A DNA stretch of 64,000 bases from Xenococcaceae cyanobacterium MO_188.B32. Its GTDB lineage: Bacteria; Cyanobacteriota; Cyanobacteriia; Cyanobacteriales; Xenococcaceae. Positions 1 through 64,000 of this stretch are shown here, in pieces. The position numbers and the translations under genes were made by a program. A model generated the notes under the pieces. It saw nothing but the letters and a program-made list of their open reading frames with translations. It was not told where the DNA came from and made no database searches. Numbering within the stretch: position 1 is the stretch's first letter; the number at the start of each line of letters is the position of its first letter. The DNA lies in NCBI GenBank assembly GCA_030065635.1, contig JASJDJ010000007.1, forward strand, positions 1 through 64,000. Direction: 5' to 3'.

Positions 1-17
1 TCGACGGGGCTTTTAAA

Positions 18-38
18 GGGCGGAACTAAATTCCGCCC
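18..38. repeat. GC-rich hairpin at window edge
   Basis: A perfect inverted repeat, GGGCGGAA-CTAAA-TTCCGCCC, lies in the leader before the first gene. No T-run follows directly, so it is either a terminator-like end of an upstream gene outside the window or one arm of a dispersed repeat. Confidence 0.4.
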
Positions 39-191
39 GCAGCCCCTTGACTTGACAGGCAATTTCTTAGTCCCCCAGAGTCCCTGGGTACAAATGTTGC
101 GCTTAAATAAGTTAAATATTTCCCTAAATTTTTATAATCACCATATGAGACAAGCACAGATAAATAAATTTTGGCGATTTAAGTTTTGATA

Positions 192-2045
192 ATGATCGAG
201 CAACTTGATAAAAATGTTTCTAAACTTCCTCTTCGCTTCGTCTTAATTGTTCCTTTTATTATTCAAATTATTATAACTGTAGGTTTAACTGGATATTTTT
301 CCTGGCGTAATGGACAAAAAACCGTCGAGTCTTTGGCAATGCGATTGAGTCGGGAAGTAACTTCTCATATTGAGGAACACGTATATCAATATACCCATAT
401 CCCCAGTCTTTTTCTTAAAATCAACCAGGCTAATGTGAAAGCAGGAAATTTGGATTTAAATAATCTTGCTAATTTAGAACGGACTTTCTGGTTGCAAACT
501 CAATTAACCGAGCAGATTACTACTCTCTATTTTGGTAATGACAAAGGAGAGTTTGTTGAAGTAGATATGACTGAAGAACCGAAGGTTGCTATTCGCAGTG
601 AGTTTACCGCACCACTATGGGAAATATATAACTTAAACGATCGAGGTAATAAAATCGAGCTAATTAAAAAAGAAGAGTACGATCCCCGCTCGAGACCTTG
701 GTATCGAGCTGCCATCGAACAAGGTGGATTAGTTTGGTCGCCTATCTATTTATTTGCCGATCCTCCAGTTTTAGGCATTACACCGGCAATACCCATTTAC
801 GAGCAACAGACAAAAAAATTAAAAGGGGTAATGGCGATCGATCTAACTTTAATTCAAATTAGTGACTTTTTACGTAGTTTAAAGATCGGCCCTTCTGGAA
901 GAGCTTTTATCATGGAGAGGTCTGGCAAGATTGTAGCTACTTCGACAGAAGAACCTCCTGTAATTTTAACTAAGACAATAAATCAAAGACTAAATGCCAA
1001 AAATAGCCAAGACTTATTTGTCCGCTCGGCAGCACGGTATTTAGAAGCAAAATTTAACGGCTTAGATCGAGTCGATGACGACCGACAATTTATAGCTAAA
1101 TTTAATCGTCAACGTCAATTTATCCAAGTAACTCCTTTAAATCATTATTCCGGTCTCGATTGGTTGATGGTAGTAGCGATTCCGGAAGTAGATTTTATGG
1201 AGTATATTCATGCTAATACTCGTACTACCATTATTTTGTGCCTCACTTCTCTAATTTCAGCCATTAGTTTGGGTATTTTTATCAACCAATGGATTGCCCA
1301 CTCTATGTTTCGTCTCAGTTATGCTGCTCGAGCAATAGCTTCGGGAGAATTAGACCAAAGGGTAGAAACTCAAAAAATACAAGAATTAGAGATTCTGGCT
1401 CAGTCTTTTAACTCAATGACACAAAGATTACAAGCTTTATTTCATAATCTGGAAAAAGCTAATACCGATCTAGAACAAAGAGTCGCCAAACGAACCAAAA
1501 AGCTACAACAGGCAAATGAACAATTGCAACGTCTAGCTAATATCGATAGTCTCACTCAAATTTCCAATCGTCATTGTTTTGATAGTAGTCTCGAGCGACA
1601 ATGGCGAATATGTCTTAGAGAACAGAAACCAATTGCTCTGATTTTATGTGATGTGGATTATTTTAAAACTTATAACGATTTTTATGGACATCCTACAGGA
1701 GATCGTTGTCTACAACAGATAGCTCAAGCTATTAATAAAACAGCGAAGCGTCCTAACGATTTAGTAGCTCGTTATGGTGGAGAAGAATTTGCTGTCATTT
1801 TGCCGAATACCGATCTTGATGGAGCTATTTGTGTGGCTGAAAAGATTAAATCTGAGGTCAAAAAACTCAAAATCCGTCATGTTGGTTCACACATCAACCA
1901 ATATGTAACTATTAGTTGTGGTGTTACCAGTCAAATTCCTACTCAAGAATTATCGTCAGAATGGTTAATTGCTTTAGCCGATCGCGCTCTATATGAGGCA
2001 AAAGAGCAGGGACGCGATCGTTTAATTGCTAAAGCTGATTTCTAA
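192..2045 (+). CDS. Membrane-bound diguanylate cyclase (dCache-HAMP-GGDEF)
   Basis: Makes the second messenger cyclic di-GMP from two GTP in response to a ligand sensed outside the membrane. A first membrane helix (about residues 14-36) is followed by a Cache-type sensor domain with the typical RPWY segment, a second helix (about 345-370), a HAMP linker, a short coiled coil and a C-terminal GGDEF domain. The active site reads GGEEF and an RxxD inhibitory I-site (RPND) lies exactly five residues before it, so product feedback is expected. I chose ATG 192 over an in-frame TTG six bases upstream. It stands alone, with a spacer of about 100 bases before the next gene. The ligand cannot be read from the sequence. 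Confidence 0.9.
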   Translation: MIEQLDKNVSKLPLRFVLIVPFIIQIIITVGLTGYFSWRNGQKTVESLAMRLSREVTSHIEEHVYQYTHIPSLFLKINQANVKAGNLDLNNLANLERTFWLQTQLTEQITTLYFGNDKGEFVEVDMTEEPKVAIRSEFTAPLWEIYNLNDRGNKIELIKKEEYDPRSRPWYRAAIEQGGLVWSPIYLFADPPVLGITPAIPIYEQQTKKLKGVMAIDLTLIQISDFLRSLKIGPSGRAFIMERSGKIVATSTEEPPVILTKTINQRLNAKNSQDLFVRSAARYLEAKFNGLDRVDDDRQFIAKFNRQRQFIQVTPLNHYSGLDWLMVVAIPEVDFMEYIHANTRTTIILCLTSLISAISLGIFINQWIAHSMFRLSYAARAIASGELDQRVETQKIQELEILAQSFNSMTQRLQALFHNLEKANTDLEQRVAKRTKKLQQANEQLQRLANIDSLTQISNRHCFDSSLERQWRICLREQKPIALILCDVDYFKTYNDFYGHPTGDRCLQQIAQAINKTAKRPNDLVARYGGEEFAVILPNTDLDGAICVAEKIKSEVKKLKIRHVGSHINQYVTISCGVTSQIPTQELSSEWLIALADRALYEAKEQGRDRLIAKADF

Positions 2046-2150
2046 TTATTTAGCTCTCGAGCGAACGAAAAAAGTTTGACCTCAATTGTGATAAGCGATC
2101 GAGTTCGGGGAATTATATGGCTGTACTAACCAGATTTAAATAAACCCCGT

Positions 2151-3131
2151 ATGTATTCTGCTGCCGATCTACCAACTGAAACGACACCAGTAAAACCAAC
2201 ACCAGTAATACAAACCTGGAATTTAGGGAAAGTGTATCGTACTGGTTTTTGGTTAAATCAAAAGATTAAATCGCTTCATAACTTCTCGATAACAGTGTAT
2301 CGGGGAGAAACTTTTGGTTTATTGGGTCCTAACGGTGCGGGTAAGACAACTTTACTCAAAACATTACTGGGTATAGTTCGTCCTACTTCGGGAAAAGCGG
2401 AGTTACTGGGAAAGCCGATTGGCGATCGTCGTGTTAAACAAAGAATTGGCTATTTACCAGAAAATGCCTATCTTTATGACTATTTAACTGCTTGGGAATT
2501 TTTAGAATTTACGGCAGGATTATTTCAAATTCCCGGCTCGATGCGACGAAAAAAAATCGATCGATTATTGGATGTAGTTGGTTTGGCTAAGTCTACTGCC
2601 CGCAAAAAGAAGTTAAAACAATATTCTAAAGGAATGTTGCAAAGAGTAGGTATGGCTCAAGCTTTAATCAACGATCCCGATATAGTTTTTTTGGATGAAC
2701 CTATGTCGGGACTAGACCCCATGGGACGCTATCGTATGCGAGAGATTATCCTTTCTTTAAAAGAGCAGGGTAAGACAATTTTTTTTAACTCTCATATTTT
2801 GGCTGATGTAGAACAAATCTGCGATCGCATTGCTCTTTTGGCTTTGGGGGAATTAATCTGTGAGGGTTCTCTGGGTCGACTTTTAGGTGAAGATCGCGAT
2901 TATCAGGTAATTGTCAAAGGTGGCGATTCTCAAGCTTTAACTCCCTGGATTAGCAATTTAACTTGGGAGCATAATTGTTGGCACGGACAATTAAAAGGAG
3001 AACCAGAAAAGTTTCTTGCTCATCTCAGAAAAATTGATGCTCGACTAATCAGTATCCATTTGGCTCGTCTTTCTCTAGAAGAATTTTTTATGCAGCAGCT
3101 TAGAGAAAGGGGGGTCGATTTTAGTCGTTAA
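2151..3131 (+). CDS. ABC transporter ATP-binding protein
   Basis: An ATPase subunit that would power an ABC exporter or importer at the cytoplasmic membrane. The nucleotide-binding domain is complete: Walker A GPNGAGKTT near residue 60, a signature of the form YSKGMLQRVG near 160, Walker B IVFLDEPMSGLD and a switch histidine in FNSHIL. The C-terminal 90 residues resemble the accessory domain of CcmA/NodI-like ATPases that pair with ABC-2 type permeases. No permease gene is adjacent on either side, so the partner must be encoded elsewhere. The N-terminal 25 residues are threonine/proline-rich and probably disordered. Substrate unknown. Confidence 0.85.
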   Translation: MYSAADLPTETTPVKPTPVIQTWNLGKVYRTGFWLNQKIKSLHNFSITVYRGETFGLLGPNGAGKTTLLKTLLGIVRPTSGKAELLGKPIGDRRVKQRIGYLPENAYLYDYLTAWEFLEFTAGLFQIPGSMRRKKIDRLLDVVGLAKSTARKKKLKQYSKGMLQRVGMAQALINDPDIVFLDEPMSGLDPMGRYRMREIILSLKEQGKTIFFNSHILADVEQICDRIALLALGELICEGSLGRLLGEDRDYQVIVKGGDSQALTPWISNLTWEHNCWHGQLKGEPEKFLAHLRKIDARLISIHLARLSLEEFFMQQLRERGVDFSR

Positions 3132-3207
3132 CAAAAAATTAGGAATCTGAATGACTAATTTATCCAAAAAAAAGTCAAATTTAACTAAAATATAGCTTTC
3201 TCAATCT

Positions 3208-3573
3208 TTAAGAATGATGTAGAGAATGTAACTTATTCTCTCTCTCTCGATAGACAGATTGAGATGGTTCGATCTGGTATTTCACTAAATCGGCTAAGTC
3301 TTGCAATTGGTTGATTGCTTCTGCTCCCTCTAATTTCATTAGTTCGCGCTCGTCTCGCATTTCTGTCCAGGTGATCCCATAATCAGAAACTAGAAAACGA
3401 ATGAGATGATTATCTCCCAAACTAACCATAAAGGAGGCACTATTCATCTGATTCCCACAAGTGTAGCAGGATGCAAGGTAACCTCTATTTTCAAGGACAA
3501 TTGCCAAGGCTTGGAGATTCATTACCAAGTCGCGGACAAATTGTCGGTGTTGTTGTGCCAGTCTGATAAACAC
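3208..3573 (-). CDS. DUF1815 family protein
   Basis: A small conserved cyanobacterial protein of unknown function, recognised by the FIRLAQQHRQFVRDLVMNL start and the YLASCYTCG segment typical of DUF1815. The longer reading frame begins with an ATG at 3600, but a strong AGGAGG at 3580-3585 sits six bases before a GTG at 3573. That GTG gives a 121-residue protein beginning exactly where family members begin, so I use the GTG. The CxxC pair could bind a metal or form a disulfide. It is transcribed convergently with the ABC ATPase. Function is not known, and no link to its neighbours is visible. Confidence 0.75.
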   Translation of the reverse strand: MFIRLAQQHRQFVRDLVMNLQALAIVLENRGYLASCYTCGNQMNSASFMVSLGDNHLIRFLVSDYGITWTEMRDERELMKLEGAEAINQLQDLADLVKYQIEPSQSVYRERENKLHSLHHS

Positions 3574-3825
3574 TTTTTTCCTCCTAACACCATCTACCAT
3601 TGTAATGGTTTTATATTTTTTTAATATTTGTATTTTTGATGGACGATATAAGTCTTACTAAGCTATCTCAATAGATTATGTATCTAATTGACGGTAGCTT
3701 GAAGAGTTAAGATATACCAATCTACAAATCTTTAACTATTACGCTTTTTGAATTTCACTGTAACTTTATAACACAATCACTTGCTGAGGTGAGACTCAGA
3801 GTTAATCGGTGGCGACTCTTTTACT

Positions 3826-4312
3826 CATATTTTAATCGATCTGAGAGATTTATCAGCACTACAGGAATTATTCCAAACAATTCAACCAACGGCAGTTATT
3901 CATACTGCTGCTGCTGCTCAACCTAATTTTTGCCAAATCCATCCACAACAAGCATACGAGATCAATGTAAATGCTTCTGTTAATAGAGTTAAGCTTATTT
4001 ATCGATGAATTCCGTACGCCTGTCAGTGCAGCAACCGCAGCTAAAGGACTCTTATTAGCTGTAGAGCAAAAAATAGCAGGAATATGGCATTTAGGAGGAA
4101 AAGAAAAAGTATCTCGCTATCAATTTGGTTGTTTACTAGCAGAGATCTTGCAATTTCCCTTAACTCTCCTCAAAACTTGCCGACAACAAGATATTGCTAT
4201 GGCTGCACCGAGATCGCCCGACACCTCTCTAGACAGCAGCAAAGTATTCGCCTTGGGCTATCAACCCTTATCTCTTAGAGAAGAGTTAAGTTCGATCGCT
4301 CAATATCTTTAG
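3826..4312 (+). pseudogene. Decayed RmlD-like sugar-nucleotide reductase
   Basis: Two fragments of one SDR-type dTDP-4-dehydrorhamnose reductase/epimerase lie in different frames. The first (3826-about 3997) reads DLRDLSALQELFQ, AVIHTAAAAQPNFC and YEINVNAS, typical of the first third of the enzyme. The second (about 3995-4312) reads EFRTPVSAATAAKGLL and GIWHLGGKEKVSRYQFG, typical of the last third. The Rossmann glycine motif at the N-terminus and the middle of the protein, including the catalytic YxxxK region, are missing. The junction changes frame. This is a dead gene with an internal deletion. An in-frame ATG at 3971 could still give a 113-residue peptide, but it would lack cofactor and active-site residues. 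Confidence 0.8.
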
Positions 4313-4318
4313 GTAACC

Positions 4319-4545
4319 TGAGTTCGGGATAAGCTAAAATCCCTATTTTTTAGTCCTCAATTTGATTAATTTTTTGATTAACCGCAGAGGACGACGGGGC
4401 GTATAAACTGAGGAGGAGACCTCCTCAGACAGCCCCTCCAGAGAGCGCAGAGAGGTTTGTCTGCTATGTGTTGTGGCTTTTTTTGTAAGAAGATAAGGAG
4501 AGTTGAGTCGTGTAAATTTATTTTTAAACCGAACTCACGTTAGGT
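4319..4545. repeat. Dispersed repeat with AGA-loop hairpin (copy 1)
   Basis: This spacer opens with CCTGAGTTCGGGATAAGC and ends with a degenerate inverted version (CGAACTCACGTTAGG). In the middle it holds a perfect hairpin, CTGAGGAGG-AGA-CCTCCTCAG (4408-4428), followed by ACAGCC. A second copy of the opening block and of the hairpin design lies in reverse orientation at about 45397-45560. It looks like a non-coding, MITE-like or REP-like element. Confidence 0.5.
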
Positions 4546-4604
4546 AATAAGTTATAGAAAAACAGCCCATCAGCTATTACTAATCCCCAATCACTAATCA
4601 CCAA

Positions 4605-5891
4605 CTACACTGTTTGTTCTTCTATCTCTAAATTAAATAGCATTTGTAGAGATTGAATGCAGTGACGACGAGCTTCTATATCTTGCTGTGCCCTTAACTG
4701 TACCATTGGTTCGTGGAGAATTTTATTGACGATTCCTCTAGTTAAAGCTTCAATTACTTCTTGATGCTTTTCACCGAATTCTGAACCTAGTCTGGATAAG
4801 GCTTTTTCTACTTCTTGTTCGCGGATAGTTTCTACTTTGCTGCGTAAACAACTAATAGTAGGTACGGTTTCGAGCGATCGCCACCACAAGAGATAATTAT
4901 TTACTTCTTCTTCGATGATCCCTTCTGCTTCGGCTGCCATACGGCGACGACTTTCTTGGTTGGCAGCAACTACTGCTTTGAGATCGTCTACGTTATAGGC
5001 TTTGATTTGCTCGATTTCTTTAACATCTGCTGCGATGTTGCGGGGTACGGAAATATCGATCAGCATCAGACATTTACCATTGACACAAACTACTTCTAGT
5101 TTGGCTTTGTCTAAAATTGGTTCGGTTGCGCCGGTACTAGTAAAGACTATATCGGTAGTGGCGATCGTATTCATCATGTCTGGAAGGAGACGAATTTCTA
5201 ATTCTGCGCCAGGGAATTTTTTCGCTAATTCTTCTGCTCTTCGGTGAGAGCGATTGACGATCGCTATTTTGGTTGCTCCTTTAGCCAGTAAGTGTTTTAC
5301 TAGCAAGCAAGACATTTTTCCTGCCCCAATAATGGTGATGTGATAGGGGGATAAATCTTCTACTTTACTTTGAGCCAATTCTACCGCAGCGGAACTAATC
5401 GAAACTGCCCCTGTACCAATACTGGTTTCACTGCGTACTCGCTTACCAGTCGAGATTGCTTGTTTAAATAAGCGATCGAGCAGTCTGCCTAATGCTTGAT
5501 ATTTTTGTCCGAGTTTATGAGTCTTTTTTACTTGTGCTAAAATTTGTCCTTCGCCGAGAACTAGACTTTCTAAGCCAGCAGACACTCGCATTAGATGGCG
5601 TAGTGCATCTTCGTGTAACAAAGTAAATAGATGCCCCCGTAACTCTAATAAATTAATTTGCCCTTTTTCTGCCAAAAACTGGTTTATTTCTTTTACTCCC
5701 TGTTCTGTATCGTAGACAACCGCATATATTTCTAGACGGTTACAGGTACTAATAATTGCTACTTCGCTAATATGGGGATAGTTCCGCAACTGGGCGATCG
5801 CTTCTTCTATCTGGGTTTCGGGAATACTTAGCTTTTCTCTGATTTCGACGGACGCTGTTTTATGACTTAAACCGATAACTACAATATTCAT
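4605..5891 (-). CDS. hemA: Glutamyl-tRNA reductase
   Basis: Reduces glutamyl-tRNA(Glu) to glutamate-1-semialdehyde with NADPH, the committed step of tetrapyrrole synthesis that feeds chlorophyll, haem and the bilins used by the phycobiliproteins in this window. The protein is full length (428 residues). The N-terminal catalytic domain begins [18 protein letters not shown] and contains the catalytic cysteine in STCNRLEIY (C50). [13 protein letters not shown] segment follows, then the NADPH-binding domain with IIGAGKMS near residue 190 and a C-terminal helical dimerisation domain. It is monocistronic, with a repeat-rich spacer downstream. Identification is secure. Confidence 0.97.
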
Positions 5892-6223
5892 GCGCTCTTC
5901 TCAAGGTTTTAAACTGATTGACTCAGATCGATTTCTGAGCAAAACGAGATAAGGGTATATATCTATTGTTAATTAAATTTATTTAAACTCAAATTTAGGA
6001 AGAAATAGTGAATTCCTAAAGAAAGTACAGAAATAAGAGGAGTTGCAGAATAAGCCGATCGACATAGAGTTTTACAGAACGTTCCAAGCTATATATAGGG
6101 ATTAAGCGTTGGAATTATGCAAGTTAAATGTGGATCGGCCTACAGGAGTTCAGTAGTCTAGTTACAGAATAGCTGTAACTTCTGTAACTTCTGTAACTCC
6201 TAATATATAGTCTTTATCTGTGT
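5892..6223. other. Spacer between hemA and glpX
   Basis: No gene is visible. It contains the upstream region of hemA and the downstream region of glpX. A perfect hairpin, AGTTACAG-AATAG-CTGTAACT, lies at 6160-6180, followed by two further direct copies of TCTGTAACT. The hairpin is not followed by a T-run on the glpX strand, so a terminator role is uncertain. Confidence 0.4.
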
Positions 6224-7261
6224 TTATTTCAGTTGGATGCTTTTTGGTTTTTCAAACATATGAACTGTATCTACAAAGCGCGCCGTTTTCGACTGAGAAG
6301 AGATAACTAAACTTTGAGTTCTCGCTCCTCCTTTAAAGAAACGGACTCCATTCATTAAGGTTCCTGGAGTGATACCAGAAGCAGCAAATAGTACTGTTTC
6401 ACCATTAGCTAACTCTTCTGCATTGTAGGCGCGATCTGGGTCGGTAATGCCCATTTCTTTCAAGCGAGCCAAATTACTCTCTTTACTTTCCCCAATTAAG
6501 CCTGTTTTCACGATTTCGGGATCGTAAATTAGCTGTCCTTGGAAATGACCGCCCAAGCAACGCATAGCTGCTGCGGAAATCACTCCTTCTGGTGCAGCCC
6601 CAATACCCATTAGAGCATGAATATTAGTACCAGCGAAAGCACAAGAGATGGCAGCGGAAACATCACCATCGCTGATGAGTCTTACTCTTGCTCCTGCATC
6701 ACGAATTTCTTTGATTAAGTCTTTATGACGAGAACGATCCATTACCACTACGACTAATTCTTCGATCGCACGATTCATACAGTCGGAAATGATTTGTAAG
6801 TTTTCGGTAGCGGATTTGTTAATATCTACATGACCCTTAGCTACTGGTGGTGCAGCTAATTTTTTCATATAGAAGTCAGGAGCAGCAAATAAGCCACCCT
6901 TTTCGGAGATAGCCAGAACCGCCATTGAGCCTGGTTGTCCGTAAGCAACTAAATTAGTACCTTCACAGGGATCGACTGCAATATCGATTTCAACTAATTC
7001 GTCTGGGTTACAGTAATCTTTTGCGTCTTCGCGGGCACAAATGCCTACTTCTTCGCCGATGTAGAGCATGGGAGCGTCATCCCTTTCCCCTTCACCGATA
7101 ACAATGCGACCTTTCATATAAATTTTATTCATCCGCTCCCGCATGGCTTCTACTGCCACTTGGTCAGCAGTATCTTTTTCGCCTTTCCCCATCCATTTGG
7201 CAGAGGCGATCGCTGCTTGTTCTACTACTTCAATAATTTCTAACCCGAGGGTATTTTCCAC
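6224..7261 (-). CDS. glpX: Class II fructose-1,6-/sedoheptulose-1,7-bisphosphatase
   Basis: Removes the C1 phosphate from fructose-1,6-bisphosphate and, in cyanobacteria, also from sedoheptulose-1,7-bisphosphate, so it serves both the Calvin cycle and gluconeogenesis. The 345 residues match the family length. Recognisable segments are the metal-binding [13 protein letters not shown] and [37 protein letters not shown], and the C-terminal FAASGITPG. The enzyme is cytosolic, Mg-dependent and a tetramer in characterised relatives. It is monocistronic with a clean spacer on each side. Identification is secure. Confidence 0.96.
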
Positions 7262-7427
7262 GAAGATTTCCTCCCTACTGCATATTTTTCCCTGGTTTTA
7301 GTCTGCCTACTCAAGTCAAAAGTCTATCAGAGAGTGGTATCCACTTTAATATTTATTAAGTTTTAATAAGCCCTCTCAATAGGCAGACTTTAACTATTAT
7401 CCTCCGATTGGGTACATTGGCATATAT

Positions 7428-7460
7428 GAGTTCGGAGTTCGGAGTTCGTAATTCGGAGTT
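7428..7460. repeat. Short tandem heptamers (GGAGTTC)
   Basis: Tandem copies of GGAGTTC/GAGTTCG in the glpX-gcvT spacer. The same heptamer, as CTCCGAACTC, recurs near 16705, 19300, 28712 and 43515. This is a dispersed short tandem repeat of the kind common in cyanobacterial spacers. Confidence 0.7.
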
Positions 7461-7473
7461 AATAAACCGTTAG

Positions 7474-8568
7474 TTACTTGTGGGGTGAGCGATAGAAGGG
7501 TTTTTTAACTACTTGGGCAGGATAGTTTTTACCCCGAATCTCTACTGTTAGTTTTTGTCCTACTTTATTTAAGGGTTTGGATACATAAGCAAGAGCGATC
7601 GCTAACCCAAGAGTTGGGGCTAAAGTTCCGCTAGTTACTTCTCCAATTACTTTATTTTCCCAGAGTACTGGATAACCATGACGGGCAATATGTCTTCCTT
7701 CCATTTGCAAGCCGACTAATCGTCTGGAGACTCCTTCTGTTTTTTGTTTTTCGAGGAGCGATCGACCGATAAAGTCTCCTTTGCTATCTAAATGCACTAA
7801 CCAACCTAAACCTGCTTCTAGGGGAGTTGTGGTTTCATCTATATCTTGTCCATAAAGACACATGGCAGCTTCTAGGCGTAAAGTATCTCTAGCACCTAAA
7901 CCGCAGGGAATAACCCCCAGTTTGAGTAAGTCAAGCCATAATTTTTGACCTACTTCTGGCTTGACCATCACTTCAAACCCATCTTCTCCTGTATATCCTG
8001 TTCGGGCAATAAAAGCGGGTCGATCGTTGATGGTGACTTCTCGATGAGCAAAGGCTGACATGGAGGTTAAATCTTCTTTTACTAAAGATTGCAGTATAGT
8101 AACTGCTTTTACCCCTTGAATTGCTAATAAAACGCGATCGCGAGATAGGTCTTCTAATTTAATCGAACTAGGTAAATGCTCTAGTAACCAGGCTTTATCT
8201 TTGGCTGTAGTTCCGGCGTTGACAATGACAAAACCTTTTTCCTCTCCTTGATAGTAAAAAATAATATCGTCGATAATCCCTGCTTGAGAATTTAACAAAA
8301 CCGTATATTGTGCTTGACCTGGTTTTAATCTAGATAAGTCTGAAGGTACTAAAGTTTGTAGCTGCGAAATTAAATTTTGACCGACTAGAGCAAATTTACC
8401 CATATGGGAAATATCGAACATCCCCACACTAGTACGTACTGCTTGATGTTCTTGTTTTAATCCTTGGTACTGAACTGGCATTTCCCAGCCAGAAAAAGGG
8501 GTAAATCTAGCCTTTTGTTGTTGGGTAAGTTCAAATAATGGCGTATGTAATAATTCTGACTCGGTCAT
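7474..8568 (-). CDS. gcvT: Glycine cleavage T-protein (aminomethyltransferase)
   Basis: Transfers the methylene group from the aminomethyl-lipoyl arm of the H-protein to tetrahydrofolate, releasing ammonia. In cyanobacteria this recycles glycine formed by photorespiration. The 364-residue protein has the FSGWEMPVQY and GMFDISHMGK segments, the folate-site ARTGYTGEDGFE near residue 190, ARDTLRLEAAMCLYG, and the C-terminal VTSGTLAPTLG. No gcvH or gcvP is nearby. The region upstream of the start (8569-8731) shows no glycine riboswitch that I can recognise. Identification is secure. Confidence 0.96.
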   Translation of the reverse strand: MTESELLHTPLFELTQQQKARFTPFSGWEMPVQYQGLKQEHQAVRTSVGMFDISHMGKFALVGQNLISQLQTLVPSDLSRLKPGQAQYTVLLNSQAGIIDDIIFYYQGEEKGFVIVNAGTTAKDKAWLLEHLPSSIKLEDLSRDRVLLAIQGVKAVTILQSLVKEDLTSMSAFAHREVTINDRPAFIARTGYTGEDGFEVMVKPEVGQKLWLDLLKLGVIPCGLGARDTLRLEAAMCLYGQDIDETTTPLEAGLGWLVHLDSKGDFIGRSLLEKQKTEGVSRRLVGLQMEGRHIARHGYPVLWENKVIGEVTSGTLAPTLGLAIALAYVSKPLNKVGQKLTVEIRGKNYPAQVVKKPFYRSPHK

Positions 8569-8731
8569 AACTCTAGATTAAATAGTCTAATTTTAGCTAT
8601 TTTCACGCTTTTAACTACTTTTTTTCGTTGTCGATCGCAAACGGTCACTTTCTGTCTATATATTGAGTTAAGCTTTGTTTAAGTTAACTTTAAAGAAGGT
8701 TAACTCATTTAGTAAAACTTAAGTTTTAATT

Positions 8732-9481
8732 GTGAGCATTGTATTTTTATCTTTAGCAAGTTTTAGTAGTTGGTTAGTTAGCACTTTGGCAGGAGGAGGA
8801 ACGCCATTAATCTTAATTCCTCTGATTGGCTTTTTTTTGGGTTCGGTTGCAGTACCCCCTGTGTTAACAACAGTGATGCTTGTGGGTCATCCTCAGAGGT
8901 TGTTTCTTTATCGGCGACATATTTGTTGGCGTTTGATGTGGTGGTATCTACCGGGTGCTATAGTTGGGGCTATTTTAGGAGCTTTTATATATACGCAAAT
9001 TCAATTAGAATGGCTACCGATTTTACTAGCTATATTTCTGATTACTTCTACGGCTAGTTATGGTGTCGGAGAACAAGAGTCATCTTTTAAAGTTGCTCCT
9101 TGGTATTTTTTACCGTCAGGGTTTGTTTTTGCTTTCATCTCAGGATTAATTGGTAGTACAGGACCTCTATTAAATCCCTTGTATATAAACTATGGTTTAC
9201 TCAAAGAGGAAATGATCGCCACTAAGTCAGCCCATCTAGTGGTAATTCATATCGCTAAGATGATCACTTATGGTATTTTTGGGGCTTTAAATTGGCACTA
9301 CCTTGGTTATGGATTATTAATGGGAGTTGCTGCGTTTCCTGGTAATTGGATCGGTCAAGTTATTTTGCAAAAAGTGAGTGAACAAAACTTTCGTAAGCTT
9401 CTCGTTGGTTCTGTTTTAGTGTCTAGTTTCTTTATGCTTTGGGAGCAGAAAGATTTCTTTCTTCATTTGGTAATTCTGTAA
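8732..9481 (+). CDS. TauE/SafE family membrane transporter
   Basis: A polytopic membrane protein of 249 residues with about seven to eight hydrophobic segments and the glycine-rich N-terminal pattern (STLAGGGTPLILIPL) and second-half repeat (FISGLIGSTGPLLNPL) typical of the TauE/SafE (DUF81) family. Members export sulfite, sulfoacetate or other small organic anions. The substrate here cannot be inferred. Translation starts at GTG 8732. No clear Shine-Dalgarno sequence is visible. It is divergent from gcvT and lies upstream of psbI on the same strand. Confidence 0.8.
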   Translation: MSIVFLSLASFSSWLVSTLAGGGTPLILIPLIGFFLGSVAVPPVLTTVMLVGHPQRLFLYRRHICWRLMWWYLPGAIVGAILGAFIYTQIQLEWLPILLAIFLITSTASYGVGEQESSFKVAPWYFLPSGFVFAFISGLIGSTGPLLNPLYINYGLLKEEMIATKSAHLVVIHIAKMITYGIFGALNWHYLGYGLLMGVAAFPGNWIGQVILQKVSEQNFRKLLVGSVLVSSFFMLWEQKDFFLHLVIL

Positions 9482-9565
9482 TCTATACAAATTAAAGTAC
9501 AATTTTTTTAACAAAGAGTAAGCTCACTTTGATAAGATTTTTTTAGATTCATAGGAGAAAATTAA

Positions 9566-9682
9566 ATGGTAACTCTCAAAGTAGTTGTTTATATCACTGT
9601 ATTTTTCTTTATTGGTTTATTTATTTTCGGTTTCCTTTCTAGCGATCCTGCTCGTAACCCAGGTCGTAAAGATTTAGAGTAA
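9566..9682 (+). CDS. psbI: Photosystem II reaction-centre protein I
   Basis: A 38-residue, single-helix thylakoid protein of the photosystem II core, bound beside D1 and the chlorophyll on its peripheral side. The reading frame starts [15 protein letters not shown] and ends [14 protein letters not shown], a near-exact match to the PsbI pattern, including the invariant [12 protein letters not shown] tail. An AGGAGA ribosome-binding site lies about seven bases before ATG 9566. A terminator-like hairpin follows at 9822-9853. Identification is secure despite the short length. Confidence 0.96.
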
Positions 9683-9821
9683 GTAGCTTAGGCTTAATCT
9701 TAAGGATTAACTATATCTATCTAATCGTTTGGAAAAAATATTTGATATTTTCGGGAATACATCTTCTTTCCCCTATTTATTTCGGGAAAGGAGATTAGTT
9801 GATAAAAATTTGGTACTATTT

Positions 9822-9853
9822 GGGGGCGAATGGTTATTTCGCCCCATATTTTT
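9822..9853 (+). terminator. Likely intrinsic terminator after psbI
   Basis: Stem GGGGCGAA/TTTCGCCCC (8-9 pairs) with a short loop, followed by ATATTTTT. It sits between psbI and the next small gene and overlaps the latter's leader, so it could act as an attenuator rather than a full stop. Confidence 0.6.
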
Positions 9854-9860
9854 GGTAATA

Positions 9861-10037
9861 ATGAATAATCCTCAAAGCTGGTATATTATTAAGCAAGAAG
9901 ACCATACTTGTGAAATCATTGCGGTTACCGAGCGACCACCAGAAGCTAAATCTAGTTGGGGTCCTTTTGATTCTCAAGCAGAAGCGATCGCTAAAAGGGT
10001 AGGCTTAATTAGAGCGGGTAAGTGTAAACCCGTGTAA
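9861..10037 (+). CDS. Conserved small cyanobacterial protein
   Basis: A 58-residue protein (MNNPQSWYIIKQEDHTC...) ending in AIAKRVGLIRAGKCKPV. I recognise this ending from a widespread small cyanobacterial family. Some entries carry a 'DDE transposase family' label, which nothing in the sequence supports. The ATG at 9861 is preferred over a longer frame that begins with TTG at 9729, because that frame would run through the psbI terminator hairpin. A WYIIKQ strand and a GPF-x-S-x-EAIAKR helix suggest a small alpha/beta fold. Function unknown. Confidence 0.65.
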   Translation: MNNPQSWYIIKQEDHTCEIIAVTERPPEAKSSWGPFDSQAEAIAKRVGLIRAGKCKPV

Positions 10038-10159
10038 TTAATTTTTAACGTGAGTGCGACAAAGCTTGGTTGAGTCGTTAGTCGTTAGTTGTTAGTAAAT
10101 ATCTAGGTCATCATGTCTAATTGGCAAGATATCCACAGTTATATTGACAGTTTTATTAA

Positions 10160-10627
10160 TCATAAAAACCGACTGAGATCGAATTCTTCGTTGGTATCTT
10201 CTTCTTGAAATCTTTCTGCACTGAGAATTAATAGCAGTCTCTCTGTATAGTCTACTGCTCCTCGTAATTCGTCTTTTAGTTTAGCTAAACCGCCGTTGGC
10301 GTACTCTTCAAATATTTGTACTCTTGCTTCTTCTATTTTGGGGTCTTCAGTGGAGAGTACTTTAATATCTTGGGTTTGTGTGACTGCAATTAACTTAATT
10401 ACCCAGTCGTAACCGCGAGAGATAAACACTTCTAAGCTAATGGGTGCAGGTTCGCTATTTGATATTTCTTTGAGAGGAACTCGTTTCTGATATTTTGCCC
10501 CTAAGCTAGCTGCAAAAACTATGACATCAGCATAAGTCTGAAACGCTCCAGTTGTTCCTTTTGTATCTAATAATTTTTGAACCAATTCTGCTTTGTCTTT
10601 GGCTACTTTGATTCTGGGTAATGCCAT
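10160..10627 (-). CDS. Dnd system-associated protein 4-like (orphan)
   Basis: A 155-residue protein resembling the DNA phosphorothioation-associated protein 4 family. It shows an N-terminal RIKVAKDKAELVQKLL, FQTYADVIVFAASLGAKY, a conserved basic RVPL, and a C-terminal QIFEEYANGGLAKLKDEL, all characteristic of that family. Family members are found beside dnd or other defence operons, and their biochemical role is not established. Here no dndB, C, D or E gene is adjacent. A palindrome (10664-10687) lies 37 bases upstream of the start, in the promoter position, and a sister copy lies at 10737-10764. I infer an orphan or relic with its own regulator. Confidence 0.7.
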   Translation of the reverse strand: MALPRIKVAKDKAELVQKLLDTKGTTGAFQTYADVIVFAASLGAKYQKRVPLKEISNSEPAPISLEVFISRGYDWVIKLIAVTQTQDIKVLSTEDPKIEEARVQIFEEYANGGLAKLKDELRGAVDYTERLLLILSAERFQEEDTNEEFDLSRFL

Positions 10628-10663
10628 GTTTGTCTAACTAGGGAATATTGTGAGCTATTTTTT

Positions 10664-10687
10664 GTATCAAAATTCAAACTTTGATAC
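10664..10687. promoter_or_regulatory. Palindrome copy a (GTATCA-N12-TGATAC)
   Basis: Variant member of the five-copy palindrome family, with a 12-base AT-rich centre. It lies 37-60 bases upstream of the start of the Dnd-associated gene, where an operator would overlap the promoter. Confidence 0.6.
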
Positions 10688-10736
10688 TTTCTAGCTTAAG
10701 GGATAATCATGCGATCGCCAGATTCTTTGCATAATA

Positions 10737-10764
10737 TTGTGTCAGAATTCAAAATTTGACACAA
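10737..10764. promoter_or_regulatory. Palindrome copy b (TTGTGTCA-N12-TGACACAA)
   Basis: Perfect eight-base arms separated by exactly 12 bases (GAATTCAAAATT). It sits between the divergent Dnd-associated gene and the broken sensor kinase. Confidence 0.6.
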
Positions 10765-10893
10765 ATATACTCAAAATTTAGATACATAGTACACAGATAA
10801 ATTCCCATCTTAAATAATCGGCGGACTTTGCTCCAACTTAGTCAGAATTGCCTAGAATTTTAAAAAAGTTAAATGTTCTTGTCTCCATAATTT

Positions 10894-12445
10894 ATGAGAC
10901 GCTTCTTCTGCTTAAAAAATTTTCCTCGATGTCATCAAGTCTTCGCTGAAGTTCGGACTCAAATTCTGCTCTGTTATCTCGGTTTGATGGCAGTTTTAAT
11001 GGGAATATCAATTCCCACAATCTATCAAGTAGTGTTTCAACAAATCGATCGACGTTTGCAGACAGAAGTAGTTTCTGAGATTGAGGAGCTTGAAAATGAG
11101 TTGGCAATAAAAAATCCTCAAAATTTGTTTCAACTTAAACAACTGATAGTTGAATATTTAGATGATGAATTAGTTGAGGAAGACCAGTTTTTAATCATCT
11201 TACTCGATCGACAGATTTTTCAGTCAAGTCCTCCAGTTGAAGAATTGCCCAAATCATTTCAACCAAATTCTGCCTTCATCAATAAGTTGACATCAACCGA
11301 ACAACCCAATCCAAAAAAGTTTATCGTTAACGATCCAGAAATTGGCAAAATTATCTACGGTCTTCTTCCGCTTCAACTAAATAATAAAAATCAAGGATTT
11401 TTTCTGGTAGCTAACGCCACCTTAGGCCTTTTCCCGGAAAGAATATACCACCTTTCATAGATGGATCTAGTTACGCAGCATTAGTTTTACCTTTTAAAAG
11501 GTGGTATATTCTTTCTTGGAAATCACCTTAGAAGAACACCAAGAGGCAGCTTCCGCTATGCGATTTGTCATCGGGGTTATTAGCATGCTTTTTTTGCTGA
11601 CCTCCGCAGGAGCTTGGTTTCTTTCGGGTTTGGTACTAAAACCTTTAAGAGTAATGTCAGCAACAGCAAGACAAATTAGCGTAAAAGACTTATCGCAAAG
11701 ACTTCCGGTAGGGGGTAAAGGGGAGATGGCTGAAATTGCTGATACTTTTAATGAGATGATGGACCGTTTGCAAAGAGCTTTCTTGAGTCAACGCAATTTT
11801 ATCAATGATGCTAGCCACGAACTGCGTACTCCTATTACTATCGTTCAAGGTCATTTAGAGTTAATGGGTGATAATCGAGAAGAACAGCAAGAAACTCTAG
11901 CGATCATTCATGAAGAACTCGAGCGCATGAATCGATTAGTTGGCGATCTACTCACTCTAGCTAAAGCAGAGCAGCCAGATTTTATTCGACCAGAATTATG
12001 TGATGTCGAGGTTTTCACTAACGAATTATACAACAAAGCCAAGGTATTGACTGCGGTTAACTTGCAATTGGAAGCAGTAGGAAAGGGAAATTTATATATC
12101 GATCGACAACGGCTAACTCAAGCAATAATGAACTTAGTAGATAATGCGGTTCAGCATACACCGCCTGAGGGAACTATTTTTTTAGGTTCTGCTTGTAATG
12201 AGCTAGATGTCCGCTTCTGGGTTAAAGATACGGGTATAGGAATCGATGTATCCGACCGACAGCGAATTTTTAATCGCTTTGCTCGCGCTTCTAACAGTCG
12301 TCGTCGTTCCGATGGTTATGGTTTGGGATTGTCTATTACTAAGGCGATAGTTACTGCTTGTGGTGGCTCGATTGAACTAGAGAGTTATTTGGGGAAAGGG
12401 TCTACTTTTACACTGATTTTTCCTGTGAATTCTTTGAATATTTAA
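10894..12445 (+). pseudogene. Sensor histidine kinase interrupted by a small insertion
   Basis: Two consecutive frames are halves of one membrane sensor kinase. The first (10894-11460) has a transmembrane helix at residues 28-50 and a periplasmic region. The second (from about 11524) has a second helix, HAMP, the phosphoacceptor box SHELRTPI, N-box NLVDNAVQHT, G1 DTGIGID, an F-box and G2 GYGLGLSI. A 98-bp element (11426-11523) plus one copy of an eight-base target duplication adds 106 bases and shifts the frame. Removing 106 bases restores an uninterrupted frame of 482 codons. No response regulator is adjacent. The second half could be translated from an internal start, but it would lack the sensor domain. 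Confidence 0.9.
11426..11523. mobile_element. 98-bp MITE with 8-bp target duplication
   Basis: Inside the kinase gene, an imperfect terminal inverted repeat of about 27 bases (inner core GAAAGAATATACCACCTTT and its complement, 19 bases, perfect) encloses some 40 bases of unique sequence. The element is flanked by the direct repeat CACCTTAG at 11418-11425 and 11524-11531. It carries no coding sequence, so it must have been moved by a transposase encoded elsewhere. Confidence 0.85.
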
Positions 12446-12473
12446 TCATAAATGATATGACGTTAACTATTTT

Positions 12474-12501
12474 TTGTGTCAAAATTAAAACCCTGACACA
12501 A
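12474..12501. promoter_or_regulatory. Palindrome copy c (TTGTGTCA-N12-TGACACAA)
   Basis: Perfect eight-base arms with a 12-base spacer. It ends 20 bases before the start codon of the small HTH protein, an expected position for autoregulation. Confidence 0.65.
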
Positions 12502-12521
12502 AAAGAGAAAAAGCGATCGCA

Positions 12522-12782
12522 ATGTTCATTGAAGGTGAAAAGTATACCTATCGTCAACTTATGGAGGAGACTGGTTTATCTAGAAGTACACTACACAGAA
12601 GAATTAAAGCGTTGAAAGAGTCGGAAGTACCTTTAACCATAGGTGCAATTATTCAGTTTCCTACTATTTGGTCATTTCACGACAAGGATGGCACTTACTA
12701 TTCATCTAAGACTGATTATGCGGTTAAAAATAGTATTCCTTACTATCAAATGTTTCAAGATTTGAATTCCGATACAAAATAA
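12522..12782 (+). CDS. Small helix-turn-helix protein
   Basis: An 86-residue protein with an N-terminal helix-turn-helix, YTYRQLMEETGLSRSTLHRRIKAL, resembling the DNA-binding modules of resolvases and of small regulators. The rest has no recognised domain. The start ATG is 20 bases after palindrome copy c, so it is a natural candidate for the factor that binds the palindrome family; that is inference. The frame after its stop codon continues into a pentapeptide-like remnant with no start of its own. Confidence 0.55.
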   Translation: MFIEGEKYTYRQLMEETGLSRSTLHRRIKALKESEVPLTIGAIIQFPTIWSFHDKDGTYYSSKTDYAVKNSIPYYQMFQDLNSDTK

Positions 12783-12961
12783 ACTGATGTTGATGCAACC
12801 CAGATTACGTTTATCGACGGTCTGGCAATTGGAGCGACTGTAACCAATGCTGACTTTAGTGACTCTACTTTGATTAAGTCGAACTTCACTGATGCTATTG
12901 ACATAGATAAAGCTATCTTTACCGGTGCTGATACTACAGACGCGATTGGAATTCCAGTATA
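12783..12961 (+). pseudogene. Pentapeptide-repeat protein remnant
   Basis: Immediately after the HTH stop codon and in the same frame, about 58 codons read as degenerate pentapeptide repeats (NADFSDSTLIKSNFTDA, KAIFTGADTT) ending in a stop. There is no usable start codon, so this is the tail of a lost pentapeptide gene or of a read-through product. Pentapeptide proteins form right-handed quadrilateral beta-helices. No function can be assigned to this scrap. Confidence 0.6.
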
Positions 12962-13223
12962 ATTCTGAGGATTTTTCTTTCTCGTCACCAATAGCGCGAT
13001 CGCCTTTCATTGAGTTTAGAGCGATCGCTCTCTTTTCCATCTGTCTGTTTACTGGCTGCCGTATTAGGGCATATTTGAATCTATTCAATTACTGAAATTC
13101 AATGTTTGGGTCTACTAGCTCTCTTCTTCTTGCCCCTGCTGTGTATTCGTGACCAGGAACCACTCTGCTATCAACGAAATGGATTTCCCAATTCAATTTC
13201 CCTGAGCGATCGGCTTGCTCTTA

Positions 13224-13249
13224 TGTGTCAAAATTAAATTTATGATACA
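13224..13249. promoter_or_regulatory. Palindrome copy d (TGTGTCA-N12-TGATACA)
   Basis: Seven-base arms with one mismatch and a 12-base centre, AAATTAAATTTA. No gene start lies close by, so this copy may be a remnant promoter site or an auxiliary binding site. Confidence 0.55.
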
Positions 13250-13456
13250 CAATAATTCTTTTAAACTCGATCGAGCGATCGATGTTTTACCGTCTTTCCC
13301 TGATGTGCGTCACCTTCTATACCTAACCCTGCTATCAGTCGAATACTGTCTTGGTTGGATTTGCTAAAGGTGTGGGTTGTGCTAGTACTAACTGCTGTTA
13401 CTATTCCTATTCCTTCCATCGATCGCTTTATTCTTGCCTCAAATTTATTCTACAAG

Positions 13457-13482
13457 TGTGTCAAAGTTAAACTTATGACACA
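13457..13482. promoter_or_regulatory. Palindrome copy e (TGTGTCA-N12-TGACACA)
   Basis: Perfect seven-base arms with a 12-base centre. It ends 60 bases before the start of the NTF2-like gene, in a promoter position. Confidence 0.6.
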
Positions 13483-13542
13483 AAATCAATCATTAAGAAT
13501 TAGTTGTACATTAATTGGAAAATAAGTCTTGCAAAATATATC

Positions 13543-13920
13543 ATGAACAATTCGATTGAAACACAAATTCTCGAAGCTGAAGAACAGCTTAGACTTGCGA
13601 TACTCAATTCCGATGTAAATGCTCTTAATCAGTTGCTTGCACCCGAACTTATTTTTACCAATCATCTCGGTCAAATATTAAGCAAAGAAGACGATCTTGT
13701 TGCCCATCAATCGGGAATAGTTAAAGTGAAAGTATTGACACCTTCTGAGCAATACATTCAAATTAGAGGAGATATAGCGATCGTTTCCGTTAGAATGCAT
13801 TTATCAGGTAGCTATGATGGCATCGCATCTGATAGTGATTTTCGTTTTACTCGTATTTGGACTCTTTCTTCTACTAATACTTGGCAAGTCATTGCTGCTC
13901 ATTCCAGTATCGTAGTATAG
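13543..13920 (+). CDS. NTF2-like (DUF4440) protein
   Basis: A 125-residue soluble protein of the SnoaL/NTF2-like DUF4440 type. It has an N-terminal helix ILEAEEQLRLAILNSD, the AL-x-LLAPELIFTNHLG strand, and a C-terminal barrel ending TWQVIAAHSS. Such proteins bind small hydrophobic ligands or act as small enzymes; the ligand is unknown. The ATG at 13543 begins where family members begin; a longer frame from TTG 13504 adds residues without resemblance. Palindrome copy e is upstream. Confidence 0.75.
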   Translation: MNNSIETQILEAEEQLRLAILNSDVNALNQLLAPELIFTNHLGQILSKEDDLVAHQSGIVKVKVLTPSEQYIQIRGDIAIVSVRMHLSGSYDGIASDSDFRFTRIWTLSSTNTWQVIAAHSSIVV

Positions 13921-14014
13921 CTAAGTAAAATTTTTACTTACTAATTAGCTGCTTCATCAAGCTCTTAATATACCTGAGATTATCATAGAGTTTTAACCGC
14001 TCAAAAATAATATC

Positions 14015-14284
14015 ATGACCAACACAAGAACCTATATACAAAGCCTTTTAGGTATTAACGATAAGATGGAAGCCAAGTTAAAAGAAACACATAAGATGAG
14101 TATTATTTCAGATTGCAATACTAATAAATTGAGCCTAAGCAATAGTAATGACCACGTCAAAATGCGACTATTTCTACGAAAAGAAACTAGGGACAGACTG
14201 CATATTCACAAAATAAACACTGGTGAGAATATAAGCGATATTGTGGATGCTGCGGTTACTGCTTATCTCGATAAGATTTCTTAG
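14015..14284 (+). CDS. Ribbon-helix-helix type DNA-binding protein
   Basis: An 89-residue protein with a polar, unstructured N-terminal half and a C-terminal segment (VKMRLFLRKETRDRL...GENISDIVDAAVTAYL) that fits the strand-helix-helix pattern of MetJ/Arc and ParG-type regulators. Such proteins repress their own operon or act as antitoxins or plasmid partition factors. No toxin or parA gene is adjacent. It converges on the next gene with only seven bases between stops. The assignment is by pattern and moderate. Confidence 0.5.
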   Translation: MTNTRTYIQSLLGINDKMEAKLKETHKMSIISDCNTNKLSLSNSNDHVKMRLFLRKETRDRLHIHKINTGENISDIVDAAVTAYLDKIS

Positions 14285-14291
14285 TGCTACT

Positions 14292-14816
14292 CTAATCAAG
14301 CTCTAGTCCATATTGATCGTAGTAGTCTAAGATCATTAACTTCAGTTGCTCTTCTGTGGGTGCTACAAATTTCGAGCGATTACTTTTTACGGGGGTAGTG
14401 ATGGCATCTTTGAGCGTCATTCCCTGCTGTATTCTCAGTCTCAACGATCTTACTTGCCACCCAGAGATTGCAGCCCATTTTTCTAGGGATAGACTAATAC
14501 CACTATACTCATAATTTTTATTTGGTTGTTTAATTTTCTGACCTTGAGTTGAGACTGGAGTAGTGAGAGCTTCTAATATTGTCCATTTACCCATCATACG
14601 TTTTTTCACCACGGAATACTTAATTTTGTAGTGCTTACACCAGTCTTTTAAACTCTTAACCTCACCATTAATCTCATAGGTTGATTCTTTTTTTTGGTAT
14701 ATATTTTGTTTAGGGGCTATTATACCGATAGGGGTAATTATCGGAATTAGAAAATTATTTATGGCAATTATTCTATATTTTTTATGAACCAAAACTATAC
14801 TCGCCTTTCCAAACAA
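14292..14816 (-). CDS. Protein with two helix-turn-helix-like repeats
   Basis: A 174-residue protein with two related blocks of about 45 residues (around 48-90 and 100-143). Each runs from a tyrosine-led strand through SLxxW and a recognition-like helix to ALTTPV or AITTPV. This SLsxWA...R...G.t..eAlttPv pattern occurs in phage and mobile-element proteins, often beside HNH nucleases, and is thought to bind DNA. The N-terminal 40 residues are hydrophobic and basic and may be spurious; the start at 14816 overlaps the upstream regulator gene by 22 bases. It may be co-transcribed with that gene. Function unknown. Confidence 0.5.
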   Translation of the reverse strand: MFGKASIVLVHKKYRIIAINNFLIPIITPIGIIAPKQNIYQKKESTYEINGEVKSLKDWCKHYKIKYSVVKKRMMGKWTILEALTTPVSTQGQKIKQPNKNYEYSGISLSLEKWAAISGWQVRSLRLRIQQGMTLKDAITTPVKSNRSKFVAPTEEQLKLMILDYYDQYGLELD

Positions 14817-16633
14817 TTAATAATACGATCGGCAAGACGTTTAGCTACCACTGGCTTATAAATAAAATCATCAGCACCAGTAGCAAAAACTTGCTCGCGA
14901 ATAGCTATATCTGTATGAACACTCAGAAACAGAACGGGTAATTTACACCAGTAAGGATGAGTCCGTAGCACCTTACATAATTCAATGCCACTCAGGTAAG
15001 GCATTTCGATATCCAATACCAACAAATTAGGGTTGACAGCTTGAAGAACGTCCCAGAATTGTCGAGAATCTTCTAGAGTAGTAACTTGAAATCCCCAAGG
15101 TTGCAGCAGAGAAGGTAAAACCCTGAGTAATTCTACATCGTCATCGACAATCATGACTTTTTTACCCAGAGAAAAGTTGCGTAAAACTTGTTGGCAAAAG
15201 GTAATAGTTTGTAAAGGAGTTATGGGGTGTTGTAAATAAAAATAGCCTCCATGTCTGGCTACTTGGAGTCGATCTTGAAATCGATCGCGATCGGCAAGTA
15301 CGATAACTGGTATAGATGGTTCTATTAATTTAAATTCAGCAATTAGAGATAAACGATTCCATCGAGATAGGGGATTAGTAGAGTCAGCAAAAGATATTTT
15401 CAGTAAAACTAGATTGGGAAGAGTATTTTTTGGTTGTTCTTCCAGCCAAATTTTCGCTAATTCTGGAGATGGTACGATCGCGGTTTTAATTCCTAAGTTG
15501 TTTGCTTCTTGGACTAGTTGTTCGGTAAAGATGGAGTCATCATCAACAATCAGTATTAAAGGGGAATGTTCTTCTAATTGGTAAGATATCTGCTGAGAAA
15601 AATTGCTTTCCTTCGTTAATTCTTGACGTAAGCTTTGGAGGGTAGTTTCCAACTGCCATAATTGTTGGGGATTTTGTTCCCCTTGAAGTAATTGTTCTAG
15701 TTGTCTGGCTAGTCGAGAACCTCGATCGAAACCAAACAAGCCCAGATTTCCCGCCAGACTATGAGCCGTCACAATCGCAGATAAACGATCGCTCGTTTCG
15801 ATATTACCTTGTTTTAAAGCTGCTATAGCTGAGTCTAAAGTGATTAATTGCTGATGAGATTTAGAGCGATATTTTGACCAAGCTGTAGTTAAAGCGGCGA
15901 TGTGTTTTTCTCGACGGTCTTTGGGTTGCTCTGCTCGATCGAGAAGAGAGTTATTCTCAGGTGGAGGTTTTAAACAATAGCCTCTTCCCCGTACAGTGTC
16001 AATCGGATCTTCAGGTAAACCAGCTAATTGTAACTTTTGTCTCAAGCGTCTGAGATGAGAACGAACCGTTGCTTCCGCTGGATATTCTGCCGATGACCAA
16101 AGATTTTCGATAATATCTTCAATACTTAAAACTTCTCGATCGTGACGGAGAAATAATTCTAATAATCTGTATTCTTTAGCTGTTAGAGATAATAATTCTC
16201 CCTGATAAGTAACTTCACAATTACTAGAATCGAGTTTCAATTCTCCCCAACTCAATACAGACAGAAAATCACAATTCAAGCGACGTAGCAAAGCACGAAT
16301 TCGGGCTGCCAATTCTTCCACATCAAAAGGCTTACAAAGATAATCATCGGCTCCTGCATCCAGTCCTCTAATTTTATCTTGGCTAGTATTACGAGCAGTT
16401 AACAACAGGATAGGAGTATCACAACCATGGGCGCGAAAACGCTTACACAAACTAATACCATCGAGTTTGGGTAAAGACCAGTCTAGAATGATTAAATCGT
16501 AGTTATAAGTCGAACCATAAATCCATCCCTGTTCCCCATCAGTCGCCGTATCGATGGCATAATTATGCTTTGTCAGCATTCTTGGGAGTACATCAATTAA
16601 AGTTGCATCATCATCAACTAATAAAATTCTCAT
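14795..16633 (-). CDS. RcaC-like multidomain response regulator
   Basis: A 612-residue regulator with receiver (1-120, phosphoacceptor D51), OmpR-type winged helix (125-225, ending IDTVRGRGYCLKPP), histidine phosphotransfer domain (about 245-320, H291 in HSLAGNLG), a degenerate receiver (358-485, acidic pocket DDD at 364-366 but no phosphoacceptor Asp, reading LVLLKIS) and a C-terminal receiver (491-608, D541). RcaC of chromatic acclimation has the same order: receiver with D51, OmpR domain, HPt, C-terminal receiver. RcaC binds the L-box and switches antenna genes by light colour. A single-receiver regulator and a photoreceptor-like kinase lie directly upstream on the same strand, as expected for the RcaE-RcaF-RcaC relay. 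Function here is inferred from architecture and context. Confidence 0.8.
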   Translation of the reverse strand: MRILLVDDDATLIDVLPRMLTKHNYAIDTATDGEQGWIYGSTYNYDLIILDWSLPKLDGISLCKRFRAHGCDTPILLLTARNTSQDKIRGLDAGADDYLCKPFDVEELAARIRALLRRLNCDFLSVLSWGELKLDSSNCEVTYQGELLSLTAKEYRLLELFLRHDREVLSIEDIIENLWSSAEYPAEATVRSHLRRLRQKLQLAGLPEDPIDTVRGRGYCLKPPPENNSLLDRAEQPKDRREKHIAALTTAWSKYRSKSHQQLITLDSAIAALKQGNIETSDRLSAIVTAHSLAGNLGLFGFDRGSRLARQLEQLLQGEQNPQQLWQLETTLQSLRQELTKESNFSQQISYQLEEHSPLILIVDDDSIFTEQLVQEANNLGIKTAIVPSPELAKIWLEEQPKNTLPNLVLLKISFADSTNPLSRWNRLSLIAEFKLIEPSIPVIVLADRDRFQDRLQVARHGGYFYLQHPITPLQTITFCQQVLRNFSLGKKVMIVDDDVELLRVLPSLLQPWGFQVTTLEDSRQFWDVLQAVNPNLLVLDIEMPYLSGIELCKVLRTHPYWCKLPVLFLSVHTDIAIREQVFATGADDFIYKPVVAKRLADRIINCLERRV

Positions 16634-16722
16634 TCGTAACCAAACTAATTCAACATCTCACTAGTGCCCTATTTTCTATTTCCCATTCTCTCTTTACGGA
16701 AAAACTCCGAACTCCGAACTCC

Positions 16723-17100
16723 CTATTCCCATTGCAACATTTTAGCGATCCGACTAGCTAAAGTCATCGAGTTAAAAGGCTTAGTAATTACACCCACAAC
16801 TCCTAAACTGTGAAACAGGTTTTTATCTGCAGCTTGAGTTTTCGCCGTCAGAAAAATGACAGGAATCGATTGGGTTTTGGCATTGGCTTTTAACTGAGAT
16901 AGGGTAGAAATTCCGTCCATATCAGGCATCATTACATCCAGAAGAATTGCATCAGGTTGTTGACTGGCTGCTACAGCAATTCCTTCTAAACCTGAAGACG
17001 CGATCGCTACTTGCCAACCAGTTTCAATCTCGATTCCCACTTGAACAACTTCTTGAATAGTTTCTTCATCGTCGATCAGTAAGATGCATTTATTGGTCAT
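16723..17100 (-). CDS. RcaF-like single-receiver response regulator
   Basis: A 125-residue stand-alone receiver with the acidic pair in LLIDDEE, phosphoacceptor D55 in LLDVMMPDMDG, and the conserved T/K switch residues (FLTAK, ITKPF). It has no output domain and would shuttle phosphate between a kinase and another regulator, as RcaF does between RcaE and RcaC. Its start overlaps the end of the kinase gene by 11 bases, which implies translational coupling. A paralogue of the same length lies at 59090-59467. Confidence 0.85.
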   Translation of the reverse strand: MTNKCILLIDDEETIQEVVQVGIEIETGWQVAIASSGLEGIAVAASQQPDAILLDVMMPDMDGISTLSQLKANAKTQSIPVIFLTAKTQAADKNLFHSLGVVGVITKPFNSMTLASRIAKMLQWE

Positions 17101-19207
17101 TGCTATCGCCTCCTTTTGGTAAGACTATAGGTAGAGTGAAGTAAAAAGTACTACCTCTTTCCAAACGACTTTTCGCCCAAATTTTTCCGTTGTGTTCTTC
17201 AATAATTTGACGACAAATAGCCAAACCCAAGCCAGTACCACCTTTTTTCCGAGAATCAGAAGAATCGACTTGCTGAAAACGCTCAAAGATAGTTTCTAGT
17301 TGATTGGCAGGAATGCCTTGTCCTTGATCTTTAACTTCAAAGGTGATGTAGGAAATTGATTTTTTTCTTTTAGTTGTTTTTCTCTGATATTTCCTCTTTG
17401 CCGATAGCCATACGGTACTATCAGGAGGAGAAAACTTAATTGCATTACTCACAAGATTGGTAAGAGTTTGTACAATGTAATCGGGATCTGCCCAAACCAT
17501 AAAATTAACAGGCTTAGCCAAGAGTTTAACTTCATGTTCTTGTGCCATAGTTTGCATAGTTTGGACAGCTTCAATCATTAATTCCTTGGCTTTACAGGCT
17601 TTTTTATTCATCTTGACTTTGCCTGATTGAATACTCTGTAAATCGAGAACATTGTTAACTAAGCGCACTAAACGTTCAGTTTGTTCATCCGCAATATTGA
17701 GCATTCGTTGTCCCTTACTAGAAAGGTTGCCTAGTTTACCTGTCGCCAGAATTTTGAGAGAACTGTGAATTGAAGTGAGAGGAGTACGTAATTCGTGACT
17801 GACAACAGAAATAAACTCGTCTTTCATCCGTTCGATCGCTTTTCGATCGCTAATATCACTGGTGAGAGCAAAAAATCCTTGTACTACATTCTTTTTACGT
17901 TCATTAAAATGGGGGATATAAGTAACACTAAGAGAATGAACCCATCCATCAAGGAGAATAATATCGGTTTCATAATTAACTGTTTGTCCTGATAGTGCTG
18001 TCTCTACATATTCGCGAATCTTCTGGTATTCTTCCTCTCCGTGAACTTTTTTAAGATGACAACCATCAATCTTAGTCGGAGAAAGTCCCAACCAGGTTTG
18101 ATAAACTTCATTATTGAAACGATAACGCTGTTGTTTATCTACATAGGCAATTAAAACTGGCAGTCCATTAGCGATCAGGCGTAATTGTTCTTCACTACGA
18201 CGTAAAGCTGCTTCTGCATCTAGTCGATCGTTAATTTCTTGTTGAAGATTGCTATTAGCTTCTCTTAACTTAGTGGTACGTTCAGCAACTAAGTCTTCTA
18301 AATTCTCTAGTAACTCTGCTTGAGATAAAGCAATCCCAATCTGATCTGCTAATTGCTGCATTAGTTCCAATTCAAAATCCGTCCACTGTCTGGGTGTGGC
18401 ACATTGATGAGCAATCAACAAACCCCATAATCGATCGCGATGTTGAGTTTCCTCAGTTTGGGATTTAAGATTTTGCAGAATAGGTACTACCAATTTGGCT
18501 TTTACCATCCACTCATCCATAAATTCAACTAGACATTCAGCTAATGCCTTGTCAGCACGATGGACATCCGCGATCGCTTGAACTCTCCCTTCTGCATATA
18601 ATTCTCGGTAATCTTCAGGAAAAACCTCTTCAGGAAACTCTACCCCTAGAATAGGAGCGTAATCAGGTAAAACTGCCTCGCTAATTGGCATACCAGTTCC
18701 ATTAGCAAAAACCTGATAAATTAGTACTCGATCTGCTTGGAGAATTCTTTGTACTTCTGTAACCGCAGTATGCAGGATTTCCTTAAGTTGAAGCGATTGA
18801 CGAATTTTGAGAGTAACATCGGAAAACAACTGCACTCTTTGGTGTTGGCGATGAAGTTCTGCTTCTGCTGCTCGTTGAAGATTAGTAACGTCTCTTAAAA
18901 CCAGTAAATTGTATTCAGGTAATAAATCCTTCACTCGACTATACTCTACAGTTTTGCTCTCGCCTTGGGGATGTAGAATTGGCATTTTGGCAATATCTTG
19001 ACCTTCCAAGTCCAAAGGACAAGTCACAAAGTTTCTTATAGATTGACCGATCAGTTCCTCTCTAGTCGAACCAAATAACTCGCAAGCCGAGGGATTAACT
19101 TCCACAAATCGCAAAGCGCGATCGATAATGATAATTGCTTCAAAGGAGCGTTCAAATACAGCTTGGAGCAATAATTTCTGTTCGGAAAAATCTCCTACTC
19201 GCTCCAT
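17090..19207 (-). CDS. Cyanobacteriochrome-like (RcaE-type) sensor histidine kinase
   Basis: A 705-residue soluble kinase. Order: N-terminal PAS (about 10-110), GAF (about 125-300), coiled coil, second PAS (about 335-455), HisKA with phosphoacceptor H471 in SHELRTPL, and HATPase with NLVSNAIKF, DQGQGIP and GTGLGLAI. The GAF is of bilin-binding type: Cys225 is at the canonical chromophore position in AECLVEFMDEW, followed by KAKLVVPIL and LWGLLIAHQC. The residue after the cysteine is Leu rather than the more usual His. GAF-PAS-kinase architecture, overlap with an RcaF-like gene and an RcaC-like gene downstream all point to the green/red photoreceptor RcaE. Chromophore binding and colour are inferred. 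Confidence 0.8.
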   Translation of the reverse strand: MERVGDFSEQKLLLQAVFERSFEAIIIIDRALRFVEVNPSACELFGSTREELIGQSIRNFVTCPLDLEGQDIAKMPILHPQGESKTVEYSRVKDLLPEYNLLVLRDVTNLQRAAEAELHRQHQRVQLFSDVTLKIRQSLQLKEILHTAVTEVQRILQADRVLIYQVFANGTGMPISEAVLPDYAPILGVEFPEEVFPEDYRELYAEGRVQAIADVHRADKALAECLVEFMDEWMVKAKLVVPILQNLKSQTEETQHRDRLWGLLIAHQCATPRQWTDFELELMQQLADQIGIALSQAELLENLEDLVAERTTKLREANSNLQQEINDRLDAEAALRRSEEQLRLIANGLPVLIAYVDKQQRYRFNNEVYQTWLGLSPTKIDGCHLKKVHGEEEYQKIREYVETALSGQTVNYETDIILLDGWVHSLSVTYIPHFNERKKNVVQGFFALTSDISDRKAIERMKDEFISVVSHELRTPLTSIHSSLKILATGKLGNLSSKGQRMLNIADEQTERLVRLVNNVLDLQSIQSGKVKMNKKACKAKELMIEAVQTMQTMAQEHEVKLLAKPVNFMVWADPDYIVQTLTNLVSNAIKFSPPDSTVWLSAKRKYQRKTTKRKKSISYITFEVKDQGQGIPANQLETIFERFQQVDSSDSRKKGGTGLGLAICRQIIEEHNGKIWAKSRLERGSTFYFTLPIVLPKGGDSNDQ

Positions 19208-19316
19208 AATTAAAAGATTATTAAAGTTTTTTACTGATGGTAACGCAAATTAAAGTTTCTTAAATCAAAGCTTCAATAAAATTAATTTATGGAAAAATCG
19301 TAACTCCGAACTCATA

Positions 19317-20066
19317 TTAGGGAGCATCAAACAACATAGTATTCATGTACTGCTCTGTCCAAGTCTGACCCAAAGACTTTGCCAATACCCTGCGCGTCTT
19401 ATCATTCTGTTGCTGCTGAGTGCAATAATAACGTTGTCCTGCCAAAAGTTCTGTTTTCTCAAAGCTAGAAGTTACGGGACAGGTAACTATAGCCATTTGA
19501 CAGTGCAAAGTTAAAAACTGTCTAACTCGATAAAGAAACAGTCTTTCTTCTTCAGCATTTATAGGACGGACAAATAGACAAAATTTAGAAAAAATATTGC
19601 CCCATGGTGGTAAATCTCTGGGTTGAGAAAATTCAACAGGAAGAAGATTAGCTAAGACATATCGATAAGCCTTAGGTAAAATGCAATTTTGAGTAACAGG
19701 AGATAGATCGACGATCGCAGCCGAAATTCCCTTTTGACTACCAACAAGATCGACCCCAAATATAGGTAGAGGATAATTAGGACGGGGAAACATTACACAA
19801 TGGAGAATATCCAAGCGATCGCCAACTTGTGCCAACTCCAAATGTAACTTACGAAACTGAGGAGTTTGATAGCAGTGATTTTCGATAATTAGCTTTTCTC
19901 CTTCCAAATTCCCTTCCACATAACCAAGGTCTTCGGGGATATCATAGGGGGATAGATTTAAGTTACGTTCCCAAATCTCTTCGATAAAATCTGCCAATTT
20001 ACGAATGAGAATGTGTTGACGTTCTCTGAGAGAAGATTGAATAGTTGTAACCATTGCCTTAAGCAT
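19317..20066 (-). CDS. pcyA: Phycocyanobilin:ferredoxin oxidoreductase, copy 1
   Basis: Reduces biliverdin IXalpha to phycocyanobilin in a four-electron, ferredoxin-dependent reaction; phycocyanobilin is the chromophore of phycocyanin and of cyanobacteriochromes. The 249 residues carry [35 protein letters not shown] and [10 protein letters not shown]. The catalytic histidine and glutamate (HLE), second histidine and the aspartate (here GVDLV) are all present, as is C-terminal NDKTRRVL. It is more diverged than copy 2 (56383-57150): GCDIVAG is GVDLVGS here. It sits between the photoreceptor relay and the phycocyanin operon, on the same strand. The start could also be the Met four codons later. 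Confidence 0.92.
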   Translation of the reverse strand: MLKAMVTTIQSSLRERQHILIRKLADFIEEIWERNLNLSPYDIPEDLGYVEGNLEGEKLIIENHCYQTPQFRKLHLELAQVGDRLDILHCVMFPRPNYPLPIFGVDLVGSQKGISAAIVDLSPVTQNCILPKAYRYVLANLLPVEFSQPRDLPPWGNIFSKFCLFVRPINAEEERLFLYRVRQFLTLHCQMAIVTCPVTSSFEKTELLAGQRYYCTQQQQNDKTRRVLAKSLGQTWTEQYMNTMLFDAP

Positions 20067-20082
20067 GAATTATGAGGAATAA

Positions 20083-20213
20083 GTAGGGGCGAATGGTGAA
20101 GCACTTGCGGGGGTGAAGCATTGCCGCCAAAGGGGGTCTCCCCCATGAGCAAATGCTGAAAGGGTTCCCCGACATAAGCAAAGTGCTTCACCCGAAGGGC
20201 CATTCGCCCCTAC
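20083..20213. repeat. 131-bp palindromic element between cpcD and pcyA
   Basis: Perfect 14-base ends, GTAGGGGCGAATGG and its complement, enclose further inverted blocks (TGAAGCACTT with AAGTGCTTCA) and GC-rich internal hairpins. Related fragments (CCCTTCGCCCCTAC) occur near 20610. It resembles a MITE or large REP-type element and could affect read-through from the cpc operon into pcyA. Confidence 0.7.
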
Positions 20214-20243
20214 AGTAATTGCTTTCCAATAAATTGCTAATCA

Positions 20244-20516
20244 CTAATTAGTTTCATCAACAGCATTAGAATCATTACTTTCAGATGCACCTAGAGGTTT
20301 GATATTAACGATCGAGCCTCCCATGCGGGTAATGCGTAGCATTTCTTCATTCATACGATTGTAAGGAACTTGAATAAAAACGTTACTACTATTACGGAAA
20401 GGATAACTATTGCGATCGTTTTGGGTGTTTTGCCTTAATCCAGTTACCTCATAGACAAAAATACGGTTTTTAGCAGCGGAACTAGTTCTACCACCGAATA
20501 CAGATTGACCCAACAT
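20244..20516 (-). CDS. cpcD: Phycobilisome rod-capping linker
   Basis: A 90-residue CpcD-domain protein that sits at the membrane-distal end of the phycocyanin rod and limits its length. The pattern is clear: MLGQSVFGG start, RIFVYEVTGLRQN, YPFRNSSNVFIQVPYNRMNEEMLRITRMGGSIVNI. It is the last gene of the cpcBA-linker operon, 125 bases after the preceding linker. The C-terminal 15 residues are polar and variable. Confidence 0.94.
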   Translation of the reverse strand: MLGQSVFGGRTSSAAKNRIFVYEVTGLRQNTQNDRNSYPFRNSSNVFIQVPYNRMNEEMLRITRMGGSIVNIKPLGASESNDSNAVDETN

Positions 20517-20641
20517 TTTTTTATCTCCTTCTATTCAAATTAAAATCAGTACTAACTACTGTACGGACGTTCCCTGGAACGTCCCTACTACCTACTTGCA
20601 CAGACGAACAGCCCTTCGCCCCTACAATTTGAGCATTATTA

Positions 20642-21502
20642 CTAAGCCAAAGTAACGCTAGCAACCTTACCGCCCATTTTGTTGATTCGTTGGAGAGTGG
20701 GTGTTAACTGTTCGTAAGAAACTAATAACGCCCGACTGGCACGGCGTACTTTCGGGTATCCCGCTAAACTCATACCCGCGATCTCAACCCGATAGATGCG
20801 ACCTTCCTTGTTAGAATTTCTAAAGGTGCGCTCTGGAGTAACCCCACGATTAGAATCTTGATATGCCCAACCGCTACCACCACCAGAAGGGGCAACAACT
20901 GCTGAGGCATTATTTTGAGCTAGTTCTTTTGCCAACCGAGATGGTTTACCTGCCACTTGAGCGCGATCGCTATTAGCATAGCCCCGATAAAGTTGGAACA
21001 TACGGGTAAAGCCAACAGTTTTTTGCTGAGTTTGAGTATTAAAACCTCGGTAATAGGGAACAATATCATCCCCAAAGTTTTCATCGTATTCAGCAGAATC
21101 AATATAATCATCAATATCTGCCTCAAAACCTTTATTCTGATAGAGATCGAGGTGGTAAATTACCTCAGATTCATCATAGGGTGCGCGACCGAGTAAATGT
21201 TTTAAGTTCAACTCGATCACTCTGGTTTGAAAATTGTTGTAAAGAAACTTGGTTTTATATAGTTCTGATTTTGCTACTGCCCTTACAAAGTCCCGTACCG
21301 TAATTGAGCCATTACAGAGTAAAGATTCTGTAGCCGTCAACCGTTCAGAAGCCATAATATAATCATTGCCCAGCACTTGACGGTAAACTGCGCGAATAAC
21401 TGCCTGAATATTTTCTTGACTACTGTTATAGCGTAATTCTAACGGTTGACTATCGTTGAAGGCAGAAACTCCGAGACGAGATGCTGCTGCTGTAATTGCC
21501 AC
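20642..21502 (-). CDS. cpcC: Phycocyanin-associated rod linker (CpcC-type), third in operon
   Basis: A 286-residue linker with an N-terminal PBS-linker domain (about residues 15-180; [48 protein letters not shown]) and a C-terminal CpcD-like domain (about 230-284). It joins adjacent phycocyanin hexamers in the rod and tunes energy flow. It starts [15 protein letters not shown] like its paralogues, but its CpcD-like domain differs most from the other two ([15 protein letters not shown], ending [13 protein letters not shown]), so it probably occupies a different rod position. Confidence 0.92.
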
Positions 21503-21702
21503 TTATGTTTCTCCTATCTATGAGTAGACATTTTCAAGACTGCTTTCAAACACCAATTCAGTATTCACACTTCTTGGTTGAATAAGATAAAAGAGAAGGA
21601 AAAGAGTGGGAAAACAAAGGATTTTGAGCAAATTTCCTCTTTGTCTACCTTGTCTACCTTGTCTCTCTAATCCAGGATGTTTGCGATCGCTGAATCGACA
21701 CT

Positions 21703-22521
21703 CTAGGCATTGGTAATACTTAGAACTTGGCAGCCTTTTTGATTGAGTTTTTGTAAAGTTGCAGAAAGTCTTTCGTAAGGTACGACATACTCTTTCAAAC
21801 TACGACGCAGTTGGGGCGATCTTCCCCTTGCTCCCTGAGTAACCCGAAGTCGATATAAATTACTTCGCTCGGTGGTAGTCGTACCAGATAGAGAGCCTCC
21901 ACCTCCTGGACTACGAACAGGAGTTGCTATATTGCGAGCTAAATCGTAGGTTAAACGAGGTCTACCCGTATTACCTTGAGCGCGATCGCTATTAGCATAA
22001 CCCCGATACAATTGAAACATACGAGTAAAGCCTACAGTTTTTTGCTGGGTTTGGGTAGCAAAACCTCGATAGTAGGGAACAATGTTTTCACCAAAGTTTT
22101 GTAGGTATTCCGCTGAGTCGATATAAGAATCAATATCTTTCTCAAAACCTTCATTTTGATAGATATCTAGATGCTCGATAATTTCAGATTCATCATAGGG
22201 TGCGCGACCGAGGAGATGCTTAAAATTCAACTCAATGGTGCGGGGATGATAGTTGTTATAGAAGAATTTTGACTTGTATAATTCTGATTTAGCCACCGAG
22301 CGGACAAAATCTCGTACATTTATAGAACCATTACAGAGCAAAGATTCTGTAGAGGTAAGACGCTCAGAAAGCATTACATAATCGTTGCCCAAAACTTGAC
22401 GATAAACTGCTTTGATAGCTGCTTGGGCATTTTCTTGCGTCCAGTTAGAACGCAGTTCCAAAGGTTCAAGAGTGCTAAAAGCTGAAACTCCCAGACTAGA
22501 AGCTTCATAAGTAATTGCCAC
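21703..22521 (-). CDS. cpcC: Phycocyanin-associated rod linker (CpcC-type), second in operon
   Basis: A 272-residue rod linker with PBS-linker domain ([26 protein letters not shown]) and C-terminal CpcD-like domain ending [15 protein letters not shown]. It is closest to the 22567-23385 copy, sharing nearly all of the [20 protein letters not shown] block and the QKGCQ tail, which points to a tandem duplication. The spacer to the next linker is 200 bases, against only 45 bases to the upstream linker. Confidence 0.92.
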
Positions 22522-22566
22522 TAATATTTCTCCTATGTTTATAGACTATTCAAGACTGCTATTAAT

Positions 22567-23385
22567 TCAAGCATTAGTAATACTGAGAATTTGACAACCT
22601 TTTTGATTGAGTTGTCGTAAAGTCAGAGAGAGTCTTTCGTAAGGAACGACATATTCATTTATAGTGCGTCGGAGTTGGGGAGCTTTTCCTGTCGCTCTTT
22701 GAGTTGTTCGTAGTCTATACAACCCTTCTCTTTCAGTAGCTTCTTTGCCCTTGAGTACTTTTCCTCGACTCGCACTAAGTATAGGAGTTGGTAGATTACG
22801 AGCCAAATCGTAAGTTAAACGAGGGCTACCCGTATTACTTTGAGCGCGATCGCTATTGGCGTAGCCTTTATACAGCTGAAACATACGAGTAAAGCCTACT
22901 GTTTTCTGTCCTCGTTGAGTAGAAAAGCCCCGATAGTATGGGACGATATTGTCACCAAAATTCTCAACATACTCATCAGAATCGATATAGGAATCTATAT
23001 CTGCCTCAAAACCTTCATTCTGATAGATGTCGAGATGCTGAACTATCTCAGATTCATCATAGACGGCACGACCGAGCAAGTGTTTAAAGTTTAACTCGAT
23101 GGTGCGAGGATGATAATTGTTATAAAAGAATTTTTCCTTGTATAGTTCTGATTTCGCTACTGCCCTCACGAACTCCCGTAATGAAATCGAGCGATCGCGC
23201 AATAAAGACTCAGCACTAGTAAGGCGTTCGGAGTTCATCAGATGATCGTTGCCCAAAACTTGTCGATAGACAGCATCGATCGCAATTTTAATATCCTCTA
23301 GACTACTAGTAGAACGTAATTCTACTAAACTGCTATCTTTAAAGGCCGAGACTCCCAGACGAGATGCTGCTGCTGTAATTGCCAC
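22567..23385 (-). CDS. cpcC: Phycocyanin-associated rod linker (CpcC-type), first in operon
   Basis: A 272-residue rod linker, the first after cpcA. PBS-linker domain at about 15-180 ([34 protein letters not shown]), a variable basic hinge ([14 protein letters not shown]), and a CpcD-like domain ending [16 protein letters not shown]. It is separated from cpcA by an intrinsic terminator (23496-23570), so its expression should be lower than that of cpcBA, matching the few linkers needed per rod. Confidence 0.92.
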
Positions 23386-23495
23386 CGGTCATACTCCTAT
23401 ATTTTGTTTATTTGTTTTGTTAAAAACTAGTTAATAGTCTTTGTTCTTTAGTTTCTTGCTAATAACTAATTACTAAGAACTAAAAACTTCTAGTT

Positions 23496-23570
23496 AAAAA
23501 AAACTGCTCGGAACTACAGGCAATCGTCAAACAACAAAATGCGCTCGATAATCACCTGCTATTCCGAGCA
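23496..23570 (-). terminator. Intrinsic terminator/attenuator after cpcA
   Basis: On the transcribed strand, arms TGCTCGGAA...CAGG and CCTG...TTCCGAGCA (nine plus four pairs around a small internal loop) enclose about 34 bases and are followed directly by GTTTTTTTT. The stem starts about 12 bases after the cpcA stop. Partial termination here would give abundant cpcBA message and less linker message. Confidence 0.8.
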
Positions 23571-23582
23571 ACTAGAAAAAAT

Positions 23583-24071
23583 CTAGCTGAGAGCGTTAAT
23601 AGCGTACTCAATATAGGAGTTAGCTTCTACAGCAGGGTCGCCACTTAAACCGTGGTTTGCTTTAATATATTTGAGAGCTTCTACATACCAGCTAGGAGAT
23701 AATTCAAAAGTAGCGTTAATTTCAGCCACTCCAGCAATCAAATAATCATCCATGGGACCAGTACCACCTGCAACCAAACAGTAGGTGATCATCCGTAAAT
23801 AGTAGCCGATATCACGAGCGCACTTAGCTTTACCTTCAGGAGTAGAAGCATAGTTTGGTCCCTGCATTTGAGTAGTGTAGGGAAACTTTTGGTAAACTGC
23901 TTGAGCAGCACCATTAACTAAGCTTTCAGCTTTGTTAGTCAGAGCTTGAGCAGCTTCTAAACTAGCGTTAGCTTGACGAAAACGACCAAAAGCAACTTGA
24001 ATTTCGCTGCTGCTGAGGAAGCGTCCTTGAGAGTCTGCAGTAGATACTGCTTCTGTAATGGGGGTTTTCAT
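23583..24071 (-). CDS. cpcA: Phycocyanin alpha subunit
   Basis: Alpha chain of C-phycocyanin, a globin-like light-harvesting protein in the phycobilisome rods. With the ATG at 24071 it has 162 residues, the family length, starts [19 protein letters not shown], and places the bilin cysteine at C84 in [11 protein letters not shown]. An upstream in-frame ATG at 24110 would add 13 residues with no family match and is rejected. It lies 63 bases after cpcB. Confidence 0.97.
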
Positions 24072-24134
24072 AGTGTTATGCACCTCTGAATAAATTTCTA
24101 CTATCGACAACTAAACGATGAAACAAGGAGACAA

Positions 24135-24653
24135 CTATCCAACTGCTGCTGCTGCGCGATCGAAATAACTACCTAATTCCGACATCAAAGAACTACAATC
24201 TCCTTGAGTTATGCCATCTCTGTCATTAGCAATGGCGATGGCAGCATTTTTCATTTTGTTGACAGCCTCAGATACTGAACCACCAGGAACACCCAAAGCT
24301 ACATAAGTTTCCCGTAAACCATTCAAACAACGATCTTCTAGAACACTTCCATCACCAGAAAACATAGCGTAAGTTACGTAACGCAAGATAATTTCCATAT
24401 CTCGCAAACAAGCTGCCATCCGTCGGTTAGTGTAAGCATTACCACCAGGAGCAATTAACTGAGGTTGTTCGGCAAACAGAACACGAGCAGCATTAGCAAC
24501 AATAGCAGAAGAGTTACCAGTGATGCGGTTCACCACATCCATGCGTTTGTTACTTTCCGCTACCATATTTCTGAGCGCATCAAATTGACTGCTATTAAGA
24601 TAGTCACCTCTGGCATCAGCTTGAGAAATAACTCTGGTAAATGCGTCAAACAT
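24135..24653 (-). CDS. cpcB: Phycocyanin beta subunit
   Basis: Beta chain of C-phycocyanin, 172 residues. It carries the two bilin-binding cysteines C82 ([13 protein letters not shown]) and C153 (TQGDCSSL), and Asn72 (GGNAYTN), which is N-methylated in characterised phycocyanins. It is the first gene of the cpc operon; an AGGAGA ribosome-binding site lies seven bases upstream of the ATG. A 355-base leader/promoter region with an L-box-like element precedes it. Confidence 0.97.
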
Positions 24654-25008
24654 TAAAATTTCTCCTGAATAATCAAATTTTTAGAGACCTGAATCCTAAC
24701 CAACGTTCACAGCAATCTATGAGGTTTAGGCAGAGCTAAAAACAAGTTAAATGTAGAACCTAATACTTTTATTCATGAATTAACCCAAAAATTAGCTCTA
24801 GTAATTTTTTGAGTTAGGAATTCAGTGGCTTTTGGACTAAGACTATTCAAGCAATGTCTTTGTGCAATTTTCGTGCAGTTTTAGAGATAAATACTAAACT
24901 ATTGTTGTTTTTTGTAACTAAAGATTAAGCAGAAATGGGCATAATACTCAATCCTGTTGAAATGCACCATTTAAAAGTTATTTAAATAAGCAATGCGGAT
25001 TTATGGGA
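24654..25008 (-). promoter_or_regulatory. cpc operon promoter and long leader
   Basis: 355 bases without a gene between glpK and cpcB. The cpcB-proximal part is AT-rich and would be a long 5' leader, as is usual for cpc operons. An L-box-like direct repeat lies at 24861-24878. I could not assign the transcription start with confidence. Confidence 0.6.
24861..24878 (-). promoter_or_regulatory. L-box-like direct repeat upstream of cpcB
   Basis: On the cpcB strand the sequence is CTGCACG-AAAA-TTGCACA. The RcaC-binding L-box of chromatic acclimation is, from memory, TTGCACA-N4-TTGCACA; here the cpcB-proximal half is exact, the distal half matches 5 of 7, and the spacing is exact. It lies about 210 bases upstream of the cpcB start codon. 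Confidence 0.6.
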
Positions 25009-26508
25009 TTAAATCCAATTTTTTGCTCTTTTTACTGCTTTTTGCCAAGTAGAAAAGTTATCTCGAGCCATTATCTTACCTTCTCCTGGTTCAAAAACTC
25101 GCTCGACTTGACGACTGGCGATTAAATTACTATAGTCATCCCAAAAACCCACGGCTAAACCCGCACCAAAAGCAGCACCTTGGGCAGTAGCATCGAGAAT
25201 GACAGGGCGTTCGATGGGTACTCCCAAAGCATCAGCTTGAAATTGCATCAAAAAATCATTCCGAGAAGCACCACCATCGACTTTCAGACGAGCTACCGCC
25301 ATGTCACTATCTTTGTTGATTGCCTCTACTACTTCTTTGACCTGATAGGCGATCGCTTCTAAGACAGCTCTAATCATATGTTCTCGCTTCACTCCTCCCG
25401 TAATGCCTAAAAAAGCACCGCGAGCGTTCATATCCCAATGAGGCGCACCCAAGCCACTTAAAGCAGGGACAAAATAAACTCCGTTGGTATCGCTGACTTG
25501 TCTTGCTAAAGGTTCGGTTTCGGCTGCTGTATTAATTAGTTTTAAACCATCTCGCAGCCATTGAATACAAGCACCTGTGGTAAAAATTGCTCCTTCCAAA
25601 GCGTAGTTAGTTGAATTTGTCCTTGTCCAAGCGATGGTAGAAAGGAGTTGGTTGCGCGATCGCGTCAGATCGTTTCCTGTTTGTACGATTAAAAAACAAC
25701 CAGTACCATAAGTACATTTTAATAAACCAGGGCGATCGCAGCCGTGGGCAAAGAGTGCAGCTTGTTGATCGCCAAAAATAGCAGCGACAGGAATTTCTAC
25801 CCCTAACAATTCTGGGTCTGTTGTACCAAATACACCCATACTCGGTAAAATTTTGGGCATCATCGAGGCAGGAATATTAAATAAATCCAGTAACGAAGCA
25901 TCCCACTCTCTTGTTTCTAGATTCATTAACATTGTTCGACTGGCATTACTATGATCTGTCGCGTGAACTTTACCACCAGTTAAATTCCACAATGCCCAAG
26001 TATCTACTGTACCTGCTAAGACGTTATCTAGATTTATTTCTGGTTTTTCTTTTTTAATCCAATCTAATAACCAAGCCAGTTTAGTTGCCGAGAAATAAGC
26101 ATCGAGTACTAATCCTGTTGTCTGTTCGATCTGGTCTGCTTTGCCCTCTTCTTTTAAGGTTTGACACATCCCTGCCGTACGCCGATCTTGCCAGACAATG
26201 GCTTTATGTAGAGGTTCTCCTGTCGTTTTATCCCAAAGTAAGCAAGTTTCCCGTTGTACTGTTAAACCAATAGCTGCGATCGAGCTTGGAGATATACTAT
26301 TATCTTTAATTACTTTTTGGATGCAAGTGAGAGTATCTTGCCAAATTTCTTTGGGGTCGTGTTCTAACCATCCTGGTTGTGGGTAATACTGAGTTAACTC
26401 TTGGTAAGCTTGACCAATAATACCTCCTTGAGAATTAAATACAATAGCACGATTTCCTGTTGTACCGAGATCGAGGGCCAGAATGTATTGAGGAGTGTTG
26501 GTAGTCAT
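25009..26508 (-). CDS. glpK: Glycerol kinase
   Basis: Phosphorylates glycerol to sn-glycerol-3-phosphate with ATP (FGGY carbohydrate-kinase family). The 499 residues are the usual length. Diagnostic segments: ALDLGTTGNRAIVFN at the start, VQRETCLLWDKTTG with the substrate region WQDRRT, GDQQAALFAHGC, KCTYGTGCFL, and C-terminal KVDGGASRNDFLMQFQAD. It is monocistronic. It is unrelated to the cpc promoter just downstream of it, which belongs to the next operon. Confidence 0.96.
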   Translation of the reverse strand: MTTNTPQYILALDLGTTGNRAIVFNSQGGIIGQAYQELTQYYPQPGWLEHDPKEIWQDTLTCIQKVIKDNSISPSSIAAIGLTVQRETCLLWDKTTGEPLHKAIVWQDRRTAGMCQTLKEEGKADQIEQTTGLVLDAYFSATKLAWLLDWIKKEKPEINLDNVLAGTVDTWALWNLTGGKVHATDHSNASRTMLMNLETREWDASLLDLFNIPASMMPKILPSMGVFGTTDPELLGVEIPVAAIFGDQQAALFAHGCDRPGLLKCTYGTGCFLIVQTGNDLTRSRNQLLSTIAWTRTNSTNYALEGAIFTTGACIQWLRDGLKLINTAAETEPLARQVSDTNGVYFVPALSGLGAPHWDMNARGAFLGITGGVKREHMIRAVLEAIAYQVKEVVEAINKDSDMAVARLKVDGGASRNDFLMQFQADALGVPIERPVILDATAQGAAFGAGLAVGFWDDYSNLIASRQVERVFEPGEGKIMARDNFSTWQKAVKRAKNWI

Positions 26509-26696
26509 AGCTAATTCTTTGATTGCTTTCGATCTGGTTTACCAGTTATAGAGTAGCTATGGTGTAATTGTTAGGTTTTTTTAATTAAATTGGACGCTCG
26601 CGTTAATATACTAAATCAAAACTAAAAGCGAGTAGCTGATTACGTAGTCAACTGAGGGGCAAGAACAACCCATATTCACAAGGGTAAAAGACAAGA

Positions 26697-26713
26697 GGCG
26701 TATATTATACGCC
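26697..26713 (-). terminator. Possible terminator downstream of groL
   Basis: Near-perfect palindrome GGCGTATA-T-TATACGCC about 65 bases after the groL stop, followed on that strand by TCTTGTCTTTT. The stem is short and the T-run interrupted. Confidence 0.45.
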
Positions 26714-26778
26714 CCTATAATCTATCTTTTATGGATAGTTTTTGGTTTGGGATATAAAGCTAATGAGGTAGCCAAGCA

Positions 26779-28537
<1,759 letters not shown>

Positions 28538-28729
28538 CTATCAAAATTTATCAGAAGAAGATTACTCATGGTAGTAGGGTTAGATTTACGGTTTACCGTA
28601 ATTCATTAGGCAGGGGGAGCATCGGCAACGCAGAGGAGTAGGAGAGAGAAACTCATTAGGTTATTTTCTTTCCAAGGTAGACATAGAATTATTGGCCATC
28701 AGCTTTTAGCTTTCCGAACTCCGAACTCA

Positions 28730-29524
<795 letters not shown>

Positions 29525-29686
29525 CTAAATTATCTTACGCTGATTTGGGTCGCTTATAGTTATGATGTAAACCAATTCAATCTTTGTTCTTGATTATCCA
29601 CGAATAACGAATTAACTACAGAGAAGCGAACCACAGTTCGTACGTACTCACTGATAACCGTTTACTGTTAGCTGATAACTGAATAT

Positions 29687-30004
29687 ATGGCAGTCAAAAA
29701 GAATTTTTCCAGTTTCCAAGAACTTTTAGATGGTTGTGAAAAACCTGTTTTAGTCGATTTCTATGCTACTTGGTGTGGCCCTTGTCAGATGATGAGTCCT
29801 ATTTTAGAACAAGTAGGAGCGCAATTACGCGATCGCTTGCAGGTAGTAAAAATCGATACCGATAAATATCCACGCTTAGCCTCCAACTACAAAATAGAAG
29901 CTCTACCTACTTTGGTACTATTCAAAAATGGACAACCGACAGAGAGAATTGAAGGTGTCATGCAAGCACCACAGTTAATTCAACATCTACAAAGTTTAAT
30001 TTAG
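29687..30004 (+). CDS. trxA: Thioredoxin
   Basis: A 105-residue thioredoxin with the redox site WCGPC (FYATWCGPCQMMSPILE), KIDTDKYPRLASNY and the cis-proline in ALPTLVLFKNGQ. It reduces target disulfides with electrons from a thioredoxin reductase. It resembles the smaller m/y-type cyanobacterial thioredoxins, though I cannot name the subtype confidently. A 34-base repeat begins 17 bases after its stop. Confidence 0.93.
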   Translation: MAVKKNFSSFQELLDGCEKPVLVDFYATWCGPCQMMSPILEQVGAQLRDRLQVVKIDTDKYPRLASNYKIEALPTLVLFKNGQPTERIEGVMQAPQLIQHLQSLI

Positions 30005-30020
30005 CTGCAAATAGCGGTCG

Positions 30021-30054
30021 TCTTGAATATGATTTTTCCCATCAGGCGATCGCC
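30021..30054. repeat. 34-bp direct repeat, copy 1
   Basis: Begins TCTTGAATATGATTTTTCCC and ends in GCGATCGCC. A second copy at 31517-31550 matches in 32 of 34 positions and has the same orientation. Together they flank the DUF6887-like and GIY-YIG genes. Confidence 0.75.
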
Positions 30055-30075
30055 AATATTCTCAAAATTTATCGA

Positions 30076-30273
30076 TCATTTTTTAGTTCTTTGAGCGATT
30101 AAATCTTCGATAATTTGTTTCTCTTCTTCTGGAGTAGCACCAGCAGGAACTTTCTTCCAATCGAGACGAGAGCTATATTCTAGAAAAGCTAACTCACCAG
30201 CTTCATCATCAAGACAATCGTTAATGTACTTTTCAAGTTCATCATCAGTCATATTTTTAAATGACTCAGACAT
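30076..30273 (-). CDS. Small conserved protein, DUF6887-like
   Basis: A 65-residue acidic protein: MTDDELEKYINDCLDDEAGELAFLEY then a WKK-P linker and EEEKQIIEDLI. The short DDELxxYI...D..A...Y start is typical of small cyanobacterial families such as DUF6887, often found in pairs beside other tiny genes. It lies inside the pair of 34-bp repeats together with the GIY-YIG gene. No function is known, and a toxin-antitoxin-like role would be speculation. Confidence 0.55.
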   Translation of the reverse strand: MSESFKNMTDDELEKYINDCLDDEAGELAFLEYSSRLDWKKVPAGATPEEEKQIIEDLIAQRTKK

Positions 30274-30501
30274 AAGTAAAATCTCCTCGATCGTTAACTA
30301 CTATTTTTATCTCTTTGTCGTATCCAGCCACAATATATATAATTTTAGCTACTCGATAATATCTAAATATTATGATAGGCAACAAGCTTCTTGTAATGTA
30401 CTGACAAAGAATTGCTGCTTTGATTGCTTGTTTTGCTGTTGGCATTTATTTCTTTCTTATTTTACCCAAACTAACTTTACCTAATAAAAAGCGCGATCGC
30501 T

Positions 30502-31386
30502 TTATTTTCTCTTGATAGTTTCTCTGGTAAAAGTTAATTTTAGTCCTGGAAGATTAGCGTTTTTAAGTCGTTGTCTAATTTCTTCTTTAGCTTCTTCAAA
30601 TGTAGGATATTTCTCACAAAAACCAAAAGAAACCCAAGCACTATAATTTATTGATTCAAGCTTAATATTTACTTTGGCAGGGACGATATATTTTCTAGGA
30701 GATACATAGCTCCAATACATTTTTTCAACAGCGTAACCATTTACAACAATACGATACATAAAAGGATCGCTAGAAGGAAAACCCTCCCATTTACTAGCAT
30801 ACTTTTTACGAGTATTAAATATTGTTTTTAACACTCCCTTTTGCTCTTTTGTATCGGGGTCAGGATTGAATATTTTCTTAAAAGCAGGTATATCTAAACA
30901 AATATGAATAATAGATAGTTCTAATATATTTTTGTACTTACTATTTTTCATCCAATTCATACTAATTTGAGATTCAACCTCTTTTCTAGGTGGTTCTACT
31001 CCTAAAATAAAAGCAAAATCAGAAATAGCAGCAATTGTTTCTCTTAATAGTGTTTCTGTGGGACGTACATTTTTTGTTTTAACTGGACTAGCATTTAAAT
31101 GAGGATGATATTTTTTAATGCGTTGTTTCTCTATTTTATCTAGTTGGGATAGATCGACTTTCTCGTAATAGATCGTAAAATATTTCTTTTTTTGAGCTTC
31201 TAATTGGTAGATACGATGATGAGCTTTCCCTTGCCAACGTTTGCAAATATTTTTAGCTTTTCCTATATACCAAACCGTGTTTACTTCATCTACAACATAG
31301 TATATTCCCGAACATTCAGGAAGTAGTTGCTTAACTTCTAAAGCAACTTTGGGAAGATTTAGAATATTAGTATCGGCGATCGACAT
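30502..31386 (-). CDS. GIY-YIG nuclease-domain protein
   Basis: A 294-residue protein with an N-terminal GIY-YIG domain (about residues 25-100). It has GIYYVV, the WYIGKAKNICKRWQGKAHH block with the catalytic arginine, and a late acidic residue in KIEKQRIKKYHPHLN. Such domains cut DNA in repair, restriction and homing enzymes. The C-terminal two thirds (EVESQISMNWMKNSKY onward) match no domain I recognise. It lies between 34-bp direct repeats and upstream of a divergent plasmid-type replication gene, so mobile or defence association is plausible. Confidence 0.8.
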   Translation of the reverse strand: MSIADTNILNLPKVALEVKQLLPECSGIYYVVDEVNTVWYIGKAKNICKRWQGKAHHRIYQLEAQKKKYFTIYYEKVDLSQLDKIEKQRIKKYHPHLNASPVKTKNVRPTETLLRETIAAISDFAFILGVEPPRKEVESQISMNWMKNSKYKNILELSIIHICLDIPAFKKIFNPDPDTKEQKGVLKTIFNTRKKYASKWEGFPSSDPFMYRIVVNGYAVEKMYWSYVSPRKYIVPAKVNIKLESINYSAWVSFGFCEKYPTFEEAKEEIRQRLKNANLPGLKLTFTRETIKRK

Positions 31387-31516
31387 ATCAACCTCTATTT
31401 TCTAATAATATTCCCTATCTACAAATTTTTGTTGGCTATTCTTCAGCTTGTGACATTGATGTAGTGTTAAATCCAATTATATAAGCAGAAAATCAACTAT
31501 ATTAAAACTATGTTTG

Positions 31517-31550
31517 TCTTGGATATGATTTTTCCCATCAGACGATCGCC
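31517..31550. repeat. 34-bp direct repeat, copy 2
   Basis: Reads TCTTGGATATGATTTTTCCC and ends ATCAGACGATCGCC. It matches copy 1 at 30021-30054 except for two substitutions. It lies within the 366-base spacer between the GIY-YIG gene and the CyRepA1 gene. Confidence 0.75.
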
Positions 31551-31661
31551 TAGTCTAATGCTTTACTAATAATAAGGAAAGCAATTAGCCATTAGCAATC
31601 TTTCTCTCTCGATCGAGAAGCTTATTCGAGAAGTATTGCCCCATATAATTACCTCTTAAAT

Positions 31662-31718
31662 CCATATTTAGTGTCTTTCGGAAAAAATTTATGTTTATAA
31701 CACCATATCTAGTGTTAT
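31662..31718. promoter_or_regulatory. Repeated motif upstream of the replication gene
   Basis: CCATATTTAGTGT (31662-31674) recurs as CCATATCTAGTGT (31703-31715), 41 bases apart. The second copy is part of an inverted repeat ATAACAC-N8-GTGTTAT (31697-31718) that ends 34 bases before the CyRepA1 start. It could be an operator or a short iteron-like binding site. Confidence 0.5.
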
Positions 31719-31752
31719 GATTTGATACCCGTGCAGAGAAAGGCGAAAAGAG

Positions 31753-34700
31753 ATGGATCATTTATTGGAATGGAAAGCTAGTTGTGTAGACGAAGAATTA
31801 ACCAGTCTGAATGTCATTCCCTTGAGTGGTTCTTGTCCTTCAGAATATTTGCTCTATTCTGATGGTATCCCTAGACGTAATGATGGGAGAATAAACGAAG
31901 GATTTCTCCAAAGATATGCTCATACTACTGAAGGGGGATGGTGGTGTTCGGGTATCGATCTTTTGACGGGAGAAGAAGACTTATGGGGTTGCTTTAAACC
32001 AGATAATCCTCGCTTGAGCCAAAATAAAGGAAAAATAATTAAATACGAGCATCCACCTAAAGCACCAACTGGCTTATTTGCGCTTAAAGTTCCCCTGCAC
32101 TTATGGGAGCAGATTGCTAATCGCTACGGTGTAGATATTTTACCAGCAGACATAGATAAGAAACAACCCGATCGAGGTTTTTGGCAGTGGTTAATTAAAC
32201 ATCCTCTTATTCCTTTGTGTATTACAGAAGGAGCAAAAAAAGCAGGAACATTATTATCGGCGGGTTATGCTGCGGTCGCGCTTCCTGGAATTAATAGTGG
32301 TTATCGCACTCCTAAAGATGAGTGGGGCAACCGTATTGGTAAATCCCATCTTATTCCTCAGCTACAAAAATTAGCTAGTGGGGGACGAGAAATATATATT
32401 GTTTTCGATCGAGACTCTAAACCCAGTACGGTTAAAGCTGTTAACGCAGCGATTAGAAAAATAGGCTATCTTCTACAACAGGCTGGTTGTTCGGTTAAAG
32501 TAATTACTTGGGATTCTGCTTTAGGAAAGGGCGTAGATGATTTTATTGCTACGGCAGGTCAAGACAGTTTCGATCGCGCCTATGATACCGCTTCTTCTCT
32601 AGAAGTTTGGAAGGCTAAGGCGGGAACTCGTCTGACTCATACACCCCAAATTCAAGTTAATTCTCGTTATTTACCAGATTTAGAAATTACTGCTGAGGCT
32701 AAGTTAATCGGGATTAAATCCCCTAAAGGCACGGGAAAAACCAGGTTACTAGAGAGTATAGTATTAAGAGCAAAACAAAGTCAACAGAAAATATTAGTTA
32801 TCGGTCATCGGGTACAACTAGTACAAGCTCTTTGTCAGCGTTTTGGCATTAAATATATTACGGAAATTGGGAATAATGCTCGTAATAATAGCAAAATTAT
32901 CCAAAATAATGCTAAAGATTCATTCCCGCGTCCCTGCGTCCCCCCATCTCCCCATCACTCAACCGCAACCAACTCAAATAAAAATACTATCAATGGCTAT
33001 GGTCTTTGTATAGATTCTCTTCATCCCAACTCTCAAGCCCAATTTAACCCCGCAGATTGGGAGGGTGCGATCGTTATTATCGATGAAGTAGAACAAGTTC
33101 TATGGCATGGGTTAAATTCGAGTACTTGTAAAGATAATCGAGTAGCTATTCTCAAGTCTTTAAAAACTTTGATGCAAAATGTTTTGAGGACTCAAGGACA
33201 AGTATATTTAGCTGATGCGGACTTGAGTGATATCGCGATCGACTATTTAATTTCTCTGTCTGGTATTAATCTACAACCCTATATTATCCAAAATGACTGG
33301 AAACCAGAACGAGAATTATCTTGGCAGGTATATAACTATTCGGATAGTACCCCCAAAAGATTAGTTAAAGACTTAGAAAAACATATAACTGAAGGGGGAA
33401 AACCTTTTGTTTGTCTATCGGCACAAAAACTAACCAGTCAGTGGGGGACGAGAAATTTAGAGGCTTATTTTCAACAAAAATTTCCTCAAGCTAAAATTCT
33501 GCGCATTGATTCAGAATCTCTTGCCGATCCCCATCATCCAGCCTATGGTTGCATTAACAAGCTAGATCGGACTCTAGCTGACTACGATCTGGTTTTAGCC
33601 AGTCCCTCGATCGAAACAGGAATTAGCATCGAACTAGAAGATCGTTTTACTTCGGTTTGGGTAATTGCCCAAGGAATTCAAGGTGAAAATAGCGTCAGGC
33701 AGACATTAGGTAGAGTTCGTGCCAATGTACCCAGACATATTTGGTGTGCGGGTTACGGTTTTAATAAAATAGGTAATGGTTCGACTTCTATTCCTAGCTT
33801 ACTTACCTCTGGACATCGTTTGACCCAACTAAATATCCGTCTACTGCAACAGTCAGACTTTGCCAGTATTGACGATATCGATACTGGTTTTCAAGCCGAG
33901 TCTCTACTTTGTTGGGCAAAAATGGCAGTAAGGTTTAATGCAGGCATGATTAACTATCGCGAGTCGATTTTATCCGCATTAAGAGAAGAAGGACATCAGG
34001 TAATTGATGCCCTAGCGTCAACTAAAGCTAAACCAGAAAAGCCATCAAATAGTAAAAAAGAACCCTCTTCCTTAATCGAAGCCATTACCGAAGTCAGAGA
34101 ACAAAATTATCTAACTGAATGTGAAGCGATATCCAATGCTTCTCCTCTTAGTAATAAAGAATATCAAATTCTCAAAAAACGTTTGGTTAAAACCAATACC
34201 CAACGGCATAGACTCAGAAAATACGAACTGCAACAACGTTATTATCTGCCAGTAACACCCCAAATTGTCGCCTTAGACGACGACGGTTGGTATCAAAAAA
34301 TTAGATTGCACTATTTTCTTACTGTTGGTCGTGCTTATCTTGTCGATCGCGATGCTAAAGTGGCACGTAAACTAATAGAACGGGGAAATGGTAGTTTATT
34401 TTTACCCGATTTTAATGATTCTCAATTGGGGGCAATAGTCGGGACAATGGAAGTTATCGGTATTCCTATTTTACTAGCCAATCCTAATAGGGAATTACGT
34501 AATAGCGATCTTGACTTACAAGAAATTGCTGCGCTCGCTCTCAATCATCGTAGCGAAATTAAAACCACTATGGGTATCGGTATTGCTAAAAATTATAGTC
34601 CTGTCACTATAATCAGACGTTTTTTAGAAAAAATTGACTACGGACTCAAATATATTCGTTGTGAAAGCGAAAATAAAGGCAAAAAAAGAATTAGAGTCTA

Positions 34701-34869
34701 TCAAATTGCCAAACCAGAAGATAATAGAGAAGAAGTTTTTAAACATTGGTTAAAAAGAGATGGCGATCGACCTGGTAGTTCTTTATTCTGGAAAGATGGT
34801 AACTTTAAGTTAAATAGATCTCCCAATCCTGAAGATACAAATTATTTACAATTAAGCTTAAATCTTTGA
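31753..34869 (+). CDS. CyRepA1-type plasmid replication protein (DUF3854)
   Basis: A 1038-residue replication initiator of the cyanobacterial plasmid type. The N-terminal DUF3854/TOPRIM-like primase region includes ITEGAKKAG (about residue 157), ALPGINSGYR and YIVFDRDSKP (about 215). A helicase-like ATPase region has Walker A SPKGTGKTRLLE (about 322-334), Walker B VIIDEVEQVLW (about 440) and later SPSIETGISI and QTLGRVRAN. An unusual low-complexity insert (FPRPCVPPSPHH, about residues 391-402) is encoded by DNA that looks like an intergenic repeat. The upstream repeated motif may be its operator. The window looks chromosomal, so this may mark an integrated plasmid. Confidence 0.85.
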   Translation: MDHLLEWKASCVDEELTSLNVIPLSGSCPSEYLLYSDGIPRRNDGRINEGFLQRYAHTTEGGWWCSGIDLLTGEEDLWGCFKPDNPRLSQNKGKIIKYEHPPKAPTGLFALKVPLHLWEQIANRYGVDILPADIDKKQPDRGFWQWLIKHPLIPLCITEGAKKAGTLLSAGYAAVALPGINSGYRTPKDEWGNRIGKSHLIPQLQKLASGGREIYIVFDRDSKPSTVKAVNAAIRKIGYLLQQAGCSVKVITWDSALGKGVDDFIATAGQDSFDRAYDTASSLEVWKAKAGTRLTHTPQIQVNSRYLPDLEITAEAKLIGIKSPKGTGKTRLLESIVLRAKQSQQKILVIGHRVQLVQALCQRFGIKYITEIGNNARNNSKIIQNNAKDSFPRPCVPPSPHHSTATNSNKNTINGYGLCIDSLHPNSQAQFNPADWEGAIVIIDEVEQVLWHGLNSSTCKDNRVAILKSLKTLMQNVLRTQGQVYLADADLSDIAIDYLISLSGINLQPYIIQNDWKPERELSWQVYNYSDSTPKRLVKDLEKHITEGGKPFVCLSAQKLTSQWGTRNLEAYFQQKFPQAKILRIDSESLADPHHPAYGCINKLDRTLADYDLVLASPSIETGISIELEDRFTSVWVIAQGIQGENSVRQTLGRVRANVPRHIWCAGYGFNKIGNGSTSIPSLLTSGHRLTQLNIRLLQQSDFASIDDIDTGFQAESLLCWAKMAVRFNAGMINYRESILSALREEGHQVIDALASTKAKPEKPSNSKKEPSSLIEAITEVREQNYLTECEAISNASPLSNKEYQILKKRLVKTNTQRHRLRKYELQQRYYLPVTPQIVALDDDGWYQKIRLHYFLTVGRAYLVDRDAKVARKLIERGNGSLFLPDFNDSQLGAIVGTMEVIGIPILLANPNRELRNSDLDLQEIAALALNHRSEIKTTMGIGIAKNYSPVTIIRRFLEKIDYGLKYIRCESENKGKKRIRVYQIAKPEDNREEVFKHWLKRDGDRPGSSLFWKDGNFKLNRSPNPEDTNYLQLSLNL

Positions 34870-35109
34870 TTATTTTTCGATCTTTGTATGCCTTAAACCT
34901 CTTACCTCTTACCTCTAATCTAATGACTCCAGAATCTAACCACGTTCAACAACCTATTACCAGTGCCCCATTTTTAAATTTAGGTAAGTAGTACGCAAAA
35001 TGAATTACTCATAGGGTAGGGGTGTAGAAGAAGAAAACTAATAGCTGATAGCTGATAGCTACTTATCTAAAGTGTACAATTAATTTCGTTTAGGTACTTA
35101 ATAATTTCA

Positions 35110-37217
35110 ATGAGATTAATTTCTCTACAGTTATGTAATTTTCGTCAATTTTACGGACAAACTCCCGTAATTAAGCTGGCTAGTGGGGAAGAAAATACTA
35201 CAGTTATTCATGGAAATAATGGGGCAGGTAAAACCACTTTACTCAATGCTTTTACTTGGGTTCTATATACTAAATTTACTGCTGCTTTAGCTTTTCCCGA
35301 ATTATTAATTAACAAACGATCGATTAGAGAAGTAAAACCCGGTACTGCCGTAGAATGCTGGGTGGAATTACAATTCGAGCATGAAAATAAACACTATCAA
35401 TTAAAACGTAAATGTTACGGGACTAGAAATGACAATAATGAAGTAGAATATAGTCCTCATAAGTTATTTATGTTAGTTACGGCCGATGATGGTCGTTGGT
35501 ATCCTCCTCTAGAATCTCCAGAAGATATTCTCGAACGCATTTTACCTGAAAGTTTGCATCAGTATTTCTTTTTTGATGGAGAAAGAATAGATAGTTTTTT
35601 TCGTGCCGGGCAGAATAAAAATCTTGCCGAAGATACCAAAGAATTGCTAGGAGTTAAAATTTTAGACAGATCGATCGAGCATTTAAAAAAAGCGAAAAAA
35701 ACTCTACAAGAAGAATTACAAGCTATTGGCGATCCAGAAATTCAAAAAATTCTCAAAGAACAAATACAATTAGAACGAGAAAGCGATCGACTTACACTGC
35801 GTCAACAAGAAATAACCAAAAAACTTCGCGAACTAGAACAACAAAAACAAACTTTAACTAATAAATTGCTCGATTTAAGTGGTGCAAATGAACTGCAAAA
35901 ACTCAAGGAAAAATTAATTCAGCAAGAGAAAGCAATTAAACACAATCTAGTCAATCAAAAAAATGTCATAAAACAATTAATTTCTCGTCAGAGTTATACT
36001 ATTTTTTTACCCACAATAACAAGTGAATTTTTAAAATTACTCGAAAAATTAAGATACAATAAGCAGCTAACTACTGGAATCAAACAAGAATTTATCCAAC
36101 AATTACTTTACACCCAGCAATGTATTTGTGGTCGTGAACTTTGTCAGGGTTCAGAAGCTCATAGCAATATTCGGGCTTGGCTCAAACAAGCAGAAAGAGC
36201 AGAGATAGAAGAAGCAGCTATTCGCTTAGAAATTCAAGTTAAAAAATCAGAACAGAAATTAATTGATTTTTGGCAAAGAGTAGACCGAGAACAAACTAAT
36301 ATAGATCGGCAATATAGAGAGAAAATAAAGCTAGAAAGTGAATTAGGGCAAATTGATAAAAAGCTGAGAAATTATCCAGATGATAAAATACAAACAATAC
36401 AAATATCAATCGAACGAATAGAATCGGAAATTAAAAACTTAATTAGAGAACAAGGAGCTAATCAACAGCAACTAGAGATACAAAACAAACAAATTATTCG
36501 CCTACGTCAAATCAACAGCAACTAGAGATACAAAACAAACAAATTATTCGCCTACGTCAACTACTAAACATAGGTCGAATTAAAAAAGGTAAGCAAGCCC
36601 TAGCTAAAAATAGAATTCAAGCAGCCCAAGAAGCGATTGAACGATTAATCGAAGTAAGATTGCGCTTAGAAGATCGATTTCGCCTTTCTTTAGAACAAAA
36701 AGTACAAGATATTTTTAAATCTATTTCCTTTACACCTTATATACCAAAATTGAATAATAATTACGAACTAACTTTAGTAGAAAATACTTCAGGAATATCT
36801 ACAATCGTGGCTGCGTCTACAGGAGAAAACCAAATTATTAGTCTATCTTTTATCGGTGGAATTATCGATCGAGTAAGAGAATGGAGTAAACGTAATACAC
36901 TGATTGGAATTGATAGCAGTACATTTCCTATCGTGATGGACTCTCCTTTTGGTAGTTTAGATGCAATCTATCGGCGACAGATAGCTAAATTAGTACCCCA
37001 ACTAGCCAATCAATTAGTGTTACTTGTCACCAAAACTCAATGGCGAGGAGAAGTAGAACGAGAAATACAAACGTATATTGGTAAACAATATGTGTTAACT
37101 TATTACTCTCCCAAACACGATTGTGAAAAAGATTGGTTAGAATTAGATGGAATTAACTATCCATTAGTGCAAAATAGTGTCAATGAATTTGAATACACTG
37201 AGATTATTGAAATTTAG
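35110..37217 (+). pseudogene. DndD-like SMC ATPase broken by a 50-bp tandem duplication
   Basis: An SMC/Rad50-like ATPase of the DndD kind. The first part has Walker A GNNGAGKTTLLNAF, the typical YFFFDGERID and a long coiled coil with a zinc-hook-like CICGRELC. The second part has the signature-like STGENQIISLSFIGGI and Walker B FPIVMDSPFGSLD. A perfect 50-bp tandem duplication (36461-36560) shifts the frame and stops the first part at 36525. Removing one copy restores a continuous frame of 686 codons. DndD acts in DNA phosphorothioation systems; related ATPases occur in other defence systems. No dndB, C or E gene is adjacent. Confidence 0.85.
36461..36560 (+). repeat. Perfect 50-bp tandem duplication
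   Basis: Bases 36461-36510 are repeated without a mismatch at 36511-36560. The unit starts ATCAACAGCAACTAGAG and ends CGCCTACGTCAA. The length (50, not a multiple of three) causes the frameshift in the DndD-like gene. Perfect identity implies a recent event or an assembly artefact. Confidence 0.97.
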
Positions 37218-37305
37218 TGGTTATCAATTGAATTGGGACAAAAGAATACTTAAATTTTGTATAGATTATTGATTCTATAATTATTGGGGAGTTGTAAAAG
37301 CAGAG

Positions 37306-37914
37306 ATGTTGATTCTAGATTCAGAGCAAGTTCAATATTGTCAAGTTGTTGCCACTATAGAAGGACAATCAAAAATAGAATCAGGATTGATATATCAAAA
37401 TAATGTATTTGTCAAAGTAAAAACTTACTCTAGAGAAGATTTACAGACAGCAATTAGAGAGTGCCGTGAAGATTATTTAGACAATGACAAGATAGAAGTT
37501 CCCACCTTAATTATTAAAGCAGAAAAGGAAGTTACTTTGTGGATCGAAGACAATAGATTTAAACCAAAACAAGGTCAATTTCCTAACTCTACTACCAAGC
37601 CAAAGAAAAAATCCAACAAAGTTAATCTATACGATTTAATAGCTAAAATGCGGGGAAAAGACGGCTTAGATATCAAAACTCGTCGTTATCAGTTAAAGCT
37701 ATATAAACGCTGTTTTGTCGGTAGCGAAGCCGTAGATTGGCTTACGAAACATCTAAATATTTCTCGCCCAAAAGCAGTAGCAGTCGGACAAAAATTAGTC
37801 GATCAAAAAGTAATTCATCACGTTAATGATGAACATTCATTTAAAGACGAGCCTTTATTTTATCGCTTCTATGAAGATGAAGGAAAAAGTCTTTGGACAG
37901 ATAAACTTATATAA
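37306..37914 (+). CDS. DEP-domain protein
   Basis: A 202-residue protein. The C-terminal third (about residues 110-195) is a DEP domain: LIAKMRGKDGLDIKTRRYQLKL, the CFVGSEAVDWL core, and HHVNDEHSFKDEPLFYRFYED. DEP domains, best known from eukaryotic Dishevelled/Pleckstrin proteins, mediate membrane or protein contacts. The N-terminal 85 residues form a small alpha/beta module with no known match. It follows the DndD-like gene by 88 bases. Its role is unknown; a link to the ATPase or the replication gene is only positional. Confidence 0.8.
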   Translation: MLILDSEQVQYCQVVATIEGQSKIESGLIYQNNVFVKVKTYSREDLQTAIRECREDYLDNDKIEVPTLIIKAEKEVTLWIEDNRFKPKQGQFPNSTTKPKKKSNKVNLYDLIAKMRGKDGLDIKTRRYQLKLYKRCFVGSEAVDWLTKHLNISRPKAVAVGQKLVDQKVIHHVNDEHSFKDEPLFYRFYEDEGKSLWTDKLI

Positions 37915-38080
37915 ATCTTCTCGAATTTGAAGAATGCAGAAATTTTCTACTTTTTATTGCTTAACTATTTTTACTTAATAACTATCGATCCCAAATTCGT
38001 TTTTACTCTGCTACCTAAAAATTAGGTAAGCCAGGAGGGTTGAAAAAAAAATTGAGAAAAAGATACCTTTATAATCGAAT

Positions 38081-38251
38081 TCAGTATAATAACTGCTGAA
38101 TTGATCGGTTTTGTGCTGTTTTAGGTTGGCTCGCTCGTTGTCTTTGACCAAGAGTATAAACTAATAAAGATAAACCCATTAACTCTATTAAGCCAGCTAT
38201 GATTCCTAAGTGATTAATTGTTTTGACTTCAATCTTGTCTACTTGCTTCAT
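38081..38251 (-). pseudogene. IS1634-like transposase relic (ends fused)
   Basis: A 56-codon frame. Its first half (KIEVKTINHLGIIAGLIE) resembles the N-terminus of DUF4277-type IS1634-like transposases. Its second half (LSLLVYTLGQRQR) resembles the C-terminus of the same proteins. The catalytic core between them is missing, so the relic arose by a large in-frame internal deletion. Confidence 0.6.
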
Positions 38252-38506
38252 TAAATAACGTTTTTAAATTATTTTGATTCAAATCATTTTCTCTTAATCT
38301 TGTCTCCTGGGAAACTATTTATCTGACCTGACTCAAAATAACTGACTAAAGTCCTACCGACTCGAGTAGACGTGAGTCAGTCTCAATACTTGAAAATCTC
38401 GCTTTTAGCGCTCCTTTCTAAGAAAATTTATCCTGTTGGCGATAGGAGCGTAAGCGAGGCAGCGAAGCTGATCGCGCCTTCTGGGGCACCAATAAATCTG
38501 TACAAA

Positions 38507-38576
38507 TATAGACAGCCTTGTATTTAAGTTATCGGTAGTCCGCGTTAAGTTATCGGTTTGCTTTTGGCTGTCTATA
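38507..38576. mobile_element. 70-bp MITE-like hairpin element
   Basis: Perfect 11-base terminal inverted repeats TATAGACAGCC/GGCTGTCTATA enclose two direct copies of TTAAGTTATCGGT spaced by 21 bases. It is non-coding. Its right end lies within the truncated frame at 38572-38658. Confidence 0.6.
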
Positions 38577-38658
38577 GATGTTTTCCCGTTTGTTGAAAAA
38601 TTAAACTCTCGACTGTTTGTTGCGCTTTTTCCCAGGTAAATTCTGGAGCTAGATTCAT
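38572..38658 (-). pseudogene. Truncated N-terminus of a conflict/STAND-type protein
   Basis: 28 codons (MNLAPEFTWEKAQQ...ESLIFQQTGKHL) then a stop created at the edge of the 70-bp element. The TGKHL ending resembles the short N-terminal module found before NB-ARC, WD40 or caspase-like regions in cyanobacterial STAND proteins. The rest of the gene is absent. Confidence 0.45.
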
Positions 38659-38892
38659 TTTATAGTAGTCCTTACAAACTGATGCAGGTCAGACTGTGGT
38701 CGCTCGATCGTCTATCTATAATGTAAAGTAACGCGAGTTCGATGAAAACCTAAATCTTGCAGATGTAAGGGGGTTCTCATGAAACTTTACACGATTAGAC
38801 AACTTCGGGCGATCGAGCTACTTATCAATAAATAGACTCCTTGTGACTGTCGTGGTTCACTTCTTCATCAAGTGGAATCAAATATATCTATT

Positions 38893-38994
38893 AGGACTTA
38901 CACACCCAGTTTTCGGTTAAGACTGAGAAAAGAGTTAAAAGATTTGTTTTTCCCTTTGCTAAAACCTTAATTCTTTTTTCACTGCGTAAGTCCT
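38893..38994. mobile_element. 102-bp MITE (AGGACTTAC ends)
   Basis: Left end AGGACTTACACACC and right end (complement) AGGACTTACGCAGT form imperfect inverted repeats, with an AGTTTTC/GTGAAAA continuation, around a non-coding AT-rich core. AGGACTTACGCA is a familiar cyanobacterial IS end type. No clear target duplication. Confidence 0.6.
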
Positions 38995-39482
38995 GTATAT
39001 GTATATACCTATACTATTAATATTATTTACTACAAATATATATCAAAAATTTTACTCCACTTAAACAAATATCTTAAACAAATATTATGCAGAGCTATAG
39101 TTTCTGAGATGGAAACATTTCTCAATCGATCTGATATTATATAACAGAATTTTTAGTTAAATTATCCGTATTTCTACTCAATGCGCTCCCCCTTAAAGCT
39201 AAAACATTAGTAGATTTGCGGTTGTATATCATTAGGCACAATTACATAATCATTTTTAGTTAGTATTATTAATTAGCTCTAACTAATTCTTTTTTTTTTG
39301 TTTTTAATAAATTAAACTCGATCCCTGACTAGTTTACATATTTTCACAAAATTAGTCTACTTTTAAAAAAAATTATTCCTAAGATAGATACTATTAATAC
39401 TTATCCTGTTCCAACATAATAGTATCTATCAAACCAATTTGATTTATTTAATACATCCTTTACTCTTTAGTTAAAACAAATA

Positions 39483-39755
39483 ATGTTTATTTCCTCTTTT
39501 AAAAAAGAAAAAAAGTTGGTTCTTTGTTATTACGAAAATAAAACAAGCAAAATACAAATAGGTCGAATTTCTAATATTCCCGCCTGGTTTTTTGAGCGAG
39601 TAATTTTCCCAGGACAAAGATTGATTTTTGAAGCTCCACTAGAAGCGGAATTAGAAATTCATACAGGGGAAATAATTAGTGTGATTTTATCGGAAAAAAT
39701 TAGTTGCGATCGCTTACAAATTAATCCGATTTCTCATTCTAGTTTCTGGCAATAA
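39483..39755 (+). CDS. DUF1830 protein
   Basis: A 90-residue protein of the cyanobacterial DUF1830 family, recognised by LCYYENKTSKIQIGRISNI, WFFERVIFPGQRLIFEAP and LEIHTGEIISVILSEKISCDRL. Function unknown. Compact beta-rich fold likely. It lies upstream of a small CxxC-rich gene on the same strand with a 60-base gap, so the two may be co-transcribed. Confidence 0.85.
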   Translation: MFISSFKKEKKLVLCYYENKTSKIQIGRISNIPAWFFERVIFPGQRLIFEAPLEAELEIHTGEIISVILSEKISCDRLQINPISHSSFWQ

Positions 39756-39815
39756 ACAGTTTTGATTCATAAATATAACAGCAAATTAATCGACATTTAA
39801 AAAAAGGTACAAACT

Positions 39816-39980
39816 ATGAGTACTTGTCCTTGTTGTTCTGATAAGTTATTAGCTCACATTTGTCGGGGAAAAAGAATTTGGTTTTGTTCTCATTGTCGTC
39901 AAGAAATGCCCAACTTTGATTTTTACCGAATGATAAAGAGCGAGCGACCTGTAAGAAACTGTATTGAAATAGCTAAATAA
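39816..39980 (+). CDS. Small zinc-ribbon-like protein
   Basis: A 54-residue protein with two CxxC knuckles (CPCC and CSHC, residues 4-7 and 24-27), basic residues between them, and a C-terminal NFDFYR-x-IKSERP segment. Four cysteines in this spacing can bind one zinc. The repeated appearance of this layout in cyanobacteria suggests a real gene, and the start is 60 bases after the DUF1830 stop. I do not recognise a named family. Confidence 0.6.
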   Translation: MSTCPCCSDKLLAHICRGKRIWFCSHCRQEMPNFDFYRMIKSERPVRNCIEIAK

Positions 39981-39986
39981 TTCAAT

Positions 39987-40208
39987 TCAACTAACTCGCA
40001 GCAATGGAGAACTAGAAGAGTCGGTTTCTAATGGTGGACGAAGACACAAATAAACTAAAGTACCAAATAAGGGAATAAAAGTTAGTGACCAAAAAAGCCA
40101 GGAATTAGTAACATTTCTTCTAGATAGATCGTCTTTAATTAGAACTGGCAATAACAAACATCTAATAAAAGTAATCCAAATAACAATAAAACTGATTTTG
40201 CCGAACAT
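39987..40208 (-). CDS. Small membrane protein
   Basis: A 73-residue protein with two hydrophobic helices (residues 5-22 and 38-57) and a charged loop KDDLSRRNVTNS. The second segment, WLFWSLTFIPLFGTLVYLCLRPPLE, resembles the PLDc_N-type two-helix module. Function unknown. It converges on the zinc-ribbon gene. Confidence 0.55.
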   Translation of the reverse strand: MFGKISFIVIWITFIRCLLLPVLIKDDLSRRNVTNSWLFWSLTFIPLFGTLVYLCLRPPLETDSSSSPLLRVS

Positions 40209-40231
40209 TTGTAACCCTTATAGTCAAACGT

Positions 40232-40282
40232 AAAGTAACTAAAAGCTAAGAGCTAAGAGCTAAAAGCTAAGAGCTAAGAGCT
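40232..40282. repeat. Short tandem repeat (AGAGCTAA/AAAGCTAA units)
   Basis: About six copies of an octamer-like AAGAGCTA unit in the spacer upstream of the small membrane gene and downstream of the ProA-like gene. Similar short tandem repeats (GCTGATA near 35040, TTAGTAG near 63118, AGTAGCA near 62787) occur in other spacers. Confidence 0.7.
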
Positions 40283-40289
40283 TTTAATC

Positions 40290-41549
40290 TCAACACCCCT
40301 CTCCTTGAACGATTTGCTTGAGAGCAGTGAAGGTTTCTAAACCAATTAAGCCTTGACGAAATCCTTTTTGATTGGACATACCCAAGAAAACAGCCTCTCC
40401 TCCATTAGGATGACGGGAAAAACGAGGAGAAGCATTAATATAAATTAAAGCACTATTTACCTTTCTCGAGAAAAGACGACTTTCTTCATAGGATTCTGTT
40501 ACTAAACAATCTGCATGACCGCTACTATAAATATTGATCCAGGCGATCGCCTCTGCTAAACTGTCAATATACTTAAAAGCAACGGTTTTATCTAAATAAG
40601 GTTGTCCCCATTCTCCAGAACGAGTTAATTGGAGATATTCGGGAAATTCTTTGGCTAAGTTAATGTCTCCTGTTAATTTGAAACCCTCTTCTTTAAGACT
40701 ATTAAATAGAGGTAGTAGACTAGAAGGTTTTTTGTTGCCATGAATGAGAACTTTTTCGATGGCATTTACGGGATCTGGTTCACTATTATGGCTATCGATG
40801 ATTAAGTGACGGACTAATTCTAAATTGCCACTAGCAGACCAATATAGATAACAATTACCAATTGCTGTTTTTAAAACAGGGGCTGTTGCTTGTTCGGTAA
40901 CTTGTTGAACTAAACTGGGACGACCATAAGGAATAATTAAATCCAAATAGTTATCTTGTACTAGTAAATCGGCGATCGAAGTATTTAAATCTGGAGAAAT
41001 AACTTCCAAACAACTTGGGGGTAATTCCGTCTCGAAAAGAGCATTTTGCATAATTTTAGCAATCGCCATATTAGAATTGCTACCAGTACTGCAACCCCTG
41101 AGAATTATACTATTACCAGTTTTGATACACATTCCTGCTGCTATAGCTGCTATTTCAGGAAAAGCTTCATAGATAAGAGCAATAGTTCCTAAAGGCATTA
41201 GTTGACAATAAGTCGGGCAGGATTCTAGCTGATAGGGCGCATTAATTAATCGTTTAGTTGGGTCTGCTGACTTACCCAAATACTCGAGAATATTAACAGT
41301 AGTTTCTAGTCTTTCAGGGGTTAGTTTTAACCAATCGATCGTTAATTCTGACACTGCCATTTCTCGACTCATTTCTAGATCGAGAGTATTGGCTTCGAGA
41401 ATATAATCGAAATTATTTTCTAGGGCCTTGGCTATGGCTTTTACTCCCTGTTGACGGATACTACCAGACACAACAGCCAATTTTTGCGAAGCGTGATGAG
41501 CGCGTTTGACTATTTCGAGGGTTAAGTTAGATGAACTATCTATTTCCAT
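40290..41549 (-). CDS. ProA-like protein lacking the catalytic cysteine
   Basis: A 419-residue relative of glutamate-5-semialdehyde dehydrogenase (gamma-glutamyl phosphate reductase). Overall length and blocks match ProA (IALIYEAFPEIAAIAAGMC, KTGNSIILRG, SRHPNGGEAVF), but the active-site cysteine that forms the thiohemiacetal is Val261 (PDPVNAIEKVLIH, where ProA has CNAxETLLVH). The IPRGG loop is also altered (IIPYGRPSLV). It is therefore unlikely to catalyse the normal proline-pathway step and may be a second, repurposed paralogue. It lies four bases after a small membrane-protein gene, in an apparent operon. Confidence 0.8.
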   Translation of the reverse strand: MEIDSSSNLTLEIVKRAHHASQKLAVVSGSIRQQGVKAIAKALENNFDYILEANTLDLEMSREMAVSELTIDWLKLTPERLETTVNILEYLGKSADPTKRLINAPYQLESCPTYCQLMPLGTIALIYEAFPEIAAIAAGMCIKTGNSIILRGCSTGSNSNMAIAKIMQNALFETELPPSCLEVISPDLNTSIADLLVQDNYLDLIIPYGRPSLVQQVTEQATAPVLKTAIGNCYLYWSASGNLELVRHLIIDSHNSEPDPVNAIEKVLIHGNKKPSSLLPLFNSLKEEGFKLTGDINLAKEFPEYLQLTRSGEWGQPYLDKTVAFKYIDSLAEAIAWINIYSSGHADCLVTESYEESRLFSRKVNSALIYINASPRFSRHPNGGEAVFLGMSNQKGFRQGLIGLETFTALKQIVQGEGC

Positions 41550-41553
41550 GATG

Positions 41554-41967
41554 TTAATGCCGAGAAGCTAACCAGAGCATAAGTGTCAGCAAAATAGTCA
41601 TCAATGATAAGACTATTGCCCAAACAATAATACTGTGAGCAGAGGATAATCGTAGCATCAAAGGCAGCAAAATAATCGCAATAATGGGCAAAACCATCAT
41701 TACTAACAACAAACCTGATAAGTAATTTTGCGCCCAACCAGGATATACGTTGGCCCAACGATAACCAGTCCATCGCCAAGACTTTTTCTGGTAAATAGAG
41801 GATAATTGCTCGATTATCTTACCGTTTTCTTTGACGACAAATATTTGTTGACAGCGATCGCATCCTAATGCTTCTGTCAATAGAATTGGCTTGAGACGAC
41901 CTCGCCTCCGGCAAGGACAAGGATAATCATTGCTTAAGTCAATTTTGTGTATCTTATAGGGTCGCAC
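41554..41967 (-). CDS. Conserved membrane protein with N-terminal zinc-ribbon-like motif
   Basis: A 137-residue protein. The N-terminus carries CPCRRRG and a later CDRC pair that could form a zinc ribbon. A WRWTGYRW linker follows, then two long hydrophobic helices (about residues 82-105 and 111-133). It precedes the ProA-like gene with four bases between them, implying co-transcription. The layout is familiar from cyanobacteria, but I do not know a function. Confidence 0.6.
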   Translation of the reverse strand: MRPYKIHKIDLSNDYPCPCRRRGRLKPILLTEALGCDRCQQIFVVKENGKIIEQLSSIYQKKSWRWTGYRWANVYPGWAQNYLSGLLLVMMVLPIIAIILLPLMLRLSSAHSIIVWAIVLSLMTILLTLMLWLASRH

Positions 41968-42123
41968 TAGTTAGATATATACAAGAGTATTTTAATTTTA
42001 AAATTTATCTTTTCTGTAAATATAGCAATATTTCTTTTCTTTCTTTCTTAAGCTATTCTCAAGCTTATCTTAATATAAGGTTCACTAGCCAATTATTTTT
42101 TCCTCTCTTAACTTACCGTAAAT

Positions 42124-43449
42124 ATGAAAAAAGCTTTCGTTCTTGATACAAATGTATTATTACATGACCCTAGTGCCATGTTACAGTTTAAGGACAACGA
42201 TGTAATACTTCCTATCACTATCATCGAAGAATTAGACCGCTTTAAAAAGCAAGCGGAGATGACAGGGAGAAATGCTCGTCAAGTATCGAGAACTTTAGAT
42301 CGATTACGCGCTAAAGGACATCTAACCGAAGGTATTCCCCTAGATGAAGGTGGTACTTTATTGGTGGCTTTGTGCGATCGCGAAACCCTCAAAACCCTCC
42401 CTCCAGAATTAGAAGGCGATCGCGCAGACAATGCTATTTTAGCCGTGGCTCTACAATCACAACATAACTGCGACTGTCCAGTAGTACTAGTCAGTAAAGA
42501 TACCAATTTAAGAATTAAAGCTGATTCTCTGGGGTTAAATACTCAAGACTACGAAATTGATAAGGTTGATGTCCAAGACCTTTATACAGGCATTACGGAG
42601 ATTAAAGTAAGCCGAGAGACCATCGAACAATTTTTTCAAGAACACAAAGTTATTTTAGAAGGTAGATTTTATCCCAATCAGGCTCTTACGCTGGTAGACG
42701 AGACGAATCCTTCCCACACAGCTTTGGCAATGGTAGAAGGAAATAACAATCGAGTTGTTTCTTTAGTTAAATTCCCTCCTGGTGGAGTATCGCGCATTCA
42801 TCCTCGTAATCGAGAGCAGAGATTTGCTTTAAATTTGTTGTTGCGAGATTCAATTCCTTTAGTTACCTTAGTAGGAAAAGCAGGAACGGGAAAAACTTTA
42901 CTGGCGATCGCTGCAGGATTACAAAAAGTAGCTGACGAAAAAGCCTATAGCAGACTATTAATATCTCGACCCATAGTACCCATGGGCAAAGATTTAGGTT
43001 ATTTACCGGGAGATGTAACTGAAAAATTGACCCCTTGGATGCAACCTCTGTATGATAATTTCGATCTTATTTTGGGTACTCAAGATGCCTCTGGTAAGCC
43101 TCGTCACTGGAGACATGGATATGAAGAACTACTAGAGCAAGGACTACTACAAATCGAGCCCCTTACCTATATTCGCGGACGTACTATTCCCCAACAATTT
43201 CTAATTGTAGACGAAGCACAAAATCTTACTCCTCACGAAGTCAAAACCATTGTTACTCGGGCAGGAGAAAGCACAAAAGTAGTTCTGACAGGAGATCCAG
43301 AACAAATTGATAATCCTTATGTAGATGCAGCTAGTAATGGTTTAACTTATATAGTAGAAAGGTTCAAAGGAGAACCCCTAGCGGGTCATATCACCTTATC
43401 CAAAGGCGAACGCTCCAGTCTAGCAGAAAGAGCAGCAGCCTTACTTTAA
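42124..43449 (+). CDS. PIN-PhoH family ATPase/ribonuclease (YlaK type)
   Basis: A 441-residue fusion. The N-terminal PIN domain has the acidic residues of a metal-dependent RNase (FVLDTNVLLHDP, TIIEELDRFKK, DNAILAVAL). The C-terminal PhoH-type ATPase has Walker A VGKAGTGKTLLAIAAGLQ and Walker B FLIVDEAQNLTP, with SRPIVPMGKDLGYLPGD between them. PhoH2-type relatives are reported to unwind and cleave RNA. Full length, monocistronic. Biological role in cyanobacteria is not established. Confidence 0.9.
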   Translation: MKKAFVLDTNVLLHDPSAMLQFKDNDVILPITIIEELDRFKKQAEMTGRNARQVSRTLDRLRAKGHLTEGIPLDEGGTLLVALCDRETLKTLPPELEGDRADNAILAVALQSQHNCDCPVVLVSKDTNLRIKADSLGLNTQDYEIDKVDVQDLYTGITEIKVSRETIEQFFQEHKVILEGRFYPNQALTLVDETNPSHTALAMVEGNNNRVVSLVKFPPGGVSRIHPRNREQRFALNLLLRDSIPLVTLVGKAGTGKTLLAIAAGLQKVADEKAYSRLLISRPIVPMGKDLGYLPGDVTEKLTPWMQPLYDNFDLILGTQDASGKPRHWRHGYEELLEQGLLQIEPLTYIRGRTIPQQFLIVDEAQNLTPHEVKTIVTRAGESTKVVLTGDPEQIDNPYVDAASNGLTYIVERFKGEPLAGHITLSKGERSSLAERAAALL

Positions 43450-43745
43450 CAGTGACTAGTAACTAGTGAGCAGTTATCAGTTGATTAATCAAAATCATAA
43501 CTACTAACTACTAACTACTAACTCCGAACTCAAAAAGTTGTCATCTAAATTTAATCTGGCTGTCACAGAAACTTCATAATATTTACTTAAGCTAGTAAAT
43601 GTCAGCTCTAAGAAATCACTCAAAGCTCCTTCAGATTTAACACGGGCTGACTTTTCCTCTAATTTATTCCTCTATATTCTAGACCTTTAGTAAAATTTTA
43701 AAATACTTAAGTAATCAAAAATATTAAAGACTATATTCTTGTTTT

Positions 43746-44969
43746 ATGGACAAAATGTCTAAATCACAATTTAATCAAAAACAAACAACCTCTTGGGCGC
43801 GGAAAGCTAGTGCTTCTCTTGCTCTAATGGTGCTAGGAGGAGGAATAGCACTAAGTGGAGAATATTTCTTTAGTAGCCCTCAACTATTTGCTACTACTCC
43901 AGAGTCCTTAGAAGAATTAAGCCAAAAACAGACAGGGGAATTAGTTGCAGCAATTCCCGCGCCGACGAATTTTGTCACCGATGTAGTTCAAAAAGTAGGT
44001 CCGGCAGTAGTGAGAATTAATGCTTCTCGTACCGTACAAACTAAACTACCACCTGTTTTCAACGACCCCTATTTTCGTCAATTTTTTGGGAATCGATTGC
44101 CCCAAATGCCAAATACCAAGGTAGAAAGAGGTACTGGTTCTGGGTTTATTATTAGTGCTGATGGCATAATTTTAACCAATTCTCATGTTATCGACGGTGC
44201 GGACAAAGTAACAGTTACTTTAACCGATGGTCGCACTTTACCAGGAGAAGTAATGGGAACTGACCCAATTACCGATATGGCAGTAGTTAAAATTGCAGCA
44301 CAAAACTTACCTACAGTGGTTTTAGGCGACTCCGAACAACTCCAAATTGGCGAATGGGCGATCGCGATCGGCAATCCTCTGGGGTTAGATAATACGGTTA
44401 CTACGGGTATTATTAGCGCGACTGGACGTAATAGTTCTCAAATTGGTGTAGGGGATAAACGAGTAGACTTTATTCAAACCGATGCTGCTATTAATCCTGG
44501 TAACTCTGGCGGTCCTTTACTCAATGCTAAGGGAGAAGTTATCGGTATCAATACTGCTATTATCAGAAATGCTCAAGGATTGGGCTTTGCTATTCCTGTT
44601 AATACCGCTAGAGATATTGCCGAACAACTAATTGCTAAAGGTAGGGTCGATCATGCTTATCTAGGCATCCAGATGACGGCTTTAACCCCAGAAATCAAAC
44701 AACAACTAAAAGCAGAAAGAAATTTAAACTTCGATGGACAAGAAGGAGTCTTGATTATAGGTATCGTCCCCAATTCTCCGGCTGCTAGATCGGGTTTGCG
44801 GGCTGGAGATGTTATTACAGCGATCGATCGACAAAAGATTTCTACCGCTAGTGAAGTTCAAAAAGCAGTAGAAAGAACTCCAGTGGGCCAACAGCTTTCT
44901 TTAGAGTTGCTTCGTCAGGGTAATCCTCTTGCTCTTAGGGTGGAAGTAGGCTTATTACCTAATAATTAA
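43746..44969 (+). CDS. HtrA/Deg-family serine protease with PDZ domain
   Basis: A 407-residue periplasmic or envelope protease/chaperone that degrades damaged proteins. An N-terminal hydrophobic segment (about residues 24-42) serves as signal or anchor. The trypsin-like domain has the triad His in NSHVIDGA, Asp in DPITDMAVVKI and Ser in NPGNSGGPLLN. One PDZ domain follows (about 295-400; GVLIIGIVPNSPAARSGLRAGD). Cyanobacteria carry three such enzymes (HtrA, HhoA, HhoB), and I cannot assign which one this is. The alternative start MSKSQ lies three codons downstream. Confidence 0.92.
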   Translation: MDKMSKSQFNQKQTTSWARKASASLALMVLGGGIALSGEYFFSSPQLFATTPESLEELSQKQTGELVAAIPAPTNFVTDVVQKVGPAVVRINASRTVQTKLPPVFNDPYFRQFFGNRLPQMPNTKVERGTGSGFIISADGIILTNSHVIDGADKVTVTLTDGRTLPGEVMGTDPITDMAVVKIAAQNLPTVVLGDSEQLQIGEWAIAIGNPLGLDNTVTTGIISATGRNSSQIGVGDKRVDFIQTDAAINPGNSGGPLLNAKGEVIGINTAIIRNAQGLGFAIPVNTARDIAEQLIAKGRVDHAYLGIQMTALTPEIKQQLKAERNLNFDGQEGVLIIGIVPNSPAARSGLRAGDVITAIDRQKISTASEVQKAVERTPVGQQLSLELLRQGNPLALRVEVGLLPNN

Positions 44970-45040
44970 ACTACCCATGTTGGACTATCATAACGTGAAT
45001 TAATTGATTGGCGAGCTTGCTAATTGCTAATTGCTAATCG

Positions 45041-45163
45041 CTACTTTGCTTTGAGATGTCCTAACTTTCTTGCTATATATTCCCTAACTGCTGCTGCTGA
45101 ATCTAACTGTAAAACAGCACTGGCGATCGCTCGTACCTCCGCCCTGCTCAAACTGGCAATCAT
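45041..45163 (-). CDS. Possible 40-residue small protein
   Basis: A short frame MIASLSRAEVRAIASAVLQ...AAAVREYIARKLGHLKAK. Helical, amphipathic, with a RAEVRAIA start and REYIARKLG end, features that recur in small conserved proteins rather than in random frames. No strong ribosome-binding site. It may be the surviving end of a longer gene. Confidence 0.35.
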   Translation of the reverse strand: MIASLSRAEVRAIASAVLQLDSAAAVREYIARKLGHLKAK

Positions 45164-45955
45164 GGTTTTAATCTACTGCTGCTGCGATCGCTCCTTCTAC
45201 TAGAGGAGCTTCACATAAAAAGAAGTCCCTCGCGTCCCAATACTGTTCGGATAAGCATAATTTCTTCTCCCCCTGCTTACCCGAACCCGCGATCGATTAT
45301 CGGACATACCATAAAACCTATCTCTGCGCTCTCTGCTCGGTGCGCGTTCTGATAGCGAGGAAGCGGAGGAAGCCCGCGTCGGACGTGGCTTACAAGCTTT
45401 TGAGGAGACCTCAAAAGACAGCCACTTCGAAAGACGCAAAGGAATGTCCTCCAAGACAGCCTCGCCAGGGTCGCACCGCCTCTGTAGTTAATTAAAAAAA
45501 TAGTCCCTCAATGAAAAAATAAGGGTTTTGGCTTATCCCAAACTCAGGTTAATGAAAGACTTCGTTTGTGATGGGAATGCGCATCAAGACGGGGATTAAA
45601 GAGAAAAATTAGTAAAGAAAAATAAACCCAGCCTTTGAGTCTTTAACCTTCAGAGGTTAAAAGGAAGTTGGCATAAAATACAATTAACAATCTGTTGAGA
45701 ATGCTATTGATGTGTTTTTTCAGTCAATCGATAGTATCATAATCTACAAACTAATTATTCGTAAACTGAGGGAAAACAGTTTCAAAAATACTTAAGACAG
45801 ATCGATCTCTATGTCTCCGTGTACTACTGTCAAGCATCTGAATAAAATTTATAGTAAAGCGATGTCATAGCAGATAATTAGTAGAAAAGCAGGGAGATAT
45901 TGAGTCTTATATTTAATTAAGTGAAGCTACCTGTATAAAAGCTTTACTCTAGATT
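45164..45955. other. Repeat-rich spacer before the ROCO gene
   Basis: No gene. It holds the hairpin CTTTTGAGG-AGA-CCTCAAAAG (45397-45417) followed by ACAGCC. A reverse-oriented copy of the 4319 repeat block lies near 45500-45560 (complement of AACCTGAGTTTGGGATAAGC). A hairpin TTTAACCT-TCAG-AGGTTAAA lies near 45641. The rest is AT-rich leader. Confidence 0.6.
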
Positions 45956-48055
45956 ATGTACATGAAAAAATGGATACACGATATACTCAAATCTACTTCT
46001 TATGGAGAACAAGATAAGAGTAAACATATTATTCCCGAACGCTTTCTAGAAAAAATCAAAGAAGCAAAGGAAAGGGAGCTTGAAGCCTTAGATTTAAGTA
46101 GTTATGACCTGGATGACCGGGAAAAACTCACTATAATTCCCGATGAAGTTTTTGAATTAACCCATTTAAAATCTTTAAATCTAAGTCATAATATATTATC
46201 AGATCTGCCCGATTTTTTTGCCAATCTTCCTAATTTAATTTTTTTATATTTAAGTAATAATAACCTCTCTAAATTACCTCCATCTTTTACCTGTCTTTCT
46301 AACTTAAGCACTCTCGATCTGAGTGAAAATAGACTATCTAGCCTACCAGATTTTTTTGGGGATATTATTAGTTTAACTACTCTGGATTTAAGAGGAAATA
46401 AATTATCTAGTCTACCTAGTTCTTTTAGGAATCTTTCTAACTTAACTACTTTATACCTAAGTTATAATAAATTATCCGCTTTACCTAACTCTCTGTTTGC
46501 ACTTTCTAATTTAAATGCGCTTTATCTAAGTCATAACCAAATATTTGCTTTGCCAGATTATGTGGATGAACTCTCTAATTTAACCACTTTATATTTAAGA
46601 GATAATCAAATATATAATCTGCCTAATTCTATTGTTAATCTCAATAAGTTGAATACCTTAGATTTAAGAGGCAATCCGTTAGAAACACCCCCTATGGAAG
46701 TTGTTATACATGGGGTAGAAGCTATCAAAAAATATTTTCGTAAACTTTTAGCAGAAGAAGAAAAATATATTTACGAAGCTAAAGTATTGATTATTGGCGA
46801 AGCAGGAGCTGGTAAAACTACCCTTGCTAAAAAAATTAAAAATCCCGATTATAAATTATACTCCAGAGGAGAATCGACCAAAGGTATTAACCTGACTCAA
46901 TATAGTTTTCCCTTAAATAACCGCTCGAAAGAATTTAAAGTCAATATTTGGGATTTTGGCGGACAAGAAATTTATCATGCTACTCATCAATTTTTTCTCA
47001 CTAAACGTTCTCTCTACATTTTAGTTGTTGACGACCGCAAAAATAATGACAATTTATATTATTGGCTTAGTATAGTTAAAGTTTTGAGTAATAATAGTCC
47101 CCTACTTATTGTTAAAAATGAGAAAGGCGATCGCCCAATAGAAATTAAAAATGAATTTGCTTTACGAAAAAAGTTTACTAATATCAAACAAATCCTAGCT
47201 ACTAACTTAGCTACTAACAGAGGCTTAGAGGAAGTCATTACTCAGGTCAAACACTATATTAATGACTTAGAGCATATTGGTAAACCATTACCTCTAACTT
47301 GGAGCGAAATTCGCCAAGCTTTAGAACAAGAACAACGCTATTATATCAGTCTTGATGAGTTTTTACAGATATGCCAAGAATATGGTTTAACTCGACTCAA
47401 TGATAAATTAAAACTAAGCGCGTATCTTCATGACTTAGGCGTTTGTCTTCACTTTCAAGAGCGGACAGAATCTTTATTATACAAAACTGTCATTCTTAAA
47501 CCTACTTGGGCAACAGATGCTGTTTACAAAGTATTAGATAATCAAAAAGTAATTAATAATAAAGGCTATTTTACTCTTAATGATTTACATAGAATTTGGT
47601 ATGAAGATAAATATGCTTTAATGCGAAATGAGTTATTAGAATTGATGATAAAATTTCAACTTTGTTATCAACTTCCCAATAATAATAATACTTTTATTGC
47701 TCCTCAATTACTCGGTCAAAATAAACCTCAATATCCTTGGGATAATTCTAATAATCTCGTGCTGCGCTATAAGTATAAATATTTTATGCCCAAGGGTATT
47801 ATTACTCTTTTTATAGTGGCGATGTACGAACATATCGAACAGCAACAATATGTTTGGAAAAACGGTATAGTTTTGAAGAAAGATAGTACCAGAGCAGAAG
47901 TAGTCGAATATTATAATCAACGTAAAATTATCATTCGGGTTGCTGGTGCTAACAAAAGAAGTCTATTGACCATTATTACTCAAACATTAGATAAAATTAA
48001 TCATTCTTATCAAAAGATTTATACCGTAAATGGCTTTATGAGCGAAAATAAATAA
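45956..48055 (+). CDS. ROCO protein: LRR-Roc-COR
   Basis: A 699-residue member of the ROCO family, which includes bacterial Roco proteins and human LRRK2. About nine leucine-rich repeats (residues 58-250; LxxLxLSxNxLSxLP pattern) precede a Roc GTPase with P-loop GEAGAGKTTL (about 281-290), switch II DFGGQEIYHATHQFF (about 331) and a G4-like KNEKGD. A COR dimerisation domain (about 440-690) follows, with LGVCLHFQ and KPTWATDAVYKVLD. No kinase, TIR or other effector domain follows, so the protein ends after COR. ATG 45962 is an alternative start. Output unknown. Confidence 0.9.
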   Translation: MYMKKWIHDILKSTSYGEQDKSKHIIPERFLEKIKEAKERELEALDLSSYDLDDREKLTIIPDEVFELTHLKSLNLSHNILSDLPDFFANLPNLIFLYLSNNNLSKLPPSFTCLSNLSTLDLSENRLSSLPDFFGDIISLTTLDLRGNKLSSLPSSFRNLSNLTTLYLSYNKLSALPNSLFALSNLNALYLSHNQIFALPDYVDELSNLTTLYLRDNQIYNLPNSIVNLNKLNTLDLRGNPLETPPMEVVIHGVEAIKKYFRKLLAEEEKYIYEAKVLIIGEAGAGKTTLAKKIKNPDYKLYSRGESTKGINLTQYSFPLNNRSKEFKVNIWDFGGQEIYHATHQFFLTKRSLYILVVDDRKNNDNLYYWLSIVKVLSNNSPLLIVKNEKGDRPIEIKNEFALRKKFTNIKQILATNLATNRGLEEVITQVKHYINDLEHIGKPLPLTWSEIRQALEQEQRYYISLDEFLQICQEYGLTRLNDKLKLSAYLHDLGVCLHFQERTESLLYKTVILKPTWATDAVYKVLDNQKVINNKGYFTLNDLHRIWYEDKYALMRNELLELMIKFQLCYQLPNNNNTFIAPQLLGQNKPQYPWDNSNNLVLRYKYKYFMPKGIITLFIVAMYEHIEQQQYVWKNGIVLKKDSTRAEVVEYYNQRKIIIRVAGANKRSLLTIITQTLDKINHSYQKIYTVNGFMSENK

Positions 48056-48187
48056 TCTTAGTTAAAATCCTTCGCTCTCAACCCTTACTTTTAAAGCTGA
48101 GGCACGACGAATCTACTTCCTGACGTGCAATCAGCTTGTAGAAAAATGGTACTACTAGTCACATAGTTTGACTCCAATTCAGAATTA

Positions 48188-48394
48188 TTAAATATCGTCA
48201 GGAATTACCCATTTTGGCGGTTCGGTTAGTTTTTTCCTTCTGGCAATTTCGGCAATTTCATGCATTTTGTCTAAGGAAGTTTCGTTAATAAATTTGGAGG
48301 CTTCTTCTACATATTCTTTCTCACCAGATTCATTTTTTGAAAGGGAACTATTAGGAGAATCTGTTTCAGAATTTGTATTTTGCTCTTGTGTCAT
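48188..48394 (-). CDS. Small acidic protein, unknown
   Basis: A 68-residue hydrophilic protein with a low-complexity Asn/Ser/Glu start and a C-terminal segment KFINETSLDKMHEIAEIARRKKLTEPPKWVIPDDI. A helix followed by a proline-ended tail suggests a small adaptor. I do not recognise a family. It lies 70 bases downstream of the DUF3303 gene on the same strand, so possibly in one operon. Confidence 0.4.
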   Translation of the reverse strand: MTQEQNTNSETDSPNSSLSKNESGEKEYVEEASKFINETSLDKMHEIAEIARRKKLTEPPKWVIPDDI

Positions 48395-48464
48395 CAGTTT
48401 TTTCCTTAAATGTTCTTGAGATATTTTAAACTAATACCAGCGATCGACAAGTCAATTTAAATCT

Positions 48465-48737
48465 TTAAAACATCTGAGTAATTTTTTCTGTAGTCTCTTT
48501 TGAGGGAACAATAGGAATTATCTCAAAAGAGACTAAATCTTGCCATTGTACTACCCACTGCTGAAATAACAGTAGGTCGTCACATTCCATCAACTGAAAA
48601 CATCGATCGAAGTTTACTTCTACCCAACTATCTAAGTATTTTAAACCTTCAGGCATAATCCGCCCTTTTTCTTTGTATCGACGGTACACTTCTTTAACTT
48701 TGCCATCCCTAAATGACTCGATTACCATAAATAACAT
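48465..48737 (-). CDS. DUF3303 protein
   Basis: A 90-residue protein with the DUF3303 pattern: MLFMVIESFRDG, VYRRYKEKGRIMPEGLKYLDSWVE, CFQLMECDD and LFQQWVVQWQDLVSFEIIPIV. It is a dimeric alpha/beta-barrel-like fold in related DUFs. Function unknown. It is 25 bases downstream of the amidase gene on the same strand. Confidence 0.8.
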   Translation of the reverse strand: MLFMVIESFRDGKVKEVYRRYKEKGRIMPEGLKYLDSWVEVNFDRCFQLMECDDLLLFQQWVVQWQDLVSFEIIPIVPSKETTEKITQMF

Positions 48738-48761
48738 TTTGTTTTCTTCACCGAGCTATTG

Positions 48762-50603
48762 CTAAATACCAGCAAACCACTCTACAATACCATCAGCGAT
48801 CGCCCTAGCTAATTTTGTTTGTTCTTCTGGGTTGGTTATCCATTCAAATTCCCACGGGTTAATCATAAAACCTAATTCTAGGAGTACAGATGGTGCAGTA
48901 TGGGGACGAGTTAAAGCTAGATTATTCCAAAAAACTCCAGCGTCAGCTCGATCGAGTTTTTCCACTAAATAGTTATGCAAAAACACAGCTACATTATGAG
49001 CTTGAGTGTTATACCAAAAAGTACTAATACCTTTAGTATTGATGGCATCTCCGTTATCTGGTAAAGCGTTATAGTGAATCGATAGGGCTAAATCTGGTTC
49101 GATCTCATCGATCGTTTTGACTCTGTCTTTAAGAGATACATCGATATCGGTTTCTCTGGTTAAATAGACTGTTGCCCCAAGTCGTTTTAATTCTTTCGCT
49201 AATAATTTGGAGACTACTAAGTTAACATCTTTTTCTGGATAACCTGTAGGCCCTCTAGAACCTTTTTCTTCACCACCATGTCCTGGGTCTAAAAGTATTC
49301 TAATGTTAGATAGAGGCAGATTACGAGAAGAATTTGTTCTTTCAAGGATGAGTGAATTATTTTTATCTCTAGATAAAGGTAATAATGTATTGTCTCTTGG
49401 CATTACCATTTTAGGTGGATGATGCAGAGTAAAAATTAAACTCGTTCCTTCATAGCTTAAATCGTAACCAAACTGTTGTTCTGTTTTTAGTTGAAAGGTA
49501 TATTCTATTTTATTGGGTGTTACTTGTTGCCAATCTAAACGTTTAATCAAAGGATCGTCATCGAGGCGAATAGTATCGGTTTGGGCAGTAGTGTTATATA
49601 GGGTAAGCGTGATATTGCTATCTCCCTGCCGTACACTTACGGGGACTGGTACTTGCAAAGGAAAAATAATTTCTGTCGCATCTCCTACTTGACGGGAAGT
49701 AACACTGCGAATAAGAGAAGCAGGAGGAACGTTAGTAGCAACAGGTTGAGTTTCTTCTGCTTTAATCCAGGCACCATAGTCTAGACGTAACCATTCTCCT
49801 TCTTTCCCCGTTACACTAGCTCTAGTTCCTTTTGGTAAAGGCGTTAAACGAGAATAATTGGTACTGGCACCTGTTCGTGCTACTCCTGCATCGGCAATTA
49901 CTTCTACTACTTCTAATTGGGTAGGAGAAAGTATCTCAATTTCTCCTATACCTGCTTGAGTTACTGTTTTGCCTTGAAAATTAAGTTTAAATTCTGGTTT
50001 ACCCCAATTGCCTACTGCTAAAGTCGTACATCCTTTATATGTTCCCGTACTTACTTTTATAGTTGGTTGATTAGCTGCGGTTAACACTGCGGAGTTGGCT
50101 GGCAATTGAGTGAATTCTGTTTGGGGTAATAAGGCAATATGCTGATTTCTCAATCTCACTGAAACATCAGCATTGGGCGTGGCAACAGCACCAAAACATA
50201 TTAATTCACCCGGTAATCTGGCTATACTTACCCCAGGAGTAAGAGAATTATTGGCGAAAGCTACCTCCTCTGGGATTTCTGGTTCGGTAGCGACTCTCGT
50301 AACTTTTAACTCTATTTCTTCTTCCTTATGGCGCAGAGTAAAAAAATTATCTCCTATTTCCAGAGGAAAGCTAGGGGCAAAATGTCCTGTCGGACTTCTC
50401 TCTACTGTTTTTCCATTAATCTTTACTTTTCCTTCTGGTGAGGCAGTACCAATTAAAAATATTTTTTCCGAACTAGTTTGATGTTCTGGCGGGGGATAAG
50501 CAAGGAATAAAGACTGTTTAGTTTGTGCAGACAAAGAGAGAGGCACCATACCAGCTGAAATTAGAATACCACTAAAACTAACTAAACCAAATAATTTTTT
50601 CAT
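48762..50603 (-). CDS. N-acetylmuramoyl-L-alanine amidase (AmiC type)
   Basis: A 613-residue exported cell-wall hydrolase that cuts the amide bond between muramic acid and the stem peptide. Signal peptide at residues 1-25, beta-rich domains with an SH3-like segment (VARTGASTNYSRLTPLPKG and WLRLDYGAW), an AMIN-like region, then a C-terminal Amidase_3 domain (about 428-610) with zinc ligands in LLDPGHGGEEKGS, PEKDVN and SIHYNA, and catalytic Glu in LLELGFM. Such enzymes separate cells and, in filamentous forms, open septal pores. Full length. Confidence 0.92.
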   Translation of the reverse strand: MKKLFGLVSFSGILISAGMVPLSLSAQTKQSLFLAYPPPEHQTSSEKIFLIGTASPEGKVKINGKTVERSPTGHFAPSFPLEIGDNFFTLRHKEEEIELKVTRVATEPEIPEEVAFANNSLTPGVSIARLPGELICFGAVATPNADVSVRLRNQHIALLPQTEFTQLPANSAVLTAANQPTIKVSTGTYKGCTTLAVGNWGKPEFKLNFQGKTVTQAGIGEIEILSPTQLEVVEVIADAGVARTGASTNYSRLTPLPKGTRASVTGKEGEWLRLDYGAWIKAEETQPVATNVPPASLIRSVTSRQVGDATEIIFPLQVPVPVSVRQGDSNITLTLYNTTAQTDTIRLDDDPLIKRLDWQQVTPNKIEYTFQLKTEQQFGYDLSYEGTSLIFTLHHPPKMVMPRDNTLLPLSRDKNNSLILERTNSSRNLPLSNIRILLDPGHGGEEKGSRGPTGYPEKDVNLVVSKLLAKELKRLGATVYLTRETDIDVSLKDRVKTIDEIEPDLALSIHYNALPDNGDAINTKGISTFWYNTQAHNVAVFLHNYLVEKLDRADAGVFWNNLALTRPHTAPSVLLELGFMINPWEFEWITNPEEQTKLARAIADGIVEWFAGI

Positions 50604-50770
50604 AGAAAATTTTGATACGTGAGTTCTAACTTCCGCTTATTATCCTATATTAGAAGATGCGCTCGCCAACTCTCTATCTCTAAGTCAAATCAAGGAGAGC
50701 CTACCAGTCAAATTATCAATTTGTCTTTTCTGTAAACATAATTAGAGGCTCGACTTTCCCGAGTGCCTGT

Positions 50771-50791
50771 CGCTTGGGGAAACCCCAAGCG
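50771..50791. repeat. Perfect GC hairpin CGCTTGGGG-AAA-CCCCAAGCG
   Basis: A nine-base perfect stem with a three-base loop inside a GC-rich island that stands out from its AT-rich surroundings. The 9-3-9 design matches the AGA-loop hairpins at 4408 and 45397, though the sequence differs. Confidence 0.6.
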
Positions 50792-50890
50792 TTTATACAG
50801 CACGTCTCCTGTTAAATCAACTCCGCTTCGTCGTTGATTTTAATCGGGAGTCCCCAGTCGAGAATTTAGATGGATTGAATTGTTCTACTT

Positions 50891-51004
50891 CTATAATTGA
50901 CCACTCGCTAAAGTCATTAATACTATTACACTTATACTCATAATCGCTAAAACTATAGCAAACGCTACTGATTGTCCTAAATGGGGCTGAGTTGAAGTTT
51001 TCAT
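50891..51004 (-). CDS. Possible 37-residue single-helix membrane protein
   Basis: MKTSTQPHLGQSVAFAIV... with one long hydrophobic helix (about residues 12-33) and a polar N-terminus. The layout resembles small thylakoid or photosystem-associated proteins of cyanobacteria, but I do not recognise a named one. An AGAGA-type ribosome-binding site lies upstream. Moderate support only. Confidence 0.45.
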   Translation of the reverse strand: MKTSTQPHLGQSVAFAIVLAIMSISVIVLMTLASGQL

Positions 51005-51266
51005 GGTTTGTAGTCTCTTTAATTTATTTTACAAACAGCAAAATTTTTTATGAATGATAAAAAAAGCCGAAATGGCTAGGGATCGATGTTTTTAGATGAA
51101 TTAAGCTTTGTTTTTGATTTGATCTACTGACCTTAGATAATAATCTTATCTAAAGATCGCTAAAAATTGCTAATAAAAGAAACTTAAGTACATCTAATTT
51201 AATTTAACTTAACTAGACATGTTCGAGAAGCTGAAAGTAAATTTGCAACCTATATGAATTGACATT

Positions 51267-51296
51267 CCCACGGCTACGCTACGCTAAAGCCATGGG
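51267..51296. mobile_element. IS200/IS605-type end hairpin
   Basis: Imperfect palindrome CCCACGGCT...AGCCATGGG (8 of 9 pairs). It sits 3' of the TnpB tail remnant at 51306-51431, as IS200/IS605 right-end hairpins do. Confidence 0.55.
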
Positions 51297-51305
51297 ATTC
51301 TTGCT

Positions 51306-51431
51306 TCAGCGAGACATAGCTAGAGACAGTAAATCTATCTCCCCGCCAGAGGTATCTCCACAAGCTATCACGGTCTGCCCAACCGCTAAAATGTTCTTTG
51401 CTGCATTTAAATCTCTCAGGTTTAAAGCTAC
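51306..51431 (-). pseudogene. TnpB (IS605 OrfB) C-terminal remnant
   Basis: A 41-codon tail reads LRDLNAAKNILAVGQTVIACGDTSGG...LAMSR then stop. The xRDxNAAxNIL motif is the third RuvC-like acidic motif of TnpB, and the CGDTSGG tail is common in cyanobacterial copies. The rest of the nuclease is missing. Confidence 0.8.
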
Positions 51432-51584
51432 CGTGTACACACAAGTCCTTGAGAAGGACTTTCAAAATCTCAAACTTCCTATTCTCAAAGGAATCTGGCG
51501 ATTTTGGCTCAATTATCAATAATCAAAGATTATTGATAATTGGCAACGTTGAAATGGGGGTTTCAGGAGTACAAGCTCGATTGA

Positions 51585-51698
51585 TTTCATGATATTAAAT
51601 TAGCAAGAGTATTATATAAGTATCTTAATCCTGGAGATATTGCTTTAGGAGACCGTGCTTTTTGTGCCTATTCTGATATTTATTTTCTTCAATTTTAG
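51585..51698 (+). pseudogene. IS4-like transposase fragment
   Basis: About 37 codons read FHDIKLARVLYKYLNPGDIALGDRAFCAYSD and then stop. LNPGDxxLGDRAFCAYxD is the second catalytic-Asp region of IS4-family DDE transposases. No flanking ends are visible. Confidence 0.75.
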
Positions 51699-51875
51699 GT
51701 TGGTTCGGAGCTTTTTTACCTCCGCTTAATCTCTAAAAACTTGATTGGGTATAAGACAACGGACTGTCATCTAGGGAAACTGCAGATGTTTATGACTTTA
51801 TTTAATTGGAACTAATAATTAATAACTAACTAATAACTCGTTTATTATTTCGGCGAAGCTTTACCAAGTCTTTTA

Positions 51876-52583
51876 TTAATTAGTTAAACCATGTTTCAGG
51901 GCAAAACGAACTAATTCTGTTCGGCTATTTGTACCTGTTTTACTAAATAAACGACTAACATATTTTTCGACATTCCTGACGCTAGTTTCTAGTTCGCGAG
52001 CAATTTCTTTATTCATTAAACCTTGAGCTACTAAATCTAAAACACTTTGTTCTCGTGGAGTAAATTCAATCTTAATTGGAGAAGGAGTTGGCTCAAAACG
52101 AGGATTTTGCCCTAATCTTTCATCTAATTTGCCTTTAATTTCTTCTAGTTCGCGGGCAATTTTTTCTAGTTCTGAACTACTATTATTATCCGTAGTAGTA
52201 ACACTAAGCCTTGCTAGTAAATTTTTAACGATCGCTTCTAATTCTTCAGGGTCGAAAGGTTTAGCAATATAGGCATCGCAACCTGCTTCATAGCCTTCAA
52301 TTCTGTCCCTTGTCATACCTTTTGCCGTCAGAAAAATAACGGGGATTGCCCTGTAGCGTGGATCTTCCCGTAGCTTTTCTAGAAATTGATAGCCACTAAC
52401 TCGTGGCATCATAATATCGGAAATAATCAAATCGGGTGTTTCTTTTTCTAGTATTTGCCAAGCTTCGTCTGCATTGGCAGCAACTTTCACCTGAAATTCT
52501 TCATTGTCTTCCAAATAGGCTTGTACTGATTCTCTAATACCAGGTTCGTCATCTACTAATAATAGTTTTTGTTGTTTCGACAT
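51876..52583 (-). CDS. NarL/LuxR-type response regulator
   Basis: A 235-residue regulator. The receiver domain (about 6-120) has LLVDDEP, phosphoacceptor Asp in LIISDIMMPRVSG and FLTAKG/AKPF switch residues. A linker with a helical stretch follows, then a LuxR-type HTH (about 170-233; FTPREQSVLDLVAQGLMNKEIA). It resembles the Ycf29-type NarL regulators of cyanobacteria and red-algal plastids. The start is taken at MSKQQKLLL; the 21 residues in the longer frame (from 52646) have no family match. Confidence 0.85.
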   Translation of the reverse strand: MSKQQKLLLVDDEPGIRESVQAYLEDNEEFQVKVAANADEAWQILEKETPDLIISDIMMPRVSGYQFLEKLREDPRYRAIPVIFLTAKGMTRDRIEGYEAGCDAYIAKPFDPEELEAIVKNLLARLSVTTTDNNSSSELEKIARELEEIKGKLDERLGQNPRFEPTPSPIKIEFTPREQSVLDLVAQGLMNKEIARELETSVRNVEKYVSRLFSKTGTNSRTELVRFALKHGLTN

Positions 52584-52950
52584 TGGTTTTTTTTTAATTG
52601 TATCTGGTAGTACATATTGATAGCATAGGCAAAAAATAGCTACCAATAATCGGTTCTGACTTTGATGAATCTAACACTATTGCAGAGGTTAGGCTCGGTC
52701 TGTTGAGCAAAAAGTCTAAGCCCATATTTTGACTATATCATCTATATATATATACCTGGTAAACTAAAATTAAAAAGCGATCTGCTTCTGCTCGAGACAC
52801 CATAAATCGCTACAATCATTTATGGCTTGCTTATTACTAAGTAAACTTTTATAGGTATAACTACTCAGTACATTTGGCACGGATCTTTGTGTCTTTACAC
52901 AAAACGACTTCTTATAGCAACCAGATATAAATATAACTTCTGTCCCTTTT
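52584..52950. other. Divergent spacer between response regulator and uvrA
   Basis: 367 bases with no supported gene. AT-rich, including a TATATATATATA tract near 52741-52754. It must hold the promoters of the response regulator and uvrA. I could not pick out a LexA-type operator with confidence. Confidence 0.4.
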
Positions 52951-55890
52951 ATGTCCGATAACTTCCAAGACACGATCCGTATACGCGGTGCTAGACAACA
53001 TAATCTGAAAAATATCAATCTCGAATTACCCAGAAATCAACTGATTGTCTTTACTGGCGTATCTGGTTCGGGTAAATCTTCCCTAGCTTTTGATACGATC
53101 TTTGCGGAAGGACAACGGCGTTATGTAGAATCTCTTAGTGCTTATGCACGGCAATTTTTAGGACAATTAGATAAACCAGATGTGGATGCGATCGAGGGAT
53201 TGAGTCCTGCTATTTCGATCGATCAAAAGTCTACTTCTCACAATCCTCGTTCTACTGTCGGTACGGTCACGGAAATTTATGATTATCTTAGACTATTATT
53301 TGGTAGAGCTGGAGAACCCCACTGCCCCCACTGCGACCGCTCGATTACGCCTCAAACTATCGATGAAATGTGCGATCGCGTGATGGAATTACCAGACCGT
53401 ACTAAGTTTCTCATTCTTGCTCCTGTAGTGCGCGGAAAAAAAGGAACTCATAAACAATTATTATCTAGTTTAGCTGCTCAAGGTTTTGTCAGAGTTCGCG
53501 TGAATAACGAAATAAGACAACTATCGGACAACATCGAGTTAGATAAAAATTATACACACAACATTGAAGTCGTTGTTGACAGGCTGATCGTAAAACCAGA
53601 CATACAAGAGCGTGTAGCTGACTCCCTGGCTACCTGTCTCCGTCTTTCTACGGGTATCGCAATTATTGAGGTATTAAATGATACATTAGGAGGGGTATCC
53701 GCGTCGCGGTCTGATAGTAAGTATATAACAAAAGGCGAAAAAAATGGGCATATTTCCGAACAAAAAATACCTCAAGAAATAGTCTTTTCAGAAAACTTTG
53801 CTTGTCCAGAACATGGGGCAGTAATTGAAGAATTATCTCCTCGTTTATTTTCATTTAATTCTCCTTATGGTGCTTGTCCTCACTGTCATGGAATTGGCAG
53901 TATGCGGACATTTTCTCCTGAGTTAGTCATTCCCGATCCCCATCAACCACTATACAGCGCGATCGCACCTTGGTCAGAGAAAGACAATACTTATTATCTT
54001 TCTCTCCTTTATAGTGTGGGGCAAGTATATGGTTTTGATATCCAGACTCCCTGGCATAAGTTAACACCAGAGAAGCAACAAGTACTTCTCTATGGTAGTG
54101 AAGAGCCAATTTTCTATGAGTCTGATTCTCGCCGTGGCGAGTCCAAAGGTTATTATCGTCACTATGCTGGCATTCTCAATATGTTGGAGCGTAACTATCA
54201 AGAAACCAACTCCGACACGGTCAAACAAAAGCTAGAACAGTATTTAATCGATCGACCTTGTGAAGTTTGTGGTGGTAAGCGGATCAAACCAGAATCTCTG
54301 GCTGTCAGCTTGGGACAGTATCGGATCGATGATTTAGTCAGTGTACCCATTCATGAAAGTTTGTACAGAGTAAATAATTTAGAACTAACTCCCCGTCAAG
54401 CTTTAATCGGGGAGTTAGCTTTAAAAGAAATAAAGGCTCGTTTGCAGTTTCTTTTAGATGTGGGTTTAGACTATCTTACCCTCGATCGTGCTGCCATGAC
54501 CCTATCGGGAGGAGAAGCACAAAGAATTCGCTTAGCAACGCAAATTGGTGCTGGTTTGACAGGGGTTTTATATGTTTTAGACGAACCCAGTATCGGTTTG
54601 CATCAACGAGATAACGACAGATTATTAAATACTCTTAAAAAACTGAGAGATTTAGGTAACACTTTGATAGTAGTAGAACACGATGAAGATACTATTCGTA
54701 GTGCCGACCATATTATTGATATTGGACCTTTAGCGGGAGTTCATGGCGGAGAAATAGTCGTCCAAGGAAAGTTCAAGCAATTACTTAAAGCTGAAAAATC
54801 CCTAACAGGAGCATATCTATCAGGAAAAACAGTTATAGAAACTCCCCATGAAAGAAGACAAGGAAAACAAGTTTCCCTTTATTTACAAGATTGTTATCAA
54901 AATAATCTCCAACATATTGATGTAGAAATTCCTTTGGGTAAATTCGTTTGCATTACGGGGGTATCTGGTTCGGGCAAATCTACTTTAGTTAATGAACTTC
55001 TTTATCCTGCCTTACAACATCATCTTACTCGTAAAAAACCTTTTCCTAATAATTTGGAGGGAATTAAAGGACTAAGTTCTGTAGATAAAGTAATTGTTAT
55101 CGATCAATCCCCCATTGGTAGAACTCCTCGTTCTAATCCGGCTACTTACACGGGTGTTTTTGATGCGATTAGGGCTGTATTCGCCGAAACTATCGAAGCT
55201 AAAGCTAGAGGATACAAAGCGGGTAGGTTTTCTTTTAACGTTAAAGGGGGACGTTGCGAAGCTTGTAGCGGACAGGGTGTCAATGTAATTGCCATGAATT
55301 TTCTGCCCGATGTTTATGTACAATGTGATGTCTGTAAAGGAGCAAGATATAACCGCGAAACCCTACAAGTAAAATATAAAGGCTATTCTATTGCCGATGT
55401 TTTAAACATGACTGTAGAAGAAGCTTTAAATGCGTTTCAAAATATTCCCCGTGCTAAAAGTCGTTTACAAACTTTAGTAGATGTAGGTTTGGGTTATATA
55501 AAACTCGGTCAACCTGCCCCCACTTTATCGGGGGGAGAAGCCCAAAGAGTAAAACTAGCTTCTGAATTATCTCGTCGCGCTACTGGTAAAACTCTTTATT
55601 TAATCGATGAACCAACCACGGGTTTATCATTTTACGATGTACATCATTTATTAAACATTTTACAGAGACTAGTCGATAAAGGTAACTCTCTAATTGTAAT
55701 CGAACATAATTTAGATGTAATTCGCTGTTGTGATTGGATTATCGATCTAGGTCCGGAAGGGGGCGATAAGGGGGGTGAAATTATTGCTGTAGGTACTCCT
55801 GAAGAAGTTGCCGAAAATGACAATTCTTATACAGGTAAATATCTAAAACAAGTTTTGCAAAGATACCCTACAAACGCCGTTGCGAACTAA
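52951..55890 (+). CDS. uvrA: Excinuclease ABC subunit A
   Basis: Damage-sensing ATPase of nucleotide excision repair, which loads UvrB. It is 979 residues, slightly longer than usual. Two ABC modules: Walker A TGVSGSGKSSLAF (about 34) with signature LSGGEAQRIRLATQ and LYVLDEPSIGL; then Walker A TGVSGSGKSTLVNELL (about 670) with LSGGEAQRVKLASEL and LYLIDEPTTGL. Zinc fingers are present (CPHCDRS, CEVCGGKRIKPE, CEACSGQG...CDVCKG). A variable insert around residues 250-270 (SASRSDSKYITKGEKNG) explains the extra length. Monocistronic. Identification is secure. Confidence 0.97.
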   Translation: MSDNFQDTIRIRGARQHNLKNINLELPRNQLIVFTGVSGSGKSSLAFDTIFAEGQRRYVESLSAYARQFLGQLDKPDVDAIEGLSPAISIDQKSTSHNPRSTVGTVTEIYDYLRLLFGRAGEPHCPHCDRSITPQTIDEMCDRVMELPDRTKFLILAPVVRGKKGTHKQLLSSLAAQGFVRVRVNNEIRQLSDNIELDKNYTHNIEVVVDRLIVKPDIQERVADSLATCLRLSTGIAIIEVLNDTLGGVSASRSDSKYITKGEKNGHISEQKIPQEIVFSENFACPEHGAVIEELSPRLFSFNSPYGACPHCHGIGSMRTFSPELVIPDPHQPLYSAIAPWSEKDNTYYLSLLYSVGQVYGFDIQTPWHKLTPEKQQVLLYGSEEPIFYESDSRRGESKGYYRHYAGILNMLERNYQETNSDTVKQKLEQYLIDRPCEVCGGKRIKPESLAVSLGQYRIDDLVSVPIHESLYRVNNLELTPRQALIGELALKEIKARLQFLLDVGLDYLTLDRAAMTLSGGEAQRIRLATQIGAGLTGVLYVLDEPSIGLHQRDNDRLLNTLKKLRDLGNTLIVVEHDEDTIRSADHIIDIGPLAGVHGGEIVVQGKFKQLLKAEKSLTGAYLSGKTVIETPHERRQGKQVSLYLQDCYQNNLQHIDVEIPLGKFVCITGVSGSGKSTLVNELLYPALQHHLTRKKPFPNNLEGIKGLSSVDKVIVIDQSPIGRTPRSNPATYTGVFDAIRAVFAETIEAKARGYKAGRFSFNVKGGRCEACSGQGVNVIAMNFLPDVYVQCDVCKGARYNRETLQVKYKGYSIADVLNMTVEEALNAFQNIPRAKSRLQTLVDVGLGYIKLGQPAPTLSGGEAQRVKLASELSRRATGKTLYLIDEPTTGLSFYDVHHLLNILQRLVDKGNSLIVIEHNLDVIRCCDWIIDLGPEGGDKGGEIIAVGTPEEVAENDNSYTGKYLKQVLQRYPTNAVAN

Positions 55891-55969
55891 GATCGATAGG
55901 AAAAAATGATTAGATATCTTGCCAAAGTAAATTGTCCACCAAAATTTCCAACTCGCTACTTACTACTTG

Positions 55970-56140
55970 CTACTTTTGTTGTTCATCTGTTTCTTCCGAT
56001 GAATAATTATTGATTTCGTCCTTAAAACCGCGTAAAGTTTTTCCTAGCGCGCTGCCAACTTCGGGAATTTTTTTCGGACCGAAAACAAGCAGAGCCACAA
56101 ACCCAATCACAGCTACTTCTGCCCAACCCAAACCAAACAT
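55970..56140 (-). CDS. tatA: Twin-arginine translocase subunit TatA-like
   Basis: A 56-residue pore-forming subunit of the Tat system, which exports folded proteins across the thylakoid and plasma membranes. It has the short N-terminal helix MFGLGWAEVAVIGFVALLVF, the FGPKKIPE hinge and an amphipathic helix VGSALGKTLRGFKDEI. An AGGAG ribosome-binding site lies eight bases before the ATG. Cyanobacteria often carry more than one TatA/E copy, and this short form could be either. It converges on uvrA. Confidence 0.92.
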   Translation of the reverse strand: MFGLGWAEVAVIGFVALLVFGPKKIPEVGSALGKTLRGFKDEINNYSSEETDEQQK

Positions 56141-56241
56141 GATCGCTCTCCTAAAATGAATAGATTAATAGTTAAATAGTATATATATCCAAACTAATTT
56201 CAGTATATCTTTAAAGTAATAGAGCATTGGTCGCTACTTAA

Positions 56242-56349
56242 TAGACCTCTTGCATAAGTCCTATAAACCTTGGTTAAGTCGAAGGTACTCCGCCTTGAAA
56301 AGGCGGAGCCTGCTTCGACCGCATTCCGTTTATTTTTGCAAGAAGTCTA
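56242..56349. mobile_element. 108-bp MITE (TAGAC-CTTGCA ends)
   Basis: Terminal inverted repeats TAGACCTCTTGCATAA and the complement of TTTTGCAAGAAGTCTA match in 14 of 16 positions. An inner GC-rich hairpin CTCCGCCTT-GAA-AAGGCGGAG lies between them. It is non-coding. It sits 34 bases upstream of the second pcyA, and a solo copy of the same end lies at 59470-59492. Confidence 0.65.
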
Positions 56350-56382
56350 ATCAAGCTGCCCTTATCGCTGTCGATCGTAAAT

Positions 56383-57150
56383 ATGTTGGAAACCTCAAAG
56401 TCTTCACTGCGCCAAGAGCAACACCCTTTAATTTGTCAGCTAGCCGATTTAATTATTGACTATTGGCATCGATATCTCAATCTATCACCTTATTCTTTAC
56501 CAGAAGGATTGGGTTATGTAGAAGGGAAACTAGAAGGGGAAAAACTCAGAATTGAAAATCGCTGCTATCAAACACCTCAGTTTCGTAAAATGCACTTAGA
56601 ATTGGCTAAGGTAGGGGCTAATTTAGATATTCTTCATTGTGTGATGTTTCCTCGCCCAGAATATCCCTTACCAATGTTTGGCTGCGATATAGTAGCAGGA
56701 AAGGCAGGAATTAGTGCTGCGATCGTCGATCTTTCTCCTACTAGTCCAGAAAAAATTCTTCCTCAAGCTTACCAAAATATTCTCTCGACATTACCTCCTA
56801 GCCAATTTTCTCAGCACCGCGAGTTACCACCATGGGCTGATATATTTTCGGAGTTTTGCCTGTTTATTCGTCCTCAAACCTCTCAAGAAGAACAAGATTT
56901 TCTCGAACAAGTAAAAAGTTTTTTGGCAGTTCACTGTCAGCAAGCTATTAAAGCTCAACCTTTATCTCCTCAGCAACAAAAATTATATCTAGAAGGACAA
57001 AATTATTACTGTACCAAACAACAAAAAAACGATAAAACTCGTCGCGTGTTAGAAAAAGCTTTTGGCCCCGATTGGGCTGAATATTATATGAATTCGGTTC
57101 TGTTTGATATGCCAGAAGCCGAGACTTCTGAAACTAATTCTCGAAAATAA
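56383..57150 (+). CDS. pcyA: Phycocyanobilin:ferredoxin oxidoreductase, copy 2
   Basis: The canonical-looking PcyA of this window, 255 residues. It keeps the family blocks almost unchanged: [54 protein letters not shown], and [13 protein letters not shown] near the C-terminus. All catalytic His, Glu and Asp positions are present. It produces phycocyanobilin from biliverdin. A MITE lies just upstream, and a sugar-binding lipoprotein gene follows 15 bases after the stop. Confidence 0.95.
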
Positions 57151-57165
57151 TCAGAGATGTAGTCT

Positions 57166-58440
57166 ATGAGACTTTACATAGTGCGGGTATTTATATATTT
57201 TATTATTTTATGCTCACTAGTTACTGGTTGCCAAAGTAGCAGTGATAATAATCCCAACTTGACTAAGGTAACTCTTTGGCACGGTATAAATCCTCTAGAA
57301 AATAGAATTGTTTTTAATCAATTAGTCGCTCGATTCAATCAAACCCATGACAATATTCAAGTAGAAGCTTTATACATTGGACAACCAGATTCTCAATTGC
57401 CCAAAATATTAGCAGCTACAGTAAGCGAACAACCACCAGATATGTTGTGGTTCGTTCCGCAAATAACGGGAGAACTTACTCAATTAGGAGCTTTATTCCC
57501 CCTAGAAAATTGGTTAAATAAGTCCCCCATCAAAGCAGAAATAGACCCCGCCATGTTTGATTCTATGGAATTAGACGGACATATTTTTTCTGTTCCTTTA
57601 GCTACTAATAATGCTGCTATTTTTTATCGTCCTAGTTTATTTGCCGAAGCTGGAATTAAAAATTTACCGCAAAATTGGCAACAATTAAAACAAGTAGCCA
57701 AACAACTAACAACCGATCTTAATGGAGATGGAATTAACGACCGTTACGGTATCTTTTTATCTTTAGGAAAAGGAGAATGGACGGTATTTGCTTGGCTTCC
57801 TTTTATTTATAGTGCGGGAGGAAAGTTATTAGCAGAAAACCAACCCAATTTAGTTAATCCAGGTACTATTGAAGCCTTACAATTAGGTGCGGATTTAGTT
57901 AAAGATGGTGTAGCCATGTTATCTGCACCAGAAAGGGGCTATGAATTAGATAGTTTCCTTTCTGGTAAAGCAGCCATGCAAGTAACAGGACCTTGGACTT
58001 TAGGACAACTACAACAAACCGATACTGATTACGGTGTTTTTCCTATTCCCGTATCTCAAGAAAAAGCTGCCGTAGTAGGAGGAGAAAATCTATTTGTTTT
58101 TAAAACAACTTCTCAAAGAGAACAAGCAGCCATAAAATTTTTAGAATATGTTTTAAGCGAAGAATTTCAAACGACTTGGGCATTAAAAACAGGTTATTTA
58201 CCGATTAATTTAAAATCACAACAAAGTCCAGATTATCAAAAATTTGTCCGAGAAAATCCTGTAATTAATGTTTTTTTAGAACAAATGCAATGGGCGCGTT
58301 CTCGTCCTATTATTCCTAAATATACTCGTCTTTCTGAAAATTTAGGACGAGCGATCGAAGCTTCTCTTTTAGGAGAAAAAACACCAGCAGAAGCCTTGGC
58401 TCAATCTCAAAAGCGTTTAGAATTAATTTTTAATAAATAG
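57166..58440 (+). CDS. ABC-transporter solute-binding lipoprotein (sugar type)
   Basis: A 424-residue extracellular binding protein of family 1 (MalE/UgpB-like). N-terminal signal with lipobox LVTGC (lipidated Cys about residue 22), then VTLWHGINPLENRIVFNQLVARFN, typical ligand-domain segments (DPAMFDSMELDGHIFSVPLATNN, NWQQLKQVAKQLT), and GPWTLGQLQ. It would capture a sugar or glycerol-phosphate-like solute in the periplasm. No permease or ATPase gene is next to it. It starts 15 bases after pcyA copy 2, so the two share a transcript at least in part. Confidence 0.88.
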   Translation: MRLYIVRVFIYFIILCSLVTGCQSSSDNNPNLTKVTLWHGINPLENRIVFNQLVARFNQTHDNIQVEALYIGQPDSQLPKILAATVSEQPPDMLWFVPQITGELTQLGALFPLENWLNKSPIKAEIDPAMFDSMELDGHIFSVPLATNNAAIFYRPSLFAEAGIKNLPQNWQQLKQVAKQLTTDLNGDGINDRYGIFLSLGKGEWTVFAWLPFIYSAGGKLLAENQPNLVNPGTIEALQLGADLVKDGVAMLSAPERGYELDSFLSGKAAMQVTGPWTLGQLQQTDTDYGVFPIPVSQEKAAVVGGENLFVFKTTSQREQAAIKFLEYVLSEEFQTTWALKTGYLPINLKSQQSPDYQKFVRENPVINVFLEQMQWARSRPIIPKYTRLSENLGRAIEASLLGEKTPAEALAQSQKRLELIFNK

Positions 58441-58469
58441 TCGCATCAACTAACTGAAAAAAACTAATT

Positions 58470-59030
58470 ATGTCTGGACAACCTACTCTTCAGACTCAAA
58501 GACTAATGTTACGTCCTTTTAGCCTACAAGATGTGTCAATAGTAACTAAATTAGCTAGTGAAAAAGAAATTGCTGCCACAACTCTTTTTATTCCCCATCC
58601 TTATACAGAAAAAGATGCTCGAGAATGGATTAGTACCCATGCCCATGCTTTTCAAGAAGATAAAGCAGCAATTTTCGCCATTGTAATTAATGACAATAAA
58701 CAACTGTGTGGAGCAATTGGGTTGGGAATCGATCGAGAAAATGATAGAGCAGAAATGGGCTATTGGATGGGAAAGCCCTATTGGAATAAAGGCTATTGTA
58801 CCGAAGCAGCCAAAGCAATTTTACAATATGGTTTTGCCACGCTCAAACTCCATCGCATTTGTGCAGATCATTTTAAAAGTAATCCAGCCTCAGGACGAGT
58901 AATGCAAAAAATTGGTATGATTTACGAGGGTTGTCGTCGCCATCATGTCAAAAAATGGGAAAAATTTGAAGATTTAGAACAATATGGAATTTTGAACCCC
59001 GATCGGCAGAAAGCATTGGAAGGAAATTGA
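58470..59030 (+). CDS. GNAT acetyltransferase (RimJ/RimL type)
   Basis: A 186-residue N-acetyltransferase with the N-terminal QTQRLMLRPFSLQDV, the acetyl-CoA loop MGYWMGKPYWNKGYCTEAAKAIL, and the C-terminal LKLHRICADHFKSNPASGRVMQKIGMIYEG. It modifies amino groups on proteins or small molecules; substrate unknown. It is 29 bases after the solute-binding protein, same strand. Confidence 0.88.
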   Translation: MSGQPTLQTQRLMLRPFSLQDVSIVTKLASEKEIAATTLFIPHPYTEKDAREWISTHAHAFQEDKAAIFAIVINDNKQLCGAIGLGIDRENDRAEMGYWMGKPYWNKGYCTEAAKAILQYGFATLKLHRICADHFKSNPASGRVMQKIGMIYEGCRRHHVKKWEKFEDLEQYGILNPDRQKALEGN

Positions 59031-59089
59031 AAATAAGCATATATTAATCGTAATGAACCTATAAATTCATTTAATTGGGAGAAATAACT

Positions 59090-59467
59090 GTGAGTAAATG
59101 TGTCTTAATTGTTGATGATGAAGAAGATGTACGCTCGATCGCTAAACTAGGTTTAGAGATGGGTGCAAATTGGCAAGTACTCACAGCAAGTTCTGGTAAA
59201 GAGGCACTAAATATTGCTCAAACTAACAAACCTGACATTATCTTACTAGACCTCATGATGCCAGATTGGGATGGTCGGATAACTTTAGAACAATTAAAAG
59301 CAGACCCCCAAACTCAACATATTCCCGTAATTTTGATGACAGCCAAAAATCAATCATCCGCAGAAGCCAGATTGGTGGGTTTAGAAGTAGCAGCCATCTT
59401 TACTAAACCCTTTCGTCCTTTACAATTATCAGAACAAATTACTGCTGTTTTAGAAAACTTAACCTAA
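59090..59467 (+). CDS. Single-receiver response regulator
   Basis: A 125-residue stand-alone receiver with VLIVDDEED, phosphoacceptor Asp in ILLDLMMPDWDG, LMTAKN and FTKPF. The start is GTG 59090, seven bases after GGGAGAAA. A TTG five codons upstream lacks that spacing. It resembles the RcaF-like regulator at 16723-17100 in length and sequence, and so is a paralogue. No kinase is adjacent. Confidence 0.85.
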   Translation: MSKCVLIVDDEEDVRSIAKLGLEMGANWQVLTASSGKEALNIAQTNKPDIILLDLMMPDWDGRITLEQLKADPQTQHIPVILMTAKNQSSAEARLVGLEVAAIFTKPFRPLQLSEQITAVLENLT

Positions 59468-59469
59468 TT

Positions 59470-59492
59470 ATAAGACTTTTGCAAGATGTCTA
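59470..59492. repeat. Solo element end (TAGAC-TTGCAAAA type)
   Basis: Read on the minus strand it is TAGACATCTTGCAAAAGTC, matching the terminal repeat of the 56242-56349 MITE in about 14 of 16 positions. It is nearly self-complementary, as if two element ends were fused after excision. Confidence 0.45.
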
Positions 59493-59665
59493 ATATCATC
59501 AATATCTAAGTTTAAGGCTGATTTGAACACGCGAGCTTTGTGTCGTCCATCTGCATGATTGGGGTGGTATTACATAGCGATCGCGCCGATTTAGGGGTGA
59601 GTAAATTATTAAAAAATTGTAGGATTTACTAAGAAGTATCGAATTAGTAAAGATTAAACTAAAAT

Positions 59666-61180
59666 ATGCCTCGTATTTCTAAATTAAAATTTGACCGAGG
59701 TACTCTCATCTTACATCCCCCACCAAGAGGGAAAGTATGGCTAGAATATGCCACTTGGGACGATCGCGTTGAAAAGTTTCGGATTCCTGCTATCTATTAT
59801 CGTCCTCTGGTAGAGGCAATGCGGAGGGAAGAGGTAAATTTTATCGATGAAGCCAAAGAATTTTATCCTCTAGAACTCAATTCTGGTTTTGAACTCGAAC
59901 CCTATACCCATCAACGAGAAGCATTACAGGCTTGGAAACAGTCACAAAGACAAGGAGTAGTCGTATTACCCACGGCTGCGGGCAAAACCTATTTAGCCCA
60001 AATGGCGATGCAAGCTACTCCCCGTACTACTTTGATTGTGGTACCCACTTTGGACTTAATGCATCAGTGGTATGCTCAAATTGAGGCTGCCTTTCCCGAT
60101 CTCGAAGTAGGATTGTTAGGAGGAGGTTCGCGCGATCGCACTCCCATTTTAATTGCTACCTATAATAGTGCAGCTATACATGCAGAAAATATCGGGAATA
60201 AATACGCCTTTTTAATTTTCGATGAATGTCACCACTTACCTACAGACTTTTTTAAAGTAATAGCCGAATATGCGATCGCCCCTTATCGTTTGGGGTTAAC
60301 CGCTACTCCCGAACGTACCGATGGCAGTCACCGCTTCTTGGATTCGCTTATTGGTAAAATTGTTTATCGTAAAAGTGCTAAAGACCTTTCTGGCGGTGCT
60401 TTGGCAAGACATAAAATAGTATCGATTAAAGTAAAATTATCTCAACAAGAAAGAACCAAGTACGACCGCGCCATCAAAACTCGTAACGATTTTTTACGCC
60501 AATCTAATATTTCCCTCTCTAGTTTAGAAGGATGGCAATTGTTTGTCCAAGCCAGTGCGCGATCGCCCCAAGGCAGAAGGGCAATGTTAGCACACCGCGA
60601 AGCTAAAGAAATTGCTTTAGGTACAGATGCCAAACTAAGAATACTCATCGATCTAATTAGTAAACATTACCCCGAACGCATTCTTATTTTCACTAACGAT
60701 AATGCTACCGTCTATCGTATCTCTCAAGAATTTCTCATCCCGGCAATTACCTATCAAACCCCAGTCAAAGAACGCCACGATATCTTAACCAGGTTTAAAA
60801 CAGGAGAATACAAAACTCTGGTTGCTTCTCATGTTCTCAATGAGGGTGTTGATGTCCCCGATGCTAGAATTGCCATTATTTTATCTGGTACGGGTTCGAC
60901 TAGGGAATATGTTCAGCGACTAGGTAGAGTTTTGCGTAAAGGTACAGAGAAAAACAAACAAGCCATTCTCTATGAAGTAATTACAGAAGATACCAGCGAA
61001 GAAAGAACTTCTCAACGGCGCAGGGGTGAAAGTGAAGAGAGAAAACCGACAAAAGGCAAACCAAAAGAAAAACCTAAATATAGACAGCTAGAAATTGTTC
61101 CTTCTCCCTATCAAAATAATCCTCGTAAGCAATTTAAAGCTGCCGAAGAGTCGAAAAAATGGAATACAGAAGAAGAATAG
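59666..61180 (+). CDS. Superfamily 2 DNA helicase (XPB-like)
   Basis: A 504-residue helicase of the XPB/UvsW-like group. An N-terminal domain (about 1-85) precedes the ATPase: Walker A LPTAAGKTYLAQ (about 111), DEAH-type motif II DECHHLP (about 190), motif III GLTATPERTDG. The C-terminal lobe has ILIFTNDN and LNEGVDVPDARIAI, and motif VI QRLGRVLRKG. It translocates on double-stranded DNA or opens duplexes in repair or transcription-coupled processes. The C-terminal 70 residues are charged and variable. Confidence 0.9.
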   Translation: MPRISKLKFDRGTLILHPPPRGKVWLEYATWDDRVEKFRIPAIYYRPLVEAMRREEVNFIDEAKEFYPLELNSGFELEPYTHQREALQAWKQSQRQGVVVLPTAAGKTYLAQMAMQATPRTTLIVVPTLDLMHQWYAQIEAAFPDLEVGLLGGGSRDRTPILIATYNSAAIHAENIGNKYAFLIFDECHHLPTDFFKVIAEYAIAPYRLGLTATPERTDGSHRFLDSLIGKIVYRKSAKDLSGGALARHKIVSIKVKLSQQERTKYDRAIKTRNDFLRQSNISLSSLEGWQLFVQASARSPQGRRAMLAHREAKEIALGTDAKLRILIDLISKHYPERILIFTNDNATVYRISQEFLIPAITYQTPVKERHDILTRFKTGEYKTLVASHVLNEGVDVPDARIAIILSGTGSTREYVQRLGRVLRKGTEKNKQAILYEVITEDTSEERTSQRRRGESEERKPTKGKPKEKPKYRQLEIVPSPYQNNPRKQFKAAEESKKWNTEEE

Positions 61181-61458
61181 ACTTTTTACAAGTGCAAAAA
61201 TATTCTTTTGTTTGGCAAAAAACTCTAGTAATTTAGAATAATTATTCTCTAGTTTTCATAAAGAATAAATAGATTTAAGTTTGAAGAAAAATTTTAGTTT
61301 AATTTTGCTCTAATTTGTCATAATATCCATCGCTTAATTTTCTCTTTAGTCAATTTTACTGATGCTGTAAATACTGATGTTACTAGGGGGGGAGATGTTA
61401 GAAATAATGAGGAATTTATTTTACTTAGAAAAAATTCCTCAACGTATTAGGTATTAAT

Positions 61459-62031
61459 ATGAAAAACGTGCAAACTTTAGGAAAAATAGGAATTGGCATT
61501 AGTGCGATTAGCATTAGTTTGGCTTTTACAGCTTCCTCAGCATCAGCAATAAGCACAACTTACGACCTCAACTTTACTTTAAATTCAGGCTCGGGAGCAG
61601 GTAGTGGAACAATTACATTTGATGATAGTCTTCTTGCTCCTAATACAAATATTTTTTTTAGTAACGATTTCAGCAATCTTATCGATCTTGATGCTACGTT
61701 TTCAGGACTTGCAACAACTCCAAGTACAACTAGCTTTGCCAAAAACGATCTATCTAGTTGGATTTTCAGCACTAATTCTAATGGAGATATTACTGATTTA
61801 AATTTCTTTATGGGTAGTTTAGATAATTCTGATGGGCTAAGTATCCAGGGAGTCGAGCCTTTTACACTGGACATACTAGATGTTTCCGATTCACCAATAG
61901 CTTCGTTTACTATTAATCCAACACCAGGAGTAGCAGCAGTTCCTTTTGAGTTTTCGCCAACATTAGGATTATTAGCTGTAGGAGGAATCTTCGGCATTTC
62001 CCAACTCCGTAAAAAATTAGTAGTTAAGTAA
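61459..62031 (+). CDS. Exported PEP-CTERM-like (PFE variant) protein
   Basis: A 190-residue secreted protein. N-terminal signal peptide (about 1-30, cut near ASAIS), a beta-rich Ser/Thr/Asn-rich body, and a C-terminal sorting signal VPFEFSPTLGLLAVGGIFG followed by a basic KK tail. The PFEFSPTLG block is the cyanobacterial variant of PEP-CTERM; such proteins are processed and sorted by an exosortase to the envelope or matrix. Function of the body is unknown. A bidirectional terminator follows. Confidence 0.85.
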   Translation: MKNVQTLGKIGIGISAISISLAFTASSASAISTTYDLNFTLNSGSGAGSGTITFDDSLLAPNTNIFFSNDFSNLIDLDATFSGLATTPSTTSFAKNDLSSWIFSTNSNGDITDLNFFMGSLDNSDGLSIQGVEPFTLDILDVSDSPIASFTINPTPGVAAVPFEFSPTLGLLAVGGIFGISQLRKKLVVK

Positions 62032-62072
62032 AACAATAGACAATCTTTCTGCATAAGTAATTGCAAAAAACG

Positions 62073-62107
62073 AAAAGCGATCGATCATAAAAAACGATCG
62101 CTTTTTT
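62073..62107. terminator. Bidirectional intrinsic terminator
   Basis: Perfect arms AAAAGCGATCG and CGATCGCTTTT with an 11-base loop, followed by T-runs in both orientations. It lies between the convergent PEP-CTERM-like gene and the coiled-coil gene. Confidence 0.8.
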
Positions 62108-62460
62108 CATCCAGCACAAGATTTAAGTAGCCAACCAATAATCACCCCTAATCCCCCTATCCTCACTGCTTGCCAAAAGGGTTGCCAATTGAGTAAACGG
62201 CTTTCTAAATTGACCTCTAAGTTGTCTAATTCTTGTTGTATGTGTCGTAATTGAGTTTTAATTGGCTCTCTACTCTGATTATCTTGCTGCTGTTGTTTTA
62301 ATCTTTCTTGCCGTTGTTGTAATTCAATCCGTCTTTGGTAATCTCGCTTGACCTGAGCATGACGTTCTTTAAGTTCCGATAGCGATCGATCTATATCTAT
62401 CAATAGTTGTTCTAGTTCTTGGTTATCGTCTGGAGTAAAACCCGAATTTTGAGCAGACAT
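62107..62460 (-). CDS. Coiled-coil protein with C-terminal membrane helix
   Basis: A 117-residue protein. A glutamine/arginine-rich coiled coil (about 14-88; repeated ERxxQ patterns) precedes a hydrophobic C-terminal helix (AVRIGGLGVIIGWLLKSCAG), so it is tail-anchored. It diverges from the next gene with 47 bases between starts. I do not know a named family; the design is common for cyanobacterial envelope-associated proteins. Confidence 0.6.
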   Translation of the reverse strand: MSAQNSGFTPDDNQELEQLLIDIDRSLSELKERHAQVKRDYQRRIELQQRQERLKQQQQDNQSREPIKTQLRHIQQELDNLEVNLESRLLNWQPFWQAVRIGGLGVIIGWLLKSCAG

Positions 62461-62507
62461 ACTTAAGATATAGTCAAAGAAAAAGAACTACTCGATATTA
62501 ACTCATC

Positions 62508-62792
62508 ATGTCGGAAACTACTAAGTTAAATAACCAAGATTTGCTTCAAGAAGTTAGTACATTAGAATTAGCACGAGCTTTAGCCGAACGTTTAGCTATC
62601 CCTCATTCTGATTGGCATCGTCTCAAAGCTAATCGACAAGCTCAAGCAGGACAACAACTTGCTTCTGCCTTAGTCTTTTTAATCAAAAAACAGCCTCAAG
62701 AAGCTTTAATGCGGATTAATCAAGCTGCTGGTTGGCTCGATCGTTCTATTTCTGCTCCTCCCTGCCCCAGTCATGGGAGTAAGAGAGAGTAG
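62508..62792 (+). CDS. Small conserved protein (DUF6439-like)
   Basis: A 94-residue helical protein: LELARALAERLAIPHSDWHRLKANRQAQAGQQLASALVFLIKKQPQ followed by EALMRINQAAGWLDRSI. The WHRLKANR and AGWLD blocks are conserved among cyanobacterial homologues that I associate with DUF6439. Function unknown. The Pro/Cys-rich tail is probably disordered. Confidence 0.65.
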   Translation: MSETTKLNNQDLLQEVSTLELARALAERLAIPHSDWHRLKANRQAQAGQQLASALVFLIKKQPQEALMRINQAAGWLDRSISAPPCPSHGSKRE

Positions 62793-62841
62793 CAAGTAGC
62801 AAGTAGTAAGTAGGGAGTTTCTGATTACTAGACTCCTAGTT

Positions 62842-63108
62842 TTACTCAACCACAATACACCATTGATGAAGTTGATAGGTTACACAGTTGTTTTTAATTA
62901 ATGGGTCTTGTGCCACAATAGCTTTGGCTTCGTCTAAACAAGATGCTTCAAAAATGAGCATTCCGCCTCCTAGTTCTTGCCAATAACCCGAACGAGCTTT
63001 ATGTCCTTGGGCAATTAATTGGCGAACATACTCTTTATGAGCGGGTACATATCGATCGAAAGTCTTTTTATCGACAATACCCTCTTCAATTTTGACAAAA
63101 ATAGGCAT
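62842..63108 (-). CDS. YciI family protein
   Basis: An 88-residue YciI-like protein with a ferredoxin-like alpha/beta fold. It keeps the conserved histidine in PAHKEYVRQLIAQGH, the glycine-rich GGGMLIFEASCLDEAKAIVAQDPL segment, and a C-terminal QWCIVVE. Its biological role is not established; relatives resemble small dehydrochlorinase-type or stress proteins. Confidence 0.85.
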   Translation of the reverse strand: MPIFVKIEEGIVDKKTFDRYVPAHKEYVRQLIAQGHKARSGYWQELGGGMLIFEASCLDEAKAIVAQDPLIKNNCVTYQLHQWCIVVE

Positions 63109-63117
63109 ACTAATTAT

Positions 63118-63142
63118 TAGTAGTTAGTAGTTAGTAGTTAGT
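63118..63142. repeat. Short tandem repeat (TTAGTAG)
   Basis: Tandem TTAGTAG heptamers upstream of the YciI gene. A related AGTAGCA run lies at 62787-62812, downstream of it. Confidence 0.7.
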
Positions 63143-63222
63143 TTTGCTCTCAGATTTAAATATCTAACTAAGAACTAAAAACTAAAAACTAGAATTACTG
63201 ATTCTGTTAAAGCGAAGAATAG

Positions 63223-64000
63223 TTACTTGCTTTCTAAAAAAGTTTTAACATCTCCGTCTGGACTCAGCAATAAACGAATAATCTGATTTCCTTTAGTAGC
63301 ACTAGGAGAAATAAATGATTCTCCCATTAAAGGAATGTTAGTGCGATCGATAAATATTTTTGAAGCTTTACCAATAGGAGTAATTCGGACAATTGAGCCT
63401 TCAGAATTAATTACCAGACGATATTCGATAGTTTGTTTTAATTCTGCTGGTGGTTGCCATTTCTGCTGAAAATATCGTTCTACTTCTTTTAATTGAGGGG
63501 TAGTAACGGATTTCTCTGGTTCTGCTGACTGTAAAGATTGTGTTGGCGAACTATTATCATCTGCTTTAGCAACAGAATTATTAATAATATCTGCTTCTGT
63601 GGGGAGTAGTGATGGGGAAAGGGGAGGAACCTCTGGTATGGGTATATTTTCTGGTTTCGATCTAAGAGCCAGTTCAGACTGAGAAGGTCGATTAGAAGGC
63701 TGGTTGGGTTTGGGTTGTTTGGTAAGTTTTGGCTTAACGGTTGGTATTTGCTCGATTTTTGGTAGAGGATATTTGGAAAAATCTGGTACATTAGCAGGAG
63801 GAGCTTTAGGCTTTTCTACTGGAGGTGGTGGTGGTAATTTTTCTTTTGAAGAAAGAGGGTCTTGTAGTTGGCTTTGAGTTGCTGGTTTTTTGGGAGATTT
63901 AGTTATTTGAGGCGGAATGACCTCATCTGGTTTATCTCGATCGATTTTAGGTTTGTCAGAGGCTGATTCGGATTCTCGTACAGAAGCGGATTGAAAATTT
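63223..64000 (-). CDS. Proline-rich protein, 5' part outside the window
   Basis: An open frame with no stop for 259 codons, running off the right edge, so its start is missing. The N-terminal visible part is rich in Pro, Lys, Gln and Ser (PPPPPVEKPKAPP, KPKLTKQPKPNQPSNRPSQ). A folded C-terminal domain follows (about the last 90 residues; QLKEVERYFQQKWQPP, YRLVINSEGSIVRITPIGK, then a stop after FLESK). This layout resembles TonB-like or cell-envelope-spanning proteins with a proline-rich spacer. No further identification is possible from the fragment. Confidence 0.7.
   Translation of the reverse strand, partial: NFQSASVRESESASDKPKIDRDKPDEVIPPQITKSPKKPATQSQLQDPLSSKEKLPPPPPVEKPKAPPANVPDFSKYPLPKIEQIPTVKPKLTKQPKPNQPSNRPSQSELALRSKPENIPIPEVPPLSPSLLPTEADIINNSVAKADDNSSPTQSLQSAEPEKSVTTPQLKEVERYFQQKWQPPAELKQTIEYRLVINSEGSIVRITPIGKASKIFIDRTNIPLMGESFISPSATKGNQIIRLLLSPDGDVKTFLESK

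Follow-up and report, generated by a model that had tools for sequence, protein, structure and literature searches.

A small winged-HTH protein and the cluster of 26-bp near-palindromes that it probably binds in the Xenococcaceae/Hyellaceae family of cyanobacteria

Six near-palindromic DNA sites surround the gene for F3, an 86-aa winged-HTH protein, in a stretch of 64,000 nucleotides from Xenococcaceae cyanobacterium MO_188.B32 (positions 1 to 64,000 of contig JASJDJ010000007.1; hereafter "the window"), and the protein and the sites accompany each other among the relatives of this organism. The reading that we favor, and consider reasonably probable, is that the sites are F3 binding sites, that F3 is a local autorepressor acting through O1 (the site nearest its start codon), and that the other sites are auxiliary or roadblock sites resembling O3 of lacI. 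This reading draws on comparative sequence analysis, which makes F3 very probably both the binder of the sites and the repressor of its own gene. The features concerned are listed here with their window coordinates.

10160..10627, minus strand: dnd_assoc_4 gene (TIGR04062, E 1.1e-60), the usual neighbor of F3 and a possible target
10663..10688, plus strand: weak site (21.7 bits), 35 bp upstream of the dnd_assoc_4 start
10738..10763, plus strand: exact site in the divergent gap between the dnd_assoc_4 and histidine kinase genes, 110 bp upstream of dnd_assoc_4
12475..12500, plus strand: O1, exact site, 21 bp upstream of the F3 start codon
12522..12782, plus strand: F3, 86-aa winged-HTH protein, putative binder and autorepressor (from HTH_24/HTH_11 and its family distribution)
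12751..12776, no strand given: O2, weak site (20.2 bits), within the last ~30 nt of F3
13224..13249, plus strand: one-mismatch site immediately 3' of the MOSC remnant, orthologue of L064:11526
13276..13464, minus strand: MOSC-domain pseudogene remnant (first ~60 codons, in-frame stop, rest deleted)
13457..13482, plus strand: exact site upstream of the MOSC remnant, 60 bp before a DUF4440 gene, orthologue of L064:12143

The site cluster in the window and the genome

The six 26-bp near-palindromes share the consensus TGTNTCA-N4-T-NN-A-N4-TGANACA and are spread over window positions 10663-13482. The sequence-only reading had described five strict TGTGTCA-N12-TGACACA palindromes; these repeats are real and far above background, but there are six of them and only three (at 10738, 12475, and 13457) matched exactly in a pattern search of the window, with one mismatch at 13224 and three each at 10663 and 12751. 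The copy overlooked earlier is the one at 12751-12776, within the 3'-terminal stretch of the HTH gene. At up to three mismatches, the window contained eight matches versus 1.5 expected, a count reached in 0 of 100 shuffles. Scored with a position weight matrix (PWM) trained on the relatives' copies, the six sites reached 20-34 bits and the runner-up place in the window 6.3 bits, which bears out the earlier statement that the rest of the window has no such repeat; in random sequence amounting to 6.4 Mb, one place exceeded 15 bits and none exceeded 20, with a maximum of 18. The whole 6.4-Mb genome was searched with consensus patterns allowing up to three mismatches rather than with the PWM, and this recovered five of the six window sites and one weak place on contig 262 (control pattern, 0 matches), so that the cluster is confined to the window region apart from that one place. 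The latter (L090:1852-1877 in G000, the source genome) is a perfectly symmetric look-alike, TATGTCAATTTTGAAAATTTGACATA, of 12 bits that may be a chance match, and it is located ~100 bp upstream of a DUF3854-type gene homologous to the window gene at 31753. In the window, this DUF3854/helicase-like gene is followed by a DndD-like AAA/SMC gene, apparently split between two frames (35110-36525 and 36660-37217), and then by a DEP-domain gene (31753-37914 together). A literature search on the motif found nothing relevant.

The arms of the sites are symmetric and the center is not, so each site has a polarity. Among 102 sites, positions 13/14 were complementary in only 9 (versus 40 expected) and positions 8/19 in 21 (versus 37 expected), and this complementarity below chance indicates a protein site and not an RNA stem. 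A hairpin, an intrinsic terminator, and an RNA element were rejected for the same reason, and an Rfam search of the sites gave no match.

Conservation of F3 together with its sites

Across the 27 genomes of the Xenococcaceae/Hyellaceae family, a profile search detected F3 in 20, and the oriented site pattern, at zero mismatches, was found in the same 20 (0-1 matches with the reversed control). The seven genomes without F3 were also without a site cluster, two of them holding a single weak look-alike. Beyond the family, 390 class and 391 order genomes gave no convincing match to F3 (only two marginal partial matches, E>0.002), plasmids, phages, and viral contigs contained no relatives of it, and two Streptomyces matches were discarded since their likeness to F3 was limited to the HTH stretch. 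The exact motif, searched among 149 order genomes, was likewise restricted to the same GTDB family, apart from one match without the AT-rich center. The relatives include Xenococcus, Pleurocapsa, Hyella, Myxosarcina, and Waterburya, a group with baeocyte formers among its members. Most of the genomes with sites have a single cluster (several are draft assemblies, which may cut short a cluster close to a contig end), and the sites are located at a median distance of 385 bp from F3, with 90% of them within 2 kb. One Xenococcus genome (G068) has extra sites on a second contig, away from F3 (L136:6962-9758 and L085:10200, 14495, and 17777; contig 183), three of which are between convergent genes.

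Because the presence and absence of F3 and the sites track phylogeny, their co-occurrence goes back to few independent events of gain or loss. More weight falls on the observation that O1 and the clustered sites stay with F3 when its neighborhood changes. The commonest neighbor of F3 is dnd_assoc_4, usually divergent from it and, in the source genus, separated from it by a histidine kinase gene; a profile search found no dnd_assoc_4 in G068 and G120, yet both retain F3 and the sites. As for dnd_assoc_4 itself, it was present in 123 of 149 sampled order genomes, almost always as a single copy, a distribution that suggests a near-core gene of cyanobacteria and not an accessory to Dnd systems. 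The kinase gene, intact in G155, is divided in the window into 10894-11460 and 11501-12445 by a ~110-bp MITE-like insertion (11418-11528) with terminal inverted repeats AAAGAATATACCACCTTT...; this element has ~16 copies in the genome, eight of them identical, so it moved recently. Eight genomes also encode a DUF6262 protein (F5; HTH plus coiled coil) at one edge of the cluster (L081:7516-8076, with relatives in L070, L071, L072, L075, L078, L079, and L080), in most cases with the 5' side of the gene pointing to the cluster from 500-1100 bp away. It was considered as a Tn554-type recombinase partner and dropped because its neighbors were ordinary genes (amylosucrase-like, alkaline phosphatase, and others).

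Within the cluster, O1 is the most constant site, located 14-33 bp upstream of the F3 start in 19 of 20 genomes and with identical polarity in 19 of 19. Being this close to the start codon, it overlaps either the promoter or the 5' leader, and it looks like an operator at the F3 promoter. O2, 270-288 bp from O1, is present in 16 of 20 genomes and missing in four; where present, it falls on the 3' end of F3, with its codon position conserved. Its left arm encodes the conserved F3 residues MFQ, and its right arm is retained where the tail of the protein varies; in the case of G155, F3 ends at a stop codon inside O2 and the DNA site continues past it, so that O2 is not merely a product of protein conservation.

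The shared distribution of F3 and the sites, the position of O1 at the promoter of F3, and the retention of sites through neighborhood change together point to F3 as the binder. The sequence-only reading had proposed either the small HTH protein or an RHH protein for this role; on comparative grounds the former is strongly supported and the latter is not supported, the RHH gene (14015-14284) having been seen only here and in G155.

F3 matched Pfam HTH_24 (best) and HTH_11 above cut-offs, 42 of its 86 columns were invariant in the family alignment, and its conservation exceeded that of dnd_assoc_4 in 57 of 66 genome pairs. It had no recognizable sensor or catalytic domain, nor could a coiled coil or an effector domain be made out clearly. 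The predicted structure is a winged HTH (mean pLDDT 75) with a short and uncertain C-terminal part. Its structural matches were weak, the best being the ParA2 N-terminal domain (Z <=5.1), followed at Z 2.5-4 by AsnC-type, MerR-type (TnrA, GlnR, RacA, and NmlR), and pSK1 Par proteins; these show a generic HTH fold and not a function. The weak likeness to the MerR superfamily (TnrA/GlnR and RacA, Z 2.5-3) is accompanied by TGT...ACA outer contacts of the site, as in the TnrA site; unlike those of MerR regulators, however, the F3 site is 26 bp long with a TnnA center, and F3 has neither the coiled coil nor the effector domain in clear form.

Gene starts, gene ends, and the MOSC remnant

Three of the repeats had earlier been described as lying just upstream of gene starts, and the repeat had been taken for a regulon operator. 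Two of the three cases stand, namely dnd_assoc_4, with its two upstream sites, and the HTH gene. The site before the NTF2-like gene is instead inherited from a MOSC gene, now dead, on the opposite strand, upstream of which it once stood, as its orthology to L064:12143 indicates. In G155, L064:11526 and L064:12143 flank an intact MOSC gene; the window remnant is 83% identical to residues 1-61 of that protein and has lost 382 bp internally, and the two near-perfect sites at 13224 and 13457 still flank it. Among the genomes compared, the site at the 3' end of MOSC was strong in 5 of 5, and the upstream site was weak in 2.

Of all the sites, O1 and those preceding dnd_assoc_4 are the only operator-like ones; the remaining sites have no promoter bias. 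Sites other than those of F3 itself were found in 19 convergent, 17 divergent, and 17 co-directional gaps, versus 14.4, 21, and 17 expected for sites scattered at random over the same intergenic sequence. Relative to gene calls from a simple codon-usage caller, and with O1 excepted, there was no enrichment within 80 bp of start codons (14 sites versus 15 expected); at a distance of up to 12 bp, start codons had one site (2.4 expected) and stop codons 12 of 62 (4.8 expected). Owing to the orthology among many of these sites, the counts for stop codons and for orientation are made up of non-independent observations, and by our estimate the stop-codon excess may come down to about five separate cases (dnd_assoc_4, MOSC, NUDIX, GNAT, and a few others). 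Many sites, in short, sit at gene ends and not at promoters, which ordinary operators leave unexplained.

These positions bear directly on the alternative of an ordinary local regulon, in which each site would be the operator of its nearest gene (e.g., dnd_assoc_4 or MOSC) with F3 as repressor or activator. O1 and the dnd_assoc_4 upstream sites are at promoters in most genomes, as such a regulon predicts, but we regard it as a possible though unlikely explanation, given that sites in convergent gaps are as frequent as space predicts, that gene starts are not enriched, that it is the 3' site of MOSC that is uniformly strong, that the sites outlast the dead MOSC gene, and that the neighboring genes vary among genomes.

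Proposed mechanism and alternatives

In the reading that we prefer, F3, encoded amid its own sites, would bind them and repress its own promoter from O1. O2 and the sites at neighboring gene ends would hold F3 near O1 by bridging; alternatively, they would be roadblocks to RNA polymerase, as for LacI at O3, or decoys. The promoter of dnd_assoc_4, which usually faces O1, would probably be repressed together with that of F3. Repression from O1 is suggested by position, and we infer the binding and the bridging or roadblock steps from the arrangement of the sites. LacI limits its own synthesis through a roadblock at its extra operator O3 (PMC3711431), and the putative F3 system resembles it in having a site tied to its own gene, conserved here as O1, with further operators nearby. 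Unlike LacI, F3 is an unrelated 86-aa HTH protein whose main site is at its own promoter, and its sites have no helical phasing, either for O1-O2 or for any spacing below 700 bp (82 spacings tested at periods of 10-11 bp, Rayleigh p 0.24-0.92), so that tight looping is not favored. Mycobacteriophage L5-type stoperators offer another comparison, as these are repressor sites located away from promoters in short intergenic spaces, in addition to promoter sites, and are phage-wide 13-bp asymmetric sequences whose polarity follows transcription (PMC9283540). Many F3 sites are likewise intergenic, non-promoter, and polar, but they are 26-bp near-palindromes in a local cluster, and their polarity is independent of transcription (8 same versus 11 opposite in co-directional gaps), unlike that of L5-type sites or of polar roadblocks in general. 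This polarity, the lack of phasing, and the loss of O2 in four genomes count against the preferred reading.

A different version, which we find quite unlikely, is that F3 would coat or bridge a self-contained site cluster, the two making up a nucleoprotein locus specific to this lineage of baeocyte-forming cyanobacteria, one that would serve the surrounding genes as a transcription insulator or an anchor and not as a set of promoter operators. More specifically, F3 might coat the cluster as a centromere or nucleoid anchor that organizes or partitions DNA, like RacA or ParB-parS. The one cluster in most genomes, near the gene of the presumed binder as in ParB-parS, the indifference of the sites to promoters, and a polarity shared with F3 in 46 of 57 non-own sites (in part due to shared descent) would fit such a role, as would the weak structural matches to a ParA2 N-terminal domain and to the HTH domains of pSK1 Par and RacA, and the half-site variant TGTTTCA/TGAAACA, which equals the parS half-site. 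The parS site, however, is 16 bp long (TGTTTCACGTGAAACA) with a spacer of 2 bp, compared to 12 bp here; F3 itself is no ParB and has no accompanying ParA or other partner, and no ParA or ParB was recognized when the neighboring ORFs were inspected. The structural Z-scores are generic for HTH proteins. Three large assemblies place dnaN 0.7-0.9 Mb away from the cluster, for which reason an origin-proximal parS was rejected. Overall, we consider a centromere or anchor distinctly improbable.

It is very improbable that the sites are those of some other DNA-binding protein in the family, with F3 merely its most consistent target, because a general factor would have sites elsewhere, and the sites occur only around F3 in most genomes, including the large assemblies G046, G159, and G120. 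A role of the sites in moving single-gene cassettes by recombination or transposition, or as the Tn7/Mu-like ends that the sequence-only reading had raised, is hardly credible: the inverted arms with an asymmetric core, the genes flanked by sites on both sides, and the varying gene content would suit it, but no recombinase accompanies the clusters, no transposase is common to the site loci, F3 has no catalytic domain, the likeness between site copies ends at the 26-30 bp site boundary, and the sites bound no element but flank single ordinary genes, one of which (MOSC) was lost through breakpoints inside the gene with both sites intact, which speaks against cassette recombination.

With F3 as the probable binder and autorepressor, a family-specific, highly conserved, and uncharacterized regulator is paired with its probable DNA code. 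The gene-end sites and the sites around the dead MOSC gene constitute a natural test of looping, roadblock, insulation, or titration, and the system provides a starting point for studying how dnd_assoc_4 is regulated.

Follow-up and report, generated by a model that had tools for sequence, protein, structure and literature searches.

Is the imperfect direct repeat upstream of the phycocyanin gene cpcB in the Xenococcaceae cyanobacterium MO_188.B32 a working target of the regulator RcaC, or merely a sequence that resembles one? The consensus for the RcaC site, the L-box, is two direct TTGCACA half-sites with a 4-nt gap. In the window analyzed here, a stretch of 64,000 nucleotides from contig JASJDJ010000007.1, the intergenic region bounded by the end of glpK (25009) and cpcB reads CTGCACGAAAATTGCACA on the minus strand at 24861-24878. 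The first half, CTGCACG (24872-24878), matches the consensus at 5 of 7 bases, and the second, TTGCACA (24861-24867), at all seven. With the AAAA spacer between them, the repeat is direct, with a period of 11 bp, and agrees with the consensus at 12 of 14 bases with exact spacing, the mismatches falling at positions 1 and 7. It lies 208-225 nt 5' of the cpcB ATG (24653). The first-pass annotation had reported this sequence on the cpcB strand, with one exact half, one half of 5 in 7 and an exact 4-base gap, and its sequence, strand, coordinates, halves and spacer all check out. On the comparative evidence presented below, the site is very probably the RcaC-binding L-box of a red-light-inducible cpc2 operon in a type-III chromatic acclimation (CA3) system. 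It would be a slightly altered L-box whose place is kept across many cyanobacteria, in a type of switch that is already known.

Table 1. Genes and regulatory features of the cpc2 locus (window coordinates)
Feature	Coordinates	Strand	Basis
Conserved leader hairpin, 5' arm CTGAATTCCTAAC	24813..24825	-	leader comparison
Conserved leader hairpin, 3' arm GTTAGGATTCAG	24689..24700	-	leader comparison
Predicted RcaC site (L-box)	24861..24878	-	sequence, perfect orthologous boxes, genome-unique core
Extended -10 TGC-TTGAAT (consensus TGnTTnAAT)	24845..24853	-	box-anchored logo, 47 leaders
Predicted transcription start	24838	-	inferred, 7 nt after -10
cpcB, C-phycocyanin beta	24135..24653	-	TIGR01339 above cut-off
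cpcA, C-phycocyanin alpha	23583..24110	-	TIGR01338 above cut-off
Rod linker (PBS_linker_poly + CpcD)	22567..23385	-	domains
Rod linker (PBS_linker_poly + CpcD)	21703..22521	-	domains
Rod linker (PBS_linker_poly + CpcD)	20642..21502	-	domains
cpcD rod-capping linker	20244..20516	-	NF058509 above cut-off
pcyA, phycocyanobilin:ferredoxin oxidoreductase	19317..20066	-	NF002760 above cut-off
rcaE-type photosensor kinase (PAS-GAF-PAS-HisKA-HATPase)	17090..19207	-	PDB matches, photocycle residues
rcaF-type single receiver	16723..17100	-	domain, conservation
rcaC-type regulator (REC - winged helix - Hpt - REC)	14795..16633	-	Pfam domains, conservation, clade

The plain consensus is too permissive to identify such a site. 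With up to 3 mismatches allowed, the window holds 4 matches against 4.6 expected, which is chance level, and the whole genome holds 28 matches at 2 or fewer mismatches and 326 at 3 or fewer. The site alone therefore could not decide the question, and these counts are what a chance match to a 14-base consensus would have in its favor. We fetched cpcB loci from named genomes and scanned their upstream regions for the box. At the same place before the orthologous cpcB, perfect TTGCACA-N4-TTGCACA repeats stand in six Pleurocapsales loci (L031, L033, L034, L037, L039 and L040), and one-mismatch boxes are present in L032 and L036, as well as in L041, which is from outside the Pleurocapsales. Conservation at the orthologous position, including these perfect copies, already refutes a chance match; that the core occurs only once in the genome and that all 23 composite sites precede phycocyanin genes (both described below) also speak against it, and we regard its probability as negligible.

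Over 78 cpcB loci, the best match to the box is bimodal, with 34 loci at 0-2 mismatches, 42 at 4-6 and two at 3; scrambled control repeats gave none at 0-1 mismatches. Moreover, the box is present at every one of the 20 loci that have rcaE or rcaC in the vicinity, and neither gene is near any of the 42 box-free loci (Fisher P 4e-9, for related species that are not independent).

Aligning 47 leaders on the box yielded a sharper motif. Both TGCAC cores are invariant and variation falls mainly at positions 1, 7 and 12, a degree of within-box conservation that is inflated because the boxes were gathered under a mismatch ceiling. A short way downstream of the box, TTGnTTnAAT, an element on which the leaders were not selected, hardly varies. 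The refined core, TGCAC-N5-YTGCACA, has a single match in the 6.39-Mb genome, the window site, which also ranks first among the 28 plain-consensus matches when they are scored with a matrix built from non-Pleurocapsales cpcB boxes (background about 0.05 per Mb per strand at its score). The first-pass annotation had offered random occurrence across the genome as grounds for dismissing the motif; the loose form is indeed scattered in this way (the 326 matches above), and the orthologue-refined form is not.

Joining the core to the downstream element through seven bases gives the composite pattern TGCAC-N5-YTGCACA, seven bases, TGnTTnAAT, a genome-searchable definition of the L-box promoter. Across 195 genomes of the order it finds 23 sites, all before phycocyanin genes, at 75-395 bp from 18 cpcB, 3 cpcA and 2 rod-linker genes. 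RcaC targets could thus be predicted from sequence, the pattern having produced no false match in this set. In other genomes of the order (L193, L194 and L195, L196) the L-box promoter precedes cpcA-first or rod-linker operons rather than cpcB, and RcaC may therefore control partial rod operons there. The window's own variant, CTGCACG-N4-TTGCACA, also occurs before pcyA in another cyanobacterium (L053). By their ORF lists, the one-mismatch matches elsewhere in the family (L142, L144, L145 and L165) have no recognizable adjacent antenna gene. Perfect repeats at L181:299-316 and L182:5115-5132 are likewise followed by no recognized antenna gene, the latter lying 50 bp before a 1172-aa ORF; each of these two is either a chance occurrence or an unrecognized RcaC target. 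All six are treated here as chance or unexplained.

Position within the promoter supports the same assignment. The -10 hexamer (24845-24850) begins 10 bp 3' of the box, a distance that is fixed among the orthologues, and the TG and the final T of the extended -10 are each present in 47 of 47 box-anchored leaders. No -35 hexamer was found in the cpcB promoter; the L-box sits in its place, spanning by our estimate about -40 to -23 relative to the predicted start near 24838. This arrangement fits an activator of the OmpR/PhoB class acting on an extended -10 promoter through polymerase recruitment. The second half-site was considered as a -35 hexamer in its own right and rejected, since it stands just 11 nt from the conserved -10. 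Farther upstream on the minus strand, 24905-24918 reads GTTACAAAAAACAA, kept in most Pleurocapsales as GTTACAAAAACAaACAAAA; it looks like one half of the HLR1 site of RpaB.

The genes behind the operon supply a candidate regulator. On the same strand, the cpc operon is followed in order by pcyA, the RcaE-type kinase, RcaF and RcaC, and the gene order cpc2-(pcyA)-rcaE-rcaF-rcaC is found again in relatives. The earlier reading had placed the box in the promoter region of an operon downstream of an RcaC-like gene. The promoter placement stands; the gene order has to be reversed, because on the transcribed strand rcaC follows pcyA, rcaE and rcaF, some 7.5 kb downstream of cpcB. In the PDB, the kinase matches best to 8k9o and to 7ckv, an entry named RcaE (E 2e-67 for 7ckv). 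Its FPEEVFP, ECLVEF and VKAK motifs are conserved; we take them to carry the Glu, Cys-Leu and Lys of the RcaE green/red photocycle. In RcaC, the phospho-acceptors (D51, the Hpt His and the C-terminal Asp) are conserved. The RcaC proteins of box-bearing loci have the motif EATVRSH(L/I)R in common in their recognition helix and group together as a clade (93/93), separate from three paralogues in the genome.

These features bear on whether the repeat might serve another OmpR/PhoB-class regulator, an RcaC paralogue or RpaB, instead of RcaC. The genome does encode four RcaC-like paralogues at 40-45% identity. However, boxes co-occur with linked rcaE/rcaC, and each of the three paralogues tested has a different recognition helix and groups outside the RcaC clade, so that such a regulator is a very improbable owner of the site. 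The link that the first-pass annotation drew between the RcaC-like regulator and this likely target is upheld by position, conservation, genome uniqueness and rcaEFC linkage, and it connects the relay of a CA3 sensor with a probable target in the poorly studied Pleurocapsales.

An L-box could also have been inherited and since have lost its useful affinity in this genus, leaving cpc2 weakly regulated or constitutive. Most relatives have perfect boxes, the window has two mismatches, and the same-genus locus L035 has three (CTGCACG-N4-CTGCACA, one base more lost than in the window); given this further loss and the 5/7 first half, RcaC affinity may be lower in the genus. Yet substitutions are found only where other boxes differ too, as they do at positions 1 and 7 among the orthologues. 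Neither TGCAC core has changed, the spacing and the extended -10 are preserved, and rcaE, rcaF and rcaC are intact, with conserved phospho-acceptor sites and recognition helix. We therefore think decay unlikely, and a functional RcaC site remains the preferred reading.

In the published model, red light leads to phosphorylated RcaC (RcaC~P), which activates cpc2 and pcyA through L-boxes (PMC8256508). For the present locus, we infer a phosphorelay that in red light would run from the neighboring RcaE-type kinase by way of RcaF to RcaC. Once phosphorylated, RcaC would occupy the 11-bp direct repeat head-to-tail and bring RNA polymerase to the extended -10 (TGnTTnAAT), turning cpc2 on. The gene that the box precedes, cpcB of an rcaEFC-linked operon, belongs to the CA3-type class (cpc2, pcyA, pebAB, cpeC). 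The RcaC L-box of Fremyella diplosiphon cpc2 and pcyA, known here through the citation of Li, Alvey, Bezy, and Kehoe (2008) in PMC8256508, is likewise a TTGCACA-type direct repeat with a 4-nt gap before an inducible phycocyanin operon, in an organism with RcaE, RcaF and RcaC. In contrast to that system, here the first half is CTGCACG, pcyA lies behind cpc2 without its own box, and no matching box was found at pebAB or the phycoerythrin (PE) operon. Another parallel is Pleurocapsales cyanobacterium LEGE 10410 (L036), listed as RcaE/CA3 (PMC9415938), which shares the order cpc2-pcyA-rcaE-rcaF and a box before cpcB; its box, TTGCACG-N4-TTGCACA, has one mismatch rather than two and a longer spacing to cpcB. 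The CcaR G-box is also a direct-repeat site for an OmpR-class regulator of antenna genes driven by green/red light, but differs in sequence (CTTTCCGATTTCTTTACGATTT) and in its sensor, CcaS (PMC8256508).

The rest of the genome looks as that of a CA3 organism should: a second cpcBA lies beside pebAB on contig C185, and a CpeB-like gene on C209 (53% to CpcB, identified by similarity and length only) probably encodes phycoerythrin beta. Neither a matrix scan of this genome nor a search with the refined core revealed an L-box in front of pebAB or the PE operon. Within the window there are two pcyA-type bilin reductase genes, one behind cpc2 (19317-20066) and one on the plus strand at 56383-57150. 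The true cpcA ATG is likely to be near 24071.

No strong terminator was found between cpcD and pcyA, and pcyA has no L-box of its own at this locus; a single box may therefore act for the entire unit, rcaEFC included. With pcyA-rcaE-rcaF-rcaC directly behind cpc2 and without a strong terminator (14795-20516), the layout suggests that autoregulation of rcaEFC via the cpc2 L-box is possible. More tentatively, and with considerable doubt, we propose that the L-box regulon of this lineage may have collapsed to one promoter driving a single cpc2-pcyA-rcaE-rcaF-rcaC unit, whose expression a conserved hairpin near the mRNA 5' end would strengthen. If so, red light would induce at once the pigment protein, the enzyme for its chromophore and the relay that senses the light, a positive feedback.

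The hairpin is a feature of these mRNAs that can be tested on its own, apart from the L-box promoter, and begins about 14 nt into the predicted transcript. Both arms (CTGAAT-TCCTAAC and GTTAGGA-TTCAG) are found again in the L-box cpc2 leaders of several families, enclosing loops of a few to more than 150 nt, and the stem is absent from L-box-free cpcB leaders. An Rfam search of the leader returned no match apart from one sub-threshold snoRNA match on the other strand. In distant species both sides have changed in 4 of 9 pairs. Across 24 leaders 98.5% of the cells in the arms pair, with variation mostly to G-U, a percentage that shuffles also reach; since double changes are few and the support is mostly sequence conservation, we treat the hairpin as a lead. 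In the leaders of some relatives (L147 and L157), repeat-like DNA is inserted in the hairpin loop, with both arms intact.
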